64,000 bases of DNA from contig NZ_VEGI01000001.1 of NCBI RefSeq assembly GCF_007679325.1, positions 1,612,001-1,676,000 of the forward strand, written 5' to 3'. The notes beneath the pieces are model-generated. The model was not told the DNA's origin. It worked only from the letters and a program-made list of their open reading frames with translations, and did not search any database. Positions 1 to 64,000 of this stretch are shown in pieces. Position 1 is the first letter of the stretch. Every line of letters starts with the position of its first letter. The DNA is from Arthrobacter sp. U41. GTDB lineage: Bacteria; Actinomycetota; Actinomycetes; Actinomycetales; Micrococcaceae. The translations under genes and the position numbers were made by a program.

Positions 1-176
1 ACGAGGTCAAGGCGACCGGGCAAAACCTTCTGTTCGTGCCCAACGCGGATGGTTCGACGGACCTCATCTACGTGGTTGGCAACGTCAACTACGCGGTGGA
101 ACTCGACAAGGCCACAGAAGTAAGGCCGTTCAGCGGAGCGGCCCGCAAGACGAATATCTGCGGTCCACTGGCTTGA
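1..176 (+). CDS. C-terminal end of an unidentified protein (partial)
   Basis: The reading frame enters at the left edge and stops with TGA at 174-176, giving about 57 residues that end in ICGPLA. The segment contains a beta-rich stretch (LLFVPNADGS, DLIYVVGNVN) but no motif I recognise. It is followed by a strong hairpin at 261-289, so it is probably the last gene of its transcript. No function is assigned. Confidence 0.6.
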   Translation, partial: EVKATGQNLLFVPNADGSTDLIYVVGNVNYAVELDKATEVRPFSGAARKTNICGPLA

Positions 177-260
177 GCTAAGTCCAGGCATGACCGCACC
201 GAAGGCTCACAACGGGAAACCAATGGGTCGTCGCTGTCGAGCAATACGTTCACACGCTGC

Positions 261-289
261 GGACGACGGCGGGACTTCCGCCGTCGTCC
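261..289. terminator. Perfect 12-bp hairpin, copy 1 of a repeated terminator
   Basis: GGACGACGGCGG at 261-272 pairs perfectly with CCGCCGTCGTCC at 278-289 across a 5-nt loop. A short T-containing stretch follows. The same stem occurs at 8132-8161 and 9273-9302. It lies behind the partial gene and before the glutamine-synthetase-like gene. Confidence 0.7.
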
Positions 290-388
290 GTTTGCGTTGG
301 GTGCCGCTCCCCACGGGAGTCCGTGGACCGCAACGAACGACAGGTTCGCGATCTTTCATTGGACCGGAAGTCGCCGCATGATAGGCGC

Positions 389-1753
389 ATGACCCACTTC
401 GCAGCAGCCGACGAATCCGCCGTTGCAAAGGCTCAGCGCGAGCTCGAAGCGGCCGGCGTCCGCGCCGTGATCGGTACGGTGGTGAATGCTTCGGGCCTCA
501 CGCTGGCCAAGAGCGTTCCCTTGGCCCGGCTCAAAACCTTCCACGAGGCCGGCATGGGCGCTGCCCCCGTCTGGCATGTCTTCGCCATCGACGGCGGGAT
601 AGCGTTCACGGACAGCATCACCACCGTGGGCGATATGCGCCTCAGGATCGATATCGCGGGGCTTCGTGTCCTGCCCGGCGGCCGGGCCTGGGCACCGGCC
701 AGCCTGTTCGAACAAGACGGAACCGCGTCTCCGGTCTGTGCCCGCGGCCTTCTGGGCGACGTCGACGGCAGCCTCAGGGAGGCCGGATACCAGGCTCTTA
801 TGGGCCACGAACTGGAATTCTTCCTGGTCGCCCCGGACGGTTCAGCGCTGGAAAACGCGCCCTGGGTGCCGTACGGGGCAACCGGCCTCCTGGACCGCTC
901 GGAGTTCCTCGATGACCTGCTGTCGGCGCTGAACCAGGCCGGCCTTCCGATGGAGCAGATCCACGCCGAGTACGGCAGGAACCAGTTCGAGTTCTCCCTT
1001 CCCCCGGCCCCGCCGGTCCAGGCCGCGGACAGCGCGGTCCTCGCCAAGATCATCGTTGGCATCGCCGCCCGGGCCCACGGCCTGCAGGCGTCGTTCTCCC
1101 CGTTGCCTTTTGCCGGCACGGTGGGGAACGGGGCCCACCAGCACATGTCGCTCCACAAGGAGGACGTGCCGCTGTTCTCCGGCGGCAGCGGACCGCACGG
1201 CATCGGCGCCGAGGGAGGCGCAGCCATTGGCGGAATCATCGCAGGACTCCCCGAAATCCAGGGGTTCCTCACGGGATCAGTCCTGTCCGGAAGCCGCCTG
1301 GCCCCCGGCACGTGGGCGGGCGCCTACTTGTGTTGGGGCCTGGAAAACCGGGAAGCCTCCGTGCGCTTCCTGAAAGAGGGCCGGAGCAATCCGCACGGAG
1401 CCAATATCGAGGTGAAAATCGTCGATCCGTCGTCCAACGTGTATCTTGCCTCCGCAGCCATCCTGGCACTCGCCCAGAACGGCATCCGCGGGGAGCGCCG
1501 GCTTCCAGCGGAAATCCCGGGCGACCCCGGACGACTTTCGGACGACGATCGGCGCCGGGCCAACGTCCAGCTGCTCGCAGACTCCCCAGCCGCCATCATC
1601 GACACACTGGACACGTCACGCCTGGCGCGCAGGCTGCTCGGAGACGCCATCGTCGATGCCACGGTGGCCGTCCGGCGCTACGAACAGCGGATCTCCGCGG
1701 GCCTGCCGCCGCACGAGCTGGCCGAACGCTTTCGACTGGCCTGGTCGATCTAA
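389..1753 (+). CDS. Glutamine synthetase family protein (GS-like amide ligase)
   Basis: 454 residues from ATG 389, near the usual length for class I-like GS. An upstream in-frame start would add 22 residues that look like non-coding leader, so I reject it. Family signatures are present: the ELEFFLV metal-site strand near residue 140, the GNGAHQHMSL ATP/metal motif near 245, and a C-terminal PSSNVYLASAAILAL stretch replacing the usual NPYLA. These enzymes join ammonia or an amine to a gamma-carboxylate using ATP. The divergent N-terminus and its neighbour argue against the main nitrogen-assimilation GlnA; a gamma-glutamyl-amine or aromatic-amine ligase is more likely. The stop overlaps the amidohydrolase start (TAATG). 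Confidence 0.85.
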   Translation: MTHFAAADESAVAKAQRELEAAGVRAVIGTVVNASGLTLAKSVPLARLKTFHEAGMGAAPVWHVFAIDGGIAFTDSITTVGDMRLRIDIAGLRVLPGGRAWAPASLFEQDGTASPVCARGLLGDVDGSLREAGYQALMGHELEFFLVAPDGSALENAPWVPYGATGLLDRSEFLDDLLSALNQAGLPMEQIHAEYGRNQFEFSLPPAPPVQAADSAVLAKIIVGIAARAHGLQASFSPLPFAGTVGNGAHQHMSLHKEDVPLFSGGSGPHGIGAEGGAAIGGIIAGLPEIQGFLTGSVLSGSRLAPGTWAGAYLCWGLENREASVRFLKEGRSNPHGANIEVKIVDPSSNVYLASAAILALAQNGIRGERRLPAEIPGDPGRLSDDDRRRANVQLLADSPAAIIDTLDTSRLARRLLGDAIVDATVAVRRYEQRISAGLPPHELAERFRLAWSI

Positions 1754-2889
1754 TGGCGGACGGCTCCTTCCCGGACTTCGTGGACCACGTCAGCCTTGTC
1801 GATCACCACGTGCACGGCGCGTTTTCCGCCGACGGCGATGAGGCTCGCTTCCAGAACGCGCTCAACGAGGGGAACACCGAACCGCTGACCACCCCGGAGG
1901 ACGCTTACACCACACAACTCGGGCTCGCCATCCGCCGCTGGTGCAGCGGCATTCTTGACCTGCCCCGGCACGCCCCACCGGCGGACTACTGGAGCCGGCG
2001 CTCCGAACTGGGAGAACTCGAGGTGTGCCGGCGCATGACCCGCGCTGCCGGGGTGACCGACTGGCTGGTCGACACAGGACTGGAGGGCCCTGACTACCTC
2101 GGCACGGCCGGCCTGGCCGGCGTCTCCGGCGGGCGGACCCACCAGATCGTGCGGTTGGAACACGTTGCCGAGGCGCTGCTCCGGGAGATTGCCAACCCGG
2201 CAGATTACATCGACGAGTTCGGCCAGCGGCTTCACGAGCTCACCCACAGCGCCGTGGGCGTCAAGACGGTGCTGGCCTACCGCACCGGGTTCGATCGGGA
2301 TCTCAGCCGGCCGGCACCGGCTGCGGTCGCGGAAGCAGCCCGCCGCTGGCAGCAGAACTCCCGCACCGACGCGAAGCTCACCGACCTGACCCTTATTGCC
2401 CACGGGATCCACACGGCGGTATCGATCAAGCTTCCGCTGCAATTCCACGTCGGTTTCGGTGACCGCGACCTGGACCTGCACAAAACCAATCCCCTGTACC
2501 TCCTGGACTTTCTCCGGTCCGCCGAGGTCAGGGACACCCCCATCATGCTGCTCCACTGCTATCCGTACGAGCGCGAAGCCGGCTATCTGGCCCACGCCTT
2601 TGAAAACGTCTACCTCGATGTGGGCCTTGCCGTGAACTTCACCGGGTCACGGAGCCGGGATCTGGTGGCCCGCTCCTTCGAACTGGCCCCCTTCACCAAA
2701 ATCCTCTACTCCTCCGACGCATTCGGCCCCGCGGAACTCCACTACCTCGGGGCGAAACTGTGGCGCAACGCCATCACCAAGGTTGTCGGCGGCTGGATCG
2801 ACGACGACGACTGTTCCGCGGCTGATGCCCGCAGGATCGTGCAACTCGTCGCACGCGACAACGCCCGCCGGGTCTACGCGCTCCCCTAA
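1753..2889 (+). CDS. Amidohydrolase-2 family metal-dependent hydrolase
   Basis: 378 residues. The ATG at 1753 shares its A with the preceding TAA, so translation is coupled to the GS-like gene. A TIM-barrel amidohydrolase pattern is visible: N-terminal VDHHVHG (His-x-His), a central FHVGFGDRD strand, LLHCYPYEREAGYLA, and a late YSSDAFGPAELH carrying the metal-site Asp. The family hydrolyses or decarboxylates cyclic or aromatic acids. GS and amidohydrolase domains are fused in fungal FluG-type proteins; here they are adjacent genes, so they probably act on the same compound (inference). The 3' end overlaps the convergent hydrolase by 4 nt. Confidence 0.8.
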   Translation: MADGSFPDFVDHVSLVDHHVHGAFSADGDEARFQNALNEGNTEPLTTPEDAYTTQLGLAIRRWCSGILDLPRHAPPADYWSRRSELGELEVCRRMTRAAGVTDWLVDTGLEGPDYLGTAGLAGVSGGRTHQIVRLEHVAEALLREIANPADYIDEFGQRLHELTHSAVGVKTVLAYRTGFDRDLSRPAPAAVAEAARRWQQNSRTDAKLTDLTLIAHGIHTAVSIKLPLQFHVGFGDRDLDLHKTNPLYLLDFLRSAEVRDTPIMLLHCYPYEREAGYLAHAFENVYLDVGLAVNFTGSRSRDLVARSFELAPFTKILYSSDAFGPAELHYLGAKLWRNAITKVVGGWIDDDDCSAADARRIVQLVARDNARRVYALP

Positions 2890-3695
2890 GCGCCGCCCGG
2901 AATCTGCTGCCAGAACTCGTGGACGCGCGCATTCCACTCGTCCGGAATCTCCTGGAAGGGCTGGTGGGATTCCTCCGGCATCACCTCGAACTGTGCGCCC
3001 GGTATACGACGGGCCACGTCCTGGCCGAGTTCCGGCCGGCTCATCGGGTCCACCCCGCCCGCCAGGACCAGCGTGGGCGCGTTGATCTGCCCCAGCCGGT
3101 CTGCCGTCTGGTGGACCACGAAGGCGTCAAGGAACTTCAGGAAATCGCCGGTGGACTGCTGATACGGGAACGCGAGGGCGTCCTCGATGATCTGGCTGAC
3201 CATTCCGTTGTTGTGTGCCCGCGGCGTATAGACCAGCAGGAAGAAGAACTCCAGGAATGCGCGTTCGTCCGGTGCCAGCTCCGCCTGCCAGTGGATGGCC
3301 CGGGCGAGCGTTTTCATGTATTTGTCCATTGCGGGCCACGTGCTCTGCAGCACCAGGCTTCGGACCAGCTCCGGGTGCCGGAGGGCAAGTTCCTGGGCGA
3401 TGATGCTACCGCCGGAGAACCCCGCAACATGCGCCGAGGGGACGTCGAGACCCCGCAGCACCGCGGCCGCGTCGTCCGCCATCGCCTCGACGGTCGGTTG
3501 CCCCTCCGGCATGGCCGTGCGGCCCGCACCCCGGTTATCAAACGCCGTCATCCGGTAGCGGTCCGCCAGCCCGTCCAGCTGGAACTGCCAGGACTCGACA
3601 GTGTCCCCCAGCCCGCCGATCAGCAGGACATCCGGCCCGTCGCCCACCTGCTCCGTCCAGATTTCCAGGTCCCCCGCTTTCACATAGCGCCCCAT
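2886..3695 (-). CDS. Alpha/beta-fold hydrolase
   Basis: 269 residues. The start at 3695 has AGGAGG upstream, which is better than the longer frame that begins with an arginine-rich leader. The fold is clear: oxyanion strand LLIGGLGD, nucleophile elbow GFSGG (Ser about 94), acid in LAGGVDPMSRPE, and the histidine in EESHQPF. This matches the 3-oxoadipate enol-lactonase/chloroperoxidase-like branch, but the substrate cannot be read from sequence. It is convergent with the amidohydrolase and divergent from the FAD oxidase, with a 357-bp promoter gap between them. Confidence 0.85.
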   Translation of the reverse strand: MGRYVKAGDLEIWTEQVGDGPDVLLIGGLGDTVESWQFQLDGLADRYRMTAFDNRGAGRTAMPEGQPTVEAMADDAAAVLRGLDVPSAHVAGFSGGSIIAQELALRHPELVRSLVLQSTWPAMDKYMKTLARAIHWQAELAPDERAFLEFFFLLVYTPRAHNNGMVSQIIEDALAFPYQQSTGDFLKFLDAFVVHQTADRLGQINAPTLVLAGGVDPMSRPELGQDVARRIPGAQFEVMPEESHQPFQEIPDEWNARVHEFWQQIPGGA

Positions 3696-3882
3696 GGCGG
3701 CCCTCCTGTCGTGTTCGGCCGCGGGCTGAACGGTCCTGCCGGTGCCGGCGCCGGCCCGCGCCCGGCATCCCTGCGGCCAGTCCATTCGCAATCTACTCTC
3801 CCGTGCGCGGGGTGCCTAGGGCGGACTGAATGGCCGGGCGGCACGGCCATGCAGGCGGGCACACCACGCTGTCCGTTGACCG

Positions 3883-3912
3883 TTGTCCGGGCGCCGCCGG
3901 CGAATCTATACT
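3883..3912 (+). promoter_or_regulatory. Predicted sigma-70 promoter for the FAD oxidase
   Basis: TTGTCC at 3883-3888 and TATACT at 3907-3912 are separated by 18 nt. They sit in the 357-bp divergent gap (3696-4052) and leave a leader of about 135 nt before the ATG at 4053. Nothing else recognisable is in the gap. Confidence 0.4.
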
Positions 3913-4052
3913 GTGGGCACCGCGAACCTGTTCCAGTCCTTGGCGGCTGGAAGTATCACCCTGCAGCGCCGATTCCGGCGAGATCAATTCCACTATTGGA
4001 CACCACCATTTACCAAGGGGTGCCAGCCCCTTGGCACGGAAGCAGCAGACCG

Positions 4053-5474
4053 ATGAACACAATGCATCAGGAAGAGCAGGGCGGCGGCGTGGACCGCGCC
4101 CTGGAGGAGTTGCGCGGACGCCTGGCGGGGGCGGTGATCGAACCGCAGGACCCCTTGTACGACGAGGCCCGGGCGGTCTGGAACGGCATGATCGACGTGC
4201 GTCCGCGGGCGGTCATCCGGGCGGGCGCCGTCGGAGACATTGATCCCGTTCTTCAGACGGCCCGGCGCACCGGCCTGCCGCTTGCCGTCCGCGGCGGCGG
4301 GCACAACATCGCCGGCCACGGCACGGTCGACGGCGGCCTCGTGCTGGATCTGGGCCAGTTGCGCGGTGTGGACGTCGACGTCGAACGCCGGCTCGTGACG
4401 GTGGAACCCGGGGCGACCCTGGCCGACGTCGACCAGGCCACCGTTACGCACGGACTGGCCGTGCCGCTCGGCGTGATCAGTGCAACCGGGGTCGCGGGAC
4501 TGACGCTCGGCGGCGGCGTGGGCTGGCTGACCCGGCCCGGCGGGCTGAGCCTGGACAACCTGGCCTCCGCCGACGTCGTCACCGCCACCGGAGAGCACCT
4601 GCACGCCAGCGAACAGGAGAACCCCGAGCTGTTCTGGGGGCTGCGCGGCGGAGGCGGGAACTTCGGGGTGGTCTCTTCCTTCACCTTCCGGGCCCGGCCG
4701 CTGCCGGATGCCGTCCTGGGTGGGAACTTCTTCTACCGCGCGCCACGCTGGAAGAGCGCGCTGGGCGCGTTTGATCAGTGGACACAGGATCTGCCCGATG
4801 AGATGAACGCGATCATCTCCTTCCTGGTGCTCCCGCCCGACCTCGAGATGGGCGAGGAACCGTGGATGATCATCGGATTTGCCTGGGCGTCGGAGGACCA
4901 CCAGCCCGGGCTCGAGCTGATCGAGCAGCTACGCGCCGCCGCGCCGCCGGACGAGGAGGAAGTCGCGCCCACCGACTGGCTGGCGTGGCAGTCCGCCATG
5001 GACAGCCTCTTCCCCAAGGGCTCCCGGGGGTACTGGAAGAACTTGTCGTTCTCCCGGCTGGACGAGGCCGCCGTCGACGTTCTGGTCGGTTTCGCCTCCG
5101 AGGTGACCTGGATGGGGACCGGGATTGATATCCACCACATGGAAGGGGCCTTCGGGCGTGTGCCGGAGGACGCCACAGCGTTTCCCAACCGCTCGGCGAA
5201 ATACTGGCTGAACATCTACGGTTTCTGGAACGATCCCGCGGAGGACCAGCGGCTGAGCGAATTCGCCCGGAAGGCCCACGCCCTCATGCAGCCGTTCGGC
5301 GAGCAGGGCGAGTACGTTAACTTCCTCGGCGCGGAAACCGGGCAGGACGCCATCGAGGCCGCACGTCAGGCCTACGGCCCGGACACCTATGACCGGCTGG
5401 TGGCGCTGAAGAACCGTTTCGACCCGGACAACGTCTTCCGCCTCAACCACAACATCGTGCCGACCTCCGGCTGA
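4053..5474 (+). CDS. FAD-binding oxidoreductase, berberine-bridge-enzyme type
   Basis: 473 residues from ATG 4053 (ATG 4062 is also possible). The open frame runs much further upstream, but that part is antisense to the hydrolase. FAD_binding_4 features: AVRGGGHNIAGHG, whose His is the usual 8-alpha-histidyl FAD attachment site, then GVAGLTLGGGVGWL and LRGGGGNFGVV. A BBE C-terminal segment ends in FDPDNVFRLNHNI. The cysteine used by bicovalent members is not at the expected position, so flavin is probably held through the histidine only. The likely role is oxidation of a sugar or a secondary metabolite. It is convergent with the GPP34 gene, 16 bp away. Confidence 0.9.
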   Translation: MNTMHQEEQGGGVDRALEELRGRLAGAVIEPQDPLYDEARAVWNGMIDVRPRAVIRAGAVGDIDPVLQTARRTGLPLAVRGGGHNIAGHGTVDGGLVLDLGQLRGVDVDVERRLVTVEPGATLADVDQATVTHGLAVPLGVISATGVAGLTLGGGVGWLTRPGGLSLDNLASADVVTATGEHLHASEQENPELFWGLRGGGGNFGVVSSFTFRARPLPDAVLGGNFFYRAPRWKSALGAFDQWTQDLPDEMNAIISFLVLPPDLEMGEEPWMIIGFAWASEDHQPGLELIEQLRAAAPPDEEEVAPTDWLAWQSAMDSLFPKGSRGYWKNLSFSRLDEAAVDVLVGFASEVTWMGTGIDIHHMEGAFGRVPEDATAFPNRSAKYWLNIYGFWNDPAEDQRLSEFARKAHALMQPFGEQGEYVNFLGAETGQDAIEAARQAYGPDTYDRLVALKNRFDPDNVFRLNHNIVPTSG

Positions 5475-5490
5475 GACGGCGACGGCAGGC

Positions 5491-6282
5491 TCAGATGCCT
5501 GGTTCCTCTTCCTCCGCCAGTCTGATCATGCGCAGTTCGTCCTCCACCGCGCGGGAAGGCCAGTAGTCCTTCGCCAGTTCACTGGCCCGGATTTTGTCTG
5601 CTGACGGGACCAGCTTGCTGAGCAGCCCGGCCGCCTGAAGCAGGGCGATCAGCGCTTTAGTCCTGGCATCGGGTGCCTTGGCGTCAGGCGCCGCGGGTGC
5701 GGGCGTCGCGGCAGCAGGGGCGCCGGCGTCGGGCGCCGTGGCTTCAGGCGCCGCGGAGTCAGGCGTCCCGGCGTCGGTTGCCGCGGTATCCGGCGCCCCG
5801 GCATCGGGCTTCCCGGATTCCGACGGCGAAGCGCCGAGTGCCGCTTGGATCTTTTCCAGGAGCGCCGCCTCCGGAGCGTGGTCCTTCTCCGGGTACCGCA
5901 CGCTCCGGAAGACGCCCAGGTGTTTCTCGCCGACGTGTTCCACGATGCCCCGAGCCGCCATGCCCTCGTAGACGCGCTGCATTTCGGCGCGGCCCTCCAG
6001 CATGGAAATCCACCGCTTGGGCGTGTGCGGGCGGGACTTTCCACGGATGAGGTCCAGCTCGTGCTGCAGGTCCGTCTGCGGGGCGGCGTCTCTAGCCCTG
6101 ACGTGCTTCCCCTGCAGCCCGATCGCACCGATCAGCTCCAGCTCGGCCAGTATTGCCCCGGCCAGAGTGGTCCTGAGGGCGAACATCGGCACCTCAGGTT
6201 TGCCGTCGTGGTCGTTCGTTGCGAGAAGGAGGAAGGCCTGGGGAAGATTCAGCTCCGCCGCCTGCGGCGTTTCAGCGTTCAT
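5491..6282 (-). CDS. GPP34 (GOLPH3-like) family phosphoprotein with repetitive linker
   Basis: 263 residues from ATG 6282. Longer starts add a run of arginines typical of antisense translation. The N-terminal half (LNLPQAFLLLATNDHDGKP, LAGAILAELELIGAIGL) matches the bacterial GPP34 domain, common in actinobacteria and related to a phosphoinositide-binding Golgi protein. Residues of roughly 165-220 form an Ala/Pro/Asp/Thr linker built from APDA/TPDS-like units, followed by a short helical tail (TKALIALLQAAGLL). No ribosome-binding site is obvious. The bacterial function is not established. Confidence 0.8.
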   Translation of the reverse strand: MNAETPQAAELNLPQAFLLLATNDHDGKPEVPMFALRTTLAGAILAELELIGAIGLQGKHVRARDAAPQTDLQHELDLIRGKSRPHTPKRWISMLEGRAEMQRVYEGMAARGIVEHVGEKHLGVFRSVRYPEKDHAPEAALLEKIQAALGASPSESGKPDAGAPDTAATDAGTPDSAAPEATAPDAGAPAAATPAPAAPDAKAPDARTKALIALLQAAGLLSKLVPSADKIRASELAKDYWPSRAVEDELRMIRLAEEEEPGI

Positions 6283-6471
6283 AGGAACATCGTGGCGCAG
6301 GTGGGCATCCACCACAATGGGAACTTGCCGGCGTCGACGTCGGCGTCTGCACTCCGAAACCTCGCGGCCCAGGAAACGGACCTTACCCAATAAAGATCAT
6401 CATGCTTACTATTGAGGCTCCGGCAGCTGTTCACACGTGCGCTGCTGGAACCGCCAATCCGAGGAGCGCCG

Positions 6472-7686
6472 ATGCCGCTGAGCAAGGGAACACCCGTGGA
6501 ATCCGAAGTCCTTATTATCGGCGGCGGCAACGCCGGCGTCTCCCTGGCAGCGCGCCTCCATCGCTACGGCGTGAAGGATGTGGCCGTGGTGGAGCCGCAG
6601 GACACCCACTTTTACCAGCCGCTGTTCTCACACATCGCCGGCGGGAGGGCGAACGCATCGGAAGCCACCCGTCCCCAGCGCTCGGTCATGCCGCAGGGCG
6701 TGGAATGGATCCGGGACAGCGCGGTGGACATCGACCCGGAGAGCAACACGGTGTCGCTGGCGTCGGGCCGCCAGTTGGGGTTCGGGCACCTGGTGGTCTG
6801 CCCCGGCCTGCAGCTGGATTGGGACAAGATCCCGGGCCTGGCCGACGCCGTCCACTCCCCCTCCGGAGCGTCCCACTATGAGTTCACCCTGGCCGCCAAG
6901 TCTTGGAGACTGCTCCATGGACTCAAAGCCGGGACCGCGGTTTTCACCATGCCCTCCGGCCCCATCAAGTGCGGCGGGGCCGCGCAGAAACCGATGTACC
7001 TGGCCTGCAATTACTGGCGGGAGCAGGGCGTCCTCCAGGACATCCGGGTGGTCATGGTGCAGCCCTACCCCACCGTGTTCGGGGTACCCGGCGTGGACGA
7101 AGAGCTGAACCGCAAGATCGCCGAGTACGGCATTGAACTGCGGCTGAACAGCGAACTGGTGTCGGTGGACGCGTCGGCGCAGAACGCGCTGATCCGGAAC
7201 AATGCCACCGGGCTCGCCGAGGAGCTGCACTACGACGTGCTCAATGCGGTCCCGCCGCAGTCGGCCCCGGACTGGCTGAAGGCCACGGAGCTGCCCGCAC
7301 CCGGCGACCCGGGCGGATTTGTGGACGTGGATCCGCAGACCCTCCGGCACGTCCGTTTTCCGAACATCTGGTCCTTGGGGGACGCCGCGGCCACCACCAA
7401 TTCCAAGTCCGGCGGTGCGTTGCGAAAGCAGACGAAGGTCCTGGCCAAGAACCTGGTCGCGGCCCGGGAGGGGAAACCCCTGACGGAGAAGTACGACGGA
7501 TACTCGGTGTGCCCCTTCACGGTGGCCCGCTCTTCGGTTGTCTTCGCCGAGTTTGATGACCAGTACCGGCCCATGCCCTCAATCCCGAAGGTGCCAACGT
7601 GGAAAGCGAGCCGGGCATCGTGGATAGTGGACCGTGACATCTTCCCCAAGGTCTACTGGAACCTGATCCTCAAGGGTCGCGCTTAG
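6472..7686 (+). CDS. Sulfide:quinone oxidoreductase-like FAD/NAD(P)-binding protein
   Basis: 404 residues. ATG 6472 is preceded by GAGGAG. There is an N-terminal dinucleotide fold (VLIIGGGNAGVSLA), a characteristic YQPLFSHIAGG segment, cysteines at about 110 (VVCPGL) and 167 (IKCGGAAQKP), and a C-terminal FAD site WSLGDAAATTNSKSGGAL. The central Cys and overall order fit SQR/flavocytochrome-c sulfide dehydrogenase relatives, which oxidise sulfide to polysulfide and pass electrons to quinone at the membrane. A third redox cysteine is not evident, so activity on sulfide is likely but not certain. It stands alone between divergent and same-strand neighbours. Confidence 0.85.
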   Translation: MPLSKGTPVESEVLIIGGGNAGVSLAARLHRYGVKDVAVVEPQDTHFYQPLFSHIAGGRANASEATRPQRSVMPQGVEWIRDSAVDIDPESNTVSLASGRQLGFGHLVVCPGLQLDWDKIPGLADAVHSPSGASHYEFTLAAKSWRLLHGLKAGTAVFTMPSGPIKCGGAAQKPMYLACNYWREQGVLQDIRVVMVQPYPTVFGVPGVDEELNRKIAEYGIELRLNSELVSVDASAQNALIRNNATGLAEELHYDVLNAVPPQSAPDWLKATELPAPGDPGGFVDVDPQTLRHVRFPNIWSLGDAAATTNSKSGGALRKQTKVLAKNLVAAREGKPLTEKYDGYSVCPFTVARSSVVFAEFDDQYRPMPSIPKVPTWKASRASWIVDRDIFPKVYWNLILKGRA

Positions 7687-7791
7687 GCCTGACCGGCCGC
7701 CACCTGCCGGTTATCAAGTTCCAGGCGACGGCGCGGATCAGCAGGCATAAGCTGGTTGAGCAACGTCTTTTCCATCACCGGGGAGGTCAGC

Positions 7792-8121
7792 ATGGGCACT
7801 GAAACCGCCGACGTGATCGGCCATGATGTCACCACCATCACCTGCGTGTGCGGAAACACCGTCAGCAAGGACGGGTTGATCCAGGCCAATGCACAGGGCG
7901 TCCCCATCTACGGCGGGGACAGCACCCCGGTCCCCGCCGGACTGGCGGTGTGGCCCGCGGACGAGGATCTGTACACCCTGTGCCCCTCCTGCGGCCGGGT
8001 GTACTGCGACTCGGTCATCGAAGAGACAGGAACCGCGCCCGTCGCCTTCCGGGTCGACGTCACCACCGGCCCGATTGCCGAGGCCATCAAAGTCCACTGG
8101 CAGCTCAGCACCCAGGAATGA
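7792..8121 (+). CDS. Small protein with Cys-x-Cys and CxxC zinc-ribbon-like pairs
   Basis: 109 residues. ATG 7792 has GGGAGG 6-7 nt upstream. Two cysteine pairs, CVC near residue 19 and CPSC near 68 with another Cys in VYCDS, suggest a zinc ribbon. The remainder is acidic and beta-rich (VAFRVDVTTG). I do not recognise a named family. It ends just before the second copy of the repeated hairpin terminator and is convergent with the membrane protein gene. Confidence 0.7.
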   Translation: MGTETADVIGHDVTTITCVCGNTVSKDGLIQANAQGVPIYGGDSTPVPAGLAVWPADEDLYTLCPSCGRVYCDSVIEETGTAPVAFRVDVTTGPIAEAIKVHWQLSTQE

Positions 8122-8131
8122 CCCTTCAAAC

Positions 8132-8161
8132 GGACGACGGCGGAACCTCCCGCCGTCGTCC
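8132..8161. terminator. Perfect 12-bp hairpin, copy 2 of a repeated terminator
   Basis: GGACGACGGCGG (8132-8143) pairs with CCGCCGTCGTCC (8150-8161) across a 6-nt loop. It lies in the 64-bp gap between convergent genes, so it can serve both strands. Confidence 0.8.
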
Positions 8162-8185
8162 GCTTCCGTTGTTCACTCAGGAGGG

Positions 8186-9040
8186 TCATGACCGGCTGAC
8201 CGGTGTCTTGACCTGGTCCTCCCGGCGCTCCGTCTGACGCGTACGCGGCCGGCGATTCCGCAGTCGTCGTCGCGTGCCTTGACCGCTGAACGGTGGCCGG
8301 GGAGCACCGAACCGGGGGCCGCTCCAGTACCGTCCGCCGATCAGGATGCCGGCGAGGACGCCGTACGCCCACGCCGATGGAAGACCCATCTGGTCGGTGG
8401 CGCCGCCTATGAACATCAACGCAAACCAGGGAACCGGTATCGCCAGCAGGAGCCCGTCCCTGACTGGCAGGGGCGGCGGAAAACGGAATAGGGCCCAGCC
8501 GGCGATGACGGCAACGGCGAGGACGGCAACGGCAAGCACCGACGGGGAGAGCAGAACGAGCTGGGCTACGCCCATTCCGAGCAGCACAAGCACACAGACA
8601 GCATTGACCACCGCAAGGCGCCACCCGCCCGTAAAACTGCCGTCGGCTTCAGGGCTGCGCTTACGCGCCTGCTTGAATTCCGTCCCGGCACCCGGGCCGA
8701 ACCACACATATGCGCCGGCAATTCCGCCTACGACAAACCCGACGAACCACGGCCCCGCCGCCGGAATGCCCAGATCATCGTCAACGGTGATCGAGATCAA
8801 CGTTACATAGTTCAGGAAGAACGTCCCGAACATCACCGTAAACGCACGGACCGATTGCGAGACGACGCGATACACGAGAACTGCGTAGGCAGCCGCCACC
8901 GCCAGGAACAGTGACGCCTCAAGGAGCCCGTCGCCGGCGACCCACACGAACATCCCCAACATCAGGGCAATCATCCCGGCCCGGAGGAGCAACACACCCC
9001 GTTGATCCTTCTTACGCGCTTCAGCAACACCCTCAGTCAT
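8186..9040 (-). CDS. Multi-pass integral membrane protein of unknown function
   Basis: 284 residues, starting at ATG 9040. About seven or eight hydrophobic segments are visible, beginning with GVLLLRAGMIALMLGMFVWV. A cytoplasmic-looking charged loop (KQARKRSPEAD) divides two halves. The C-terminus after residue about 245 is highly basic and proline-rich. No transporter or enzyme motif is evident. It has its own promoter space upstream (9041-9272) and terminates at the bidirectional hairpin. Confidence 0.65.
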   Translation of the reverse strand: MTEGVAEARKKDQRGVLLLRAGMIALMLGMFVWVAGDGLLEASLFLAVAAAYAVLVYRVVSQSVRAFTVMFGTFFLNYVTLISITVDDDLGIPAAGPWFVGFVVGGIAGAYVWFGPGAGTEFKQARKRSPEADGSFTGGWRLAVVNAVCVLVLLGMGVAQLVLLSPSVLAVAVLAVAVIAGWALFRFPPPLPVRDGLLLAIPVPWFALMFIGGATDQMGLPSAWAYGVLAGILIGGRYWSGPRFGAPRPPFSGQGTRRRLRNRRPRTRQTERREDQVKTPVSRS

Positions 9041-9272
9041 GGGCCAATCCTACGGACGCACCGAGCTGCCACACGCCTCGTGCCTCCCGTTGACCGAAGT
9101 GCTGCCGGCAATGATGGCGTCGGGCTAACCCTGAACATCAAGGCCTACGACATGACGCCGCTAATGCGGGCCATTGATTTCCATGAGGCCACAGGCCGCT
9201 GGCCCGGCCGACCGGAAGTCAGCGCAGAGACTTCCGGTCAATGACCTTTGGCGCTTAGTTATAGAGGGACGT

Positions 9273-9302
9273 GGACGACGGCGGGACCTCCCGCCGTCGT
9301 CC
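9273..9302. terminator. Perfect 13-bp hairpin, copy 3 of a repeated terminator
   Basis: GGACGACGGCGGG (9273-9285) pairs with CCCGCCGTCGTCC (9290-9302) around a 4-nt ACCT loop. It sits directly downstream of the secreted phosphoesterase stop, read on the minus strand. Stem and right flank (CCGCTTCCGT) are nearly identical to the copy at 8132. Confidence 0.75.
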
Positions 9303-9317
9303 GCTTCCGTCGGGTGC

Positions 9318-10370
9318 CTATTGGCTGAAGGGGACCTTTTCCCAGGCGAGAACGTCGGCGCCGTCGGCACGGTTGCCGGTGACGGTGAACCTGACGTAGT
9401 TGGTGGCGTTGGCGGATCCGTCCACGGTGACGCGCTCCAGGTCATCGGCGGCGGGCTGGCCGTAGATGTCCAGCCAGGGTGAGCCCTCGGCGAGCGGCTG
9501 GTTCTCGGCGAAGACATGGCTGTCGCCGTTGATGAGGTACACCGGGGCGTCGAAGCTGTTGGTTTCGTCGATGATGGCCTGCACGATTTCGCGGAAGCCG
9601 GACATGGTGTCAGGGTTGGCGGTCGCGGCGGCGAGCAGGGACGGGTCGAACATGTCGGCCTGAGTCATCAGGACAACGGCGCGGTCGTTGCGGCGTTCTG
9701 CGTCGGCGAAGGTGTCGCGGATCTGGGCCAGGACGGCGTCCGTCCGGTGCTCAACTTCGGCCACCTGCTCGGGCGTGGCTGTGGTTTCGCCCAGGCCGGT
9801 CCACGGCTGCAGCGAGTTGTTGCTGCCCTGGATGTTCAGCACGGAGAACGCCACCCGATTCTGGGTGAAGCGGACGTTTTCCGGCAGCCCGAGGTCCGCC
9901 TGGGTCTTGACCGGCATGGTGGCACCCAGGGTCTTGCCCGGCTCGTCAAAGAAGACATCCCGCAGCTTGTCGAGCCGTTCCAGCGGGTTGTAGGCGCCGT
10001 TGTTGGTGCGGTGGCAGTCCACCCATTCGTTGTCGCCCGGCGTGAAGACCAGCGGGTGCTCAAAGGTGTCGAACTGCGTGCGGATGTTCTCGAAGTACTC
10101 GTCCGAGCAGACCGAGGAGCCGTTCTTGATGTCGCCCACGTGGGTGACGAACTTCAGCGCGCTGTCGGCGTTGATGTCCTGGATGCGGGCGGGGAACTTC
10201 GCGATTTCGGCCTCCCCGTAGGGGATGTCGCCGATCACGCCGAACGTGAACGCCCGGCTGTCGGCAGTGTGGTCGGCGGTGTTGCCGGCGGCGGTGGCGG
10301 GCTGGGACGCAAGGAGTCCGAGCGCCAGGACGGCTGCCGCCGTCGTCGTTTTGATGGTCTTTGAAGGCAT
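9318..10370 (-). CDS. Secreted metallophosphoesterase-like protein
   Basis: 350 residues. A Sec signal peptide covers about residues 1-27 (TTTAAAVLALGLLASQPATAA). The mature part carries calcineurin-like blocks: FGVIGDIPYGE, THVGDIKNG, FTPGDNEW, and INGDSHVF near the C-terminus, which supply Asp/His/Asn metal ligands. It should hydrolyse phosphate esters outside the membrane. A good site (AGAGGAA) precedes the ATG at 10370. It follows the PI-PLC-like phosphodiesterase by 45 nt on the same strand, so the two form a secreted phosphoesterase operon. Confidence 0.8.
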   Translation of the reverse strand: MPSKTIKTTTAAAVLALGLLASQPATAAGNTADHTADSRAFTFGVIGDIPYGEAEIAKFPARIQDINADSALKFVTHVGDIKNGSSVCSDEYFENIRTQFDTFEHPLVFTPGDNEWVDCHRTNNGAYNPLERLDKLRDVFFDEPGKTLGATMPVKTQADLGLPENVRFTQNRVAFSVLNIQGSNNSLQPWTGLGETTATPEQVAEVEHRTDAVLAQIRDTFADAERRNDRAVVLMTQADMFDPSLLAAATANPDTMSGFREIVQAIIDETNSFDAPVYLINGDSHVFAENQPLAEGSPWLDIYGQPAADDLERVTVDGSANATNYVRFTVTGNRADGADVLAWEKVPFSQ

Positions 10371-10415
10371 GACGGTGTTCCTCTTTTTGCGGGCTTGGGG
10401 CGTGAGGTGGGCGGT

Positions 10416-11273
10416 TCAGGCCGCGCGGGCCGTCAGGAACTGCTGCAGCGCGGCGAGGTGGTCTGTGTTGATGTGGTCCACACCGGCGTCGAAGAGTTCG
10501 TTCCAGACGGCCTCGCGTGCGGTGCCGGGCATGTCCGGGGTGGCCCAGAAGCGGACGCGGTAGCCATTGGCGTGCGCCTCGGCCACGTAGGCGCGCAGTT
10601 TGGCGCGCTCGGCCTCCGGCATGGGGCCCACGCCCTGCCAGGTGAAGAGCTTGGTCCAGTTGTCGCTGACCAGCGGCATCAGGCCGGCCGGCTTTCCGGA
10701 GGTGAGGTCTGCGGAACGGCCATCGTAGAAGCTGAAGCGCTTCTCCTGTGCCTGCATGGTGGCCAGCGGGCGGTTTCCGCTGATGACCGCGGTGACCGGG
10801 CCGGTCTTGGTGGTCCCGTGGCTGAAGCGGCTCATGATGTCACGGTGCTCGGCCAGTTCCTGCTCGATGGCTGCGTAGGTGGATTCGCCGTCGCTCTTGA
10901 TGTCGATCAGAAGCTGCAGGCTGCCGTCCCACTTCGGGTAGACGCTATGGCCCTGGCCGCGGACCAGGTTCTGCAGCGGATCGAGGTAGAGGCTCTCTAG
11001 GGTGACGCCGGGCTGGACATCCTCACGGTCGTGGGCCACCAGCAGCTCGCCATCCACCAGCCACACGTCCGCTTCCACGCTGGTGAAGCCATGCTCCAGC
11101 GCATCGAACAGGGGGCGGTCATGCTCGTAGTCGTTGTGCGCGTGCGCCTGGGCGAGCGGCTGGCCGACGACGGCGGGAGCGGGCTTGGTCGCCTCTGCCG
11201 GGGCAGGGGCTGCTGCCGTCCCGGCCAGGGAGGCGAGGACGGCGACGGCGGTAAGGGTGGTTTTCACGAACAC
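10416..11273 (-). CDS. Secreted PI-PLC/GDPD-superfamily phosphodiesterase (AIM6-like)
   Basis: 285 residues from GTG 11273, chosen because AAGGAG lies exactly 6 nt upstream; a longer frame adds unrelated sequence. The signal peptide is VKTTLTAVAVLASLAGTAAA. The catalytic pattern is of the AIM6-like branch: QAHAHNDYEHDRPL, HGFTSVEADVWL, LLVAHDRE, LLIDIKSDGE, and a C-terminal GVDHINTDHL. The substrate is unknown. It is the upstream gene of the phosphoesterase operon ending at 9318, a pairing that suggests phosphate scavenging (inference). Confidence 0.8.
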   Translation of the reverse strand: MFVKTTLTAVAVLASLAGTAAAPAPAEATKPAPAVVGQPLAQAHAHNDYEHDRPLFDALEHGFTSVEADVWLVDGELLVAHDREDVQPGVTLESLYLDPLQNLVRGQGHSVYPKWDGSLQLLIDIKSDGESTYAAIEQELAEHRDIMSRFSHGTTKTGPVTAVISGNRPLATMQAQEKRFSFYDGRSADLTSGKPAGLMPLVSDNWTKLFTWQGVGPMPEAERAKLRAYVAEAHANGYRVRFWATPDMPGTAREAVWNELFDAGVDHINTDHLAALQQFLTARAA

Positions 11274-11550
11274 GGAGTACTCCTTGAATGCAGGGGATTC
11301 TCCGCCCGGCACACGGGGACGTGCCGGGCAAAAAGGGGGCGTGAAAAGACTGCTGGTCGTGGGAAAACGCCGGAGGGCGTGCTGGTGGCTGGCGGGTGAA
11401 CTGGGAAGGACCATTGGAACTGTTCCCGCCCGCCGGGTAATCCCCCTGCGCGTCCATTTGTTCCAGTCACGGCCCGACTCCGGGTACCTTCATCGAATTG
11501 TCACAGGGCTGCGCTACGGTTGTCAGCACCATCAATTCATAGGGGGACTA

Positions 11551-12642
11551 ATGGAGTTTTCAGAAAAACTTTCAGCATTGGCAGCAAAGGTGCGCCAGCA
11601 GCGGGATGTGATTCAAACGGAAGAGGCTACGAAGAATGCCTTTGTCATGCCTTTCATTTCCACAATTCTCGGCTACGACGTCTTCAACCCCATGGAAGTC
11701 GTTCCGGAGTTCATCGCGGATGTGGGTCTCAAGAAGGGCGAGAAGATCGACTACGCGATCGTCAAGGATGGCGAGGTTCAGATTCTGATCGAGTGCAAGA
11801 AGTCCACGGAACCCGTGAAGATCGAGCACGCCTCTCAGCTTTTCCGGTACTTCGCGGTGACCAACGCCAGGATCGCCATTCTTACCAACGGTGAGGTGTA
11901 CCAATTTTTCACGGACCTCGATGCGCCGAACCGCATGGATGCCAAGCCCTTCCTCGTACTCGATTTGAACGACATCGATGAAACCCTCATTCCGGAGCTG
12001 CAAAAACTGTCCAAGGACGTCTTTGATCTCGACTCGATCATCAACGCGGCCGGCGAACTGAAATACATTGGTGAACTCAAGAGGACCCTCGCCGCGCAGT
12101 TCAAGGAGCCGGAGGATGAGTGGGTCAAGTTCCTAACCGGTCGGGTGTATCCGGGCCCTTACACGCAGAAGGTGCGCGAGCAGTTCACCGCGTTGGTGGC
12201 CAAGGCGTCCAAGCAGTTTCTGAACGACCAGGTGAACGAGCGGCTAAAGAAGGCCCTGGGCGCCCCGGCTTTCCCGCAGAATGACGACGCAACGGCGGCT
12301 GCCAGCGTCACCAGCGCACCTGTGGCTGAAGCGGACCTGGCCGAGGCTGACGGTTTGGAGACGACGCTGGAGGAAATCGAGGGGTACCAGATCGTGCGGG
12401 CCATCGTCTGCAGCGAGGTCAAGCCCGCTCGTGTGGTGCAGAGGGACGCCAAGTCCTATTTCGCGGTGCTGCTGGACGACAACAACCGGAAGCCGATCGC
12501 ACGGCTGCACTTCAACCGCACCCAGAAGTACATCGGCATCTTCGACGACAGCAAGGAAGAGACCCGTGTGCCCATTAGCTCTCTGGAAGAGATCTACGAG
12601 CACACGGAAGCCCTCCGCGCGAGTGTGAAGAACTACCTGTGA
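11551..12642 (+). CDS. PD-(D/E)XK nuclease-fold protein, HsdR-N-like
   Basis: 363 residues from ATG 11551, with AGGGGGA upstream. Residues about 20-130 match the type I restriction R-subunit N-terminal nuclease domain: Asp67 in KIDYAI, Glu81 and Lys83 in LIECKK, then a Gln-containing helix (HASQLFRYFAV). There is no helicase part, unlike true HsdR. The C-terminal about 100 residues form a separate beta-rich domain (YFAVLLDDNNRKPIARLHFN). The stop overlaps the next GTG (GTGA), so the two proteins are translationally coupled. A role in DNA defence or repair is inferred. Confidence 0.8.
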   Translation: MEFSEKLSALAAKVRQQRDVIQTEEATKNAFVMPFISTILGYDVFNPMEVVPEFIADVGLKKGEKIDYAIVKDGEVQILIECKKSTEPVKIEHASQLFRYFAVTNARIAILTNGEVYQFFTDLDAPNRMDAKPFLVLDLNDIDETLIPELQKLSKDVFDLDSIINAAGELKYIGELKRTLAAQFKEPEDEWVKFLTGRVYPGPYTQKVREQFTALVAKASKQFLNDQVNERLKKALGAPAFPQNDDATAAASVTSAPVAEADLAEADGLETTLEEIEGYQIVRAIVCSEVKPARVVQRDAKSYFAVLLDDNNRKPIARLHFNRTQKYIGIFDDSKEETRVPISSLEEIYEHTEALRASVKNYL

Positions 12643-13307
12643 GTGAACCAGTTGCCGACCTCGATCTGCTCCTCAGCGCAGTCGCGGCTATGCCGACACC
12701 TTGGAAGAGATGGCCAGGCGGCTATGAGCGCATGGATTCAGCATTGGTAGATGCGGTTATGTCGATCCGTTTCCGATACGGCAGACCACGCAACGACGGG
12801 TCGTGGACAGGAGCCCGGGGTGCCGTTCTGCGATATGAGAAGCACGCTGAGCACATCAGCGCTCCAGAGAGACTGCGCCATCTGGCAGGCCAGGACCCGG
12901 TTGCACTCGAAGGGATCCTGAATCGCCAGAAAGTGCATGCGGGAAAGACCAAAGCTTTTGCCATCGTGGAAGTTGCTAAGCGTTTCGCGGCCATTGGGGT
13001 CACTGAGCCAGCACACTTAGACCCGGATAACGCTGATCACAGGACCCAGTACACCGGCGTATCTGGCCTCGGCCCGGTCACATGGGAGTACTTCACCATG
13101 CTCCTCAGCCATGATGGGGTGAAGGCAGACACCTGGATCACTGAGTTCGTGGGGCGCGCGGTGGGGCGACGAGTGACTTCAGAATTTGCCGGCTCCCTCG
13201 TCAAGGAGGCTGCAGAGAAGCTTTGCGTAGAAGAAAAGGGTCTCGATCACGCCATTTGGAGCTACGCCAGCACTACAAGGCTGAAAGGTATGCCGAAAAC
13301 ACTCTGA
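12639..13307 (+). CDS. Helix-hairpin-helix / DNA-glycosylase-like protein
   Basis: 222 residues from GTG 12639, overlapping the nuclease stop by 4 nt. A hairpin-like VSGLGPVTWEYFTMLL followed by KADTWITEFVG resembles the HhH-GPD layout (GVGxxTA then an Asp-Thr near the active site). The catalytic lysine of bifunctional glycosylases is not obvious. I infer a DNA-binding partner of the coupled nuclease. A perfect 14-bp hairpin 29 nt downstream ends the pair. Confidence 0.6.
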   Translation: MSEPVADLDLLLSAVAAMPTPWKRWPGGYERMDSALVDAVMSIRFRYGRPRNDGSWTGARGAVLRYEKHAEHISAPERLRHLAGQDPVALEGILNRQKVHAGKTKAFAIVEVAKRFAAIGVTEPAHLDPDNADHRTQYTGVSGLGPVTWEYFTMLLSHDGVKADTWITEFVGRAVGRRVTSEFAGSLVKEAAEKLCVEEKGLDHAIWSYASTTRLKGMPKTL

Positions 13308-13335
13308 GACAGAGGGAGTCTGCGTGCGATTGCGA

Positions 13336-13369
13336 GCCGCCGACGGCGCGGATCAGCGCCGTCGGCGGC
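13336..13369 (+). terminator. 14-bp perfect hairpin ending the nuclease/HhH operon
   Basis: GCCGCCGACGGCGC (13336-13349) pairs with GCGCCGTCGGCGGC (13356-13369) around a GGATCA loop. It has a different sequence from the repeated terminator family at 261, 8132 and 9273. Confidence 0.75.
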
Positions 13370-13497
13370 GAGGAAACGTTAGCAAGCTCCAGCCCGCATA
13401 CTAGGCGCGGCACGGTGCTTGTCTGACGGCTTTACTCGATGCGCAACGGATCGATTTGAACGCGGATCAGAAGGTCAACTGGTCCCGACCAGTGAAC

Positions 13498-13580
13498 CTA
13501 TTTGGCCCAGTCGTCGTCGTCGTAGGGGCGGCCGCGGAAGTACTCCCCCACACGGCGGCGACGCGGCCGTGTGCAGGTTG
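13498..13580 (-). pseudogene. Remnant of the C-terminal end of a VWA protein gene
   Basis: Read on the minus strand, the last 17 codons give GEYFRGRPYDDDDWAK and a stop. The intact VWA gene ends GEYLRAHFRGRAFGDDDWAQ at 15174. Further upstream the DNA matches that gene with small deletions. No open frame continues. The remnant adds to the signs of duplication beside acetyltransferase copy 1; nothing else is recognisable in the rest of this 330-bp gap. Confidence 0.5.
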
Positions 13581-13637
13581 GTTCCTTCGCTTTGACTCAC
13601 AGAAGACGGTTCCCTCGCCGTGAACAACGTGCCCGTT

Positions 13638-14153
13638 TCAGAGCTCGCGATAGTAGTAAAGCATTGGGTCTGTCTGGTTGGGTTCGGTGTTGGTGAACCC
13701 GTGGGCTTCATAGAAACGGCGCGCATCGGTGTCCTCACCGTCCACGTTGATCTCAAGGAGTGCGCCGCCCCGGCGGCGCACCAAATCGAGGGCCGCGTCC
13801 AGGAGTGCGCTGCCGAGGCGGTGACCGCGGAGCTCTGGACGGACGTAGAGCTCATCGAGGATTGCGACCGGCCCTCGGTACCAGACGTTGGGCCTGAAAC
13901 TAAGCACCGCAACCCCGCTCGCTGGCTCGCCGGTCAGCAGGACCACCACGTCGTCCCCCGCCAGGAGTTGCGTCAATCGGGATTCAAGCTCTTGGGTGCC
14001 GGGCGTCGGCGTCGAGAATTCAGTGTTGAAATCATGAAGCAACTGGGCAACGACGGCGGCGTCGTCCAGCGTCGCCCGCCGCGGCCTCTGGCCGCCTGCA
14101 GAATCGTCGGAAGTCATGGCTTCATCATGAGCAGCAGACGAAGCGGCGTCCAC
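13638..14153 (-). CDS. GNAT-family N-acetyltransferase, copy 1
   Basis: 171 residues from GTG 14153, preceded by AGGAC. The acetyl-CoA-binding signature is LYVRPELRGHRLGSALLDAA, and the C-terminal FYEAHGFTNTE is the usual GNAT strand-helix end. The substrate is unknown. A second copy at 29683-30183 is nearly identical at protein and DNA level, including bases just past the stop. ATG 14117 is an alternative start, but the paralogue's strong ribosome-binding site supports the longer form. Confidence 0.85.
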   Translation of the reverse strand: MDAASSAAHDEAMTSDDSAGGQRPRRATLDDAAVVAQLLHDFNTEFSTPTPGTQELESRLTQLLAGDDVVVLLTGEPASGVAVLSFRPNVWYRGPVAILDELYVRPELRGHRLGSALLDAALDLVRRRGGALLEINVDGEDTDARRFYEAHGFTNTEPNQTDPMLYYYREL

Positions 14154-14376
14154 CTTTACGTCCTATCAGGATCCGGAGGACGCTGGCTAAGTGACACCAC
14201 ACGCGATTGCATCTCCCAGTACGCATTGGGCAGCAGGAGCGGCACTCCGGTGTGGTGGAGCTCAGTTCGGCGAGGTCCTGGCCATCCATGTCGGGCGGGG
14301 CGGGTGCGGGCAACTGCACTAGGTTGATAGGCAGACACAGGCTCGCTGGCAACCCGCCTCAATTGGACAGGCTCTC

Positions 14377-15111
14377 ATGACCAAACGCACCCCGCTCGAC
14401 GATGTTTCGCGTCCGCTCCGTGACAGCGTCGCTGACGACGGCCCGCCTGCGCCGCCGGAAGGATGGACGCCTTCGCCCAACCGGTCCACGAGCCGATTCG
14501 CCTTTGAAATCAGCAGGACCACCAAGTGGTATTTCAACGATGGGAAGGGCAACGGCTACTTTGCGCCGGGTTGGGACGGCGAACGTATCGCGCGCCGGGC
14601 GGGACTCCTGGTGTGGATCAGCGCGGCGGTGGCCGCCATCGTCCTTGGCGTCGGTGCGTTTCAGCTCCTCGAGGAAATGTCGGAACAACGGAACTACACC
14701 CAGCTGAAGAGCGAGGGCGTCCTCGTGCCCGCGACGGTGGGGACCGTCACCGTGGAGCATTCAACTCACAGAACCCGAAATAGTTCAGGCCGGGATTACA
14801 TCACCGAGACCACGGCAGGCATCAAGTACACGGTTGCGGGACGGACAATTCGGGCTCAGATCTACGACTACAGCGGCAAGAAAAGTGAATACCCCGCGCC
14901 GGCCTGGCGCCGGGGAGAGATGGTGAAGGTGTACGCGGACCCCGGCAACCCGGAACGGTTCATCCTCTTCCACGAATACAGGGACGAGGATGCCGGTTCG
15001 ACCCCACGCACTGCGTTCCTCATCCTTGCCATTACCGGCGGGGTCCTGATCGTACCGGCCGTGGTGATGGTCGTGGGTGTCAGGAATGTCCGCGCGGCCC
15101 GCAGACTCTGA
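14377..15111 (+). CDS. DUF3592-type membrane protein
   Basis: 244 residues. A proline-rich N-terminal tail is followed by a transmembrane segment near residues 78-95 (GLLVWISAAVAAIVLGVGAF). The extracytoplasmic middle (VPATVGTVTVEHS, GIKYTVAGRTIRAQIYDYSG, VKVYADPGNPERFIL) has the DUF3592 pattern. A second transmembrane helix lies near 217-235 (FLILAITGGVLIVPAVVMVV). The function of the family is not known. It is convergent with the VWA gene, 62 bp apart. Confidence 0.75.
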   Translation: MTKRTPLDDVSRPLRDSVADDGPPAPPEGWTPSPNRSTSRFAFEISRTTKWYFNDGKGNGYFAPGWDGERIARRAGLLVWISAAVAAIVLGVGAFQLLEEMSEQRNYTQLKSEGVLVPATVGTVTVEHSTHRTRNSSGRDYITETTAGIKYTVAGRTIRAQIYDYSGKKSEYPAPAWRRGEMVKVYADPGNPERFILFHEYRDEDAGSTPRTAFLILAITGGVLIVPAVVMVVGVRNVRAARRL

Positions 15112-15173
15112 GGCTCGCTCGTCGGCGCACGCACCCCGCTCCACGGACTCGCGAGGCAGTCCATGGGCTTCAT

Positions 15174-17177
15174 CTACTGCGCCCAGTCGTCGTCGCCGAA
15201 CGCACGTCCGCGGAAGTGCGCGCGGAGATACTCCCCGACGACGGCGGCGCCCAGGTCCCCGGTCTCGGGCGCCACGACGCGGCCGTCGATCCGGCGGGCC
15301 AGTTTCTGGATGAAGCGCTCCAGGCCGGGATCGCTGCCCAGCCGGAAAAACGTCGCCTGCACGCCGGCCCGCCCCAGCCGGTCCAGTTCGGCCACGGTGA
15401 CGCGGATGGTCTCCGGGTCCGGCGGATACGAGAACCAGGACTCGCCGTCGGCCAGCAGGTGCGCGGTGGGTTCGCCGTCGGTCACCACCAGGAGGACCGG
15501 CTGCATCGACGGGTGCTGGCGGAAGAACCGGCCGGCCAGGAGCAGGCCGTGGTGGAGGTTGGTGCCCTGCTCCCGGAAGGCCGGCAGGGCGGTGAGCTCG
15601 CCGATGTCCATGGACTGCGCGTAGCGGCCGAAGGTGATCAGCTGCAGCCGGTCGCCGCGGAACCGGGTGGTGACCAGGTGGTGCAGGGCCAGCGCGGTGC
15701 GTTTCATCGGCACCCAGCGTCCCTCGGCGGCCATCGAGAAGGACACGTCCACCAGCAGAGCGACGGCGGCCTGCGTGCGCGCCTCCGTTTCCGTCACCTC
15801 GATGTCGTCCACGGCGAGACGCAGTCCGCGGCGCGGGTCGCCGCCGTCGCCGATGGTGCGGCGGATCGCGTTGGTGATGGTGCGGGTGACGTCCCACGGT
15901 TCGGCGTCGCCGAACTCCCACGGGCGGCTGGAGCCGGTCTGCTCCCCGGCGGCCCCGGCTACGCGCGTATCCCGCCGGCCCTGCCGGCCGGAGAGCTGCC
16001 TGGCGGTGTCCCGCAGCAGCGCCCGGCCGAGCCGCCGCATGGCCTGCGGGGAGAGCCGGAGGTCGCCGTCGGCCCCGCGCTGGAGGAAGCCGCCGTCGTG
16101 CATGGCCCGCTCGATCCCCGCCAAAGTGCGCGCCGACACGGCGGCGTCCTGTCCCAGCTGGCGGGCGAGGGCGTCCAGGTCCAGGTCGTCCAGGCGGGAC
16201 CCGTTGTAGGACTGGGAGAGCTGTTCGGCGAGCTCGTCCAATTCGGCGAGGTCCTGCAGCACGCCGGTGCCGTCGCCGAGTCCCAGCCCTTCCTCGCCCT
16301 CGAAGCGTTCGGAGCCGGACCAGTCCTCGCCGGGGCGCAGCGCCTGCAGGTTGGCATCGAGTTGGCCCAGCTGTGCCATCAGCTCCGGCGAGCCGAACGC
16401 CTGCGCGGAGAGCCGCAGCAGCTCCTCGCGCTGCTCGGCGGACATGGACTGCAGGAGCCGCTGGGCGGCGGCCGCGCGCTGGGCGAGCGCGTCCACCAGC
16501 TCCTCGACCGATTGCGGGTTCTCCGGGAAGAACTGCCCGTGCTTGGCCTTGAACTCCTGGAAGTCCGCGTCGGTGTCCTCACCGCGGCGGTGTTTGTCGA
16601 GCAGCTCGTTGAGGTCCTGCAGCATTTCGGCCACGGCCGCGCGGTCCTCCTCCGTGGCACCTTCGAGGGCCTCCTTCATCCCGGCGAACCGCTGGTCCAG
16701 GACCTCGCGGCCCAGCAGGTCCTTGATCCGCTCGTAGGCCTCCCGGGCGGTGCTGGACTGCCAGTCGTAGGAGGCAAGTTCCTTGACCGCGGCCGCCGTG
16801 GACTTGGGCAGGTTCTGCAGCTGCATCTCCCGGAAGGCACGGTCGGTGTTGTCCATCATGGCGTCGCGGGCCAGCTGTTTGCGCTCCTCCAGCACCGCGG
16901 TGTCCAGCAGTTTCTGGACCTCGTTGAGGGTGCCGTCCAGCCGGTGCCGGCCAAGCAGTTCACTGCGCAGCTGCTGGACGCGGCCGGCGAGGTCGTCCAG
17001 CCCTTCGCGGTTGCGGCCGCCGCGCCGCAGGTACTCCTGCAGGGCGTACCGGGGCGAGTAGCCGGCCATCACGTCCTCCGCGACGGCGTCCAGCGCCTCC
17101 GCCAGGTCCACCGGCGGGGCGAGCGGATCCGGCCCTCCCCGGTAGCGGCTGTACCGGGACCGGTGGTGTGCGGTCAT
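15174..17177 (-). CDS. VWA-domain protein paired with an AAA+ ATPase
   Basis: 667 residues. The start at 17177 has AAGGAGG upstream. The first about 430 residues are helical and charged, with coiled-coil-like stretches (EEDRAAVAEMLQDLNELLDK). A von Willebrand A domain begins near residue 460 with the MIDAS motif LLVDVSFSMAAEG and later LLVVTDGEPT. This matches the co-chaperone partners of MoxR-like ATPases, which insert metals or remodel complexes. It follows the AAA+ gene by 26 nt in one operon. A decayed copy of its 3' end lies at 13498-13580. Confidence 0.85.
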   Translation of the reverse strand: MTAHHRSRYSRYRGGPDPLAPPVDLAEALDAVAEDVMAGYSPRYALQEYLRRGGRNREGLDDLAGRVQQLRSELLGRHRLDGTLNEVQKLLDTAVLEERKQLARDAMMDNTDRAFREMQLQNLPKSTAAAVKELASYDWQSSTAREAYERIKDLLGREVLDQRFAGMKEALEGATEEDRAAVAEMLQDLNELLDKHRRGEDTDADFQEFKAKHGQFFPENPQSVEELVDALAQRAAAAQRLLQSMSAEQREELLRLSAQAFGSPELMAQLGQLDANLQALRPGEDWSGSERFEGEEGLGLGDGTGVLQDLAELDELAEQLSQSYNGSRLDDLDLDALARQLGQDAAVSARTLAGIERAMHDGGFLQRGADGDLRLSPQAMRRLGRALLRDTARQLSGRQGRRDTRVAGAAGEQTGSSRPWEFGDAEPWDVTRTITNAIRRTIGDGGDPRRGLRLAVDDIEVTETEARTQAAVALLVDVSFSMAAEGRWVPMKRTALALHHLVTTRFRGDRLQLITFGRYAQSMDIGELTALPAFREQGTNLHHGLLLAGRFFRQHPSMQPVLLVVTDGEPTAHLLADGESWFSYPPDPETIRVTVAELDRLGRAGVQATFFRLGSDPGLERFIQKLARRIDGRVVAPETGDLGAAVVGEYLRAHFRGRAFGDDDWAQ

Positions 17178-17203
17178 GGGGCCTCCTTGGCCGTGGAACT
17201 GCC

Positions 17204-18592
17204 TTACCCGTAGACGGTTGCCTCGTCGTCGGACTCCTTGGCGATCCGGCGGGCGAGGTAGAGGCCTTCCAGCGCCAGTTCGACGGCGGCGGCGCGCTGC
17301 CCGTCGTTTTCCGCGCCGAGCCGCTCACCGATGTCGTCGTAGAGGCGGGATCCGTTGAGGGACGGGAGGTTTTCCAGGAACTCCCGCGCCGTGACCAGCT
17401 CCCCGGTGGTCACCGTGGTGTGGCCGTCAAGCGCGGCCACGAGTTCACCCATGTCGATGCCGTGGAAGTGCGCCCGCACGGCTTCCGCGGTGGCCACGCG
17501 CAGGAGGTGGTCCAGGATGTCCTGTTCCCGGCCCTCCTCCCCGGATTCGAACTCGATCTTCCCGGCGAGGACTTCCACGGCGGCTTCCAGGTCGATGATC
17601 CGGGCGACGGCCTCGTCCTCCCCGCGCACGCTGGCCCGGCGCAGGGCGGCCGCGGCGACGGTTTCGGCGCCGGCGATGGCGAACCGCGCGGACACCCCGG
17701 AGGTCTGGTTGATCGCGGGCGACTGCCGCAGCGCCCGGGTGTAGCGGGCCAGGATCTCGAGGATGACGGGCGGGACGCCGGCCACCAGGTGCCCCTCCTG
17801 CCGGATGACGGCCACCTCGTCGTCGAGCTCGATCGGGTAGTGCGTGCGGATCTCGGCGCCGAAGCGGTCCCGCAGCGGCGTGATGATCCGGCCGCGGTTC
17901 GTGTAGTCCTCCGGGTTGGCGGACGCGACCACCAGGACGTCCAGCGGCAGCCGGAGCACGTAGCCGCGGATCTGGATGTCGCGTTCCTCCATCACGTTGA
18001 GCATGGAGACCTGGATCCGCTCGGCGAGGTCAGGCAGTTCGTTGATGGCGATGATGCCGCGGTTGGAGCGCGGCACCAGGCCGTAGTGGATGGTTTCCGG
18101 ATCGCCCAGGCGGCGGCCCTCAGCCACCCGCATCGGGTCGACGTCGCCGATCAGGTCGGCGACGGAGGTGTCCGGCGTCGCGAGCTTCTCGACGTACCGT
18201 TCCGAGCGGTGCCGCCACGCCACCCGCAGCCGGTCCCCCTCGGTGAGGGCACGGGCCCGGGAGTGCTCGGTGATGGGTTCGTACGGGTGTTCGTTCAGTT
18301 CCGAGTCCTCGATCACCGGCGACCACTCGTCCAGCAGCCCGACCAGGGTGCGCAGGAGCCGGGTCTTGCCCTGACCGCGTTCGCCGAGCAGGACGACGTC
18401 GTGCCCGGCGAGCAGGGCCCGCTCCAACTGGGGCAGGACGGTGCGGCTGAAGCCGTACATCCCGGGCCAGGGGTCACGGCCGGCAGCGAGCGCGGCGAGC
18501 AGGTTGTCGCGGATTTCGCGGCGCAGGTCCTTGTGAACGTGGCCGGAGGCACGCAGTTCACCAACAGTGAAGATATCGGGGCGATCACTCAC
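17204..18592 (-). CDS. MoxR/magnesium-chelatase-like AAA+ ATPase
   Basis: 462 residues from GTG 18592. Walker A is GERGQGKT at 70-77, the Walker-B-like strand is GIIAINELPDL, sensor 1 is VVASANPEDYTN, and the arginine finger region is PLRDRFGAEI. These fit chelatase-I/MoxR AAA+ proteins, which act as ATP-driven remodelling machines with a VWA partner, here the gene 26 nt downstream. The GTG has GGAGG only 1 nt away, so spacing is poor and the start may be used differently. The target complex is unknown. Confidence 0.85.
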   Translation of the reverse strand: MSDRPDIFTVGELRASGHVHKDLRREIRDNLLAALAAGRDPWPGMYGFSRTVLPQLERALLAGHDVVLLGERGQGKTRLLRTLVGLLDEWSPVIEDSELNEHPYEPITEHSRARALTEGDRLRVAWRHRSERYVEKLATPDTSVADLIGDVDPMRVAEGRRLGDPETIHYGLVPRSNRGIIAINELPDLAERIQVSMLNVMEERDIQIRGYVLRLPLDVLVVASANPEDYTNRGRIITPLRDRFGAEIRTHYPIELDDEVAVIRQEGHLVAGVPPVILEILARYTRALRQSPAINQTSGVSARFAIAGAETVAAAALRRASVRGEDEAVARIIDLEAAVEVLAGKIEFESGEEGREQDILDHLLRVATAEAVRAHFHGIDMGELVAALDGHTTVTTGELVTAREFLENLPSLNGSRLYDDIGERLGAENDGQRAAAVELALEGLYLARRIAKESDDEATVYG

Positions 18593-18685
18593 CCCTCCAC
18601 CGTAGACCTCTGCTGTGCGGCGAATCGAGGGATTTCCTGAGATTCCTGCGTATTGGGCGTTTGTGCGGACGTAGGCTGGATGCTG

Positions 18686-19351
18686 ATGACTGCAGCAATG
18701 CCCGGACTTTCAGCGGAGCCCCCACAGCAGGCCACGCTCCTGCTTCTGGTGCGCCACGGGGAGACGCCGACGACGGGCATGCTGCTGCCGGGCAGGGCGC
18801 CGGGACTTCATCTTTCCGACAGGGGCCGCGCCCAGGCGGAACGGGTTTCTGAACGGCTCACTGGCCTCCCAGTCGATGCCCTCTATTCCTCGCCGCTGGA
18901 GCGCGCCTGCGAGACGGCGGAGCCGACGGCGGCCCGCATCGGACTGGATGTGAAGCTGGACGACGGGTTGCTCGAGTGCGATTTCGGCGAGTGGACCGGC
19001 GCCGCGATCGCCGAGCTGGCAGCCCTGCCCGAATGGCAGACGGTGCAGCACAGCCCTTCCACCTTCCGGTTCCCGAACGGCGAGAGCTTCACCGAGATGC
19101 AGGCGCGGACCGTCGGAGCTATCGAGGCTCTATGTGCGGCCCATGCCGGGGGTGTGGTTGTGTGCTTCTCCCACGCGGATCCGATCAAGGCCGCCGTTGC
19201 GCACGCCCTGGGCATGCCGCTGGATCTGTTCCAGCGCATCGTCATCAGCCCGGGCTCGGTGTCCGCCATCTCGTTCGTGGAGGGCCAGGACCCCGCCGTG
19301 CACATGGTGAATTCGACTTCACAACCGCTCAGTGGGCTGAGGGCACAGTGA
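18686..19351 (+). CDS. Histidine phosphatase family protein (phosphoglycerate-mutase-like)
   Basis: 221 residues from ATG 18686 (ATG 18680 is also possible). The catalytic RHG motif is LLLVRHGETPT, the Glu is in LLECDFGEWTG, and the second histidine is in VVVCFSHADPIKAAV. The arrangement matches the MSMEG_4193-type putative phosphomutase/phosphatase of actinobacteria, typically clustered with a SCO1664-type gene. Here the SCO1664-type gene follows immediately but is broken. The substrate is unknown. Confidence 0.85.
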   Translation: MTAAMPGLSAEPPQQATLLLLVRHGETPTTGMLLPGRAPGLHLSDRGRAQAERVSERLTGLPVDALYSSPLERACETAEPTAARIGLDVKLDDGLLECDFGEWTGAAIAELAALPEWQTVQHSPSTFRFPNGESFTEMQARTVGAIEALCAAHAGGVVVCFSHADPIKAAVAHALGMPLDLFQRIVISPGSVSAISFVEGQDPAVHMVNSTSQPLSGLRAQ

Positions 19352-19352
19352 A

Positions 19353-20030
19353 TTGGGGCAGCCGGTGTCCGGCCGGGAGCTGACGCTGCTCACCGAGGGC
19401 AGCATCGAACTGCTCGGCCGCATCCCGCGCAGCAGCAACCAGACATTCCTCGTCCAGGTCTTTTGCGGCGAGGATGAGGGGTACGCGGTCTACAAGCCGG
19501 AAGCCGGCGAACGTCCGCTGCCCGACTTTGAGCCCGGGCTCTCTAAGCGCGAACGCGCCGCCTAGCTCCTGAGCGAATCGCTGGGCTGGAGTTTCGTCCG
19601 CCGACCGTGATCCGCGAGGACGCTCCCCTGGGCGTCGGGTCGCTGCAGTGGTTCATCGACTGCGACTTCTAAGAGCATTACTTCACCCTGTTCGAGGATG
19701 CCCCCGAGCCCCACCGCGAGCTGGGGCGGATCGCCCTGTTCGATTACGTCGCCAACAACACGGACCGCAAGAGCGGCCACGTGCTGCGCGGCGACGACGG
19801 GCGGATCTGGGGCATCGACCACGGGCTGCGCTTCTTGGCAGCCTTCAAGCTGCGCACCGTGATCTGGGACTTCGCCGGCGACCCCATCCCCACTGCCCTG
19901 CTCGACGAGGAGCTCCGCCCTGCAGCGGCGTGTCCAGCGCTTGCTGCACACCCGGGTGCTGCCGGTTGACCGCACCGGCATGCGCTATCCGTGGCTGCTG
20001 GTGTGGCGGCGACGGGACACCGATTCCATG
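19353..20030 (+). pseudogene. Decayed SCO1664-family gene
   Basis: Translation beginning VSGRELTLLTEGSIELLGRI matches the SCO1664 family (PI-kinase-like fold) usually found beside this histidine phosphatase. It is interrupted by TAG at 19563, a 1-nt deletion near 19600 (before TVIREDAPLG), TAA at 19670 within the segment ending IDCDF, and a further frameshift near 19915. The tail [19 protein letters not shown] is in another frame. Conserved later pieces ([23 protein letters not shown]) remain readable. Confidence 0.75.
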
Positions 20031-20125
20031 TGTCGCCCACGCCAATAGTGGACCGCATGTCGGGGCGAGGACCGGAAGCGCTGGGGTGCCGATGGTTATC
20101 TTCCGAGTAAGAGTGCAACTCTAGG

Positions 20126-20455
20126 CATCAACCCGCACATCTAAGCCCACATCGCCTCCCTGCCGGGGCAAAGCACGCGCCTTAAAGGGCTGAGCAACAC
20201 CACCGAACCTGCCGGACTGCTGCAGGTGAGCGCCGACGTCGACGGCGTCTCCGGCACGCCCCCGGTGCCCGACGATCTCGCCACGATCGAGGTTCCCGCC
20301 GGCGCGTGGACGGCGTTCCGCACCGAAGGTGAATACCCGGCCGCGCTGCACTTGGGCCGCAACCGCGTCCGATTGATTTTCTCGTCAAACGGCTCGAGCT
20401 TCCGCGCGAGATCAATGCCTGCAAATTACTGGGGCATGACCAAGTCGCCTTAAGG
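20126..20455 (+). pseudogene. Fragment of an AraC-type regulator effector domain (GyrI-like)
   Basis: The frame reads HIASLPGQSTRLKGLSN, EPAGLLQVSADVD, and PVPDDLATIEVPAGAWTAFR, a typical GyrI-like effector-binding domain of AraC-family regulators. The HTH part is absent, the first segment contains TAA, and after EYPAALH the expected continuation (AATASDW) is found in another frame ending in TGA. It follows the SCO1664 pseudogene, so this whole 1.1 kb is decaying. Confidence 0.6.
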
Positions 20456-20500
20456 CACGGTGTATGGATACCTCGGGATCCAGACTAGGCACAACACCTG

Positions 20501-22558
20501 TCAGCGATTCTCGGCTTCCGAAGCGTGACCGTCTTCGTTCTCGATGAGACCGTAGGGCGGGTCATCGGGGCTCTGCGAGTAGCGGACGACGATGTGCTGA
20601 TCAGCCACAGACGGTGGTTGGTTATCGACGAAAATAATCTGCGCGCCGGGGTGCTTGGCGAGCCAGCTCACGACGTGGCGGTAGATGTTCTCCACAATGT
20701 TGCGGCTGCGAGCGGTGATGAGCAGGCCGATTTCGGCACCACCATCGTCCGCGCCGGGATCCGGCGTAGTCGGGGCAGTGACAGCTCCGGGGACGAGGTT
20801 CTTCTGGGGGCTGTCGACGATGACGAATCCGGGATGGCCTGCACCCTGCTCGAACGCCAACTCGAAGAGCGCGAGTTCCCAGGCGATTGCGATGAGCGTC
20901 ATGGCCCCAGAAGAACCGACCTTGTCATAGCGGCGCCCGCGAACGAACGGCACGAGGTTCCTGTCAACGTGCACGAGATTGACTTTCGGATAGCCGAAGT
21001 CTTCAAGGATGTTGAACAGGCGTTCGCCGATGCGGGCGAGGGTCGTGTCTCGAGGCGTCGCATTCTTCAGGTATCGCGCCTTGCGCGCTCTCGCTTCCTT
21101 GAGGGCGGCTGACGTCTGCAGGAGTTCCACTTCCTTTTGCTGCAGCTGCAGCAGCATCTGCCGTGCTCGGAGCATCGTCGTGAGCTCAACGCGATTGTCA
21201 CCGAGTGACTGTTGGATTTCGTCGCGTTGCATCAAGAAGGGCGAGATAATTTCGCCGGAGATCCGGTCGAGCGCTGATTGCGCCTCTCGTACCGCTGCGT
21301 TCGCGGCGCCCAGGTTCCTCCGAAGCTTGTCGCCCTCTGCGCGCACTTCCTGGGCGAACTCGAGGAGCTGGTTCAGGCGGCGCACAAGACTGCGTCGTTC
21401 CGTGCTGAGGTCGGGAACGCTCTGGCCATTGGTGACGTCTGCGGTCAGGTGGGAGTGGCAGAGTGAGCACTGGTTCCCGACGACCGTGGGCGGTGATTGG
21501 AGCTTGCTCTGGCATGCCGGGCATGTCACCACGGTGAGCGAGTCGAAGAGGTTCAGCGATTCAGCGACGAGATCTAGTCGTCGGATCTCGTCGGCATACT
21601 GAGCGCGGAGGGGTTCAAGCCGCCGTGCAAGGGTGTCCCGGTCTCGCAACTCAGTCTGGATGCGCTGTGCTTGCTTCTCGCTCCGGGCGTAGTTCGCACG
21701 TAGCTCGGCGGTGAAGTCTCCGCGGGCGGAGATGTTGCCGTCGATGGCCCGCTTCTGTGCGTTGAGCTCAGCTACCCGGATTTTGAGCCGGTCCGACTCG
21801 CGGTCGATCTCCTCGATGGTGGTGAACCCCGCATCTGTCATGAACGTCCGAAGCGTCTGGACAGCTCGCGCGAGCTCCCGTTGCTCCGCGCCGAGTTCTT
21901 CCACGGCGCGGGACAGCGTCGACTGCTCGTTGTCCGAGACGCCGAACAGGATATTCACGACCTGGTTGAGCTTGATGGAACGGTGCGGTTGTCTTTCGTA
22001 CGCGAGGTCGCCGTTGTCGAGCCTTCGATTGGTGAGAAACCAGAGCGGCTGGAGGTCTCTGAAACTCAGTGCGCTGGTTTTCGAGTCTGCCTGAGACGGC
22101 GACTGGTCCAGGCGGAGTCCGCTGAGACCACACAGCTGCAGGAGATAGTGGGACAGAGAGTCGGCGTCGGAGGGGTCGGAAGTAAAGGACCGAACTGGTG
22201 TGCCAGACATCGTGTCGAGGTCACCGGTGTAAAGGTAGGCACTCGTTGTCTTCGTGCCAAGCGCTCTCTCGACGACGTACTGTGCGGGGTTAGCGTCGCC
22301 CGGTCCCGTGACGTCGATGGCAAGCTGAGCAGATCGTACGTTCGCCATCACCTCATCATGTTCAGGATGCTCTTTCGCGCCGAGGCACCAGTCGACGAAC
22401 TCCAGCACGGTGGTCTTACCAGTGCTGATCTCGCCGGCAATAATCGACAACGGCCGGACCAGCTCCTCGTCGTGTGGGTCCGTGAAGTCGACGCGGTACG
22501 AGTGCTTTGGGCCGACCAAGCGGAGCGCTCGTATGTTGAAGGCGGGAAGATTCGTCAT
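20501..22558 (-). CDS. ABC-3C system SMC-like ATPase (DUF3732 type)
   Basis: 685 residues. The N-terminal ATPase half carries Walker A AGEISTGKTT at 41-50. A long coiled coil (about 215-335 and 385-500) is split by a zinc hook of two pairs, CPAC 346-349 and CSLC 364-367. The C-terminal half has a VGSSGAM signature-like loop (about 547) and a Walker B ending VIVDSPQ (Asp about 582). The DSP-Q ending and short coil match the ATPase of ABC-three-component systems. It is the last gene of the operon, 15 nt after the middle component. The ATPase is thought to sense DNA or nucleoprotein and license the effector. Base composition is lower in GC than neighbouring genes. Confidence 0.85.
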   Translation of the reverse strand: MTNLPAFNIRALRLVGPKHSYRVDFTDPHDEELVRPLSIIAGEISTGKTTVLEFVDWCLGAKEHPEHDEVMANVRSAQLAIDVTGPGDANPAQYVVERALGTKTTSAYLYTGDLDTMSGTPVRSFTSDPSDADSLSHYLLQLCGLSGLRLDQSPSQADSKTSALSFRDLQPLWFLTNRRLDNGDLAYERQPHRSIKLNQVVNILFGVSDNEQSTLSRAVEELGAEQRELARAVQTLRTFMTDAGFTTIEEIDRESDRLKIRVAELNAQKRAIDGNISARGDFTAELRANYARSEKQAQRIQTELRDRDTLARRLEPLRAQYADEIRRLDLVAESLNLFDSLTVVTCPACQSKLQSPPTVVGNQCSLCHSHLTADVTNGQSVPDLSTERRSLVRRLNQLLEFAQEVRAEGDKLRRNLGAANAAVREAQSALDRISGEIISPFLMQRDEIQQSLGDNRVELTTMLRARQMLLQLQQKEVELLQTSAALKEARARKARYLKNATPRDTTLARIGERLFNILEDFGYPKVNLVHVDRNLVPFVRGRRYDKVGSSGAMTLIAIAWELALFELAFEQGAGHPGFVIVDSPQKNLVPGAVTAPTTPDPGADDGGAEIGLLITARSRNIVENIYRHVVSWLAKHPGAQIIFVDNQPPSVADQHIVVRYSQSPDDPPYGLIENEDGHASEAENR

Positions 22559-22573
22559 GGGCGTCGTCGTTTC

Positions 22574-23179
22574 CTAGAAGAGCATGTTGCGCGATGCGAG
22601 CCCGGAGGCTTCAGCCTCGAACTCGTCGATTGTCGGACTGTCGATGAGGTCAAAGAGCACCGGGTCCACCCGAAGCCATGTTTCGAGGTGCTCTCGCATC
22701 TTCGGGGAAGACAGCTTCATCACGAGAGGAGCGACGGTCGCGACACTGAGCCGGTATGCGTCGGCGTACACGGAGCTTAGACTGTCCGCTGATTGCTGCC
22801 CCAGTTCGGTAACGGTGAAGACTCTCTGCCCCTCGTGTACGGTGAGTCGCACAAGCCCGAAAGCGACCAGTTGGGCGATGTCCGAAGTCACTCGTTCCCG
22901 CCGAGAAACGAAGCGCTGGCTCGGCGAGGCGTAGGTGATGGAGTGGCGGCCGAATCCTTGCAGCCGTAGCTCATTAGAGGCGGGAGAATCCGTGTCCAAC
23001 ACGAGGTATGGGTTCGCCGATAGGAACTCAATCACCGAAAGCCGCTCGAGATCCAGCTTGCTCTCCTGGGCTTGTGCGCCCACCAGGACGAGAATGATCT
23101 GGGCCATCCGAAAAGCGGGTACGGACTCCGCGCGCAGCGTCGAAGCTGCGTTGTCGTTAGGGTCAACCTCGGCGCTCAC
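22574..23179 (-). CDS. ABC-3C system middle component
   Basis: 201 residues from GTG 23179, overlapping the effector stop (GTGA). Size, position between a nuclease-type effector and the SMC-like ATPase, and a helical, winged-helix-like pattern (LDLERLSVIEFLSANPYLVL, VTSDIAQLVAFGLVRLTV) fit the middle component of ABC-3C systems, predicted to link ATPase and effector. I cannot place it in a numbered middle-component subfamily by eye. The close coupling to both neighbours is the best evidence. Confidence 0.75.
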   Translation of the reverse strand: MSAEVDPNDNAASTLRAESVPAFRMAQIILVLVGAQAQESKLDLERLSVIEFLSANPYLVLDTDSPASNELRLQGFGRHSITYASPSQRFVSRRERVTSDIAQLVAFGLVRLTVHEGQRVFTVTELGQQSADSLSSVYADAYRLSVATVAPLVMKLSSPKMREHLETWLRVDPVLFDLIDSPTIDEFEAEASGLASRNMLF

Positions 23180-24216
23180 GGTTCCTCCTCCATTCCTTCC
23201 TCCTTGTTTGGGCTGGAAGCGCTGTTCGGGACCCGTGCAAGGTGGACTTTGGCGACATCACGCCAGTCCCGAACCCATCCAGCGCGGCCATTGTCCACGG
23301 CTTGATGGAGCAGGCCAACGCCGTGGAGGACGTGCGCTCGGAGGCTCGCGGCCTCCTGCGCGTGATTTGTCTCGATCCCTCCGAGTACCTCGCCATACAG
23401 TTTCGGGAAGCGCCGGCCCCTCGACATCTGACATGCCGTGTTGAAGGCTGTCGACCAGGTCGATGAAACCCGTACACGCCATGTCGAGAGCGCCGAGACT
23501 TCGAGCTGGATACCCTTGTCGGTGACCTCGCGCTCCAAGATCTCGGCGTTGAAAAACGCCTCTCGGGCAGCGAAAGTCTCTGGCAATCCGGCTTCGTCCA
23601 TCTGACGCACGAAGAGAGCGCCGTCGTACTTGGTGTTGTCGACAAGTTCCTCAAGCCCCCGTGGCTCTTCGGGGTCAGCGGTTGTCGGCGGCAGCGGAAA
23701 CAGAGGCGAGAAGTAGTGGTTCCGAACGTCTGCCGCGGCCGATGCCTGGAGTCGTCGCCGCAGCCGCCCCGCGGTCTGGAGGCTCACCGTGAGGGTGTCA
23801 GCCTTAGACGTTCGCTTTTTCCACCCTTCCCACCAGGTGAGCATCGGACCATCCAGTTCGCAGGGGATGCAGAGCGTCCAGGACGCGATCTTGTAGCCGT
23901 TCTCCTGGGCAGCCTTCTGCGCCGAATTGTAAGAGTCTCGAACATCGCCCTGCTGTGTCTTAGCGAACCCATCGATAAAGTACTTCGACTGCCAGATATG
24001 GACTTCACCTTCTTTTCCGAGATCGCCGACGTAGGCGTCGATGCCCCAATCGCCCGGGTTCGCTTGGACCTCCTGGACATCGGGATGAACGATCCCGACA
24101 ATGTCTGCAATAAGTCGTTCGAACGCGTCGCGAGCACCCGCGGGGCCAGCGAATCGCGTTTCAAGGAACCGGAAGTCGATGTCGCCGGAGCCCACCACAG
24201 CAATTTGATCTGACAA
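23176..24216 (-). CDS. ABC-3C effector with N-terminal restriction-endonuclease-like domain
   Basis: 346 residues. Residues about 28-100 read as a PD-(D/E)XK fold of the Mrr-like type: Glu33 in the first helix (DAFERLIADI), Asp60 in DWGIDAYVG, and Gln76-x-Lys78 in HIWQSKYF, with Gln in place of Glu. A middle segment (SWTLCIPCELDGPMLTWW) and a helical C-terminal domain (residues about 215-330) match ABC-3C C-terminal domains. It is first in the operon, as expected for the killing module: nuclease activity would be released when the ATPase senses invasion (inference from the family). Confidence 0.8.
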   Translation of the reverse strand: MSDQIAVVGSGDIDFRFLETRFAGPAGARDAFERLIADIVGIVHPDVQEVQANPGDWGIDAYVGDLGKEGEVHIWQSKYFIDGFAKTQQGDVRDSYNSAQKAAQENGYKIASWTLCIPCELDGPMLTWWEGWKKRTSKADTLTVSLQTAGRLRRRLQASAAADVRNHYFSPLFPLPPTTADPEEPRGLEELVDNTKYDGALFVRQMDEAGLPETFAAREAFFNAEILEREVTDKGIQLEVSALSTWRVRVSSTWSTAFNTACQMSRGRRFPKLYGEVLGGIETNHAQEAASLRAHVLHGVGLLHQAVDNGRAGWVRDWRDVAKVHLARVPNSASSPNKEEGMEEEP

Positions 24217-24952
24217 TCAGCCCCCCAAGCCCCGTTCGAAAGCATCAGCATATCTATAACCCATGCGACCGCATATTCCGCGGTGGTGCTTACGCCGGCC
24301 CTCTCATCGCCCCGAACTCACAGACCAGGCTGCATGTCGGGTCGAAGATCAGGGCTGTGTCGTAGAAGCGCGGCGGACATTGAAATCAGGTTTCCGCCCG
24401 TCTCCATTTCGTTGTTCCTCAGAGTCGTGCACCACAAGGCACAAGTGGCGCCAAGTACATTCCCGCGCTGCCTGTGCGTCAAGCACCCAAACAGCATGGA
24501 CTGACGACTCAATCGCGGCCCTCGACAACGTCTGAGCCGGTATAAATGAGTGCCGTATTTCCAGCTACGGGTGAAATTTCGGCGGTGCAACCTGATCTCC
24601 CAGAATTCCAGGTGCTCGAGTGCGGCGGAGAGAGAAAACTTCGACACCAGTCCGAGCCTTGCTCGTACGAGCAAGCGGTATCAACTTGAGCGAGCGGAGA
24701 GCCAGGAAGCGGCTCACGGGTCTGCCTCATGCGTCGGAGCATCCATAATAGCGGCCGATCATCACTTGTCGATCACGGTTCCGTCGAACCTGGATCCCAA
24801 GGGCTTGCTGGATGCATGTAATCGAGATTATGTAAGGCCGATACATTCCGCCTCTTCGGCGCTAAACGAGCAGGGCAACGTCCAGTCAATTCGATCGCTG
24901 CGATGGAGCAATCACCTAAGCAAATTCAACCGCAGAGTTGGTATATCCTCAG
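24217..24952. other. 736-bp gap without a recognisable gene
   Basis: Between the ABC-3C operon start and the orphan membrane protein. Open frames here have no convincing start site or protein family and the base composition is comparatively AT-rich. TATAGAT near 24248-24256, read on the minus strand, could be the ABC-3C -10 element. I see no repeat, tRNA or attachment site. Confidence 0.4.
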
Positions 24953-25699
24953 ATGGTGTCTCAAACCACCGCAACCCCCGAGCAGTCAACCACGAAGTCT
25001 TCGAATTGGCAGCCGATTTCTCTTCTAGTCGCCGGTGTCTTTTTGGGCGGCGCGAGTGGCGTGCTAGCTCTGATCCCTGGAATGGGATCTCTCCCGGTTA
25101 TATTGGGGGCAGGCGCCGCCATCGCGGCGATCGTCCTCACTTTCACGATCGCCTATCAGCAGAACGCGGACACCGACAATCTGCGTCGAATCCTCGTTAA
25201 GATTGAAGAGCAGACGGCGACACAGGACTACGGCTCATCTACGCCGTCGCTCCCAGAGGATTCCGACGCGGACACAAGTCAGGAAGAATCCCTGGAGCTT
25301 CCGTCGTACGCCGAAGAGGCGGTCAGGGCGCTCCGGGAGCGCGGAGCAAAGCTGACCCTCGACGATCTTCGCTGGCGCCGCAAGATCACTCCTCAACCGA
25401 TGACAGGGAACCACGGATGGTTCGTCGAATCGAATTCAGCGCGGGACGGTGAACGCTGGTTCGTGCGTAAAGCGCGCGGCCTAACGGTGCGCAAAGCCAT
25501 GCCTCGAGACTTCTTGGAGGCTTGGGAGGAGCAAACTGGCCTCGCGCCGAGCGAAATAAAGCTCGATTTTCAGCTCACTGACCATGGTCTCGCAGCTTGG
25601 TATGTCCGGACCTACTCAGATGTTCTCTGGAAGGTGTCGCGGAGCAATCGGAACGCTTCCGCTGGCATCAATGTAAGCCGTGAGAATACGGACAACTAG
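24953..25699 (+). CDS. Orphan two-TM membrane protein
   Basis: 248 residues from ATG 24953. TATATC at 24942-24947 ends 5 nt before the ATG and there is no ribosome-binding site, so the mRNA may be leaderless. Two adjacent hydrophobic segments at about 25-68 form a hairpin anchor (ISLLVAGVFLGGASGVLAL, then VILGAGAAIAAIVLTFTIAY). A charged stalk follows, then a soluble domain of about 120 residues with no family I recognise (GNHGWFVESNSARDGERWFV). It lies alone between two conflict-type operons. Confidence 0.6.
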   Translation: MVSQTTATPEQSTTKSSNWQPISLLVAGVFLGGASGVLALIPGMGSLPVILGAGAAIAAIVLTFTIAYQQNADTDNLRRILVKIEEQTATQDYGSSTPSLPEDSDADTSQEESLELPSYAEEAVRALRERGAKLTLDDLRWRRKITPQPMTGNHGWFVESNSARDGERWFVRKARGLTVRKAMPRDFLEAWEEQTGLAPSEIKLDFQLTDHGLAAWYVRTYSDVLWKVSRSNRNASAGINVSRENTDN

Positions 25700-26055
25700 T
25701 TCATCCCCCTGCCCACTCATCCAGTGGCGACAGGTAGTCCTCCTCGGCGATTCTTTTCAACGGAGCGCTTTTCGAAGGTGGCTTGTTTGAGGGCCCTTGT
25801 TTTGCTCCCGTCCCAGCAATTATGCGACGTCGACATTTGCCCAGCAGACAACGGTCATCAAGTCGGCGTTAGTTCCCCGTCCGATCGAACTTCGAAGCGG
25901 GACAGTATCGTTGTTGTGACGTCCTCTTCATCGGCTTCGCGTCCCGCCTCCTCCGGCGCGGCCGTGACGTGACCAACCAGATCCTTGAATTAGTGGCCGC
26001 GATGAGCCGGCGCCCAGCCTTCAGGCCCAATCATCGTGCTTGGCCTTAGGGGTGG
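25700..26055. other. 356-bp gap without a recognisable gene
   Basis: Lies between the orphan membrane protein stop and the first exporter remnant. Short open frames are Ser/Pro-rich with no start signal. No structure stands out. Confidence 0.35.
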
Positions 26056-26640
26056 ACAGCGCCTACGAATGAGGCCTCGGCAACCGATGCCGCGAACTGT
26101 GCGGCGTACAGCGCCGCATACGCCCCGCATGCGTTCCCTGCTCCACGATCGGGGCGGCCTCCATCACAAGGATGAGGTCGGCGTCGCGGATGGTGGAGAG
26201 CCGGTGGGCAAATGACGAACGAAGTCCGGTCCGACCTTAGCGCGCTCATCGCCTTCGCCACCAGCACCTCGGTGCGAGTGTCCACCGAACTGGTGGCCTC
26301 GTCCAGGATCAGCACCGACGGCCGGGGCGAGGAACGCCCGTGCGATGGTCAGCAGCTGATTCTCCCCCGCTGAGACGTGGGAGCCCTCATTGTCGAGCGT
26401 GTGTCGTAGCCCTGCGGCAGCGACTTCACGAACCGGTCCACGTACGTCGCCCGCGCCGCCTCCAGGATGTCCGCCTCCGAAGCGCCGGGCCGGCCGTAGG
26501 CGACGGTGTCCCGGATCGTCCAGCCGAAAAGCCAGGTATCCTGCAGCACTATTCCCATCCGCGCGCACAGCCCGGTGCGGGACATCGCGGCGACGTCCAC
26601 GCCGTCCAGCGTGATCCGCCCGGCGTCCAGCCCTTGAAGG
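26056..26640 (-). pseudogene. Exporter 3'-end remnant 1 (ABC ATPase domain, broken)
   Basis: The minus strand matches the C-terminal ATPase domain of the exporter gene at 40503-42527: [68 protein letters not shown] and the tail [12 protein letters not shown]. The pieces lie in different frames: a frameshift follows GYDT, another follows SFVI, and the sequence around the signature loop is degraded. No transmembrane part is present. It borders the HTH/glycine-zipper operon on its downstream side. Confidence 0.8.
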
Positions 26641-26828
26641 GCACGGCCTTCCAACCCAGAGGTTGCTGCTGGCGACTCGGAACTGAATTGAACGATGGCG
26701 GTCGCTCCCGCCGTTGCCGGGTTTTGTCACATCGGGTTGCCGCTCTGCGGGCCCCGCTTTCGACGTCATCGGTACGGACAGAGCCAGTTCGGACAACCCG
26801 ACCTGGCGACGCTGACCGCGCCTGGCAC

Positions 26829-28052
26829 TCAGACCAGTGACCGGATGGTCTGGCCGGCGTATCCCAGCGTCTCATTGATCGCCTTCTCCATCTCACGCAA
26901 GGCGTCGGGCTCTGCCGTCAGGAGAGCGGTGATGTTGATGCTGCTCACAGCAAGAAGACATCCCGCGAGGGTTAGGAACTCCTTGTACCGCTCCTGACCG
27001 TCGTGCCCGAGTGCTTCCCAAGCCCGAGGCTCCGGGGGCAGGCTTTCCCTCCACTTTTCGAGGGCATGCGTGCCGTGGACGCTGACGTATTCCATGACTT
27101 CCGTGGCCCGACCCAGCACGTCGATCATTACGTTGAAGCCCTGCTGCGATTGGTCCAGAGCCTTTTCAGCAGCCTCGACCTCGGTTCGCAACTGCTCCTC
27201 CTCCTTCTTGGTGCGACGCTGCTTTAGAACGTAGAATCCGGCGGCCGCCAGTGCAGCCACGGGGGCGGCGACCATGCCTGTGAGCAGGAGAGCGCCTCCC
27301 GCCATGCCGGCTCCGCCAGCGGCCAGGGTGCCTCCGCCGAGGAAGGCGAGGGTGGCATTGGTCGCTGCCACTCCGGACAGTGTTGAGATAGCCGTTCCGG
27401 TGGAGGCAGTTCCGAACATCGCGACGGCGGTGAAGGCGCCGTAGGCTGCGGCGCCGCCAGCGGCCGCCCCAACTGCGCCACCAGCGGCGGCGCCGCGGAT
27501 CGCGTTGGCGATCCCCGCCGACATGGCCCCGACATGGATCGCAGCAGGTGTTTCGCTATTGCTATCCATCTCTTGCTCATTCGGCTTTACGGGTGCGGGC
27601 GCGCCGCTAACGCTCTCGGCGAGCTCAACAAACTTCATGAAGAACTGGTCGCGGGCGTCATCGTGGACCTTATTGAATGCCTCCCCTAACTCTTGGGTGA
27701 TCCTGGATCGCTGGGCCACGTTGTCGTTGATCTTGGCATGCCGTCTTTTCGTCTCGGCGACTTGGTCACGCAGTTTCACCGGTCGCTGGCCACGCTGACT
27801 AACGAGGGAGTCAGTTCGGTCCTTAGCCTCCTGCTGGAGCTGTTCAGGCGTCAGGCGGAGCGCCAAAGCGATGGCGTCTAGGCGGTGCTGCCCGGGACTC
27901 ATGAGGCCACGCTCGATCCGAGAGATTGAGACCGCCCCTCCCTTGCCGTATTCGGCCCGCACGGCAAGCTCTTCCTGAGTCATCGGAGGTGTCTGAGCTT
28001 GGCGATGCTCGCGGATCACGAGACCCATTGCCTCTGTGCTGAAATCGCTCAT
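26829..28052 (-). CDS. XRE-type HTH protein with glycine-zipper membrane region
   Basis: 407 residues from ATG 28052, overlapping the previous gene's TGA. Residues about 8-72 form a Cro/XRE HTH (MTQEELAVRAEYGKGG, ISRIERG). A helical charged linker follows. Residues about 177-275 are an almost uninterrupted Gly/Ala-rich hydrophobic stretch with repeated GxxxG/AxxxG spacing, then a coiled coil (KKEEEQLRTEVEAAEKALD) and a helical C-terminus. A repressor fused to a potentially membrane-inserting domain is unusual and suggests a sensor-effector. I know of no named family. Its operon sits between two exporter remnants. Confidence 0.7.
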   Translation of the reverse strand: MSDFSTEAMGLVIREHRQAQTPPMTQEELAVRAEYGKGGAVSISRIERGLMSPGQHRLDAIALALRLTPEQLQQEAKDRTDSLVSQRGQRPVKLRDQVAETKRRHAKINDNVAQRSRITQELGEAFNKVHDDARDQFFMKFVELAESVSGAPAPVKPNEQEMDSNSETPAAIHVGAMSAGIANAIRGAAAGGAVGAAAGGAAAYGAFTAVAMFGTASTGTAISTLSGVAATNATLAFLGGGTLAAGGAGMAGGALLLTGMVAAPVAALAAAGFYVLKQRRTKKEEEQLRTEVEAAEKALDQSQQGFNVMIDVLGRATEVMEYVSVHGTHALEKWRESLPPEPRAWEALGHDGQERYKEFLTLAGCLLAVSSINITALLTAEPDALREMEKAINETLGYAGQTIRSLV

Positions 28053-28261
28053 CGGTTCGGCTCTCTGCCGTCCACGCTGTGGCGATGCCAAGAGGACCGA
28101 GTTTCACGGATGAGAGCCCCTCCGGAGCGGACGGCCCGGGTACCATCTTCCGCGAACTGCTTGGCGGCCGTGATAACCGCTGGGTCACGACTGACTTCGT
28201 CGGCGGTCTGGATGTTCTGAGTGGCGGTGCGGGCAAGGCTGGCGAGATCGAGGCGAGACAT
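28049..28261 (-). CDS. Small protein upstream of and coupled to the HTH/zipper gene
   Basis: 70 residues from ATG 28261, preceded by AAAGG. Helical N-terminus (SRLDLASLARTATQNI) and basic C-terminus (RSSWHRHSVDGREPNR). Its stop overlaps the next ATG (ATGA), so the two genes are co-translated. No family recognised; it could be an antidote or a regulatory partner (inference from position only). Confidence 0.55.
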   Translation of the reverse strand: MSRLDLASLARTATQNIQTADEVSRDPAVITAAKQFAEDGTRAVRSGGALIRETRSSWHRHSVDGREPNR

Positions 28262-28303
28262 GGCATGGGACCTTTCGTTGTCGAGGGTGCCTAACATGTA
28301 CTC

Positions 28304-28338
28304 AGGATAGGGATATATAGTGTTTTATGTAAACACTA
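28304..28338 (-). promoter_or_regulatory. Promoter with palindromic operator for the HTH/zipper operon
   Basis: On the minus strand TTTACA (28333-28328) and TATCCT (28309-28304) are 18 nt apart. The palindrome TAGTGTTT / AAACACTA (28318-28325 and 28331-28338, 5-nt centre) covers the -35 and spacer. It is a natural autoregulatory site for the HTH protein encoded downstream. Confidence 0.55.
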
Positions 28339-28444
28339 TGGCGACACTAGACGTCCTCGGCGATCTAATTAGTGGTTCAACCCGAAAACTCCGACGACGA
28401 CGGATCCATAGATTAAGTGTTGCGGCCACAGGCGCCCGACCTGC

Positions 28445-29316
28445 TTAGACCTCCGCCACCGGCGCCGCGAACTGCGCCGCATACAGCGCGGCATACGCCC
28501 CACCCGCAGCCAGCAGCTGGGCGTGCGTCCCCTGCTCCACGATCTGCCCGTTCTCCATCACCAGGATGAGGTCGGCGTCGCGGATGGTGGAGAGCCGGTG
28601 CGCGATGACAAACGACGTCCGGTCGGAGCGCAAGGCGCTCATCGCCTTCTGCACCAGCACTTCGGTGCGGGTGTCCACCGAAGAAGTCGCCTCGTCCAGG
28701 ATCAGCACCGAGGGCCGGGCCAGGAACGCCCGGGCGATGGTCAGCAGCTGCTTCTCCCCCGCCGAGACGTTGCCGCCCTCGTCCTCCAGCACGGTGTCGT
28801 AGCCCTCCGGCAGGGACCGCACGAACCGGTCAACGTAGGTCGCCTTCGCCGCCTCCAGGATCTCCTCCTCCGACGCATCGGGCCTGCCGTAGGCGATGTT
28901 GTCCCGGATGGTCCCGCCGAACAGCCAGGTGTCCTGCAGTACCATGCCCATCCGCGAGCGCAGCCCGTCGCGGGTCATCGCGGTGACGTCCACGCCGTCG
29001 AGCGTGATCCGCCCGGCGTCGAGCTCGTAGAAGCGCATCGTCAGATTCGCCAGCGTGGTCTTCCCCGCCCCGGTCGGGCCGACGATCGCCACGGTCTGCC
29101 CGGGCTCGACCACCAGGCTCAGGTCCGAGATCATCGGCTTGTCCGGCGAATAGGAGAACGACACATTCTCGAACACCAGCCGGCCCCGCCCGCCGTTGGG
29201 CGCCACCGGAGGCACAGGATCCTCCGACTGCTCCTCCTCATCCAGCAGCTCGAACACCCGCTCGGCCGACGCCACCCCGGACTGCAGCAGATTCGCCATC
29301 GAGCCCAGCTGGGCCA
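28445..29316 (-). pseudogene. Exporter 3'-end remnant 2 (intact ATPase domain, no membrane domain)
   Basis: About 290 codons remain open and nearly identical to the last 290 of the exporter at 40503. All motifs are readable: [35 protein letters not shown], and the tail AAPVAEV. Homology ends abruptly at about 29316 within [10 protein letters not shown], so the transmembrane domain is missing and no start signal exists at the junction. I treat it as a truncated gene copy, although an ATPase fragment could in principle be made. Confidence 0.75.
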
Positions 29317-29378
29317 ACCGCACTCGGCGGCCAGTAAGGACCCCGGCCGGCGTGACTAGCTCCCGGCACTACCGGTCG

Positions 29379-29555
29379 TCAGTGCTTCTTGAAAGCGTCT
29401 TTCACCTTTTCGGCAGCCTGCTTCAGGTCCGCCTTGACCTGGTCGCCCCTGCCTTCGTTCTTGAGGCGGTCGTCCCCCGTTGCCTTGCCTGTGGCTTCTT
29501 TGGCCCTGCCGGTCAGCTTTGTCGCCGCATTCCGGATCTTGTCACCCAGACCCAT
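29379..29555 (-). CDS. csbD: CsbD-family stress protein
   Basis: 58 residues, MGLGDKIRNAATKLTGRAKE at the N-terminus and ADLKQAAEKVKDAFKKH at the C-terminus, the classic CsbD pattern of a small, charged, helical protein induced by general stress. AAGGAGG lies 6 nt before the ATG at 29555. It lies 62 bp upstream of the exporter remnant on the same strand. The C-terminal tail is reused almost unchanged in the larger protein at 39646-40242. Confidence 0.85.
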   Translation of the reverse strand: MGLGDKIRNAATKLTGRAKEATGKATGDDRLKNEGRGDQVKADLKQAAEKVKDAFKKH

Positions 29556-29682
29556 GGTTTTCCTCCTTGGAGAACTGCCCGGCGGGCTGCCGAGGGATCA
29601 CAAATTCATGCTATTCGCCGCCCAGCGGGACGGCCATCCTCAACCCAGCAGCGTCGTTACGGCCCTGCCCCGAGTGCCCGTT

Positions 29683-30183
29683 TCAGAGCTCTCGATAGTA
29701 GTAGAGCATTGGGTCTGTCTGGTTGGGTTCGGTGTTGGTGAACCCGTGGGCTTCATAGAAGCGGCGCGCATCGGTGTCCTCGCCGTCCACGTTGATCTCA
29801 AGGAGTGCGCCGCCCCGGTCGCGCACCAAATCGAGGGCCGCGTCCAGGAGTGCGCTGCCGAGGCGGTGACCGCGGAGCTCTGGACGGACGTAGAGCTCGT
29901 CGAGGATCGCGACCGGCCCTCGGTACCAGACGTTGGGCCGGAAACTCAGCACCGCAACACCGCTCGCCGGCTCGCCGATCAGCAGGGCCACGCCGTCGTC
30001 CCCCGCCAGGAGCTGCGTCAACCGCGATTCAAGCTCGCGAGCGTCCGGAGTCGGCGTCGAGAACCCGGTGTTGAAATCATGAAGCAGCCGGGCAACGACG
30101 ACGGCATCGGCCGCCGTCGCCCGCCGCGCAGAACCGCCGGAGGTCATGACCTCATTTTGAGCACTGGGCGAAGCGGTGTCCAT
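29683..30183 (-). CDS. GNAT-family N-acetyltransferase, copy 2
   Basis: 166 residues from ATG 30183, with AGGAGG upstream. It is almost identical to the copy at 13638-14153 from about residue 25 to the end, and diverges mainly in the N-terminal tail. The CoA site is LYVRPELRGHRLGSALLDAA. It follows the MFS gene by 33 nt on the same strand and is probably co-transcribed with it, unlike copy 1, which stands alone. The substrate is unknown. Confidence 0.85.
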   Translation of the reverse strand: MDTASPSAQNEVMTSGGSARRATAADAVVVARLLHDFNTGFSTPTPDARELESRLTQLLAGDDGVALLIGEPASGVAVLSFRPNVWYRGPVAILDELYVRPELRGHRLGSALLDAALDLVRDRGGALLEINVDGEDTDARRFYEAHGFTNTEPNQTDPMLYYYREL

Positions 30184-30216
30184 GCTGACCTCCTGAACGC
30201 GCGGCTAAGGAGCGGA

Positions 30217-31425
30217 TCAGGTTGAAGCGCTGATCACGCGGTCGCGTCCAACCAGCAACCCCAGCACGGCGAGAACCGCCATTATGCCCGCGGTGACGAG
30301 CAGCGGAAGCGTCCAGCCCCCGCTCACGTCGCGAAGACCACCGAACATTACCGGCCCCACCGCGGCGAGACCGTAGCCGACAGATTGCGCCATGCCGGAC
30401 AATGACGCGGCCTGCGGGTAATTCACGGTCCGGAGGCTGAACAGCGACAGAGCGATGACAATGAGGCTCCCGCACCCGATCGCCCCAAGAACGACCCACA
30501 GCAGTATGAGGTCCGGCGCCAGTGCCAGCCCGAGAAACGTCACGAACGTGAGCCCGCCGCTCGTGAAGGATACAAGGCGCTGGTCCGAACCGCGGTGCAG
30601 GATTCCCCCTGTGGCAAGGCTGGCGAACACGCTGATGAGCAGGAATACGGACAGATGGACGCCCGCAGTAGTGGCGGGAACCCCCTGGCTTTGTTCGATG
30701 GTGGGCAGCCATGCCATCAGGACGTAGAAGGCGATCGATTGCAATCCCATAAAGATCGTCGCCTGCCAGCCCAGGGCTGAGGTCCAGGGCGACCGGAAGG
30801 AAACCTCCGGCCTGGTGGCGTGCGCGGTCCCTGATCTGTGCCGGCGCAGCCACGGCAGGAGCACCGCCATTGCGATGAGGGCCAGGCCCACCCAGATTCC
30901 GAGGGCAAGCCGCCATCCCGCCGGGGACGTTTGTGCCACGGGAACGACGACGGCTGCCCCGACCGCGGCGAAGGCGGCCTGTGTGGCGGTGTAGCCTCCG
31001 GTGACCTGGCTGACCCGCATCGGAAAGTCCCGCTTTACGAGGGAGGGCACCAGCACATTGAGAAACGCGATAGCCAAGCCGATCAGTGCGGTGCCCGCCC
31101 AGATGACGCCGGGCAAGGGCAGGGAGCGAAGCACGATGCCCGTGGCCAGGATCAGCAGGGACATCCACAGCGCCCGGTCGAGACCCAGACGGGACGCAAA
31201 GCCGGGTGCCAGCGGGGAGAAAACTGCGAAAGCAATGAGCGGAAGGCCCGTGAGGAACCCTGCTGCGGCACTTGATAACTCAAGGTCGCTGCTGATGTTC
31301 CCGAGCACCGGCCCCACGCTGACGAAGGACACCCGAAGGTTAATTGCGATGAGCAGAACGCCGATGAAAGCGAAGCCGAATCTGGCAGTGCGGTCCGGCG
31401 CGTTCCGGGTGGCAGCGGGCATCAT
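30217..31425 (-). CDS. MFS transporter, CynX/NimT type
   Basis: 402 residues from ATG 31425, where GGAAG has 5-nt spacing (ATG 31437 is an alternative). Twelve hydrophobic segments, with an N-terminal LIAINLRVSFVSVGPVLGNI typical of the cyanate/nitroimidazole permease branch (CynX/NimT). The direction of transport and the substrate cannot be told from sequence. It heads an operon with acetyltransferase copy 2, a pairing compatible with modifying and exporting an amine-containing compound (inference). Confidence 0.8.
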   Translation of the reverse strand: MMPAATRNAPDRTARFGFAFIGVLLIAINLRVSFVSVGPVLGNISSDLELSSAAAGFLTGLPLIAFAVFSPLAPGFASRLGLDRALWMSLLILATGIVLRSLPLPGVIWAGTALIGLAIAFLNVLVPSLVKRDFPMRVSQVTGGYTATQAAFAAVGAAVVVPVAQTSPAGWRLALGIWVGLALIAMAVLLPWLRRHRSGTAHATRPEVSFRSPWTSALGWQATIFMGLQSIAFYVLMAWLPTIEQSQGVPATTAGVHLSVFLLISVFASLATGGILHRGSDQRLVSFTSGGLTFVTFLGLALAPDLILLWVVLGAIGCGSLIVIALSLFSLRTVNYPQAASLSGMAQSVGYGLAAVGPVMFGGLRDVSGGWTLPLLVTAGIMAVLAVLGLLVGRDRVISAST

Positions 31426-31720
31426 GCGTTCTTCCATCCTTCGATTTGTCAGATAAAAGTTGACTAGGCATTTCAATTTGCCGACACCTCACCTTATGCC
31501 GAGCCGGTTGCCTACCCTTGCGTCCGCCTCAAGCCGTTGGGGCGGATGTGTCCCTGGACAGCCGAGCGGGCTGCCCAGCGGATCCTCTGCCACAGATGGT
31601 CGACGCACCACATTCGGCAAAGTGGAGGGACCTTCGGCCTGCACCGAAGTTTGCGGTGCAGCCGTCTGCCTGGAAAACCGCTCTTGACGCCTACTCACGG
31701 TCGTGACACGATGTGGACAT

Positions 31721-31740
31721 TGTTGATACCGGTATCAACA
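31721..31740. promoter_or_regulatory. Perfect 20-bp palindromic LacI-type operator before frlB
   Basis: TGTTGATACCGGTATCAACA is fully self-complementary. It lies 40 bp before the GTG of the deglycase gene, in the 354-bp gap that also holds the divergent MFS promoter. TTGACG at 31684-31689 could be the -35 of the promoter it controls. The core GATACCGGTATC is nearly repeated at 34982-34997, and a LacI regulator is encoded in the operon. Confidence 0.8.
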
Positions 31741-31779
31741 TGTATCACTACCAGTTTTTCATCGACGAAAGGGCTACCC

Positions 31780-32781
31780 GTGCTGGGCTTCAATGAAGAG
31801 AAATTCCTGCTCCAGACCCGCAGTGCGCTTGCACTGCAGGAGCAGATCGAACAGCTTGTGGACTCGCTGGAGCAACGCGACTTCCAGAATCTATTCCTGA
31901 TCGGTGCCGGTGGGACTTACGCGGCGATGCTCCCCTATGAGCACTTCATCCGCTCCAATTCCAACCTGCCCGTTCGCGCCGCTATTGGCAAAGAACTCAT
32001 GCTGACCGCTGACCCAACTTTCGGTCCCGGTTCCGTAGCAGTTTTTGCATCAGTTTCCGGGACCACCGAGGACGTCATCGAGGCCATCGAGTTCGCGAAG
32101 GCTAAGGGCGCCTACACGGTCGGCTTCACTGGTTTTGGTGACAGTCCATTTGCAAAGTCATTGGACGCCGTTCTCGTCACCGAACCCAAGACATGGCCGT
32201 TCGACATCCCCTTGCTGCTCCTCAGCACGCGCTTGCTTTCTGTCCGCGGGGAGTTCGAAGGGTACGAAGAGCTTGCGGCGGAGCTCCAAGCCATCCCCGT
32301 AATCCTGGTGGACGTGGCGCGACAGGCAGAACCGGCAGCGGAAGCTTTCGCCGAAAGAAACAAGGATGTCGACTACCACTTCCTCGTCGGCGCCGGGAAC
32401 CTTTGGGGGTTCACCTACCTCTACTCCATGTGCATCCTCGAGGAGATGCAGTGGCTGCGGACGACGCGCGTCCACGGGGCCGAATTTTTCCACGGGTCTT
32501 TGGAACTCATCGAAGAAGACACGAGCCTCATGCTGTTCCTCGGCGAAGATGAAAGCCGGCCCCTCATGGAGCGTGTCGTCAAGTTCGCGGAGAACTACAA
32601 CAAGAACACGACGCTGCTGGACACCAAGGACTACGAACTGCCCGGTATCAGCCCCCGCTTCCGCGGTCTGCTGGCCCCGCTCGTTCTGGACACCGTAGTG
32701 GACCGCATCAGCAAGCACCTAGAGCGGGTCCGGAATCACTCGCTGGAACTGCGCCGGTACTACCGCGTCGTTGAATACTGA
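31780..32781 (+). CDS. frlB: SIS-domain fructosamine-6-phosphate deglycase (FrlB-like)
   Basis: 333 residues from GTG 31780, with GAAAGGG 6 nt upstream. Two SIS domains: the first binds the sugar phosphate (LFLIGAGGTYAAM, VFASVSGTTEDVIEA), and the second carries the catalytic region EEMQWLRTTRVHGAEFFHG, where the Glu and His of FraB/FrlB deglycases fall. The C-terminus RRYYRVVEY closely resembles the FrlB end. The family splits a 6-phosphofructosyl-amino acid into glucose 6-phosphate and the free amino acid. First gene of the Amadori operon. Confidence 0.8.
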   Translation: MLGFNEEKFLLQTRSALALQEQIEQLVDSLEQRDFQNLFLIGAGGTYAAMLPYEHFIRSNSNLPVRAAIGKELMLTADPTFGPGSVAVFASVSGTTEDVIEAIEFAKAKGAYTVGFTGFGDSPFAKSLDAVLVTEPKTWPFDIPLLLLSTRLLSVRGEFEGYEELAAELQAIPVILVDVARQAEPAAEAFAERNKDVDYHFLVGAGNLWGFTYLYSMCILEEMQWLRTTRVHGAEFFHGSLELIEEDTSLMLFLGEDESRPLMERVVKFAENYNKNTTLLDTKDYELPGISPRFRGLLAPLVLDTVVDRISKHLERVRNHSLELRRYYRVVEY

Positions 32782-32872
32782 CAGACAGCCAGGTTCGTAC
32801 CCAGCCGGGATACGACTTCCAGCGCTGCGGGCCCGGTCGGGCCTGGGCCCGCAGCGTCGAGACGGGAACAGC

Positions 32873-33751
32873 ATGAAAGTAATTGGCTTCGGAGACAACA
32901 TTGTGGACCGATTTCTTGACCGCAAGGTGATCTATCCGGGAGGGAACTGCGTCAACTTCGCCGTTCTAGCACGGCGCTCGGGCCTGGACGCTGCCTACGT
33001 CGGCGTTTTCGGCAGCGACGTACTAGGAGACTTCGTCCGGTCCGCCTTGGTAGAAGAAGGGGTCGATATCAGCCGCTGCGTCACCCGGGAAGGCCCAAAC
33101 GGTGTGACTGAAATAGAGGTGGTCGACGGCGACCGGGTGTTCCTGGGTTGGAACAATGGAGGCGTCACCTTAAGCCAGCCGTTCGAGCTCCAACCGGAGC
33201 ACCTCGCCTACCTGGCCACGGCGGACCTAGTGCATTCCAGCGTCTACTCAGCGTCAGAGTCGCAGCTTCCCTTGGTGCGCGATACCGGGGCCTTGGTCAG
33301 CTTCGACTACTCCTCTGAGCCGGACCGGCGAACCGACGATTACCTCAGCCGAACCGCTCCTTATGTCGACCTCGCATTGCTTTCGTTGGGTGGGCGAACC
33401 CGGCACTCCGCGGAGCATGAGTTGCGGCGGGTCGTTGCGGCAGGTGCGACCTTGGCGGTGGGCACCAGAGGAGCAGACGGGGCCGTGCTGTTCGATGGGA
33501 ACGAATTCCTCACGCAGGGTGCCGAGCCCGTAGACCCCAGGCGTTTCGCCGACACCATGGGGTGCGGTGATGCCTTCTTGACCGGGATGGTCGTGAGCCT
33601 CCTCAAGGCAGGCTGGACGAAGCTCTCCCGACCGTCCACCCACAGCCTTCTGGAAGCTCTGAGCGTTGCTGCAAGCGCTGCGGCGGCGCAGTGCTATGTG
33701 GAGGGCGCCTTTGGTTACGGCCAGCCAGTCGCTACACCAACTAGGATCTGA
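32873..33751 (+). CDS. frlD: PfkB-family kinase, fructoselysine-6-kinase-like (FrlD)
   Basis: 292 residues from ATG 32873. PfkB features: N-terminal GDNIVDRF and YPGGNCVNFAV, then the C-terminal anion-hole motif DTMGCGDAFLTGM with Cys where Ala is usual. The early GDN-VD and GGN-VN pattern and the ADLVHSSVYSASES segment follow FrlD rather than ribokinase. It should phosphorylate the Amadori compound at C6 with ATP to supply the deglycase upstream. The 91-bp gap to the previous gene has no terminator. Confidence 0.8.
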   Translation: MKVIGFGDNIVDRFLDRKVIYPGGNCVNFAVLARRSGLDAAYVGVFGSDVLGDFVRSALVEEGVDISRCVTREGPNGVTEIEVVDGDRVFLGWNNGGVTLSQPFELQPEHLAYLATADLVHSSVYSASESQLPLVRDTGALVSFDYSSEPDRRTDDYLSRTAPYVDLALLSLGGRTRHSAEHELRRVVAAGATLAVGTRGADGAVLFDGNEFLTQGAEPVDPRRFADTMGCGDAFLTGMVVSLLKAGWTKLSRPSTHSLLEALSVAASAAAAQCYVEGAFGYGQPVATPTRI

Positions 33752-33812
33752 TGAAGGAACACTTACACGGCCGGGACGCCGACGCGAATCCCTGCACATA
33801 GAAGGGGATTTG

Positions 33813-34922
33813 ATGCCGTCGGACCACCAGCACCATGACGCGGCTCCGACCATCACCGACGTTGCGGCTGCGGCGGGGGTGGGCAGGGCCACAGTCGCTC
33901 GAACGCTTGGGAATTACGGCTCTGTTAGTGACGCGACCCGCGCCAAAGTGATGCTCGCGGCTGAGCGCCTGGGCTACAAGCCCAACGCCCTGGCGCGGAG
34001 CATGACCACGGGTATCACCAAAACCCTTGGCATTGTTGTGGCGGATGTCGCCAACCCGTTCTTCACTGGTGTTCTCAAAGGCATATCCGAAACCGCGAAG
34101 CTGGCCGGCTACGACGCAATCATCCTGAGCACCGACGAGAAACTGCAACTTGAGCAAGACGCCGTCGGCGTCCTGCTCGCCAAACAAGTCGACGGCCTAA
34201 TTGTGGCGTCGGCCGCCGGGCGCCATGACGACATTTTGCATCTGACCGGCGCCATGGAACGTGGAATTCCGGTAGTCCTGATTGACCGCCTCGTGGACAG
34301 TCTCGATACGGATTCAGTGGTCATCGACAACCGTGAGGCAGCCCGGTCCGCCGTGGACTCCCTTATCCAGAACGGGCACCGAAGAATCGCTTTCGCCTGG
34401 GGCCCAGTGACGCTGAGCCCAGCAACCGACCTCGAGCAAATGCATCGCATCCTCGATGACACACTGTGGAGCGACGGCGAACGCCTGCGCGGTTACCTCG
34501 ACGCTTTGAACGATGCTGGGATACCGTTCGACACGGCACTGGTAACCCACGTCCTGAAAAACGAAGGACAAGCGACGCGCGCAATCAGCGGCATGCTTGC
34601 CCTGGCGGATCCGCCCACCGCAATTTTTACAACCGAGACCGAGGCCACTATAGGTGCGCTCCACGCACTGCAGGCACGCAATCTTCGGCTGCTCAAGGAC
34701 GTATCACTGATTGGCTTTGATGACAGCCCGTGGGCTGCCGTGATGGAGCCGCCGCTCACGATGATTCGCCAACCCGTGCGGGAGCTGGGGGCGGTAGCGA
34801 CCCAACAGCTCATAGCACGCATCAATGGTGACGTTTCCGCTCCTTCTAGGCATGTGCTGCCATCCACCTTGATCGCGCGGTCCTCCGACGGACCCGTCCC
34901 TTCCGCTGTTCCCGGCACATAG
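33813..34922 (+). CDS. LacI-family regulator of the Amadori operon
   Basis: 369 residues from ATG 33813, with GAAGGGG upstream. The N-terminal HTH ITDVAAAAGVGRATVARTL is followed by the hinge KPNALARSM and a periplasmic-binding-like effector domain (TLGIVVADVANPFFTGVL, LIGFDDSPWAAVMEPPLT). Two GATACCGGTATC-type operators flank it, at 31721-31740 and 34982-34997, so it very likely represses both transcription units until an Amadori product or its phosphate binds (inference). Confidence 0.85.
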   Translation: MPSDHQHHDAAPTITDVAAAAGVGRATVARTLGNYGSVSDATRAKVMLAAERLGYKPNALARSMTTGITKTLGIVVADVANPFFTGVLKGISETAKLAGYDAIILSTDEKLQLEQDAVGVLLAKQVDGLIVASAAGRHDDILHLTGAMERGIPVVLIDRLVDSLDTDSVVIDNREAARSAVDSLIQNGHRRIAFAWGPVTLSPATDLEQMHRILDDTLWSDGERLRGYLDALNDAGIPFDTALVTHVLKNEGQATRAISGMLALADPPTAIFTTETEATIGALHALQARNLRLLKDVSLIGFDDSPWAAVMEPPLTMIRQPVRELGAVATQQLIARINGDVSAPSRHVLPSTLIARSSDGPVPSAVPGT

Positions 34923-34981
34923 AACCCGCCCCGCAATTCGCCCCCAGGGCTCTTCCCCATCTCGTCAAATCGTGATTCACT

Positions 34982-34997
34982 GTGGTACCGGTATCAC
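34982..34997. promoter_or_regulatory. Second LacI-type operator, before the binding-protein gene
   Basis: GTGGTACCGGTATCAC is palindromic with a single mismatched pair and shares the ACCGGTATCA core of the 31721 operator. It lies 110 bp before the ATG of the solute-binding protein, showing that the transport genes can be transcribed separately. Confidence 0.7.
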
Positions 34998-35106
34998 TAG
35001 TCCCAATATCCAGTAATGGAGATCGGCACCTATTCCAATGAAGGGCGAAGGTGCCGCTCCTATCGTGAAGCCTCGGCTGATCGGCCACCGAGCGAAAGTA
35101 GAAGAA

Positions 35107-36435
35107 ATGATGTTCCCCAAGAGCAAGCAATTGATGACGGCACTCGTGGCCGGGGCGGCGCTGGCCCTGGCCGGCTGCGGGGGCGGCGGAAGCCAGGCTG
35201 CCGCCCCTCTGGACCTCACCAAGGAGCCTGCGTACTCCGGAAAGCTAAGCATCCTGACGAAGTTCGGTGGCGATCCCCTCGAGCCGTACTTCAAGGATCT
35301 GGCGGCCGAGTACCAGAAGATGCATCCGGACGTCTCGTTCGAGCTAATTCAGGAGACGGATCAGAGCATCAAAGACAAGACCAAGACCCTGACCGCTTCT
35401 CAGGCCCTTCCCGATATCTTCTTCACCTGGGCCGGGAACTGGGCCAATAACTTTATCGACGGCGGACTCGCTGCGGACCTAACGCCCGCCATCGCGCCCG
35501 GCACCGAGTGGGGGGCGAAGTTCGGCGAATCGGCACTCAAGGCCTTCGAGAAGGACGGCAAATACTTTGCTGTCCCGCTTTACAACAACGGTAAGTTCAT
35601 GGGCTACAACCAGAGAATCTTTAAGGAACTGGGAATCACCCCGCCAAAGACATTCGAGGAACTTATCTCCTCCTGCTCGGTTCTCAAGTCAGCTGGCTAT
35701 GAACCAATTGCCTTTGGGAACAAGGACGGCTGGCCGGCGCTCCACTACCTGCAGCAACTGTTCGCCTATGAAGTACCGACCGATGTGTTGAACGCAGATT
35801 TCCACCCGGCGACCGCGGAGCTAAACGACGCGGGCTACCTAAAGGCCATGAAGCAGTTCAGTACCCTGGTGAACGAATGCACGGGCAGCGGTAAGGACTC
35901 AAACGGAGTCCTGTACACCACGGCGCAGCAGGCGCTGGCCGAAGGCAAAGCCGGTATGTACTACCAGGAAATTCTCGAATTTGATACCACTGCATCAAAA
36001 GACTCCTCGCTGAAGAAGGACGGCCTCGGTATCTTCCGCCTGCCCGCCGCAGCCGGCGCGAAGGGAGACACCGAAGCCATCGAAGCATCACCCGAGGGCT
36101 ACATCATCAATGCCAAGTCCAAGAACGCGGCCCTCGCTGCTGACTTCATGAAGTTTGCGACGAGCACCCAAAACGCAGCCAAGCTATCGGCTCCGCCGTA
36201 CGGCCAGCCAAGCTCCGTCAAGGGCGCCGTTTCCGAGCAAAACTCCACGGCACCGGTGGTGGAAGGCATCAAACAGGTGAACGAGGCCTCGGACGCCATC
36301 GTCTGGCTGGACTCTGTCACGGTCCCCACCGTCGCAGACGCGTGGCTGGCCGGAGGAGAAGCGCTGACCGCCGGAGGCCAGAGTCCCGAACAGGTACTCG
36401 CTTCGGTTCGGTCCGCTTCCGACGCTGCCAAGTAA
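35107..36435 (+). CDS. ABC transporter solute-binding lipoprotein (Amadori product uptake)
   Basis: 442 residues from ATG 35107. The lipoprotein signal MMFPKSKQLMTALVAG ends in the lipobox LAGC, with Cys near residue 24. A family-1 sugar-binding fold follows (KLSILTKFGGDPLEPYF, DIFFTWAGNWANNFIDGGLA). In B. subtilis the matching role belongs to FrlO. It is anchored outside the membrane and delivers substrate to the two permeases that follow 11 nt later. Specificity for fructosamines is inferred from the operon. Confidence 0.85.
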   Translation: MMFPKSKQLMTALVAGAALALAGCGGGGSQAAAPLDLTKEPAYSGKLSILTKFGGDPLEPYFKDLAAEYQKMHPDVSFELIQETDQSIKDKTKTLTASQALPDIFFTWAGNWANNFIDGGLAADLTPAIAPGTEWGAKFGESALKAFEKDGKYFAVPLYNNGKFMGYNQRIFKELGITPPKTFEELISSCSVLKSAGYEPIAFGNKDGWPALHYLQQLFAYEVPTDVLNADFHPATAELNDAGYLKAMKQFSTLVNECTGSGKDSNGVLYTTAQQALAEGKAGMYYQEILEFDTTASKDSSLKKDGLGIFRLPAAAGAKGDTEAIEASPEGYIINAKSKNAALAADFMKFATSTQNAAKLSAPPYGQPSSVKGAVSEQNSTAPVVEGIKQVNEASDAIVWLDSVTVPTVADAWLAGGEALTAGGQSPEQVLASVRSASDAAK

Positions 36436-36446
36436 CGGGTGCAGCC

Positions 36447-37418
36447 ATGACAGTTTCCAATACTGCGTGGAAGCCAGCGGCACCGCCGTCAACGGTGGCG
36501 GTACCGGGCCGCCCGTCTGATCAACCCACAAGAAGAGCCCGCTCGCAGCGTTGGCGGAACCTTGTCTGGGTCGCGCCCGCCGTTCTGCTCCTGAGCATCT
36601 TCGCCTACGTGCCGCTCGTTCAGAATCTTGGCTTCAGTACGCTCAAATGGGACATCTACAGCGGACGCCAGACCTTTGTGGGTTTAGACAACTACAGCAA
36701 GATGTTCAACGACCCGATCTTCTGGAAATCGTTACTCAACAACACCCTCTACGCCGGCATCTCGATCGTATTCCAAGTGTTCGGGGCCTTGATTCTGGCC
36801 GCCATGATCGAGGGGCTACGCAGTGCGCGGTGGCGCGGAATCCTCCGGGCCGTGTACTTTGTCCCCTCGGCGATCTCCCTGACTGTGGCCGGGCTGTTGT
36901 TCTATTTCATCTACGAGCCGCGAATGGGGATCCTCAATGCAGCGCTGGATTTCCTCGGCCTGCACGACTTCACCCAGGCTTGGCTCGGGCAGGAAAACAC
37001 CGCAATCTTTGGCATTATCGCCATGAGCCAGTGGCAGGGCTTCGGCTATTGCACATTGCTCTTTGCCGTCGCGCTACAACGTATACCCACCGAACTGTAC
37101 GAAGCTGCTTCTATCGATGGCGTCGGTCCTTTCCGTCGCTTCTTCGCCATTTCCTTGCCACTGGTACGGGAGATGACCAGCCTCATGTTGATCGTCACGG
37201 TCTCCGGGGCGTTCCAGGTCTTCAACGAAGTCATGGTGATGACAAGTGGCGGCCCAAACAACTCCAGCCAGGTCTTGGGCACTTGGCTATACCGAAGTGG
37301 ATTTGTCCGCAACGACTTCGGTTATGCGGCAGCGATCGCCACCGCTGTTTTCGTTATCACGATGGTGCTTGCGGCACTTCAGTTGTGGATCTCTAAGCGT
37401 AGGAGAGTCGAATGGTAA
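36447..37418 (+). CDS. ABC transporter permease, MalF-like
   Basis: 323 residues from ATG 36447. Proline-rich tail, then six hydrophobic segments (VAPAVLLLSIFAYVPLVQ onward). The binding-protein-dependent permease EAA loop is YEAASIDGVGPFRRFFAISL near residues 217-236. It belongs to the CUT1-type sugar transporter permeases. It overlaps the second permease by 7 nt. No ATPase gene is present in the operon, so a shared MsmX/UgpC-like ATPase elsewhere must energise it. Confidence 0.85.
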   Translation: MTVSNTAWKPAAPPSTVAVPGRPSDQPTRRARSQRWRNLVWVAPAVLLLSIFAYVPLVQNLGFSTLKWDIYSGRQTFVGLDNYSKMFNDPIFWKSLLNNTLYAGISIVFQVFGALILAAMIEGLRSARWRGILRAVYFVPSAISLTVAGLLFYFIYEPRMGILNAALDFLGLHDFTQAWLGQENTAIFGIIAMSQWQGFGYCTLLFAVALQRIPTELYEAASIDGVGPFRRFFAISLPLVREMTSLMLIVTVSGAFQVFNEVMVMTSGGPNNSSQVLGTWLYRSGFVRNDFGYAAAIATAVFVITMVLAALQLWISKRRRVEW

Positions 37419-38248
37419 CGCGGACGTCTGTACTCATGTCCCTTGGACGGGTGTTTGTCCGGGCATTCCTACTGGCCCTCGCGGTCGTAGTCATCTACCC
37501 CCTTCTTTGGATGCTTTTCAACGGCGTGAAGTCGAACGCAGAACTTTTCGCTAACCCGTTCGCCCTTCCGAGCTCATGGCGATGGGAAAACTACGCCACT
37601 GCCTGGAACCGCGGCGTGGGCGACTACCTCACCACGAGCGTCCTGGTTACAGTGACGTCCACGATCGCGACGGTTTTCATTAGTGCCTGGGCCGCCTACG
37701 GATTGACGAAGGTCCGCATCCCGTTCAGCCGCACGTTGCTGATCGTCATCCTGGCCGGACTGATGCTGGCACCGACCGTCGCCCTCATTCCACTGGTGAA
37801 AATGTTTCAGGCGATGGGGCTATACAACAGCTTTTGGGCACTGCTGATCTTGTACACGGCGTTCCGTGTCCCGTTCACCACGTTCCTGATTCGCGCCTAC
37901 ATGATGGATTTGCCGGCAGAAGTCGACGAAGCGGCCGCCGTCGATGGTGCGTCGAAGGCGAGGGCCTTTTGGCAGATCATCCTGCCCATGTGCCGTCCCA
38001 TCATCGTCTCGACAGTATTGCTGAACATCCTCTTCACTTGGAACGAGTACCTCTTCGCCATGATCTTCACCAGCGGCGGGGCCCTACAGACCCTGCCGGT
38101 GGGGCTCACCAATCTCATGTCAAAGCACGGCACGGATTATCCCGTGGTCTTCGCCGGGATGGTGATCGCTGCGCTGCCCGTGATCGTGCTCTTCTTTGCC
38201 GGCCAGCGGTACTTTATCCGCGGTCTGGCCGACGGTGTTGGGAAGTAG
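37412..38248 (+). CDS. ABC transporter permease, MalG-like
   Basis: 278 residues. ATG 37412 overlaps the previous stop, and AGGAG lies just upstream inside the preceding gene. Six hydrophobic segments; the EAA loop is DEAAAVDGASKARAFWQIIL. The C-terminus (FFAGQRYFIRGLADGVGK) is typical of CUT1 second permeases. It forms a heterodimer with the product of the preceding gene. Confidence 0.85.
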   Translation: MVTRTSVLMSLGRVFVRAFLLALAVVVIYPLLWMLFNGVKSNAELFANPFALPSSWRWENYATAWNRGVGDYLTTSVLVTVTSTIATVFISAWAAYGLTKVRIPFSRTLLIVILAGLMLAPTVALIPLVKMFQAMGLYNSFWALLILYTAFRVPFTTFLIRAYMMDLPAEVDEAAAVDGASKARAFWQIILPMCRPIIVSTVLLNILFTWNEYLFAMIFTSGGALQTLPVGLTNLMSKHGTDYPVVFAGMVIAALPVIVLFFAGQRYFIRGLADGVGK

Positions 38249-38250
38249 CC

Positions 38251-39120
38251 GTGCACAGCGTCGGTATGGACCAGGTCTGCGGCTCCAACTTCGCTTATCA
38301 GCACCACACCCTGAAGCGCTGCCTCGATGACATGGTTGATCTGGGGAGGACCAGGATAGAGCTGTGGTGCGTCGCGCCGCACCTGCACATACCAGAGACA
38401 GATGCGGCGCAATTGCAGCAGGTGTGGACTCTTCTACAGGAGCGGGAACTCAGCCTTGCGTGCCTCACCCCCGAACAGGTGAGCTACCCAGTGAACATCG
38501 CTTCCGGAGTGCAACGGCTTCGGGAGCGGAGCTTGCAGCTCTTCCTGCGCGCGGCAGAAGTATGCAGCGAGTTGGAATCGCCGCTCCTGTTCCTCACAGC
38601 CGGTCGAGGCTACGAGGACGAACCGATAGGCCCCGCATGGGAACGGTCCGTCGCAGGATTGCAGGCCATCGCGGCCCGAGCCGCGGAACTGGGGGTATCG
38701 TGTGTGCTCGAGCCGCTGCAGCGTGTGGAGTCCAATCTGGTCACGGACGTTCAGTCCTTGGCGCGAATGCTTCGCGATGTGGGCTCCCCGGCACTCGGAG
38801 TCGTGATCGACACCGTAGCCATGGCAGTCGCAGGGGACTCCATCAACGACTACGGCGATGCGTTTGGTGACAGGATCCGGCACGTGCACCTCGTGGACGG
38901 GGCTCCCGCTGGTCATTTGGCCTGGGGCGACGGGTCGATGGACCTGAGAGGGATCCTGCGCGATCTAAGTGGCCTGGAGTACCAGGGCGCAATGACCTTC
39001 GAGCTCTTCGGAGACGGTTCCTACGCTTTGGAGCCCCGTCCCGCCGTCGAGAAGTGCCTTGATGCTTTCGCTGTCGGCGCCGCAGGGCCGCGCGCGTCCC
39101 CTGACAAGCAACGTGTTTGA
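38251..39120 (+). CDS. frlC: Sugar epimerase TIM-barrel protein, fructoselysine 3-epimerase-like (FrlC)
   Basis: 289 residues from GTG 38251, with GGAAG and 5-nt spacing inside the end of the permease gene. A xylose-isomerase-like barrel: CLDDMVDLGRTRIELWC, SCVLEPLQRVESNL, GVVIDTVAMAVAG and HVHLVDG supply the Glu/Asp/His metal ligands. The TPEQVSYPVN segment follows E. coli FrlC. It would convert psicose-type isomers to the fructose-type Amadori compound before phosphorylation. It is the last gene of the operon; no hairpin terminator is evident before the exporter remnant. Confidence 0.7.
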   Translation: MHSVGMDQVCGSNFAYQHHTLKRCLDDMVDLGRTRIELWCVAPHLHIPETDAAQLQQVWTLLQERELSLACLTPEQVSYPVNIASGVQRLRERSLQLFLRAAEVCSELESPLLFLTAGRGYEDEPIGPAWERSVAGLQAIAARAAELGVSCVLEPLQRVESNLVTDVQSLARMLRDVGSPALGVVIDTVAMAVAGDSINDYGDAFGDRIRHVHLVDGAPAGHLAWGDGSMDLRGILRDLSGLEYQGAMTFELFGDGSYALEPRPAVEKCLDAFAVGAAGPRASPDKQRV

Positions 39121-39184
39121 AGCGCTTGCCTGCTAGTTGTACTCAGATGGGAAGCCTACCCGCACACCGGCACCGCCGGTCCCC

Positions 39185-39485
39185 CTAAACCTCCGCCACC
39201 GGCGCCGCGTACAGCGCGGCGTACGCCCCGCCCGCGGCCACCACGGTGTCATAGCCCTGCGGCAGGGACTTCACGACCCTGTCCACGCACGTCGTCTTCG
39301 CCGCCTCCAGGATGTCCGCTTCGGACTCCGAGGGCCGGCCGTAGGCGAGCCGAACAGCCGGGTGTCCTGCAGCACCATGCCCATCCGTGAGCGCAGCTCG
39401 TGCCGGGACATCGCGGCGACGGCCCCGCCCGGTGGGGCCCACGATCGCCGCCGTCTGCCCCGGCTCCGCAGTCAGCCGACCGCAA
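39185..39485 (-). pseudogene. Exporter 3'-end remnant 3 (patchwork with internal deletions)
   Basis: The minus strand keeps the tail [13 protein letters not shown] but joins it directly to KSLPQGYDTVVAAGG, so about 95 codons (signature and Walker B) are deleted. [33 protein letters not shown] and AAIVGPTGRG appear in shifted frames. It lies at the end of the Amadori operon in the same orientation as the intact gene 1.3 kb away. The 160 bp that follow hold nothing I can identify. Confidence 0.75.
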
Positions 39486-39645
39486 CACCCTCGGCGCCCG
39501 TCAGGTCCTCTGGACTCGCAGCCTGGGCCACCTTGCGGCCCGGGATGCGCCCGGAAACCACCGCCCAGCCGATGTGCAGCCCATGGTTGAGAAGCTGAAG
39601 ACCATCCTGCCCAGTTGATCCGGCGGCCCACAAGCCGGGGGATAC

Positions 39646-40242
39646 TCAATGCTTTTTGAAGGAGTCCTTCACCTTTTCGGCAGCGTGCTTCAGATCCGCC
39701 TTGACGTGCTCAACCTTGCCCTCGGACTCGGACCTGAAACCGTCGTCGCCCGTCGCCGTGCCCGTAGCCTGGTGAGGCTCGCCGGTTTCGAAGGGCGCGC
39801 CTGCAGCCGGCGGCTCGCCCGCCGCACGACGGTCCGACTCACGCGCGCCGACAACGGACTGAGCGCCGCCGGATCCGGCCTCAGCCGGTGATGGTCCCGG
39901 CGCTACGCGGCCGGTTGTTGCAGCGCCTGTTACGGTCCGCTGCCCCTCCGTCATTGCTGGGTCGTTGTAGACCTGCTCAACGGGTGCCTCGCCGGTCTTG
40001 GCCAGTTCCGGATGCGAGTGATCCCCTTCCGCCTCAGTGCCCGACTCCGCGACGTCGATCGCTTCCCGCACATCTGCACCGCTACGGGAGTCGTCGGCCT
40101 GGGCGTCGGCACCGGACGAGACGCGCTGGTCCTGGGACGCAGCGCCTTGGGAGATATCTTCAGCCGGCCGATCTCGAGGCTCCCTTGGTTTGGATTCCAA
40201 GGGTGCCTCTGCCTGCAATTCGGAGTCGCTGCGGTCTGTCAT
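39646..40242 (-). CDS. Disordered acidic protein ending in a CsbD-like tail
   Basis: 198 residues from ATG 40242. Most of the chain is Asp/Glu/Ala/Ser-rich and probably unstructured (AEDISQGAASQDQRVSSGAD, DHSHPELAKTGEAPVEQVYN). Only the last about 25 residues (KVEHVKADLKHAAEKVKDSF) match the CsbD protein at 29379, and the DNA there is also similar. It looks like a stress protein in which a CsbD tail has been joined to a low-complexity body. The 260 bp between it and the exporter gene hold no gene. Confidence 0.7.
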   Translation of the reverse strand: MTDRSDSELQAEAPLESKPREPRDRPAEDISQGAASQDQRVSSGADAQADDSRSGADVREAIDVAESGTEAEGDHSHPELAKTGEAPVEQVYNDPAMTEGQRTVTGAATTGRVAPGPSPAEAGSGGAQSVVGARESDRRAAGEPPAAGAPFETGEPHQATGTATGDDGFRSESEGKVEHVKADLKHAAEKVKDSFKKH

Positions 40243-40502
40243 GATCCTTGCCCTTCCGGGACGAATGGGTGCGTCTGCTCCGGCGCATCTCAAGTCTAGA
40301 CAGAGCCGCGGCGCTCCAACAGGGCGAGAGAGAAAAGAACGAGCGGGTCACCCCCGACGTCGTTCGCGGCCAGGGTGCGGGCCACTTGGGCCACCGGTAC
40401 GGCTCCGGGGAGCCATGCGCCCAATACGGCCAGCGCACTGGTCCAGGTTGTTACCTGCCGTCTCGGGCTGGCCCGCAGAACCCGCTGCGTGGCCGAGCAC
40501 CG

Positions 40503-42527
40503 CTAAACCTCCGCCACCGGCGCCGCGAACTGCGCCGCGTACAGCGCGGCGTACGCCCCGCCGGTCTCCAGCAGTGAAGCGTGCGTCCCTTGCTCCACGA
40601 TCTGCCCGGCCTCCATTACCAGGATGAGGTCGGCGTCGCGGATGGTGGAGAGCCGGTGGGCGATGACAAACGAGGTCCGGTCCGAGCGCAGCGCACTCAT
40701 CGCCTTCTGCACCAGCACCTCGGTCCGGGTGTCCACGGACGATGTCGCCTCGTCCAGGATCAGCACCGACGGCCGGGCCAGGAACGCCCGGGCAATCGTC
40801 AGCAGCTGCTTTTCCCCTGCCGAGACATTGCCGCCCTCGTCCTCCAGCACGGTGTCGTAACCGTCCGGCAGCGACCGGACGAACCGGTCCACGTACGTCG
40901 CCTTCGCCGCCTCCAGAATCTCGGCTTCCGAGGCGCCGGGGCGGCCGTAGGCGATGTTGTCCCGGATGGTCCCGCCGAACAGCCAGGTGTCCTGCAGCAC
41001 CATGCCCATCCGCGAGCGCAGCCCGTCGCGGGTCATCGCGGTGACGTCCACGCCGTCGAGCGTGATCCGCCCGGCGTCGAGCTCGTAGAACCGCATCATC
41101 AGGTTCACCAGCGTCGTCTTCCCCGCCCCCGTCGGCCCCACTATCGCCACGGTCTGTCCCGGCTCGGCCACCAGGTCCAAGTCCGTGATCAGCGGCTTGT
41201 CCGGCGAGTAGGCAAAGGACACGTTCTCGAACACCAGCCGGCCCCGCCCGCCGTTCGGCGCCACCGCAGGCACAGGATCCGCCGACTGCTCCGCCTCATC
41301 CAGCAGCTCGAACACCCGCTCGGCCGAGGCCACCCCGGACTGCAGCAGGTTCGCCATCGAGCCCAGCTGGGCCAGCGGCTGGGTGAACTGCCGCGAGTAC
41401 TGAATGAACGCCTGCACATCGCCCAGCTGCATCGCCCCGGCGGCCACCTGCAGCCCGCCCACCACGGCGATCCCCACGTAGACCAGGTTCCCGATGAACG
41501 TCATGGCCGGCATGATCAGCCCGGACACGAACTGCGCGCCGAAGCTGGCCTCATACAGCTCGGCGTTCTTCTGCCGGAACCGCTCCTCGACCTCCCGCTG
41601 CCGGCCGAACACCTTCACCAGCGCGTGCCCGGTGTATGTCTCCTCGATCTGCCCGTTCAGCTCCCCCGTGTGCTTCCACTGCGCCACGAACAGCTTCTGC
41701 GAGCGCTTGGCGATCAGCGCCGTCGTCACCAGCGTCAGCGGCACCGTGACCAGCGCGATCAGCGCGAGGGTGGGCGAGAGGATGAACATCATCACCAGCA
41801 CACCCAGCACGGTCAGCAGCGACGTGACCGCCTGGCTGATGGACTGCTGCAGGCTCTGCGAGATGTTGTCCACGTCGTTGGTGACCCGGCTCAGCAGCTC
41901 CCCGCGCTGGATCGAGTCGAAATACCGCAACGGCAGCCGGTTGATCTTCGCCTCGATCCGCTCGCGCAGCCGGAACACCGTCCGCTGCACCACGCCGTTA
42001 AGGATGTATGCCTGCATCCACATGAATGCCGACGCCAGCACGTACAGCGCCAGCGCCCACAGCAGTACGTTGGCCAGCGCCGCGAAGTCGATCCCCGCGC
42101 CCGGCGTCAGCGTCATGGCACTGAGCATGTCCGCCTGCTGGTCCTGCCCCTCGGCGCGCAGCTGCGCGATCAGCTGCTCCTGGCTCACCCCGGCCGGCAG
42201 GTCCCTGGACACGACGCCGGCGAAGATCAGGTTGGTGCCCTCGCCCAGCAGCCGCGGCCCGATCACCGAGAACGTCACACTCACCACGGCGAGCATCAGG
42301 ACCAGCACCAGCCACAGCCGCTCCGGCCGCAGCTGGCCGAGCAGCCGTTTGGCGGACGGCCAGAAGTTCATCGCCTTCTCCGCCGGGACGTTCATCCCGG
42401 CGAACGGCCCGCCGCGTCCCGGTCCTGCCGCCGGACGGGGGATGCGTTCGACGGCTGCCGTCCCGCCGCGTGCCTGTCCCCCGCCCGCCGGCGCGGCGGG
42501 CGCCCCGGTGCGGTCCGGGGCGCTCAT
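40503..42527 (-). CDS. ABC exporter half-transporter B (catalytic Walker B)
   Basis: 674 residues from ATG 42527, which overlaps the upstream stop (ATGA). A proline-rich N-terminal tail precedes six transmembrane helices (residues about 70-370) and an ATPase domain with [20 protein letters not shown], the atypical signature [10 protein letters not shown] and a canonical [11 protein letters not shown]. Its partner has the opposite pattern, so together they form a TM287/288-like heterodimeric exporter with one degenerate site. The substrate is probably a hydrophobic drug or lipid (family inference). It is the parent of the three truncated copies at 26056, 28445 and 39185. Confidence 0.9.
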   Translation of the reverse strand: MSAPDRTGAPAAPAGGGQARGGTAAVERIPRPAAGPGRGGPFAGMNVPAEKAMNFWPSAKRLLGQLRPERLWLVLVLMLAVVSVTFSVIGPRLLGEGTNLIFAGVVSRDLPAGVSQEQLIAQLRAEGQDQQADMLSAMTLTPGAGIDFAALANVLLWALALYVLASAFMWMQAYILNGVVQRTVFRLRERIEAKINRLPLRYFDSIQRGELLSRVTNDVDNISQSLQQSISQAVTSLLTVLGVLVMMFILSPTLALIALVTVPLTLVTTALIAKRSQKLFVAQWKHTGELNGQIEETYTGHALVKVFGRQREVEERFRQKNAELYEASFGAQFVSGLIMPAMTFIGNLVYVGIAVVGGLQVAAGAMQLGDVQAFIQYSRQFTQPLAQLGSMANLLQSGVASAERVFELLDEAEQSADPVPAVAPNGGRGRLVFENVSFAYSPDKPLITDLDLVAEPGQTVAIVGPTGAGKTTLVNLMMRFYELDAGRITLDGVDVTAMTRDGLRSRMGMVLQDTWLFGGTIRDNIAYGRPGASEAEILEAAKATYVDRFVRSLPDGYDTVLEDEGGNVSAGEKQLLTIARAFLARPSVLILDEATSSVDTRTEVLVQKAMSALRSDRTSFVIAHRLSTIRDADLILVMEAGQIVEQGTHASLLETGGAYAALYAAQFAAPVAEV

Positions 42528-44263
42528 GCCGCCTCCTCCGCAGCGAGCTGGGAGTTCACAATCTCCCGGTACGTCTCGGACGTCTCCAGGAGCTCCGCGT
42601 GCGTGCCGTGCGCGACGATCCGGCCGCCGTCGAGCACCAGGATCTGGTCCGCGTCCACGATGCTGGACACGCGCTGGGCGATGATCACCAGGGTGGCGCC
42701 GGCGGTGTGCTGCCGGAGCGCCTGCCGCAGCCGGGCGTCGGTGGCGGTGTCCAGCGAGGAGAACGAGTCGTCGAAGATGTAGAGCTCGGGCCGTTTCACC
42801 AGCGCCCGGGCAATCGCGATCCGCTGCCGCTGCCCGCCGGAGACGTTGGTGCCGCCCTGCGAGACGGGCGCGTCCAGCCCGCCCTCCATTTCCCGCACGA
42901 AGTCCTCCGCCTGCGCAATGGACAGCGCCCGCCAGAGTTCGTCCTCGGTGGCGTCGGGTTTGCCGTAGAGCAGGTTGCTGCGCACCGTGCCGGAAAACAG
43001 GTACGGCCGCTGCGGGACCAGGCCGATGTGCCCCCACAGCAGATCCGGGTGCAGCTCGCGCACGTCCACGCCGTCGATCAGCACCGCGCCGGACGTCGCG
43101 TCGAAGAGCCGCGGCATCAGGTTCACCAGGGTGGTCTTGCCGGACCCGGTGGCGCCGATGATCGCCGTCGTCCGCCCCGCCCGGGCGGTGAAGCTGATCC
43201 CGGACAGGACCGGCTGTTCGGCGCCCGGGTAGGCGAACCCGACGTCGCGCATTTCCAGTTCCCCGCGGCCGGCGCGGCCGGAGAAATCCAGCGGGTGCAC
43301 CGGCGGGCGGACGCTGGATTCGGTGCCGAGCACCTCGCCGATCCGGTCCGCGGAGACCGCCGCGCGCGGGATCATGATCGCCATGAACGTGGCCATCATG
43401 ACGGACATGAGGATCTGCATGAGGTAGCTCAGGAACGCGATCATGGTGCCCACCTGCATGGAGCCGTCCTGGATCCGGAACGCGCCGAACCAGATCACGG
43501 CCACGGATGAGACGTTCAGGACCAGCATCACGGTGGGGAACGCGAGAGCCATCAGCCGGCCGGCGCGCAGGGCGGTGTCCGTGACGTCCTCGTTGGCCCG
43601 GGCGAAGCGGGCGGTCTCCACGTCCTCGCGGACGAACGCGCGGACCACGCGGATGCCGGTGAGCTGCTCGCGGAGCACCCGGTTCACAGTGTCGATCCGG
43701 GTCTGCATCAGCCGGAACAGCGGCACCATCCGGGTGATGATCAGCCCCACCCCTGCCAGCAGCACCGGCACGCTGACCGCGATCAGCCAGGACAGCTGCA
43801 GGTCCTGCCGCATGGCCATGATGACGCCGCCGATGCTCAGCATGGGCGCGGCCACCATCAGGGTGGCGGAGACCAGCACCAGCTGCTGGACCTGCTGGAC
43901 GTCGTTGGTGGAGCGGGTGATGAGGCTCGGCGCGCCGAAGCGGGTGACCTCCTGCTCGGAGAATGCCGCCACCCGGCTGAAGACCGCCCCGCGCACGTCC
44001 CGGCCCATCGCCATCGCCGCCTTCGCCCCGAAGTACACGGCAGCGATGGCGCAGGCGATCTGCAGCAGCGTCACCAGCAGCATCACCGCTCCGGTGCGCA
44101 GGATGTACTCCGTGTCCCCCTTCGCCACGCCCTGGTCGATGATGTCCGCGTTCAGGGTGGGCAGGTACAGCGAGGCGATGGACTGCGCCAGCTGGAAAAC
44201 GACGACGGCGAGCAGCAGCCAGCGCTGCGGTGCCAGGTATTCAACGAGCAGTTTCCAGAGCAT
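42524..44263 (-). CDS. ABC exporter half-transporter A (degenerate Walker B)
   Basis: 579 residues. Six transmembrane helices, then the ATPase: GATGSGKTT, VPQRPYLFSGTVRSN, a canonical NVSGGQRQRIAIARA signature, and YIFDDSFSSLD, where Asp replaces the catalytic Glu. It is translated immediately before the B subunit. The D-for-E change is characteristic of one half of heterodimeric exporters. No regulator is adjacent; the upstream 130 bp to the next gene could hold the promoter. Confidence 0.9.
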   Translation of the reverse strand: MLWKLLVEYLAPQRWLLLAVVVFQLAQSIASLYLPTLNADIIDQGVAKGDTEYILRTGAVMLLVTLLQIACAIAAVYFGAKAAMAMGRDVRGAVFSRVAAFSEQEVTRFGAPSLITRSTNDVQQVQQLVLVSATLMVAAPMLSIGGVIMAMRQDLQLSWLIAVSVPVLLAGVGLIITRMVPLFRLMQTRIDTVNRVLREQLTGIRVVRAFVREDVETARFARANEDVTDTALRAGRLMALAFPTVMLVLNVSSVAVIWFGAFRIQDGSMQVGTMIAFLSYLMQILMSVMMATFMAIMIPRAAVSADRIGEVLGTESSVRPPVHPLDFSGRAGRGELEMRDVGFAYPGAEQPVLSGISFTARAGRTTAIIGATGSGKTTLVNLMPRLFDATSGAVLIDGVDVRELHPDLLWGHIGLVPQRPYLFSGTVRSNLLYGKPDATEDELWRALSIAQAEDFVREMEGGLDAPVSQGGTNVSGGQRQRIAIARALVKRPELYIFDDSFSSLDTATDARLRQALRQHTAGATLVIIAQRVSSIVDADQILVLDGGRIVAHGTHAELLETSETYREIVNSQLAAEEAA

Positions 44264-44393
44264 CCGTACTCCACTTCACGGGTCACGGGCAGCGGTGTGA
44301 AGGTCAGTTTACGTCCGGAGGCCGTGGGTGGGGCGGGTTCCGCGCAGGGCGGAGGCGGGACGTGCCGGGCGAACGCGCCAGAGCAGGCCGTCC

Positions 44394-44750
44394 CTATTTG
44401 TTATTGGCCGTGATGCCTCCGCTGTGCACGGGGCGGACTTCGACGCCACCGGTGCGAGTGCGGACCGCGGGGTTCAGGCGGGCAATCGCCACGGCCGAGT
44501 TGAGATCGGGAGCGTCTACGACGTAGAAGCCTGCTACGAACTGGTCCGCTTGGACGAACGGTCCAGCGTCTGTGCTGTCTCGTCGGATGGACACCGCATT
44601 AGCTCGAGGGGTCAGGGCATAGGCGAGCGACATGGTGCCTGAGGCTGAAAGGTCCTTTGCGTGTTGGTGGTTCTCTTCGAGTTCAGCCTCTGCTGCGCGG
44701 ACAGCATGGAGGGACTCGTCTGCATAGATGAGGATGGCAAATTGCGGCAT
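44394..44750 (-). CDS. YciI-like (DGPF-related) protein
   Basis: 118 residues from ATG 44750; a longer frame adds antisense sequence. A ferredoxin-like YciI fold begins MPQFAILIYADESLHAV. The usual DGPF is altered to DAGPFVQADQFVAGF. The C-terminal strand is GGVEVRPVHSG. Families of this type sit beside ECF42 sigma factors and are thought to be their regulators or targets. It is downstream of a second DGPF gene on the same strand. Confidence 0.8.
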   Translation of the reverse strand: MPQFAILIYADESLHAVRAAEAELEENHQHAKDLSASGTMSLAYALTPRANAVSIRRDSTDAGPFVQADQFVAGFYVVDAPDLNSAVAIARLNPAVRTRTGGVEVRPVHSGGITANNK

Positions 44751-44829
44751 GGTGGTGGTTCTTTCGTGAAATCGATCGGCTAGTCGGGCCGGTGGCTGCA
44801 CGCAAGGCGGGCCAATTCTTATCCCTGGA

Positions 44830-45168
44830 TTATGGGTTGATTTGGCGTACCTCGATCGGCCACAGCGTTGACTCCCCCAGCTTGCCGGCGATTTCCACCG
44901 CGCGTTCCATGTCCGCACAGTCGACGATGTAGAACCCGGCCAGGAATTCTTTGGTCTCCACAAACGGACCGTCAGTCACGGTGCAGCTGTCACCGTCCGA
45001 TGTCACGTACTTGGCCTCCTCGCCCAGCTCGTGGGCCTCCACAAACTCTCCGGAGGCCATGAGCTCCTTCTGTAGGGAGGCATGGGCGCGCATGATCGCC
45101 TCAATTTCGGCCGCGGAAAGGGCATTCCAGGTGTCAACATTGCTTGGGATCAGTATCAGGTGTCTCAT
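44830..45168 (-). CDS. YciI/DGPF-domain protein
   Basis: 112 residues from 45168. Starts MRHLILIPSNVDTWNALSAA and carries TVTDGPFVETKEFLAGFYIV, the DGPF signature for which the family is named. It ends STLWPIEVRQINP. It lies 48 nt downstream of the ECF sigma-factor gene on the same strand, the arrangement expected of an ECF42 locus. Confidence 0.85.
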   Translation of the reverse strand: MRHLILIPSNVDTWNALSAAEIEAIMRAHASLQKELMASGEFVEAHELGEEAKYVTSDGDSCTVTDGPFVETKEFLAGFYIVDCADMERAVEIAGKLGESTLWPIEVRQINP

Positions 45169-45216
45169 TTTTTCTCCTCCGTGCTCGCCGTATCAGTCAC
45201 TTAATGTGGGGTTGGG

Positions 45217-46506
45217 TCAAGATGAGGACCCGGGGCCGGTCTCCGCCAGGCGTTTGCCAAGGTAGCGGCGTTCGACCTCCGATGGTGCGAGTTCCCGGGC
45301 CCGGCAATATTCGCGGTAGGCCTCTGTTCTTCTGCCAAGGCGCCGCAGGAGGTCAGCTTTCGCCGCAGGCAGGAGGTAGTAGCCGTCAAGAGACCGTGTC
45401 TGCTCCAGCCGGTCGATCAGTGCCAGGCCTGCCTCCGGCCCTTGGGACATCGCGACGGCGACGGCACGGTTAAGCTCGATGACCGGCGACGGCGCAATTT
45501 GCCCGAGGTGGTCATACAGCAAGGCCACCTTGGCGAAGTCCGTGCCGCCAGCGTCCGGGGCGGTCATATGGCAGGCAGCAATGGCGGCCTGGATACGGTA
45601 GCTCCCGGGCCGGGAACGGCGTGAAATACCCATGTGCTCGGCCGCCGCCAGCAGCGCCATAGCCTCCCCTATAGCAGCCCTGTCCCACGATCCGCGGTCC
45701 TGCTCCTCCAACGTCACCAAGTCCCCCGCGGCGTCTGTTCGCGTCCCTCTCCGGGCATGGTGGAACAACATGAGGGCAAGCAGGGCCAGCGCCTCCGGTT
45801 CATGCGGGGAACCACCTAACAAGCCAATCAGCAGCCGGGTCAGGCGAATCGCTTCCCTTACAAGGGGTTCGCGGATCAATGTAGCGCCGCCCGTGGCCGA
45901 ATACCCTTCGTTGAACATGAGGTAGAGCACGGCCAGGATCCCGGCCGTGCGTTCGGATATCAGCTCCGGCGGCGGCACACGATACGGGATCCCTGCGTTT
46001 CGTATCTTGGCACGGGCCCGGACGAGCCGCTTCGACATGGTTGCTTCCGAGACCAGGAACGCGCGCGCGATCTCACCGGTGGTGAGACCGGCGACCGTGC
46101 GCAAGGTCAGCGCCACCCGGGCATCGAGCGGAAGGGCAGGATGGCAACAGGTGTAAATCAGTCGCAACCGGTCGTCGTCGGCCCCAGGATTTCCGCCGGA
46201 CCCGTCCGGCAGTTCTTCAAGTTCAGTGAGGATCGCGAGTTCACGCACCGCCCTCTTTTCGCTGGCGGCACTGCGCATACGGTCGATCGCCCGGTTCTTG
46301 GCCACGGTGGTCAGCCACGCCCCGGTGTTCCTGGGAATGCCGCGCACCGGCCAGTCGACCAGAGCGCGCGCGAACGCATCCTGGACACAATCCTCGGCAA
46401 GGCTCCAGTCGCCCGTGACGCGGATGAGGGTTGCAGTGATTCGCGCGGTTTCGACGGCGGACGCCATCTCGACGGCGGCCTGCGCGTCCGTCGGTGCCGT
46501 TACCAC
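45217..46506 (-). CDS. ECF42-type RNA polymerase sigma factor with long C-terminal extension
   Basis: 429 residues from GTG 46506, with GGAGGGG upstream. Sigma-2 region near 30-95 (VTGDWSLAEDCVQDAFARAL, AWLTTVAKNRAIDRMR) and sigma-4 near 140-190 (AGLTTGEIARAFLVSEATMS). The remaining 230 residues form the helical, TPR-like extension typical of the group, containing MFNEGYSATGG and YREYCRARELAPSEVERRYL. ECF42 factors have no classical anti-sigma factor; the extension itself is thought to control activity. Three DGPF-type genes surround it. Confidence 0.85.
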   Translation of the reverse strand: MVTAPTDAQAAVEMASAVETARITATLIRVTGDWSLAEDCVQDAFARALVDWPVRGIPRNTGAWLTTVAKNRAIDRMRSAASEKRAVRELAILTELEELPDGSGGNPGADDDRLRLIYTCCHPALPLDARVALTLRTVAGLTTGEIARAFLVSEATMSKRLVRARAKIRNAGIPYRVPPPELISERTAGILAVLYLMFNEGYSATGGATLIREPLVREAIRLTRLLIGLLGGSPHEPEALALLALMLFHHARRGTRTDAAGDLVTLEEQDRGSWDRAAIGEAMALLAAAEHMGISRRSRPGSYRIQAAIAACHMTAPDAGGTDFAKVALLYDHLGQIAPSPVIELNRAVAVAMSQGPEAGLALIDRLEQTRSLDGYYLLPAAKADLLRRLGRRTEAYREYCRARELAPSEVERRYLGKRLAETGPGSSS

Positions 46507-46551
46507 TGCACCCCTCCCCCGATCATCAGGGCCGGCCACCCGGGCCAATGA

Positions 46552-46887
46552 CTACTCCCCGAGTGGCCACACTGGCCGGATCTCGATCTTTCCGAACCGT
46601 GCCATGGGATGCTTGGACGCCACTTCGATGGCTTCATCGAGATCGGCACAAGCGATGATGTCGTAGCCCGCGATCCACTCCTTGGTCTCGGCGAAGGGCC
46701 CATCAGAGACCATCACCTCGCCGCCGCGGACCGTGACCGTGGTTGCGTCCTCGACAGGTCGCAGCCTGTTGCCATGACGGGTGACGCGGCGGGCTTCCAT
46801 CTCCGCCCCCCATTCGACAATGTTGTCCTCGGCGGCCACATATGCGGGCGCTGTGGGATCGGTGCAGATGAAAAGCATGTACTCCAC
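46552..46887 (-). CDS. YciI/DGPF-domain protein
   Basis: 111 residues from GTG 46887, where AAGGAG has 5-nt spacing; the frame is open further upstream but is antisense-like there. It contains VMVSDGPFAETKEWIAGYDI. It lies 45 nt upstream of the sigma-factor gene on the same strand and is probably co-transcribed. Third DGPF-type gene of the locus. Confidence 0.85.
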   Translation of the reverse strand: MEYMLFICTDPTAPAYVAAEDNIVEWGAEMEARRVTRHGNRLRPVEDATTVTVRGGEVMVSDGPFAETKEWIAGYDIIACADLDEAIEVASKHPMARFGKIEIRPVWPLGE

Positions 46888-46978
46888 GATGACTCCTTCT
46901 TCTTTTCGGCTGATACACCACCACGACGAACGGGATGACACGAAAAGGACACCCGCTTCGTATTTCTTTCCGCCGGGA

Positions 46979-47458
46979 CTACCCCACGACGAGATTCTGA
47001 TGTCCGTCGATGAGCTCGCGGACAATGTCGAGATGGCCCGCATGGACAGAAGTCTCAGCGAGCACGCGAAACACCACCTCACGCCCATCGGGCATCGGTG
47101 GTGCGTCGAACACAGTGGCCGGCGGCCACCAGCGGGGAGGGGCATCCAGATCGACGTCCGCAAGGACCGCATCGCTTCGAGCGATCTCACGCTTGTAGAG
47201 GTTGATGGCCTCGGCGCCCGTCATCGGTTTGGACGCCCAACCGTTGTGAAGTCCGGCGATTGCCGTGGCATCACCACCCAGAACAGCCGAAATCCAGAAC
47301 ATCTCGTCATCAAAGGCCAGATGATTGAGCAGCTGTGTCATCGTCCAGCCTGACGGAGTCAAAGTTCGACGCATGTCATGGTCCTCGAGGCCGTGGACTG
47401 CTCGAAGAACGTGTCCGCGCTCCCCCGCCAGTTGAGCGAGCAATTGTGCGTCACTCAT
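46979..47458 (-). CDS. DinB/DUF664-like four-helix protein
   Basis: 159 residues from ATG 47458. A four-helix-bundle pattern with TLTPSGWTMTQLLNHLAFDD early and LAETSVHAGHLDIVRELIDG late; the histidines fit the DinB metal triad. Such proteins often use thiols (mycothiol, bacillithiol) as transfer partners. It lies 91 nt upstream of the DGPF gene and may belong to the ECF42 transcript. Confidence 0.8.
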   Translation of the reverse strand: MSDAQLLAQLAGERGHVLRAVHGLEDHDMRRTLTPSGWTMTQLLNHLAFDDEMFWISAVLGGDATAIAGLHNGWASKPMTGAEAINLYKREIARSDAVLADVDLDAPPRWWPPATVFDAPPMPDGREVVFRVLAETSVHAGHLDIVRELIDGHQNLVVG

Positions 47459-47694
47459 GCTGCAGGCCCGTAGCCGACAGGCCAGATACCGGCTGAGATT
47501 AGCCCTTGCTCTTCCTCCGTGTTGGCTGCGGGTTCCCTGGTGGTGGTGTGATCGTTGGCCGGTCTGCTGAACTGCTCGGGTTTCATGCGGCTGCCCCCTC
47601 AGGCTTGATGCCCCGAGCCTACCCGAGGCGCCCCTCCACTTCAGGAGCAGCCGAGGGCGGCCCGTCTCCCGGCGGAAAGTGGCACCATGGGGAG

Positions 47695-48222
47695 ATGACT
47701 CCAGCTCACGGTCTTTCCGGCATTTTCCGACGTCCCCGGCCGGTCAAACCCCAGCCCGGCCAGGAATCGGTGTGGGACTACCCGCGGCCGCCCAGGGTGG
47801 AACACCGGCCGGAACGGGTCATCGTGCGCCTCGGCGGGCAGGTCATTGCCGACACCACCGACGCCGTCCGCGTCCTGGAGACGAGCCATCCCCCTGTCTA
47901 CTACCTGCCGCTGGACGCATTCCCTGCCGGTGCGCTGGTCCCGGTCGGGGGCACCAGCTTCTGCGAGTTCAAGGGAGAGGCGCACTACTTCGACGTTGTT
48001 GCCGGCGGGGTCGTGGTTCGCCGCGGAGCGTGGACCTACCCGGAGCCCGCCCGGGGGTTCGAGTCGCTCCGGACCCGGGTGGCCCTCTACCCACGGCACA
48101 TGGATTCCTGCGAGGTCGACGGCGTGCCGGTGACCTCCCAGGAGGGTGACTTCTACGGCGGCTGGATTACCCCGAACATCGTTGGTCCGTTCAAGGGCGG
48201 CCCGGGCACCGCCGGGTGGTGA
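47695..48222 (+). CDS. DUF427-domain protein
   Basis: 175 residues from ATG 47695. The DUF427 beta-barrel is visible as VIVRLGGQVIADTTDAVRVL, HPPVYYLPLDAF, FCEFKGEAHYFDV and WTYPEPARGFESL. The function of the family is not established. It stands alone, divergent from the DinB gene. Confidence 0.85.
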   Translation: MTPAHGLSGIFRRPRPVKPQPGQESVWDYPRPPRVEHRPERVIVRLGGQVIADTTDAVRVLETSHPPVYYLPLDAFPAGALVPVGGTSFCEFKGEAHYFDVVAGGVVVRRGAWTYPEPARGFESLRTRVALYPRHMDSCEVDGVPVTSQEGDFYGGWITPNIVGPFKGGPGTAGW

Positions 48223-48292
48223 GGGCCTCGTCCGAACCGCTCAGTCGCGGGAGCGTTTGCGCGTCTCCGTCCACCGACGTAGCCTCGGCCAG

Positions 48293-48526
48293 ATGAACGG
48301 TGAAGGAAAGCCCACGTCGGAGTCCAACGGCCGAGCGGAGAGAAGCGGGGGCGCGGCATTCCTGCCGATCGGGATCGTTTTCCTTGCCGTTGCGATCGCC
48401 ATGATGTTTCTGGGCACCACGGCCTGGATTGCGTTCTTCAGCATGGGCATGACCTTCCTCATCCTCGGGATGCAGAAGCCCGCAGACAAAGATGAGCCTC
48501 CACCCAGCGAGACATCGCAAGGCTGA
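48293..48526 (+). CDS. Small two-TM membrane protein
   Basis: 77 residues from ATG 48293. A charged N-terminus of about 20 residues is followed by two hydrophobic segments (FLPIGIVFLAVAIAMMFLG and AWIAFFSMGMTFLILGM) and a short acidic tail. No family recognised. It follows the DUF427 gene by 70 nt. Confidence 0.6.
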   Translation: MNGEGKPTSESNGRAERSGGAAFLPIGIVFLAVAIAMMFLGTTAWIAFFSMGMTFLILGMQKPADKDEPPPSETSQG

Positions 48527-48608
48527 CCTCGGCCGCCGAATAACGACCCGAGGCCCCACTCCGGAGCACGGCCCCGTGGCTTAGCCCGCCTGGGCCAGCG
48601 GATGCGAG

Positions 48609-49634
48609 CTAGGAGGCGGGATCGGCGTCGCGCTTTGCCGGCTGGTGACCGGCGACGGCGGCGCGGACGTCACCCTCTTCGTGCCCACTCTTCTTCTTGC
48701 CGAACGGCAGCACCTTGAGCAGCGGCGTCAGGATAGCCATGACCACCAGGCCCCAGGCGAGACCGAGGACGGCCGAGCACAGGGTGTTCACCAGCCAGGC
48801 CAGGAAGCCGCCCGCCACCGCGATCCCGGCGAACGGTGCCTCGAGGACGTGGACCAGGTCATACGGCAGGTGCCAGCCGAGGTCGTAGGCGCCCTGCAGC
48901 ATGATGTGGCCACCCACCCACAGCATGGCGACGGTCCCGATCACCGTGATGGTGGTCAGCACGGCGGGCATCCCCTTGACGAGCATCTCGCCGAAGCGCT
49001 TGGCGCCCGCGGAGTCCTTGGTGGTCAGGTGCAGGCCGATGTCGTCCATCTTGACGATGAGGGCGACGGCGCCGTAGACGGCCACCGTGATCGCGAGCGC
49101 CACAACCACCAGGATGGCCGCCCGGGCCCAAATGGACTCGGCGGAGATCTCGTTCATCGCAATGACCATGATCTCGCAGGAGAGGATGAAGTCGGTGGTG
49201 ATGGCGCCCTTGGTGACCTTGGCCTCCGCCTCCGGACCCCGGTCCACCGCCGGCGTGTCTTCTTCGGCCTCGTGGTGGCCGCGGAGCTTGTGCCAGACCT
49301 TCTCGGCACCCTCGTAGCAGAGGTACGTGCCGCCCAGCATAAGGATGAACGGAATGATCCAGGGGATGAAGGCACTGATGAGCAGCAGCGCCGGCAGGAT
49401 GATCAGCAGCTTGTTGCGCAGCGAGCCCCAGAAGATCTTCTTGATCATCGGCAGTTCGCGGGACGGGTCCGCCCCGGACACGTACTGCGGGGTGACGGCG
49501 GCGTCGTCAATGACGACGCCGGCCGCCTTGGCGCCCGCCTTGGCCGCTCCGGCCGCGACGTCGTCCACCGAGGCGGCCGCAATGCGGGCCAGGGCTGCGA
49601 TGTCGTCCAGCAGGGCGACGAGACCGCCGCTCAC
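48609..49634 (-). CDS. DUF808 family membrane protein (YedI-like)
   Basis: 341 residues from GTG 49634. The N-terminus SGGLVALLDDIAALARIAA and the segment DDIAALARIAAASVDDVAAG are diagnostic of DUF808. Several transmembrane helices follow (LLIILPALLLISAFIPWIIP onward), with a charged insert near residue 120. There is no ribosome-binding site; the GTG overlaps the TGA of a 24-codon frame, so translation may be coupled to it. Function unknown. Confidence 0.85.
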   Translation of the reverse strand: MSGGLVALLDDIAALARIAAASVDDVAAGAAKAGAKAAGVVIDDAAVTPQYVSGADPSRELPMIKKIFWGSLRNKLLIILPALLLISAFIPWIIPFILMLGGTYLCYEGAEKVWHKLRGHHEAEEDTPAVDRGPEAEAKVTKGAITTDFILSCEIMVIAMNEISAESIWARAAILVVVALAITVAVYGAVALIVKMDDIGLHLTTKDSAGAKRFGEMLVKGMPAVLTTITVIGTVAMLWVGGHIMLQGAYDLGWHLPYDLVHVLEAPFAGIAVAGGFLAWLVNTLCSAVLGLAWGLVVMAILTPLLKVLPFGKKKSGHEEGDVRAAVAGHQPAKRDADPAS

Positions 49635-49705
49635 AGGTCGCTTCCGTACTGCGTGAAGGCGGGCGGCTGGACGAGGTTGCCTCGGTCAAGGCGGGTAATT
49701 GGCAT
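49631..49705 (-). CDS. Leaderless 24-codon upstream ORF resembling a RidA N-terminus
   Basis: Encodes MPITRLDRGNLVQPPAFTQY plus four residues. The opening resembles the N-terminus of RidA-family proteins (ITRLNPEGL...PAFSQ), so it may be a truncated relic. The -10 box TATAAT lies only 6 nt before the ATG on the minus strand (49717-49712). Its TGA overlaps the DUF808 GTG. Confidence 0.4.
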   Translation of the reverse strand: MPITRLDRGNLVQPPAFTQYGSDL

Positions 49706-49752
49706 ACTCGAATTATATGGTGGCGGGCAGCCCGTCGGCGGGACAGGCGTGC

Positions 49753-50673
49753 TTATCCGCCCAGCACCACGTTCACCGGCGGCTCCTCAGCCAGCATGAG
49801 ATCGATCTGCCGCTGCAGGAGTTTCCCCATCCGCGGGCGCATCGCCGAGCTGGCCCCGCCCACATGCGGGCTGATAATAACGCCGGGGGTCCGCCACAGC
49901 GGGTGGTCCTGCGGCAGGGGCTCGGGGTCGGTGACGTCCAGGGCGGCGCGGATCCGGCCGGAGCCGGTGTGCTTCACCAGAGCGTCGGTGTCCGCGACCG
50001 GGCCGCGGGCCACGTTGACCAGCAGGGCGCCGTCGGGCATGGCCGCGAGGAAGCGATCGTCGATGAGGTGGCGGGTGGAATCGCTGAGCGGAACCCCGAC
50101 GATCACGATGTCGTGTTCCGGCAGCAGGGTGTGCAGCTCGTCGATGCCGTGGACGTGGCCGCGTTCGTCGTCCCGCGCCTTGCTGGCCACCCTTGTCACG
50201 GTGGTTTCGAACGGCAGGAGCCGGTCCTCGATCGCCTTCCCCACGCCGCCGTAACCGACGATCAGGACCCGCCGGTCCGCGAGGCTGGCGGTGGGCCGGG
50301 TCTCCCAGCGGCCCTCCTGCTGGTTGGCCAGCAGCCGGGGGAACTCGCGCTGGCTGGCCAGGATCAGGGCCAGGGTGAGTTCGGCAGTGGAGGTTTCGTG
50401 GACGCCGGCGGCGTTGGCGAACACCCGGTCCGGCGGCAGCGAGGCCGCGACGCCGTCGTACCCGATCGATTGGCTCTGCACCAGCCCGGTCTCCACCTGC
50501 GCCAGGCTGCGCAGGATCTCCGTGCTGCCCATATACGGCTGGACCACGATGTCGATGCGCGGGACGGGCGGTTCCCCGGTCAGGTCCCACTCGAGGACGC
50601 TGACGTCCGGGTGGGGCGCCAGGTACTCGCGCAGGGTGGGGTCCGGCAGGCTCACGGTTATTTTCTTCGGCAT
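49753..50673 (-). CDS. D-isomer-specific 2-hydroxyacid dehydrogenase
   Basis: 306 residues from ATG 50673. NAD-binding motif VLIVGYGGVGKAIEDRL; catalytic Arg in LLVNVARGPVAD, Glu in LDVTDPEPLP, His in IISPHVGGAS. The family reduces 2-keto acids or oxidises 2-hydroxy acids, including glyoxylate/hydroxypyruvate and phosphonate analogues. Slightly shorter than serA-type enzymes and lacking an ACT domain. It stands alone. Confidence 0.9.
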   Translation of the reverse strand: MPKKITVSLPDPTLREYLAPHPDVSVLEWDLTGEPPVPRIDIVVQPYMGSTEILRSLAQVETGLVQSQSIGYDGVAASLPPDRVFANAAGVHETSTAELTLALILASQREFPRLLANQQEGRWETRPTASLADRRVLIVGYGGVGKAIEDRLLPFETTVTRVASKARDDERGHVHGIDELHTLLPEHDIVIVGVPLSDSTRHLIDDRFLAAMPDGALLVNVARGPVADTDALVKHTGSGRIRAALDVTDPEPLPQDHPLWRTPGVIISPHVGGASSAMRPRMGKLLQRQIDLMLAEEPPVNVVLGG

Positions 50674-50815
50674 AGCTGCCAGCCTAGTGCGGCGGACCCA
50701 GCTGGGAGTTGGCCCTCACCTGCCTGGCGTCCCGTGCGTCGCGTGGACATGCCCAGTCCCCGGGCATACGTTGCAGGAAACCCCGCCCCTTTATTGACCC
50801 GGAAGGCCCTGCCCC

Positions 50816-51715
50816 ATGAACACCTCGGGACCATCCCGCCCGGCCGCCACTTCCCTCACTGCGCGCAGGAAGCTGCTCCTGGTCTGGGCGGCCACGGTCC
50901 TGGTGCTGCTGGGCGTGGTGACGGCCGGCGTCGTCCGCTCCGGGCCAGATCCCCGGACGGAGTTCCTCGCCGGCCCGCAGACCCAGCGGCACGAGCCCGC
51001 GCCCGCGGCCCCGGCGGCGGCACCGCGGGCCGCCGTCGACCTCGACGCCGAAATCAAGCGGATCCTGGCGGCGAACTCCGGCTACCGGATCGGCGTCGTC
51101 CTCGCGGACACGCACGGCGGGGAGCCGCGCAGCTACGGCGACGGGGCCGAGTTTGTGGCGGCCAGTACCGCCAAGATCATCACGGCGGTGGCCTATTACC
51201 ACCTGGTGGAAGCCGGCGAGAAGTCGCTCGACGCGCCGCTGGGGAGCTTCGACGCCGCGTTCCAGCTCCAGGCGATGGTCAACGCGAGCAGCAACGACGC
51301 CTGGCTGCTGCTGATGCAGGACATCGGCTATCCGGAGCTGATCGAGTACGCCGCGTCGATCGGGATCAGCTACGACCCCGAACAAAACCTGCTGACCGCG
51401 GCTGAGATGGCTGACGTGCTTACGCAGCTCTCCACCGGCAAGCTGCTCAACGCGGAGCACACGCAGGAACTGCTGGGCTATATGCAGAAGACCAACAACG
51501 AACGCCTCATTCCGGCCGCCGTCGGGCCGGACATCACGGTGCAGCACAAGTACGGCGAGCTGGAGGGCTACGTCCACGACGCCGCGCTCCTAACCTCCGG
51601 CGAGCGCTCCTACGCGCTGGCCATCTACACCTGGGGCGAGGACGGCGAGAGCAAGGAACGCCTGGCCGTGATCCACGGGCTCACCAAGGTGGTGACGCGG
51701 GCGCTGCTGGAGTAG
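50816..51715 (+). CDS. Membrane-anchored serine hydrolase, class A beta-lactamase-like
   Basis: 299 residues. N-terminal membrane anchor near 19-40 (KLLLVWAATVLVLLGVVTAG), then an Ala/Pro linker and a penicillin-binding fold: STAK at 117-120, ASSND as the SxN loop, and HKYG in place of KTG. The KTG change argues against a true beta-lactamase; a D,D-carboxypeptidase-like or esterase role outside the membrane is more likely. ATG 50816 lacks an obvious ribosome-binding site. Confidence 0.8.
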   Translation: MNTSGPSRPAATSLTARRKLLLVWAATVLVLLGVVTAGVVRSGPDPRTEFLAGPQTQRHEPAPAAPAAAPRAAVDLDAEIKRILAANSGYRIGVVLADTHGGEPRSYGDGAEFVAASTAKIITAVAYYHLVEAGEKSLDAPLGSFDAAFQLQAMVNASSNDAWLLLMQDIGYPELIEYAASIGISYDPEQNLLTAAEMADVLTQLSTGKLLNAEHTQELLGYMQKTNNERLIPAAVGPDITVQHKYGELEGYVHDAALLTSGERSYALAIYTWGEDGESKERLAVIHGLTKVVTRALLE

Positions 51716-51748
51716 GCGTCCGGCTGATAAGCAGGCGCCCCCGCTGCA

Positions 51749-52522
51749 CTAGTGGATGTGGCTTCCGCCGTTGATGTCGATGGTGGTGCCGGTGAGGTAG
51801 GCGGATTCCTCGGAAGACAGGAAGGTGATCACGGCGGCGATCTCTTCGGTGGTGGCGTTGCGGCCCAGGGGAATACCGGCGTTGATGGCGGCTTCCTGCT
51901 CCTCCGTGCTGCCCACGCGGATGTTGGTATCCACGGCGCCCGGGGTGATGGCGTTGACGGTCACTCCGGTGGCGCCGATTTCACGCGCCAGTGCCTTGGT
52001 GAAGCCGAGGATGGCGGCCTTGGCGGCGGAGTAGGGGACCTTGCCGAACACACCGCCGCCGCGCTGCGCGGATACAGAGGACATGTTCACGATCCGGCCC
52101 CAGCCGCTTGCGATCATGTCCGGCAGGAAGGCCTTGGTGACCAGGTAGGTGCCGGTGGAGTTCACGGCCATGACCTTGTTCCAGAGATCCAGGGTGGTCT
52201 CCAGGAACGGCACCGGTGAGGTGATGCCGGCGATGTTGGCCAGCGCGCCCACCGGCGGAAGGCTGCCGTTGCGCACTTCTGCGGCCACTGCGCGGTAGGC
52301 GGCGTTGACGGAGTCCTCATTGGCGACGTCGATCTCGTGGCCGAAGGCAGGGACGTTGAACTCGTTGCCGATTTCCGAGGCGACCTTGGCGGACTTCTCG
52401 CCGTCGAGATCCAGGATCACCACGCCCCAGCCCTGGCTGGCGTAGCGGCGGGCAGTGGTAATACCGATGCCGCGGTCTGACGTTGCCCCGGTGAGGACGG
52501 CGGTGCGCTGGATGGTGGTCAT
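51749..52522 (-). CDS. SDR-family oxidoreductase (FabG-like)
   Basis: 257 residues. Rossmann motif TGATSDRGIG at 11-20, NIAG in the middle, NMSSVSAQ, and the catalytic YSAAK near 160. The ending YLTGTTIDINGGSHIH is usual for the family. It is transcribed away from the MHS transporter, with FadR-type operators between them, so it belongs to the same catabolic regulon, probably oxidising or reducing a polyol or keto-sugar (inference). Confidence 0.85.
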   Translation of the reverse strand: MTTIQRTAVLTGATSDRGIGITTARRYASQGWGVVILDLDGEKSAKVASEIGNEFNVPAFGHEIDVANEDSVNAAYRAVAAEVRNGSLPPVGALANIAGITSPVPFLETTLDLWNKVMAVNSTGTYLVTKAFLPDMIASGWGRIVNMSSVSAQRGGGVFGKVPYSAAKAAILGFTKALAREIGATGVTVNAITPGAVDTNIRVGSTEEQEAAINAGIPLGRNATTEEIAAVITFLSSEESAYLTGTTIDINGGSHIH

Positions 52523-52707
52523 GATGCTCCTTGAATGGTGGGGGTTGTAACTCTTGCTGGGATCGACTGCCCCGTAACTGCCGTCCGCAAGGCGGTGCTC
52601 AGGTCCTGATGCTGGAAGCTGATGGACGACCAGCCGAGTCTGGAGTTGAACATCGTCGTTGATCCTCTTTGATGGCCTGAAGTGACGGACACCACGTTAC
52701 GGAGTCC

Positions 52708-52795
52708 ACTGTTAACAGTCAACCCCTGACGTTGGCAGTTGACAGATATGCATGACGCGGATCACACTGGAGCATCCGTTGTTAACAGTCGACCG
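52708..52795. promoter_or_regulatory. FadR/GntR-type operators between SDR and transporter
   Basis: ACTGTTAACAGT at 52708-52719 is a perfect 12-bp palindrome followed by CAAC. A second site, GTTGTTAACAGTCGAC, is at 52779-52794. Between them GTCAAC (52718) and GTTGAC (52738) form an inverted pair. A related TAAACAGTCGACC precedes the GntR gene at 56236. The 317-bp gap 52523-52839 holds no gene. Confidence 0.65.
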
Positions 52796-52839
52796 TGGCT
52801 CCGCCGCGACGGCGACCGGTCTTCGAAAGGATTCACCTC

Positions 52840-54177
52840 ATGAGCAACGAAGCTCTGAAAATGCGTGGTCACGTCCACGGAACCAAGGACGCAAAGCGGG
52901 TCGCCGTCGGTTCCGGCGTCGGCGCAGTGATCGAGACATATGACTTCATCGGTTTCGGCACGGCAGCTGCGCTATATTTCGGCACAGCGTTCTTCCCGAC
53001 CGGCGACCCGGTCACTGGCACGCTCGCCGCCTTCGCCACCCTGGGCGTCGGCTTCGCCGCCCGGCCCATCGGCGGCATCATCGGCGGGCACCTGGGCGAC
53101 AAGGTAGGCCGCAAGCCGGTCCTCGTCGCATCGCTGATCCTCATGGGTGTGGCCACCTTCATGATCGGCCTGCTCCCCACCTACGAGCAGGTGGGCCTGC
53201 TGGCCCCGGCCCTGCTCGTCTTCGTGCGTATCGTCCAGGGCCTGGCCTTCGGCGCCGAATGGGGCGGCGCGATCCTGATGAGCTACGAACACGCGCCCTG
53301 GAAGTCCAAGGGCAAGTACACCGGCATCGTCCAGGCAGGCTTCCCCGTCGGGCTCCTTCTGGCCAACCTGGTGTTCCTCGTCAGCGTGAATCTGGGCGGC
53401 GAACTCGCCTGGCGCGTTCCGTTCCTGGCCAGCATCGTGCTGGTCGCCGTCGGCCTGATCATCCGCGCCAAGGTCCCCGAGTCCCCCGTCTTCGACGAGG
53501 TCAAGGACAGCGGCGCCATCGTTAAGTCCCCGATCACCGAGGTCATCAAGACCGACTGGCGCAACATCGTCAAAGGCATCGGCCTTCGCGTCGCCGAGAC
53601 CGCCGGCTACGCCGTCTCCATCACCTACATGATTTCCTACCTCCACACCGAACAGCTCGCTGACAAGACCCAGACCCTCGTGGCCCTCTGCATCGCCTCG
53701 GCCCTCGGCATCTTCGCCACCCAGGCCTGGGCCCGCCTCACGGATAGGATCGGCCGCCGCCCCCTCTACATCTGGTCCTGCGCCTTCGCCCTACTGTTCG
53801 GCATCCCGATGTTCCTGCTGGTCAACACCGGCCTGTTCATCGCTATCATCGCCACGATCACCATCTCCTACGCTGTCTGCCAGAACTCCCTCGCCGGCGC
53901 ACAGGGCGCCTGGTTCCCCGAACTGTTCCAGGCCAAGACCCGCTCCTCCGGCGCCTCCCTTGCGTACCAGATTTCGGCCATGGTCTCCGGCTTCACCCCC
54001 TTCATCACCACGCTGCTGTTCGTCAGCTTCGGCTGGATGGGCCCGGCACTGCTCTTCAGCACCTACGCCGCGATCGGCCTCTGGGCCGCCCTCGTCACCA
54101 AGGAAACCTGGGGCAAGCGCGAGCGTGAACTGGCCGATGAGGCCACGAAAAGCACCCCCACGCACGTAAACGCCTAG
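52840..54177 (+). CDS. MHS-type MFS transporter (metabolite:H+ symporter)
   Basis: 445 residues from ATG 52840, with GAAAGGA upstream. Twelve-helix MFS of the shikimate/proline/osmolyte (MHS) group: VIETYDFIGFGTAAALYFGT at the first helix, GGHLGDKVGRKPVLVASL as the signature loop, RIVQGLAFGAEWGGA in helix 4. It imports a small acidic or polar carbon source. First gene of the operon with the split transketolase, 73 nt upstream. Confidence 0.85.
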   Translation: MSNEALKMRGHVHGTKDAKRVAVGSGVGAVIETYDFIGFGTAAALYFGTAFFPTGDPVTGTLAAFATLGVGFAARPIGGIIGGHLGDKVGRKPVLVASLILMGVATFMIGLLPTYEQVGLLAPALLVFVRIVQGLAFGAEWGGAILMSYEHAPWKSKGKYTGIVQAGFPVGLLLANLVFLVSVNLGGELAWRVPFLASIVLVAVGLIIRAKVPESPVFDEVKDSGAIVKSPITEVIKTDWRNIVKGIGLRVAETAGYAVSITYMISYLHTEQLADKTQTLVALCIASALGIFATQAWARLTDRIGRRPLYIWSCAFALLFGIPMFLLVNTGLFIAIIATITISYAVCQNSLAGAQGAWFPELFQAKTRSSGASLAYQISAMVSGFTPFITTLLFVSFGWMGPALLFSTYAAIGLWAALVTKETWGKRERELADEATKSTPTHVNA

Positions 54178-54250
54178 CCACACGCCACTCACCTACCCGG
54201 GCCTCGCGGCCTTACCGGCGGCCCAGCCCGCCACACAGAAAGGGACAATC

Positions 54251-55162
54251 GTGGTTCTCATCCAAGAAACACAAGCACACGGCCAAGCCCCCGGCGACGC
54301 CGGGGAAACTGCGACCGAGCGCCTCGAACGCGTCAGTGCCGCCGCGTACCGGATCCGGCACCACGCCCTGAACATGGGCGAGGTACAGGGCCAGGGCTAC
54401 GTCGGCCAGGCCCTCGGCGCGGCGGACATGTTCGCCGCGGTCTACGCGGACCAGCTCCGGCTCGAGCCCGCAGACCCCGAATGGGAAGGGCGCGACCGGT
54501 TCCTGCTCTCCACCGGGCACTACGCGATCGGGCACTACGCGGCGCTGGCCGAGGCCGGTATCGTGCCGGTCGAGGAGCTCGAGACCTACGGTTCAGACGA
54601 TTCCCGGCTGCCCATGTCCGGGATGTCCACGTACACCCCCGGCATGGAAATCTCCGGCGGCTCCCTGGGCCACGGCCTCACTATCGCCGTTGGAATGGCG
54701 CTGGGCCTCCGCTACAAGGGTTCGACGGCGAGGGTCTACAACTTCCTCTCCGACGGCGAGCTGGATGAAGGATCCACTTGGGAGGCCGCGATGGGCGCAC
54801 ACCACCACCAGCTGGGCGATCTCACCGCCATGGTGGACATCAACGCGCTGCAGGCTGACGGCAAGACGGACAGCGTGCTACGCACCGAGCCCGTCACCGA
54901 AAAGTGGGAGTCCTTCGGCTGGTACACGCAGCGGGTGGACGGCAACGACATGTCAGCCCTGCTGGCAGCGTTCGACAACGCGGCCGCCCAGGCCGCCGCC
55001 GTCGGACGCCCTTCCGTGATCCTGTGCGACACGAAGGTGGGCCGCGGCGTTCCGCTGCTCGAGGACCGCGAAAAGGCGCACTTCATGCGCATCGAAGAAC
55101 ACGAATGGCAGCTCTGCCGCGAGCAGCTGACCGCAGGATACAAACGAAAGGCTGCCCGATGA
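54251..55162 (+). CDS. Transketolase-like enzyme, N-terminal (TPP-binding) subunit
   Basis: 303 residues from GTG 54251, after AAAGGGA. The TPP-binding motif is LSDGELDEGSTWEAAMGAHH, ending in MVDINALQADG. The early LLSTGHYAIGHYAALAEAG is the usual transketolase helix with catalytic histidine. The protein stops where full-length transketolase continues, and the second half is the next gene (ATGA overlap). Split transketolases often serve dedicated catabolic routes, such as apulose-4-phosphate cleavage; the actual substrate is unknown here. Confidence 0.85.
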   Translation: MVLIQETQAHGQAPGDAGETATERLERVSAAAYRIRHHALNMGEVQGQGYVGQALGAADMFAAVYADQLRLEPADPEWEGRDRFLLSTGHYAIGHYAALAEAGIVPVEELETYGSDDSRLPMSGMSTYTPGMEISGGSLGHGLTIAVGMALGLRYKGSTARVYNFLSDGELDEGSTWEAAMGAHHHQLGDLTAMVDINALQADGKTDSVLRTEPVTEKWESFGWYTQRVDGNDMSALLAAFDNAAAQAAAVGRPSVILCDTKVGRGVPLLEDREKAHFMRIEEHEWQLCREQLTAGYKRKAAR

Positions 55163-56151
55163 GCACGTCGACCGCACCCAAGCTGAAGACCTCGGCCATG
55201 ATCGCGTCCTTCGCCGATCCGGGCCAGAAGACCGCCTCCGCACCGTTCGGCCACGCCCTGGTCAAGGCCGCGCAGGAGGACGACAGGATCGTTGGCCTCA
55301 CCGCCGACCTGGGCAAGTACACGGACATGCACATCTTCGCGCAGGCCTTCCCGGAGCGGTTCTTCCAAATGGGCATGGCCGAGCAGCTGCTCTTCGGGGC
55401 CGCCGCCGGATTCGCCGAGACCGGGCTGGTGCCGTTCGCGTCCACCTATTCCGTGTTCGCGGCCCGGCGCGCCTACGACTTCCTCTGCCTGGACAGCGCC
55501 GAACCCAACCTCAATGTCAACATCGTCGGCGGGCTCCCGGGCTTGACCACCGGCTACGGACCCAGCCACCAGGCCACGGAGGACATGGCGATCTTCCGCG
55601 GCATGCCCAACCTGACCATTGTGGATCCGTGCGACTCCATCGACATTGAACAGGCCGTCCCCCAGCTCGCGGCCAGCGAGGGGCCCACCTACCTGCGGCT
55701 GCTGCGCGGCAACGTCCCCACCGTCCTGGACGAATACGATTACACCTTCGAACTCGGCAAGGCCAAGGTGCTGCGCGGTGGCGCCGACGTCGTTTTCGTC
55801 TCCAGCGGGCTGATGACCATGCGGGCGCTCCAGGCCGCCAAGGCACTGGCCGGGCACAACGTCGACGTCGCCGTCGTCCACACGCCCACCATCAAGCCGT
55901 TCGACGCCGAAACTGTCCTGGCCGAGCTCAACACCGACCGGCTCGCGGTGACGCTGGAAAACCACAGCGTGATCGGAGGCCTGTTTGAAACGGTCGCCTC
56001 CGCCGTCGTCACCGCAGGACTCGGCAAGAAGGTGGTCCCCGTCGCGCTGCCGGACGAGTTCCTCGACGCCGGCGCCCTCCCCACCCTGCACGAGCGCTAC
56101 GGCCTGACGGTTCAGCGGATCGTAGCGAAGGTCCTCGCCGAACTCGGCTAG
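55159..56151 (+). CDS. Transketolase-like enzyme, C-terminal (PYR/C) subunit
   Basis: 330 residues from ATG 55159, overlapping the previous stop. Pyrimidine domain with FFQMGMAEQLLFGAAAGFAE, where the conserved Glu activates TPP, then TGYGPSHQATEDMAIFRGMP and the C-terminal domain (VTLENHSVIGGLFETVASAV). It forms the heterotetramer with the N-terminal subunit. A 10-bp hairpin 18 nt after the stop ends the operon. Confidence 0.85.
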   Translation: MSTSTAPKLKTSAMIASFADPGQKTASAPFGHALVKAAQEDDRIVGLTADLGKYTDMHIFAQAFPERFFQMGMAEQLLFGAAAGFAETGLVPFASTYSVFAARRAYDFLCLDSAEPNLNVNIVGGLPGLTTGYGPSHQATEDMAIFRGMPNLTIVDPCDSIDIEQAVPQLAASEGPTYLRLLRGNVPTVLDEYDYTFELGKAKVLRGGADVVFVSSGLMTMRALQAAKALAGHNVDVAVVHTPTIKPFDAETVLAELNTDRLAVTLENHSVIGGLFETVASAVVTAGLGKKVVPVALPDEFLDAGALPTLHERYGLTVQRIVAKVLAELG

Positions 56152-56169
56152 GCCGGGCCGCGCAGCCGA

Positions 56170-56201
56170 AGCGCGGAGCCGGCACATGCCTGCTCCGCGC
56201 T
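56170..56201 (+). terminator. Hairpin terminator of the transporter/transketolase operon
   Basis: AGCGCGGAGC (56170-56179) pairs with GCTCCGCGCT (56192-56201), 12-nt loop. It separates the operon from the regulator gene. Confidence 0.65.
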
Positions 56202-56213
56202 CCTGGCGTAACA

Positions 56214-56247
56214 TCGACAGTTAACACACCACGGTAAACAGTCGACC
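56214..56247. promoter_or_regulatory. FadR/GntR-type operator before the regulator gene
   Basis: CGACAGTTAACAC and GGTAAACAGTCGACC form an inverted, slightly degenerate pair that repeats the GTTAACAGTCGAC element found at 52708-52795. It is consistent with autoregulation by the GntR protein. Confidence 0.55.
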
Positions 56248-56270
56248 ACTGACAGCGAGGAACCACCACG

Positions 56271-56930
56271 ATGGCCGGAGCAACAGCACCCCTGCTGGGA
56301 CTGCAAAAGAAAAGCCTCCGCGAGCAGGCCCTTGCTGCGCTGCGCACCGCCATCACCAGCGGCGAACTGGCACCCGGACGGCACCTGGTGGAAACGGAAC
56401 TGTCCGACATGCTCCAGATCAGCCGCGGCACCCTCCGCGAAGCGTTGCGGCAGCTCGAACAGGAAGGACTGCTCTCCGCCGGCCCGCGCGGGCGGCTGTC
56501 CGTCCGCCACCTCGACGAGAAAGAGATCAAAGATATATTCGCCGTACGCGCGGCGTTGGAATCGTTGGCCGCCCGCACACTGTGCGAGCTGCCCGACCGC
56601 ATGCGGGCGATCGAAGCCCTGCATCTGGCAATCGACGCCATGGAAAACGGCCAGGACGCCTCACTGGAGGAGCGGATAGAATCCGATATGGAATTCCACC
56701 GCACTCTGTGCCGGCTCACCGGCAACGAGACACTGCTTCACTCTTGGACCGCGCTCGAAGGCTCCATCCGCATGTCCATCATGTTCGGAGGGCTGGAAAA
56801 GGGCGTCAAGAACATGAGCGTCAAACGCCACCGCGACATCGTGGCCGCCATCGAAACCGGCGACGCTTCCCTGGCCCGGCAGACCATCCGCGAGCACATG
56901 GACACCGCCGCAGACAACCTCGTGGCATAG
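56271..56930 (+). CDS. GntR-family regulator, FadR subgroup
   Basis: 219 residues from ATG 56271. N-terminal winged helix (SLREQALAALRTAITSGEL, LVETELSDMLQISRGTLREA) and an all-helical FCD effector domain (IFAVRAALESLAARTL, MEFHRTLCRLTGNETL, HRDIVAAIETGDASLA). Histidine/Asp residues fit the metal-dependent acid-binding pocket. It almost certainly controls the SDR, MHS and transketolase genes through the shared operators. Confidence 0.9.
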   Translation: MAGATAPLLGLQKKSLREQALAALRTAITSGELAPGRHLVETELSDMLQISRGTLREALRQLEQEGLLSAGPRGRLSVRHLDEKEIKDIFAVRAALESLAARTLCELPDRMRAIEALHLAIDAMENGQDASLEERIESDMEFHRTLCRLTGNETLLHSWTALEGSIRMSIMFGGLEKGVKNMSVKRHRDIVAAIETGDASLARQTIREHMDTAADNLVA

Positions 56931-57061
56931 CAGGAGGGGCCAACAGGTCCGTCCACAACGGAACGCCGGCTCCTGGGCCGCGTAACGGGATTTGCCATTA
57001 CCTGCACCGATAGACAAATTTCGGCGCGCCAAAAAATTTCGCCATAGCCGAAGGAGCGCAT

Positions 57062-57367
57062 ATGTCCCAGAAAACAGCCGCTCAAATCCCAGCCGAATTC
57101 CTCGTCCCCCGCTGGGAACTGCTCAGGACGCACGACCGTATTCTGATTCAGTTCAAGACAGGAGACCAACAGCCTGGAATTGTTGACGAGGTCTTCGTCA
57201 AGGGACGCATTTTGTGGATCTGGCCGCCGGGACCAAAGGTGAGGCAGCTCATTCACCTGGCAGATATCGGTCATATACGGTGCAGCAGCGCCGACTACAA
57301 CCCTGCTAGATTGGCGGCTCTGCTGCAGAGCTGCCCCAGCCGCATACGTGCCTTAAGTACGAAGTGA
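57062..57367 (+). CDS. Small uncharacterised protein
   Basis: 101 residues from ATG 57062, with AAGGAG 7 nt upstream. Beta-rich central part (RILIQFKTGDQQPGIVDEVF, GRILWIWPPGPKVRQLIHLA) and a helical C-terminus. No family recognised. Isolated between the GntR gene and the minus-strand cysteine-rich gene. Confidence 0.6.
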   Translation: MSQKTAAQIPAEFLVPRWELLRTHDRILIQFKTGDQQPGIVDEVFVKGRILWIWPPGPKVRQLIHLADIGHIRCSSADYNPARLAALLQSCPSRIRALSTK

Positions 57368-57459
57368 GGTTACCGAATATGGCCTCGACCCGTGTTCCGG
57401 CTTGAGCGAGGCGAAGCCACGCCGTTAGACGATTCGGGTGAGGCTCTGGAGGGGAAAGC

Positions 57460-57627
57460 TTAGCGGCCGAAGAGCTTTGCGAAGAAGCCGGTCTTGGTGC
57501 TGACTTCACCCTCGTGACCCTTGCAGCGGTCGGCGCTCTTGACGCCCCGCATGACCTGGTCAACGTGCTGGCCGCAGCCGGCCCAAGTGGTCTTATCGCA
57601 TTTCTTGCATGCAACCTGTCGGCACAT
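57460..57627 (-). CDS. Small cysteine-rich actinobacterial protein
   Basis: 55 residues from ATG 57627, preceded by AAGGAG. MCRQVACKKCDKTTWAGCGQ holds four cysteines including a CxxC pair, followed by HVDQVMRGVKSADRCKGH. This compact motif is familiar from small hypothetical proteins of actinobacteria, probably metal- or persulfide-binding. Its promoter overlaps a perfect CsoR/CstR-like palindrome. Confidence 0.75.
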   Translation of the reverse strand: MCRQVACKKCDKTTWAGCGQHVDQVMRGVKSADRCKGHEGEVSTKTGFFAKLFGR

Positions 57628-57659
57628 CTGGTTCTCCTTTTGGTAGGTCTGTTGCAACT

Positions 57660-57678
57660 ACTATACCCCTAGGGGTAT
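57660..57678 (-). promoter_or_regulatory. Perfect palindrome of CsoR/CstR type overlapping a promoter
   Basis: ATACCCCTAGGGGTAT at 57663-57678 is fully self-complementary. TATAGT (57665-57660, minus strand) is a -10 element abutting it for the cysteine-rich gene. The alternating A/T ends around G/C tracts are the hallmark of DUF156-family (CsoR, CstR, RcnR) operators. No such regulator is encoded in this window. Confidence 0.65.
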
Positions 57679-57773
57679 CCGCTCTAAAATCACGGGCGTG
57701 GGAACACCCCGTTGCCTGCCGGCGTTGGTTCCGTACAGTGGCACCAGCGCCGCGCCGCTCCTGCACGAACTGA

Positions 57774-58640
<867 letters not shown>

Positions 58641-58648
58641 GTCCTCGT

Positions 58649-58683
58649 CCCGCCGCCGCCGGTTGGATCCGTGCGGCGGCGGG
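58649..58683 (+). terminator. 11-bp perfect hairpin after the hydrolase gene
   Basis: CCCGCCGCCGC (58649-58659) pairs with GCGGCGGCGGG (58673-58683) around a 13-nt loop. The rest of the 306-bp gap to 58946 holds no gene I can support. Confidence 0.65.
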
Positions 58684-58946
58684 GTGGACATGTCCCCAGC
58701 CCAACGGGTCGCAGCAGGGGAATGAGGGCTGGCGCGGCGGCCGAAGCAGGAGGACCATAGATATACCGGGCCGAGTAAGTACCACCAGCGGGCCCCGGAT
58801 CCAAGCCCCGCAGAATACGGGGTGCTATTCGAAAATGGACGGAATCGCTACCGCCTCGATTGCTCCTCGTTCGACGCGCAACCGTCGCCGTCAAAGCACC
58901 GTCCGATATTGGTGATTCGCATCATTAATGTAGGAGCAAGAAAACA

Positions 58947-59426
58947 ATGTCCATCACTCCAACCGCCAAGAAAACCCCCACCTGGCGGTCAAGGCTGGCC
59001 TTATTCTCGGCCATCGGCATCGGAATAACGGGGGTTCCGCTGGCACTGGCGGCACCGGCCCAGGCCGAGACGTCGTACCGCGGGTGTACAGTCGATCCCC
59101 TCGAGCCCCAGTCACGTGGCAACGGCAGAGTGGATTTTAAGATCAAGGTCCACTGCCGTGACGGCCGGACCGTACAAATCCGGCAACTGCGCTTCGAGGA
59201 CGAACGCCGCAACGACCACTACCTGGGTTCATCGTGGTTCAGGGAGTCCTTCGACCGCCATGACAAGGCGGTCACACTGCACAGCTACGACTGGGTACCG
59301 AACTATGATCGCCGCGGCCCCGAAAAGGTGTACCACTTGGTCTCCTTCAGGGTCAGCACAGACCATGGACGCTGGTCCAACTGGACACACTGGGAGGAGA
59401 GCGACCTGGAGACAGTGCGCCGCTGA
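58947..59426 (+). CDS. Small secreted protein
   Basis: 159 residues from ATG 58947, with AGGAG 10 nt upstream. The signal peptide ends ALAAPAQA near residue 41. The mature 118 residues are basic and rich in Arg/His/Tyr/Trp, with a cysteine pair (GCTVDP, VHCRDG) that probably forms a disulfide. No family recognised; a surface or antimicrobial-type role cannot be told from sequence. Confidence 0.65.
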   Translation: MSITPTAKKTPTWRSRLALFSAIGIGITGVPLALAAPAQAETSYRGCTVDPLEPQSRGNGRVDFKIKVHCRDGRTVQIRQLRFEDERRNDHYLGSSWFRESFDRHDKAVTLHSYDWVPNYDRRGPEKVYHLVSFRVSTDHGRWSNWTHWEESDLETVRR

Positions 59427-59462
59427 TCCACCGGGATGCCTGCGCCGGCGAGTGCGCATCGG

Positions 59463-59487
59463 GAGCCAGAGGATTTCCCTCTGGCTC
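59463..59487 (+). terminator. Hairpin terminator after the secreted protein gene
   Basis: GAGCCAGAGG (59463-59472) pairs with CCTCTGGCTC (59478-59487) around a 5-nt loop, followed by TCCCTTG. Confidence 0.6.
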
Positions 59488-59523
59488 TCCCTTGTGGGCG
59501 GAGGGACCGTCGAAATACTCCAA

Positions 59524-59550
59524 TTGAGTTAGGTTAGCTTTACCTACTAT
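59524..59550 (+). promoter_or_regulatory. Promoter with DtxR/IdeR-type iron box
   Basis: TTAGGTTAGCTTTACCTA at 59529-59546 matches the DtxR/IdeR consensus (TTAGGTTAGCCTAACCTAA) closely. TTGAGT (59524-59529) and TACTAT (59545-59550) could be the -35 and -10, so the box covers the promoter. The GTG start is 10 nt downstream, giving an almost leaderless mRNA. The gene should be repressed when iron is plentiful. Confidence 0.75.
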
Positions 59551-59560
59551 CCTGCAGGGC

Positions 59561-62182
59561 GTGACTGTACAGCCAGAACTGATCGGAGTCTCGTTCGCCG
59601 CCCGGCTGGCTGGCTTCGGAGACCGCACCGCCATTAGAACCAAAGGCCACTCGGTGAGCTATGCCGAACTGGCCCGCCGCGTCGCTGACACGGCCCGCTC
59701 CTTCGGACCCGACCGTCGACTAATCGCCCTCGAGGCTGAAAACACGCTGGCGTCCGTGGTGGTCTATCTCGCCGCCCTGTCCTCCGGCAATCCGCTCCTT
59801 ATCCTGCCCACGGGCGACGGCGCCGAGGCGCTCGTTCAGGCGTACGACCCGGATATCGTAGTCCGCGCGTCCGACGGCGAGGCGGTGCCGGAAGTGCGCC
59901 GGGAAGATTCCCGGCATGACCTGCACCCTGATCTGGCGCTTCTGCTAAGCACTTCCGGATCCACCGGCTCACCCAAACTTGTCCGGCTGTCCGCCGATTC
60001 CCTGCAGGCAAATGCCGCAGCGATTGCCCAGTATCTGCACCTACGTCCCAGCGACACGGCCGCCACCACACTGCCCCTCTCGTACTGCTACGGCATGAGT
60101 GTGGTGAACAGCCACCTCCTGGTGGGCGCGTCCCTGGAGTTGACCGATCTCTCGGTGGTAGACCCGTGCTTCTGGGAACTGGCCCGCGCCGCAGAGGTGA
60201 CATCCTTCGCAGCTGTGCCCTACACCTTCGATCTGCTCGAGCGCGTGGGATTTGAACACATGAACCTGCCCAGCTTGCGCTATATCACCCAGGCGGGAGG
60301 GCGGCTCGATCCGGACCGGGTGCGTGCTTACGCAGAAATGGGCCAGCGGCAGGGCTGGGATCTATTCGTTATGTACGGCCAGACCGAGGCCACGGCCCGG
60401 ATGGCCTATTTACCACCCGACCAGGCCGCGGAGCATCCCGACGCCATCGGGGTTCCCGTCCCTGGCGGATCCTTCCGACTGGAGCCCGTGCCCGGGCTGG
60501 ATGACTGCGAGCTTGTCTACACCGGACCCAACGTCATGCTGGGGTACGCCGAACGGCCCGAGGATCTCGCCCTGGGCCGAGTCATCACGGAACTTCACAC
60601 CGGCGACCTGGCCCGTCGCGGGACCGAGGGCCTCTACGAGATCGTGGGCAGGCGCAGCCGCTTCGTCAAAATCGTCGGTCTCCGGGTTGACCTGGGCCAA
60701 GTTGAACGCCTGTTGGCGAACCTCGGCGTGACCGCCGCGGCAGCCGGATCGGACGACGTCGTGGTCGCTGCAGTGGAAGGCAGCCACGACCTACCCCTGA
60801 TCGCCAAGGCCCTGGCCCAGGATCTGGGCGTGCCGCGCGCCGCCGTCGAACTCCACTCCGTACAGGCGATACCGCGCCTGGTCAACGGGAAGCCGGACTA
60901 CCCCGCCTTGCTGGCCCTGGCGACCAGCGGAGAAGACGGCGCCAACGGTGCTCATCTGGGGACGCCCCCGGGAGAACGTCCGGCCGATGTCAGGTCGATA
61001 TTCGCGGAGGTTCTTGAACAGGAAAACATCGCCGATACGGACACCTTCGTTTCCCTGGGCGGTGACTCCCTGTCCTACGTCGCAGCTTCGGTCCGGCTGG
61101 AACGCACGCTGGGCTATATTCCTCAGGGGTGGCACCTGATACCTGTCTGTGAGCTTTCCCTTGCTCCGCACCACCCGCAGGGTCAGGCGGCCGAGGCGTC
61201 AGACGAGCCTGCAGGGCAGCGGGCGGGCCGGCCGGTGTCCACTACGCGCGGCTGGCACCGGCGGATCCTTGCCCCCATGGAAACGGGAATCGCGCTCCGC
61301 GCCATAGCCATCATCTTCATCGTCTCCACGCACATCGGGTTCTTCACATGGGAAGGCACCGCCCACGTGCTTATGGCCGTCGCTGGCTACAACTTTGCCC
61401 GCTTCCAACTGGTCGGCACGCGCGGTACGCGGTTCCGACGGCAGCTGCGAAGCGTAGCCCGGATCGTCGCGCCCAGCGTCGCGGTCATCGGACTCGCCTT
61501 CGCGGTCACAGATTCCTACACGTGGGCCAACGTCTTCCTGCTGAACCCCCTCCTTGGGCCGGAAGGGTGGACCGACTACTCCCGATTCTGGTTTATCGAG
61601 ATCCTGGTCCACATCCTGGTCGGCCTCGCCCTCCTTCTGGCAATACCGGCCGCAGACCGCGCGCAGCGAAGGTGGCCATTGGCTTTCCCCCTCGCCCTGG
61701 TGGCCGCTGACCTGCCGCTGCTCTTCGAGTTAATCGATAGCCGCTACCCGGGCCAGGGCCCGGTCCTGTGGTTGTTCGGACTTGGTTGGGCTGCTGCCGA
61801 GTCGCGCACACTGTGGCAACGGGCCGCCGTCACAGCAGTGGCCCTGCTGACGGTCCCTGGATCCTTCGACGATCCGTACCGTAGCGCAACGATCCTGGCG
61901 GGATTCCTCATCCTGCTCTGGATGCCCACACTGGCAGTACCGCGCGGACTCCACCGAATCACCGCCCTGCTGGCAAGTGCCTCGTTGTATATCTACGTCA
62001 CCCACTGGCTGGTCTACCCGCTCTTCGACCCGACAGACAAAGCCCTGGCAGTGGCTGCATCACTGGCGGCCGGGATCCTGTACTGGGCCGCAGCCACCCG
62101 GGCCGTGGCATCCATCGAGCGCCGGCTTCGGTCGCGGCGGGGCTACAGACTCAGCCGCGTCGTGGTGGCACGGAAAGGCTGA
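59561..62182 (+). CDS. Adenylation - carrier - membrane acyltransferase fusion protein
   Basis: 873 residues from GTG 59561. Residues 1-455 are an AMP-forming adenylation domain: STSGSTGSPKLVR near 130-142, MYGQTEATAR at 271-280, HTGDLARRG near 346, and the catalytic Lys444 in NGKPDY. A carrier domain follows with LGGDSLSYV, where Ser503 would take the phosphopantetheine arm. From about 575 onward there are some ten hydrophobic segments starting ALRAIAIIFIVSTHIG, the start of a membrane acyltransferase-3-like domain, ending in VTHWLVYPLF. The protein could activate, load and transfer an acyl or aminoacyl group at the membrane. The iron box implies a part in iron acquisition (inference). Confidence 0.85.
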   Translation: MTVQPELIGVSFAARLAGFGDRTAIRTKGHSVSYAELARRVADTARSFGPDRRLIALEAENTLASVVVYLAALSSGNPLLILPTGDGAEALVQAYDPDIVVRASDGEAVPEVRREDSRHDLHPDLALLLSTSGSTGSPKLVRLSADSLQANAAAIAQYLHLRPSDTAATTLPLSYCYGMSVVNSHLLVGASLELTDLSVVDPCFWELARAAEVTSFAAVPYTFDLLERVGFEHMNLPSLRYITQAGGRLDPDRVRAYAEMGQRQGWDLFVMYGQTEATARMAYLPPDQAAEHPDAIGVPVPGGSFRLEPVPGLDDCELVYTGPNVMLGYAERPEDLALGRVITELHTGDLARRGTEGLYEIVGRRSRFVKIVGLRVDLGQVERLLANLGVTAAAAGSDDVVVAAVEGSHDLPLIAKALAQDLGVPRAAVELHSVQAIPRLVNGKPDYPALLALATSGEDGANGAHLGTPPGERPADVRSIFAEVLEQENIADTDTFVSLGGDSLSYVAASVRLERTLGYIPQGWHLIPVCELSLAPHHPQGQAAEASDEPAGQRAGRPVSTTRGWHRRILAPMETGIALRAIAIIFIVSTHIGFFTWEGTAHVLMAVAGYNFARFQLVGTRGTRFRRQLRSVARIVAPSVAVIGLAFAVTDSYTWANVFLLNPLLGPEGWTDYSRFWFIEILVHILVGLALLLAIPAADRAQRRWPLAFPLALVAADLPLLFELIDSRYPGQGPVLWLFGLGWAAAESRTLWQRAAVTAVALLTVPGSFDDPYRSATILAGFLILLWMPTLAVPRGLHRITALLASASLYIYVTHWLVYPLFDPTDKALAVAASLAAGILYWAAATRAVASIERRLRSRRGYRLSRVVVARKG

Positions 62183-62186
62183 CAAC

Positions 62187-63008
62187 TTACTGTTCAGGAT
62201 CGGACCCGCAGCCCTCGCAGCAGCCGGAACCTGCATTTTGCTCAGCCTCCGAAGTCGGAACGGCCGTCCGGCCTGATTCGGCCGGTCCGCAGTCGTCGTT
62301 CATTCTTGCGCTCGCTCCGGGGAGGGCGCAGCAATCACCGTCTTCCCCGTCGTGGCTGGCCCCGGCCTGCGGGCGGGCGCAGCAGGCGTCACCCCGCCAG
62401 GCACTAACGCCCTCACGGACGGCGATCCCGGCGATGATCAGTGCCGCGCCGGCGTCCGCCCACCACCATCCCAGTGTGCTGTTCAGAACCAGGCCGACCA
62501 GCAGTACCGCGGAGAGATACGTACACAGCAGGGTCTGTTTGGAATCCGCGACGGCGGTGCGTGAGCCGAGTTCACGGCCGGCGCGGCGTTGCAGCCAGGA
62601 CAGGACGGGCATGATGGCCAGGCTCAGGGCTGCGATAACGATGCCCGGAGTGGAATGCTGTGCCCCGCCGCCTCCCGCCAGCGACCTCACGGAGTCCACG
62701 GAGACGAACAGTGCTAGGGCGAAGAAGGAGATCGCGATGATTCGCAGGGTTAGGTGCTCGCGTCGCTCGGGGTCCGAGGCGGAGAACTGCCAGGAGAGGG
62801 CGATTGCGGAGGCAACTTCGATCACTGAATCGAGTCCGAAGCCGATCAGTGCCGCGGAGTCCGCCACGTTACCCGCCCAGAGCGCTACAGCCGCCTCAAT
62901 GAGGTTGTAAGTAATGGTCGCGGCCGCGAGCAGCCGGATGCGTCGGCTCAGCAGGGCGCGGCGGGATGGGGTGGGCGCGGTCTGGAGTGTCGCGGTCACG
63001 TCAGGCAC
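62187..63008 (-). CDS. CDF-type cation transporter with cysteine-rich C-terminal tail
   Basis: 273 residues from GTG 63008; GTG 62999, overlapping the regulator stop as GTGA, is equally plausible. Six hydrophobic segments, with AALIGFGLDSVIEVASA in helix 2 and YLSAVLLVGLVLNS, WWADAGAALIIAG in helix 5, whose Asp residues form the metal site. After residue about 205 the tail carries CC, CC, C and CCEGC clusters in place of the usual soluble domain. It exports or sequesters a soft metal such as Cd, Pb or Zn. It ends 4 bp from the fusion gene's stop. Confidence 0.85.
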   Translation of the reverse strand: MPDVTATLQTAPTPSRRALLSRRIRLLAAATITYNLIEAAVALWAGNVADSAALIGFGLDSVIEVASAIALSWQFSASDPERREHLTLRIIAISFFALALFVSVDSVRSLAGGGGAQHSTPGIVIAALSLAIMPVLSWLQRRAGRELGSRTAVADSKQTLLCTYLSAVLLVGLVLNSTLGWWWADAGAALIIAGIAVREGVSAWRGDACCARPQAGASHDGEDGDCCALPGASARMNDDCGPAESGRTAVPTSEAEQNAGSGCCEGCGSDPEQ

Positions 63009-63337
63009 GTCCCGTCCGGGGCGCAGCAGGCCGGGTCGACGGCCAGCACCACGCCGAGCAGGTCTGTGATCGCATGTCCCAGCCGAGCGTCGGCGAGCTC
63101 ATACCGGGTACGGCGACCATCCGGGACAGCGACCACGAGCCCGCAGCCCCGTAGACATGTCAGGTGGTTGGACATGCTCTGCCGCGAGACTTTGAGGGAG
63201 TCCGCCAGCTCGGATGGATAGGCGGGCGCCCCGGCCAGGGCGAGCAGAATCCGCGCCCGGGTAGGGTCAGAGACCGCGTAGCCGAACCGGGCCAAAACCG
63301 GGGCGTGCGTAAGCGTTTCCATCCATTCAAAGTACAT
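62996..63337 (-). CDS. cmtR: ArsR-family metal sensor, CmtR type
   Basis: 113 residues from ATG 63337 (ATG 63322 also possible). Winged-helix regulator with SNHLTCLRGCGLVVAV: Cys61 and Cys65 lie in the recognition helix, and CCAP (104-107) adds C-terminal thiols. This Cys-x3-Cys arrangement plus a tail Cys is the Cd(II)/Pb(II) site of mycobacterial CmtR. It is the first gene of the CmtR-CDF operon and should derepress it when metal binds. Confidence 0.85.
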   Translation of the reverse strand: MYFEWMETLTHAPVLARFGYAVSDPTRARILLALAGAPAYPSELADSLKVSRQSMSNHLTCLRGCGLVVAVPDGRRTRYELADARLGHAITDLLGVVLAVDPACCAPDGTCLT

Positions 63338-63499
63338 CCGGACATGAATTCACGCAATTGTGTACATTGGGTGTGGAGCTGGGACGGCACGAGACCCAAA
63401 ACCGACCGGACTGTGCCGCCGCCCCCAAAACGCCGGGCGACCGTCGTCCGTTTTGACGCCGGACCGCGGCAAAGTGCCCCCGCACCGCAGGCGAAGAGG

Positions 63500-63739
63500 C
63501 TACACCTCGTCGTCCCACATGCCGGTTTCGGCGGCGTCTTCCGGTTTGTCCTCCGCGTCGGAGTCGCCGGACCCGACATAGGCTGCGGGCACTGTTCCGG
63601 CGGCCTGGGTCAGCTGTTCCTCGCGGATGTTGCCGGCCTGGCCGGGTTCGGCGTGCGGCTGGCGGGCTTCGACGGCGTCCGGGTCGCCCGGCCCCCGCAG
63701 ATTGGCCGGGTCGTTGCTCGGTTCAGTGGGATCGCTCAT
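63500..63739 (-). CDS. Small acidic disordered protein
   Basis: 79 residues from ATG 63739, after AAAGGCAG. Rich in Asp, Glu, Pro and Ala, with no hydrophobic core (MSDPTEPSNDPANLRGPGDP at the start, ending GMWDDEV). Family unknown; judged coding because of the start signal and the strand's codon pattern. The gap to the CmtR gene (63338-63499) probably holds its terminator region and the CmtR promoter. Confidence 0.55.
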   Translation of the reverse strand: MSDPTEPSNDPANLRGPGDPDAVEARQPHAEPGQAGNIREEQLTQAAGTVPAAYVGSGDSDAEDKPEDAAETGMWDDEV

Positions 63740-63850
63740 GGCTCTGCCTTTCGTCCGCGGATCAAATCTTTCCCAGACTAGCGTGGGAGCCGAAGTAGCC
63801 GCCCGTGGGCTAGATCGACCGCGGGCCGGCGGGACTCGACCGGCCGGAAC

Positions 63851-64000
63851 TTAACTGGCGGGGTCGTACGCGAAAGCGCGCACCTCCTGCGCGCAACGGC
63901 AGGCGACGGCGATCTTCGCCGCCCACTCCAGGGCTGCCTCGTACGAGGGCAGCTCCAGCACCGAGTAGCCGCCCTCGAGCTGCGCGGTCTCCGGGTAGGT
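63851..64000 (-). CDS. YciI/DGPF-type protein, C-terminal part (partial)
   Basis: The frame runs off the right edge. The visible 49 residues include EGGYSVLELPSYEAALEWAA and end CRCAQEVRAFAYDPAS, the C-terminal strand and helix of YCII-related proteins. A fourth member of this family in the window, here far from the ECF42 locus. Confidence 0.75.
   Translation of the reverse strand, partial: TYPETAQLEGGYSVLELPSYEAALEWAAKIAVACRCAQEVRAFAYDPAS

Follow-up and report, generated by a model that had tools for sequence, protein, structure and literature searches.

Do the two overlapping genes at this locus, one for a stand-alone restriction-type nuclease and the other for a helix-hairpin-helix (HhH) protein, encode one small restriction system in which the HhH protein directs cleavage, as an earlier note on this DNA had proposed, or two proteins that are associated more loosely? 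The open reading frames (ORFs), their starts, and their 4-bp coupling are as that note described them. Within the window (by which we mean the whole stretch of DNA that was analyzed, 64,000 nucleotides of a 3.89-Mb host genome), the nuclease ORF (363 aa; stand-alone PD-(D/E)XK) occupies positions 11551–12642 and the HhH ORF (222 aa; GTG start; HhH-GPD glycosylase fold in its AlphaFold model) positions 12639–13307, both on the plus strand in the ORF list, and the GTGA at 12639–12642 on the same strand contains the stop of the first gene as well as the start of the second. A stop/start overlap also occurs in four other intact loci, as GTGA in L119, L122, and L160 and as ATGA in L150. Going by the closest named relatives of its HhH gene, the host genome belongs to the Arthrobacter/Pseudarthrobacter group. 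The G+C content of the unit is 53 to 62%, versus mostly 61 to 75% in its flanks. When the surroundings were read by eye, neither HsdM nor HsdS was recognized in the window ORF list between 8 and 17 kb, and the flanking genes in the window did not have the appearance of a defense island.

The 3′ end of the pair had been described as closed by a terminator of its own, a claim that stands only in part. A perfect 14-bp hairpin with a 6-nt loop is present at 13336–13369 (stem and fold scans), outside the unit that is shared with other loci; four sites in the 64 kb, this one among them, have a perfect stem of at least 13 bp and a loop of 3 to 12 nt, the 101 nt surrounding it have a fold z of −6.3, and its pattern occurs a single time in the genome. 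Its role as a terminator fared less well: the hairpin has no T-run, it is absent from the list produced by the terminator scan, and no comparable stem exists in the 110 nt 3′ of the HhH gene in the four other intact loci (where the longest perfect stem is 6 bp in L119 and 9 bp in L122, with none of at least 6 bp in L150 or L160). Because it lacks both a T-run and conservation, we downgraded the hairpin from the pair's own terminator to a possible one. Elsewhere in the window, near-identical palindromes (GACGGCGGNACCTCCCGCCGTC) lie about 1.1 kb apart, at 8136–8157 and 9277–9298, and these two places are the sole exact matches to the pattern in this genome. Since stretches of 30 to 50 bases resembling GACGGCGGNACCTCCCGCCGTC recur at numerous further loci in the genus, the sequences suggest a dispersed palindromic repeat.

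The nuclease was correctly recognized as being of the HsdR N-terminal type. It passes the Pfam cutoffs for both HSDR_N (4e-12; 46.9 bits, cutoff of 25.1) and HSDR_N_2 (7.1e-8), matches the PHROGs family phrog_4225 ("endonuclease") at 1.2e-124 across residues 1–362 of 363, and has a weak match to type IIG enzymes in PADLOC (2.8e-5). The PD-(D/E)XK residues that had been picked out from the translation, Asp67 (codon 11749–11751) and Glu81-x-Lys83 (codons 11791–11793 and 11797–11799; all on the plus strand, placed by alignment), are invariant in 76/76 aligned nucleases (counting that of the window), and the same holds for Q96 and Y100 of a QxxxY pattern. In the AlphaFold model (mean pLDDT, 86.8; pTM, 0.57), the HSDR_N-type domain (residues about 1–165, also delimited by Pfam) is followed by a helical middle (residues 160–236), a low-confidence linker (residues 238–269), and a C-terminal alpha/beta domain (residues about 271–361), the last of which corresponds to the added domain already suspected from the sequence. 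The best VIA matches to the N-terminal domain are DrdV (Z, 11.7), a Vibrio HsdR fragment (11.4), and BpuSI (9.3); EcoR124I HsdR reaches a Z of 7.6, a value equaled by unrelated mitoribosomal chains. The C-terminal domain weakly resembles the MotA DNA-binding domain (Z, 7.0 over 84 residues) and YjbR (Z, 5.3), values that may reflect merely a common arrangement, and its double-wing likeness is weak in Foldseek as well (E, 0.8). Foldseek returned nothing under 0.001 for either the nuclease model or the HhH model, and a PDB sequence search with the nuclease gave no meaningful match.

The window nuclease shares its N-terminal nuclease fold and HSDR_N match with the HsdR of type I restriction-modification systems and with type IIG enzymes (DrdV and BpuSI), but its C-terminal domain differs from theirs, and no helicase or methylase family matches the 363-aa protein (E ≤ 1). 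It belongs to a known orphan family and is kept without a partner in most loci. The family is the HSDR_N family phrog_4225 (whose annotation reads "type I restriction endonuclease"), to which the window nuclease aligns over its full length and which we take to be the equivalent of COG4748. Records label members of this family "type I restriction endonuclease," "endonuclease," "hypothetical protein," or similar. Where the window nuclease departs from the family is in the coupled HhH-GPD protein on its 3′ side, which among the examined loci is confined to a subset within one genus. Passages in two papers place COG4748 among the restriction endonucleases borne by Tn7-like transposons (PMC8649781) and record it in S. 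meliloti prophages (PMC12429752).

The nuclease is widespread and occupies a variety of settings. Matches of any kind occur in 64/295 family genomes and 79/198 genus genomes, in 46 plasmid records (23 of them covering at least 80% of the protein), and in 18 phage records; in the three annotated phages that were read, the gene always sits within the lysogeny region, with repressor-type genes on one side and integrase genes on the other. A viral set was assembled from 139 candidate stretches, of which 137 were confirmed and 80 kept. Around the 33 viral loci with both flanks, 126 nearby ORFs of less than 700 aa were picked and 122 scanned, and the 25 families listed, out of 54, include HTH_3 (7), S24 peptidase (5), parts of integrases, and a single RexA. 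In E. coli, a relative of 58% identity is found in 186/5426 genomes, at 187 chromosomal places and on no plasmid, and stands alone between HicAB and aldB in all three regions read. Within the genus, two loci have other ORFs at the place that the HhH gene takes in the window: a TIR-like ORF lies downstream of the nuclease in L145, and a zinc-ribbon ORF with a Vsr-like end in L120, labels that we assigned by eye.

The HhH protein matches no entry in Pfam (PF00730 included), NCBIfam, PADLOC, or PHROGs at E ≤ 1. Its AlphaFold model (mean pLDDT, 85.9) finds H. pylori MagIII as its best VIA match (Z, 13.2; rmsd, 4.4; 198 aligned), followed by EndoIII (11.5) and by MutY and AlkA (both near 11), and all of the 50 VIA matches listed are HhH-GPD DNA glycosylases or glycosylase homologues. 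Foldseek returned many members of the same glycosylase group with poor E-values (best, 4.8e-3), with DUF2419 queuine salvage enzymes among its top rows. A profile built from 41 HhH relatives reaches the 8-oxoguanine DNA glycosylase/AP lyase 9o02 (6.6e-5), an enzyme of the kind that we take to be Ogg2, and the Sulfolobus SsOgg 3fhg (1.7e-3). An 8-row profile found no glycosylase in the PDB sequence search, the single protein likewise found nothing meaningful there, and just 3 of the 41 relatives touch the Pfam HhH-GPD family (best, 0.041).

Aligned by profile to the 8-oxoguanine glycosylase/AP lyases, the glycosylase aspartate corresponds to D164 (codon 13128–13130, plus strand), which is kept in 39/41 relatives, and the lysine (K of 9o00) corresponds to V147 (codon 13077–13079, plus strand), a column occupied by V in 29 relatives, I in 6, L in 5, and W in 1 (V/I/L in 40/41). 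S42 and Y151 are present in 41/41 relatives and W207 in 39/41, and the C-terminal Ile-Trp aligns with that of 9o02. In its fold, its aspartate, and this Ile-Trp, the window protein resembles the Ogg2-kind lyase and MagIII (HhH-GPD); it differs from them in having V/I/L for the lysine and in lacking a Pfam HhH-GPD match. The original assignment to HhH proteins was right, and the profile and fold matches sharpen it: as modeled, the protein has an HhH-GPD glycosylase fold without the AP-lyase lysine. This lysine, according to parts of PMC9638937, serves bifunctional enzymes in both the glycosylase and the AP-lyase steps. Because the lysine is lost while the aspartate is kept, the sequence would fit a monofunctional glycosylase, and the protein is most likely either that or a base-flipping reader.

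Comparing loci with the window by blastn delimits a shared unit of ~1.8 kb, spanning window positions 11485–13318 (plus strand) at its widest. Homology covers 11485–13318 in L119, 11508–13276 in L122, 11551–13292 in L160, and 11540–13292 in L133; in L150, the upstream flank is also common with the window, and homology ends at 13292. L119 additionally carries a copy of window positions 13624–14123 some 2.7 kb beyond. Flanks differ around the unit, such that relatives carry it at various places in the chromosome. Sorted by upstream flank, 60 nuclease loci (counting the window and L181) fall into nine groups of at least two, with 18 single, and the 14 loci with an intact or decayed HhH gene are spread over six of the upstream-flank groups. 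A clean empty site was not found when the window was compared with L283 and L284, in which no nuclease immediately adjoins GDPD: their homology to the window ends at 11417 and 11411, respectively, and the other flank has no match. Purifying selection acts on both genes (dN/dS of 0.085 to 0.168 for HhH in 10/10 pairs and of 0.017 to 0.029 for the nuclease in the 7/10 pairs that were computable, with many dS values near saturation). In both genes, the smallest divergence is that between the window and L119, and L150 and L160 are likewise nearest to each other. The pair is real, is found at different sites, and is under selection.

Viewed from the HhH gene, the coupling is as tight as had been supposed: the near-complete close relatives in the genus sample (at least 69% identity, window included) lie directly behind a nuclease in 7/7 cases, two of the seven being broken (L133 by a frameshift and L134 by an internal deletion). 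Viewed from the nuclease, the association is much looser. This was counted over 59 of the 68 full-length genus nuclease loci, read together with long flanks (window included; L153, a nuclease fragment, and L181, from another genus, left out). An intact HhH gene follows the nuclease in 5 of these loci and a decayed one in 9 (L115, L116, L117, L121, L125, L129, L133, L134, and L149); 1 locus (L132) is doubtful, and 44 have no HhH gene there, five of them showing just a 17-nt match that we treated as chance.

Beyond the close relatives, the HhH family has a match of any kind in 32/295 family genomes and 28/198 genus genomes, along with 19/394 class genomes at E 1e-15. Relatives occur in two plasmid records; none was found in the phage record search, nor in viral contigs with three single-protein queries sensitive to close relatives only, and the HhH profile had no match among the ORFs around the nuclease in the 80 viral loci (some truncated near the gene where the contig ends). 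Most members of the HhH family do not have this nuclease beside them. The co-occurrence on which the proposed system had been staked is found at one level but not the other: close HhH relatives sit behind the nuclease, but the genome-level overlap of the broad HhH family with the nuclease is at chance, in 7/295 genomes (expected, 6.9) and, within the genus, in 15/198 (expected, 11.2; p, 0.14). Because the nuclease is mostly kept without HhH and because genome-level co-occurrence does not exceed chance, obligate pairing of the two was rejected (44/59 loci without HhH and 9 decayed, no HhH match in the 80 viral loci, and the nuclease alone in the three E. coli regions read), and the proposal that the HhH protein directs cleavage is left unsupported.

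In a 58-row nuclease tree (midpoint root; L149 not included), every HhH copy, whether intact (5) or decayed (8), falls in one of two supported groups with 14 and 18 rows, and 9 changes are needed to explain HhH presence. Because the copies are confined to these two groups and require so many changes, the HhH gene was probably acquired close to the base of these groups and lost many times, transfer being the alternative. Two of the decayed copies, in L116 and L117, resemble each other in form: in these loci, which have different upstream flanks, the HhH gene keeps its first 62 bases, fused to its last ~80 to 110, and the deletions have an identical left end and right ends within about 30 bases of each other. 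A different arrangement is present in L153/L083 (G421), where a C-terminal HhH fragment (residues 183–220) lies upstream of a C-terminal nuclease fragment (residues 272–363). From this reversed order, the locus is apparently the relic of a tandem or rearranged unit.

The explanation that we prefer, tentatively and with somewhat less than even confidence, is that a restriction-type nuclease able to act on its own is assisted by an accessory glycosylase-fold protein, probably a monofunctional one, the two forming a mobile unit deployed against foreign DNA. The compact two-gene unit would move laterally and be used against such DNA. Its HsdR/type IIG-like PD-(D/E)XK domain would cut DNA, and the separate C-terminal domain of the nuclease, weakly double-wing-like, would probably read it. 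On incoming DNA, the translationally coupled HhH protein would flip out or remove an unusual base, and the strand cut, which is beyond the means of a lysine-less glycosylase, would come from the nuclease. We infer the nuclease and glycosylase activities, the role in defense, the physical cooperation of the two proteins, and the substrate.

The leading rival, which is possible but which we consider rather unlikely, holds that two independent genes travel together, the nuclease being a selfish or defense gene in its own right, with the HhH protein acting alone (in the manner of Brig) or in repair and being coupled to the nuclease for expression only. This accords with an HhH family that is mostly without this nuclease beside it and a nuclease that is mostly without HhH, as well as with chance-level co-occurrence across genomes and the nine HhH changes on the nuclease tree; however, the five intact copies share one gene order and the overlap, and the two genes agree in their divergences, with the same closest pairs (window/L119 and L150/L160). 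It is improbable that the HhH protein is a base-excision repair helper that removes oxidized or alkylated host bases, or mends collateral damage by the nuclease, with no recognition of invaders. Although its top profile matches are 8-oxoguanine glycosylases and its top fold match is a 3-methyladenine glycosylase, the protein lacks the lysine of the 8-oxoguanine glycosylase/lyases, is patchily distributed (any match in 28/198 genus genomes), and belongs to a unit found at different sites, and some of its relatives lie beside restriction genes or on plasmids. About as improbable is a small modification-dependent restriction system in which the HhH protein serves as an obligate specificity subunit, the nuclease cutting only at a base that HhH has recognized or excised: the overlap conserved in intact loci, the 7/7 close relatives directly behind the nuclease in the genus sample, and the glycosylase fold with its aspartate would suit such a subunit, but the nuclease is intact without HhH in 44/59 loci and accompanied by a mere wreck in 9, stands alone in 3/3 E. 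coli regions, lacks an HhH match in 80 viral loci, and has a C-terminal domain of its own.

Under the preferred reading, an accessory partner to an autonomous nuclease, the unit invites comparison with two sorts of known enzyme. As described in parts of PMC13160076, Brig1 and Brig3 are anti-phage DNA glycosylases against modified bases, and Brig3 is encoded in an operon; Brig3 differs, however, in its weak homology to uracil DNA glycosylases and in its partner BapA, which is a glucosyl hydrolase and no nuclease. R.PabI is reported likewise to restrict via base excision but to belong to the HALFPIPE superfamily, to have intrinsic AP-lyase activity, and to act within restriction-modification systems. 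If the HhH protein reads or excises phage-modified bases, the unit would represent base-excision-aided restriction by a route unlike those of R.PabI and the Brig enzymes, and a role would have been found for a family whose window member has no counterpart in the four databases searched. The glycosylase-fold partner is optional and decayed or absent in most loci, which amounts to a natural experiment for setting loci that have HhH against loci that lack it. Among open-licence papers, none was recognized as describing the nuclease-HhH pair; HhH or glycosylase terms are absent from PMC10853773 and PMC12839542, and PMC13092281 has one passage naming UDG.

Outside the window clade, there are 61 HhH loci, 48 of which have an adjacent ORF called; 30 neighboring ORFs of distant HhH genes (10 picked by eye and 20 from a mechanical list) were scanned. 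Eight of these, at seven loci, match restriction-type or nuclease Pfam families, and distant HhH genes directly adjoin such genes in at least six loci besides that of the window: GIY-YIG lies upstream in L175 (1.4e-21) and downstream in L174 (7.4e-7), NucS_C adjoins HhH in L180 (3.1e-8), Mrr_cat in L186 (6.5e-26), and a type I R piece in L346, and the HhH gene of L328 is flanked by PLD/ResIII/DUF3427 and GmrSD on either side. In L189, the restriction-type or nuclease neighbor is ~1.1 kb off and on the opposite strand. As a control, we scanned 20 of the 52 candidate ORFs centered 2.8 to 5.2 kb upstream of distant HhH genes, of which 2 are restriction-type, or 3 when a RecB-like PDDEXK_1 protein in L175 is counted. 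Because 2 of the 20 control ORFs are also restriction-type, direct nuclease adjacency of distant HhH genes does not demonstrably exceed the local background (8/30 versus 2/20, a small control), and the claim of a general enrichment of HhH relatives beside nucleases was dropped. Judged from these family matches, some members of the HhH family do sit in restriction-rich neighborhoods. We regard it as doubtful that this unnamed, lysine-less HhH-GPD family constitutes a swappable base-reading or base-excising module beside HSDR_N, GIY-YIG, Mrr, NucS-like, GmrSD, and type I R nucleases; if it did, different nucleases could restrict DNA with modified or damaged bases.

Several other neighbors were seen near HhH genes and left uncounted, including DUF6361, DUF6119, RES/HEPN, and a second OGG-like gene; those that we call McrA-like and CBASS-like carry by-eye labels. 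The L181 protein has an NCBIfam match below the cutoff (6.3e-4) to PT-DNA restriction. At L321 (positions 4803–5483, minus strand), an HhH relative overlaps the following gene, a Pfam OGG (PF21790; 2.7e-43), such that two glycosylase-fold genes stand in tandem. In L344 (G240), a distant HhH gene lies ~1.1 kb upstream of a nuclease of 81% identity, with one same-strand ORF between them.
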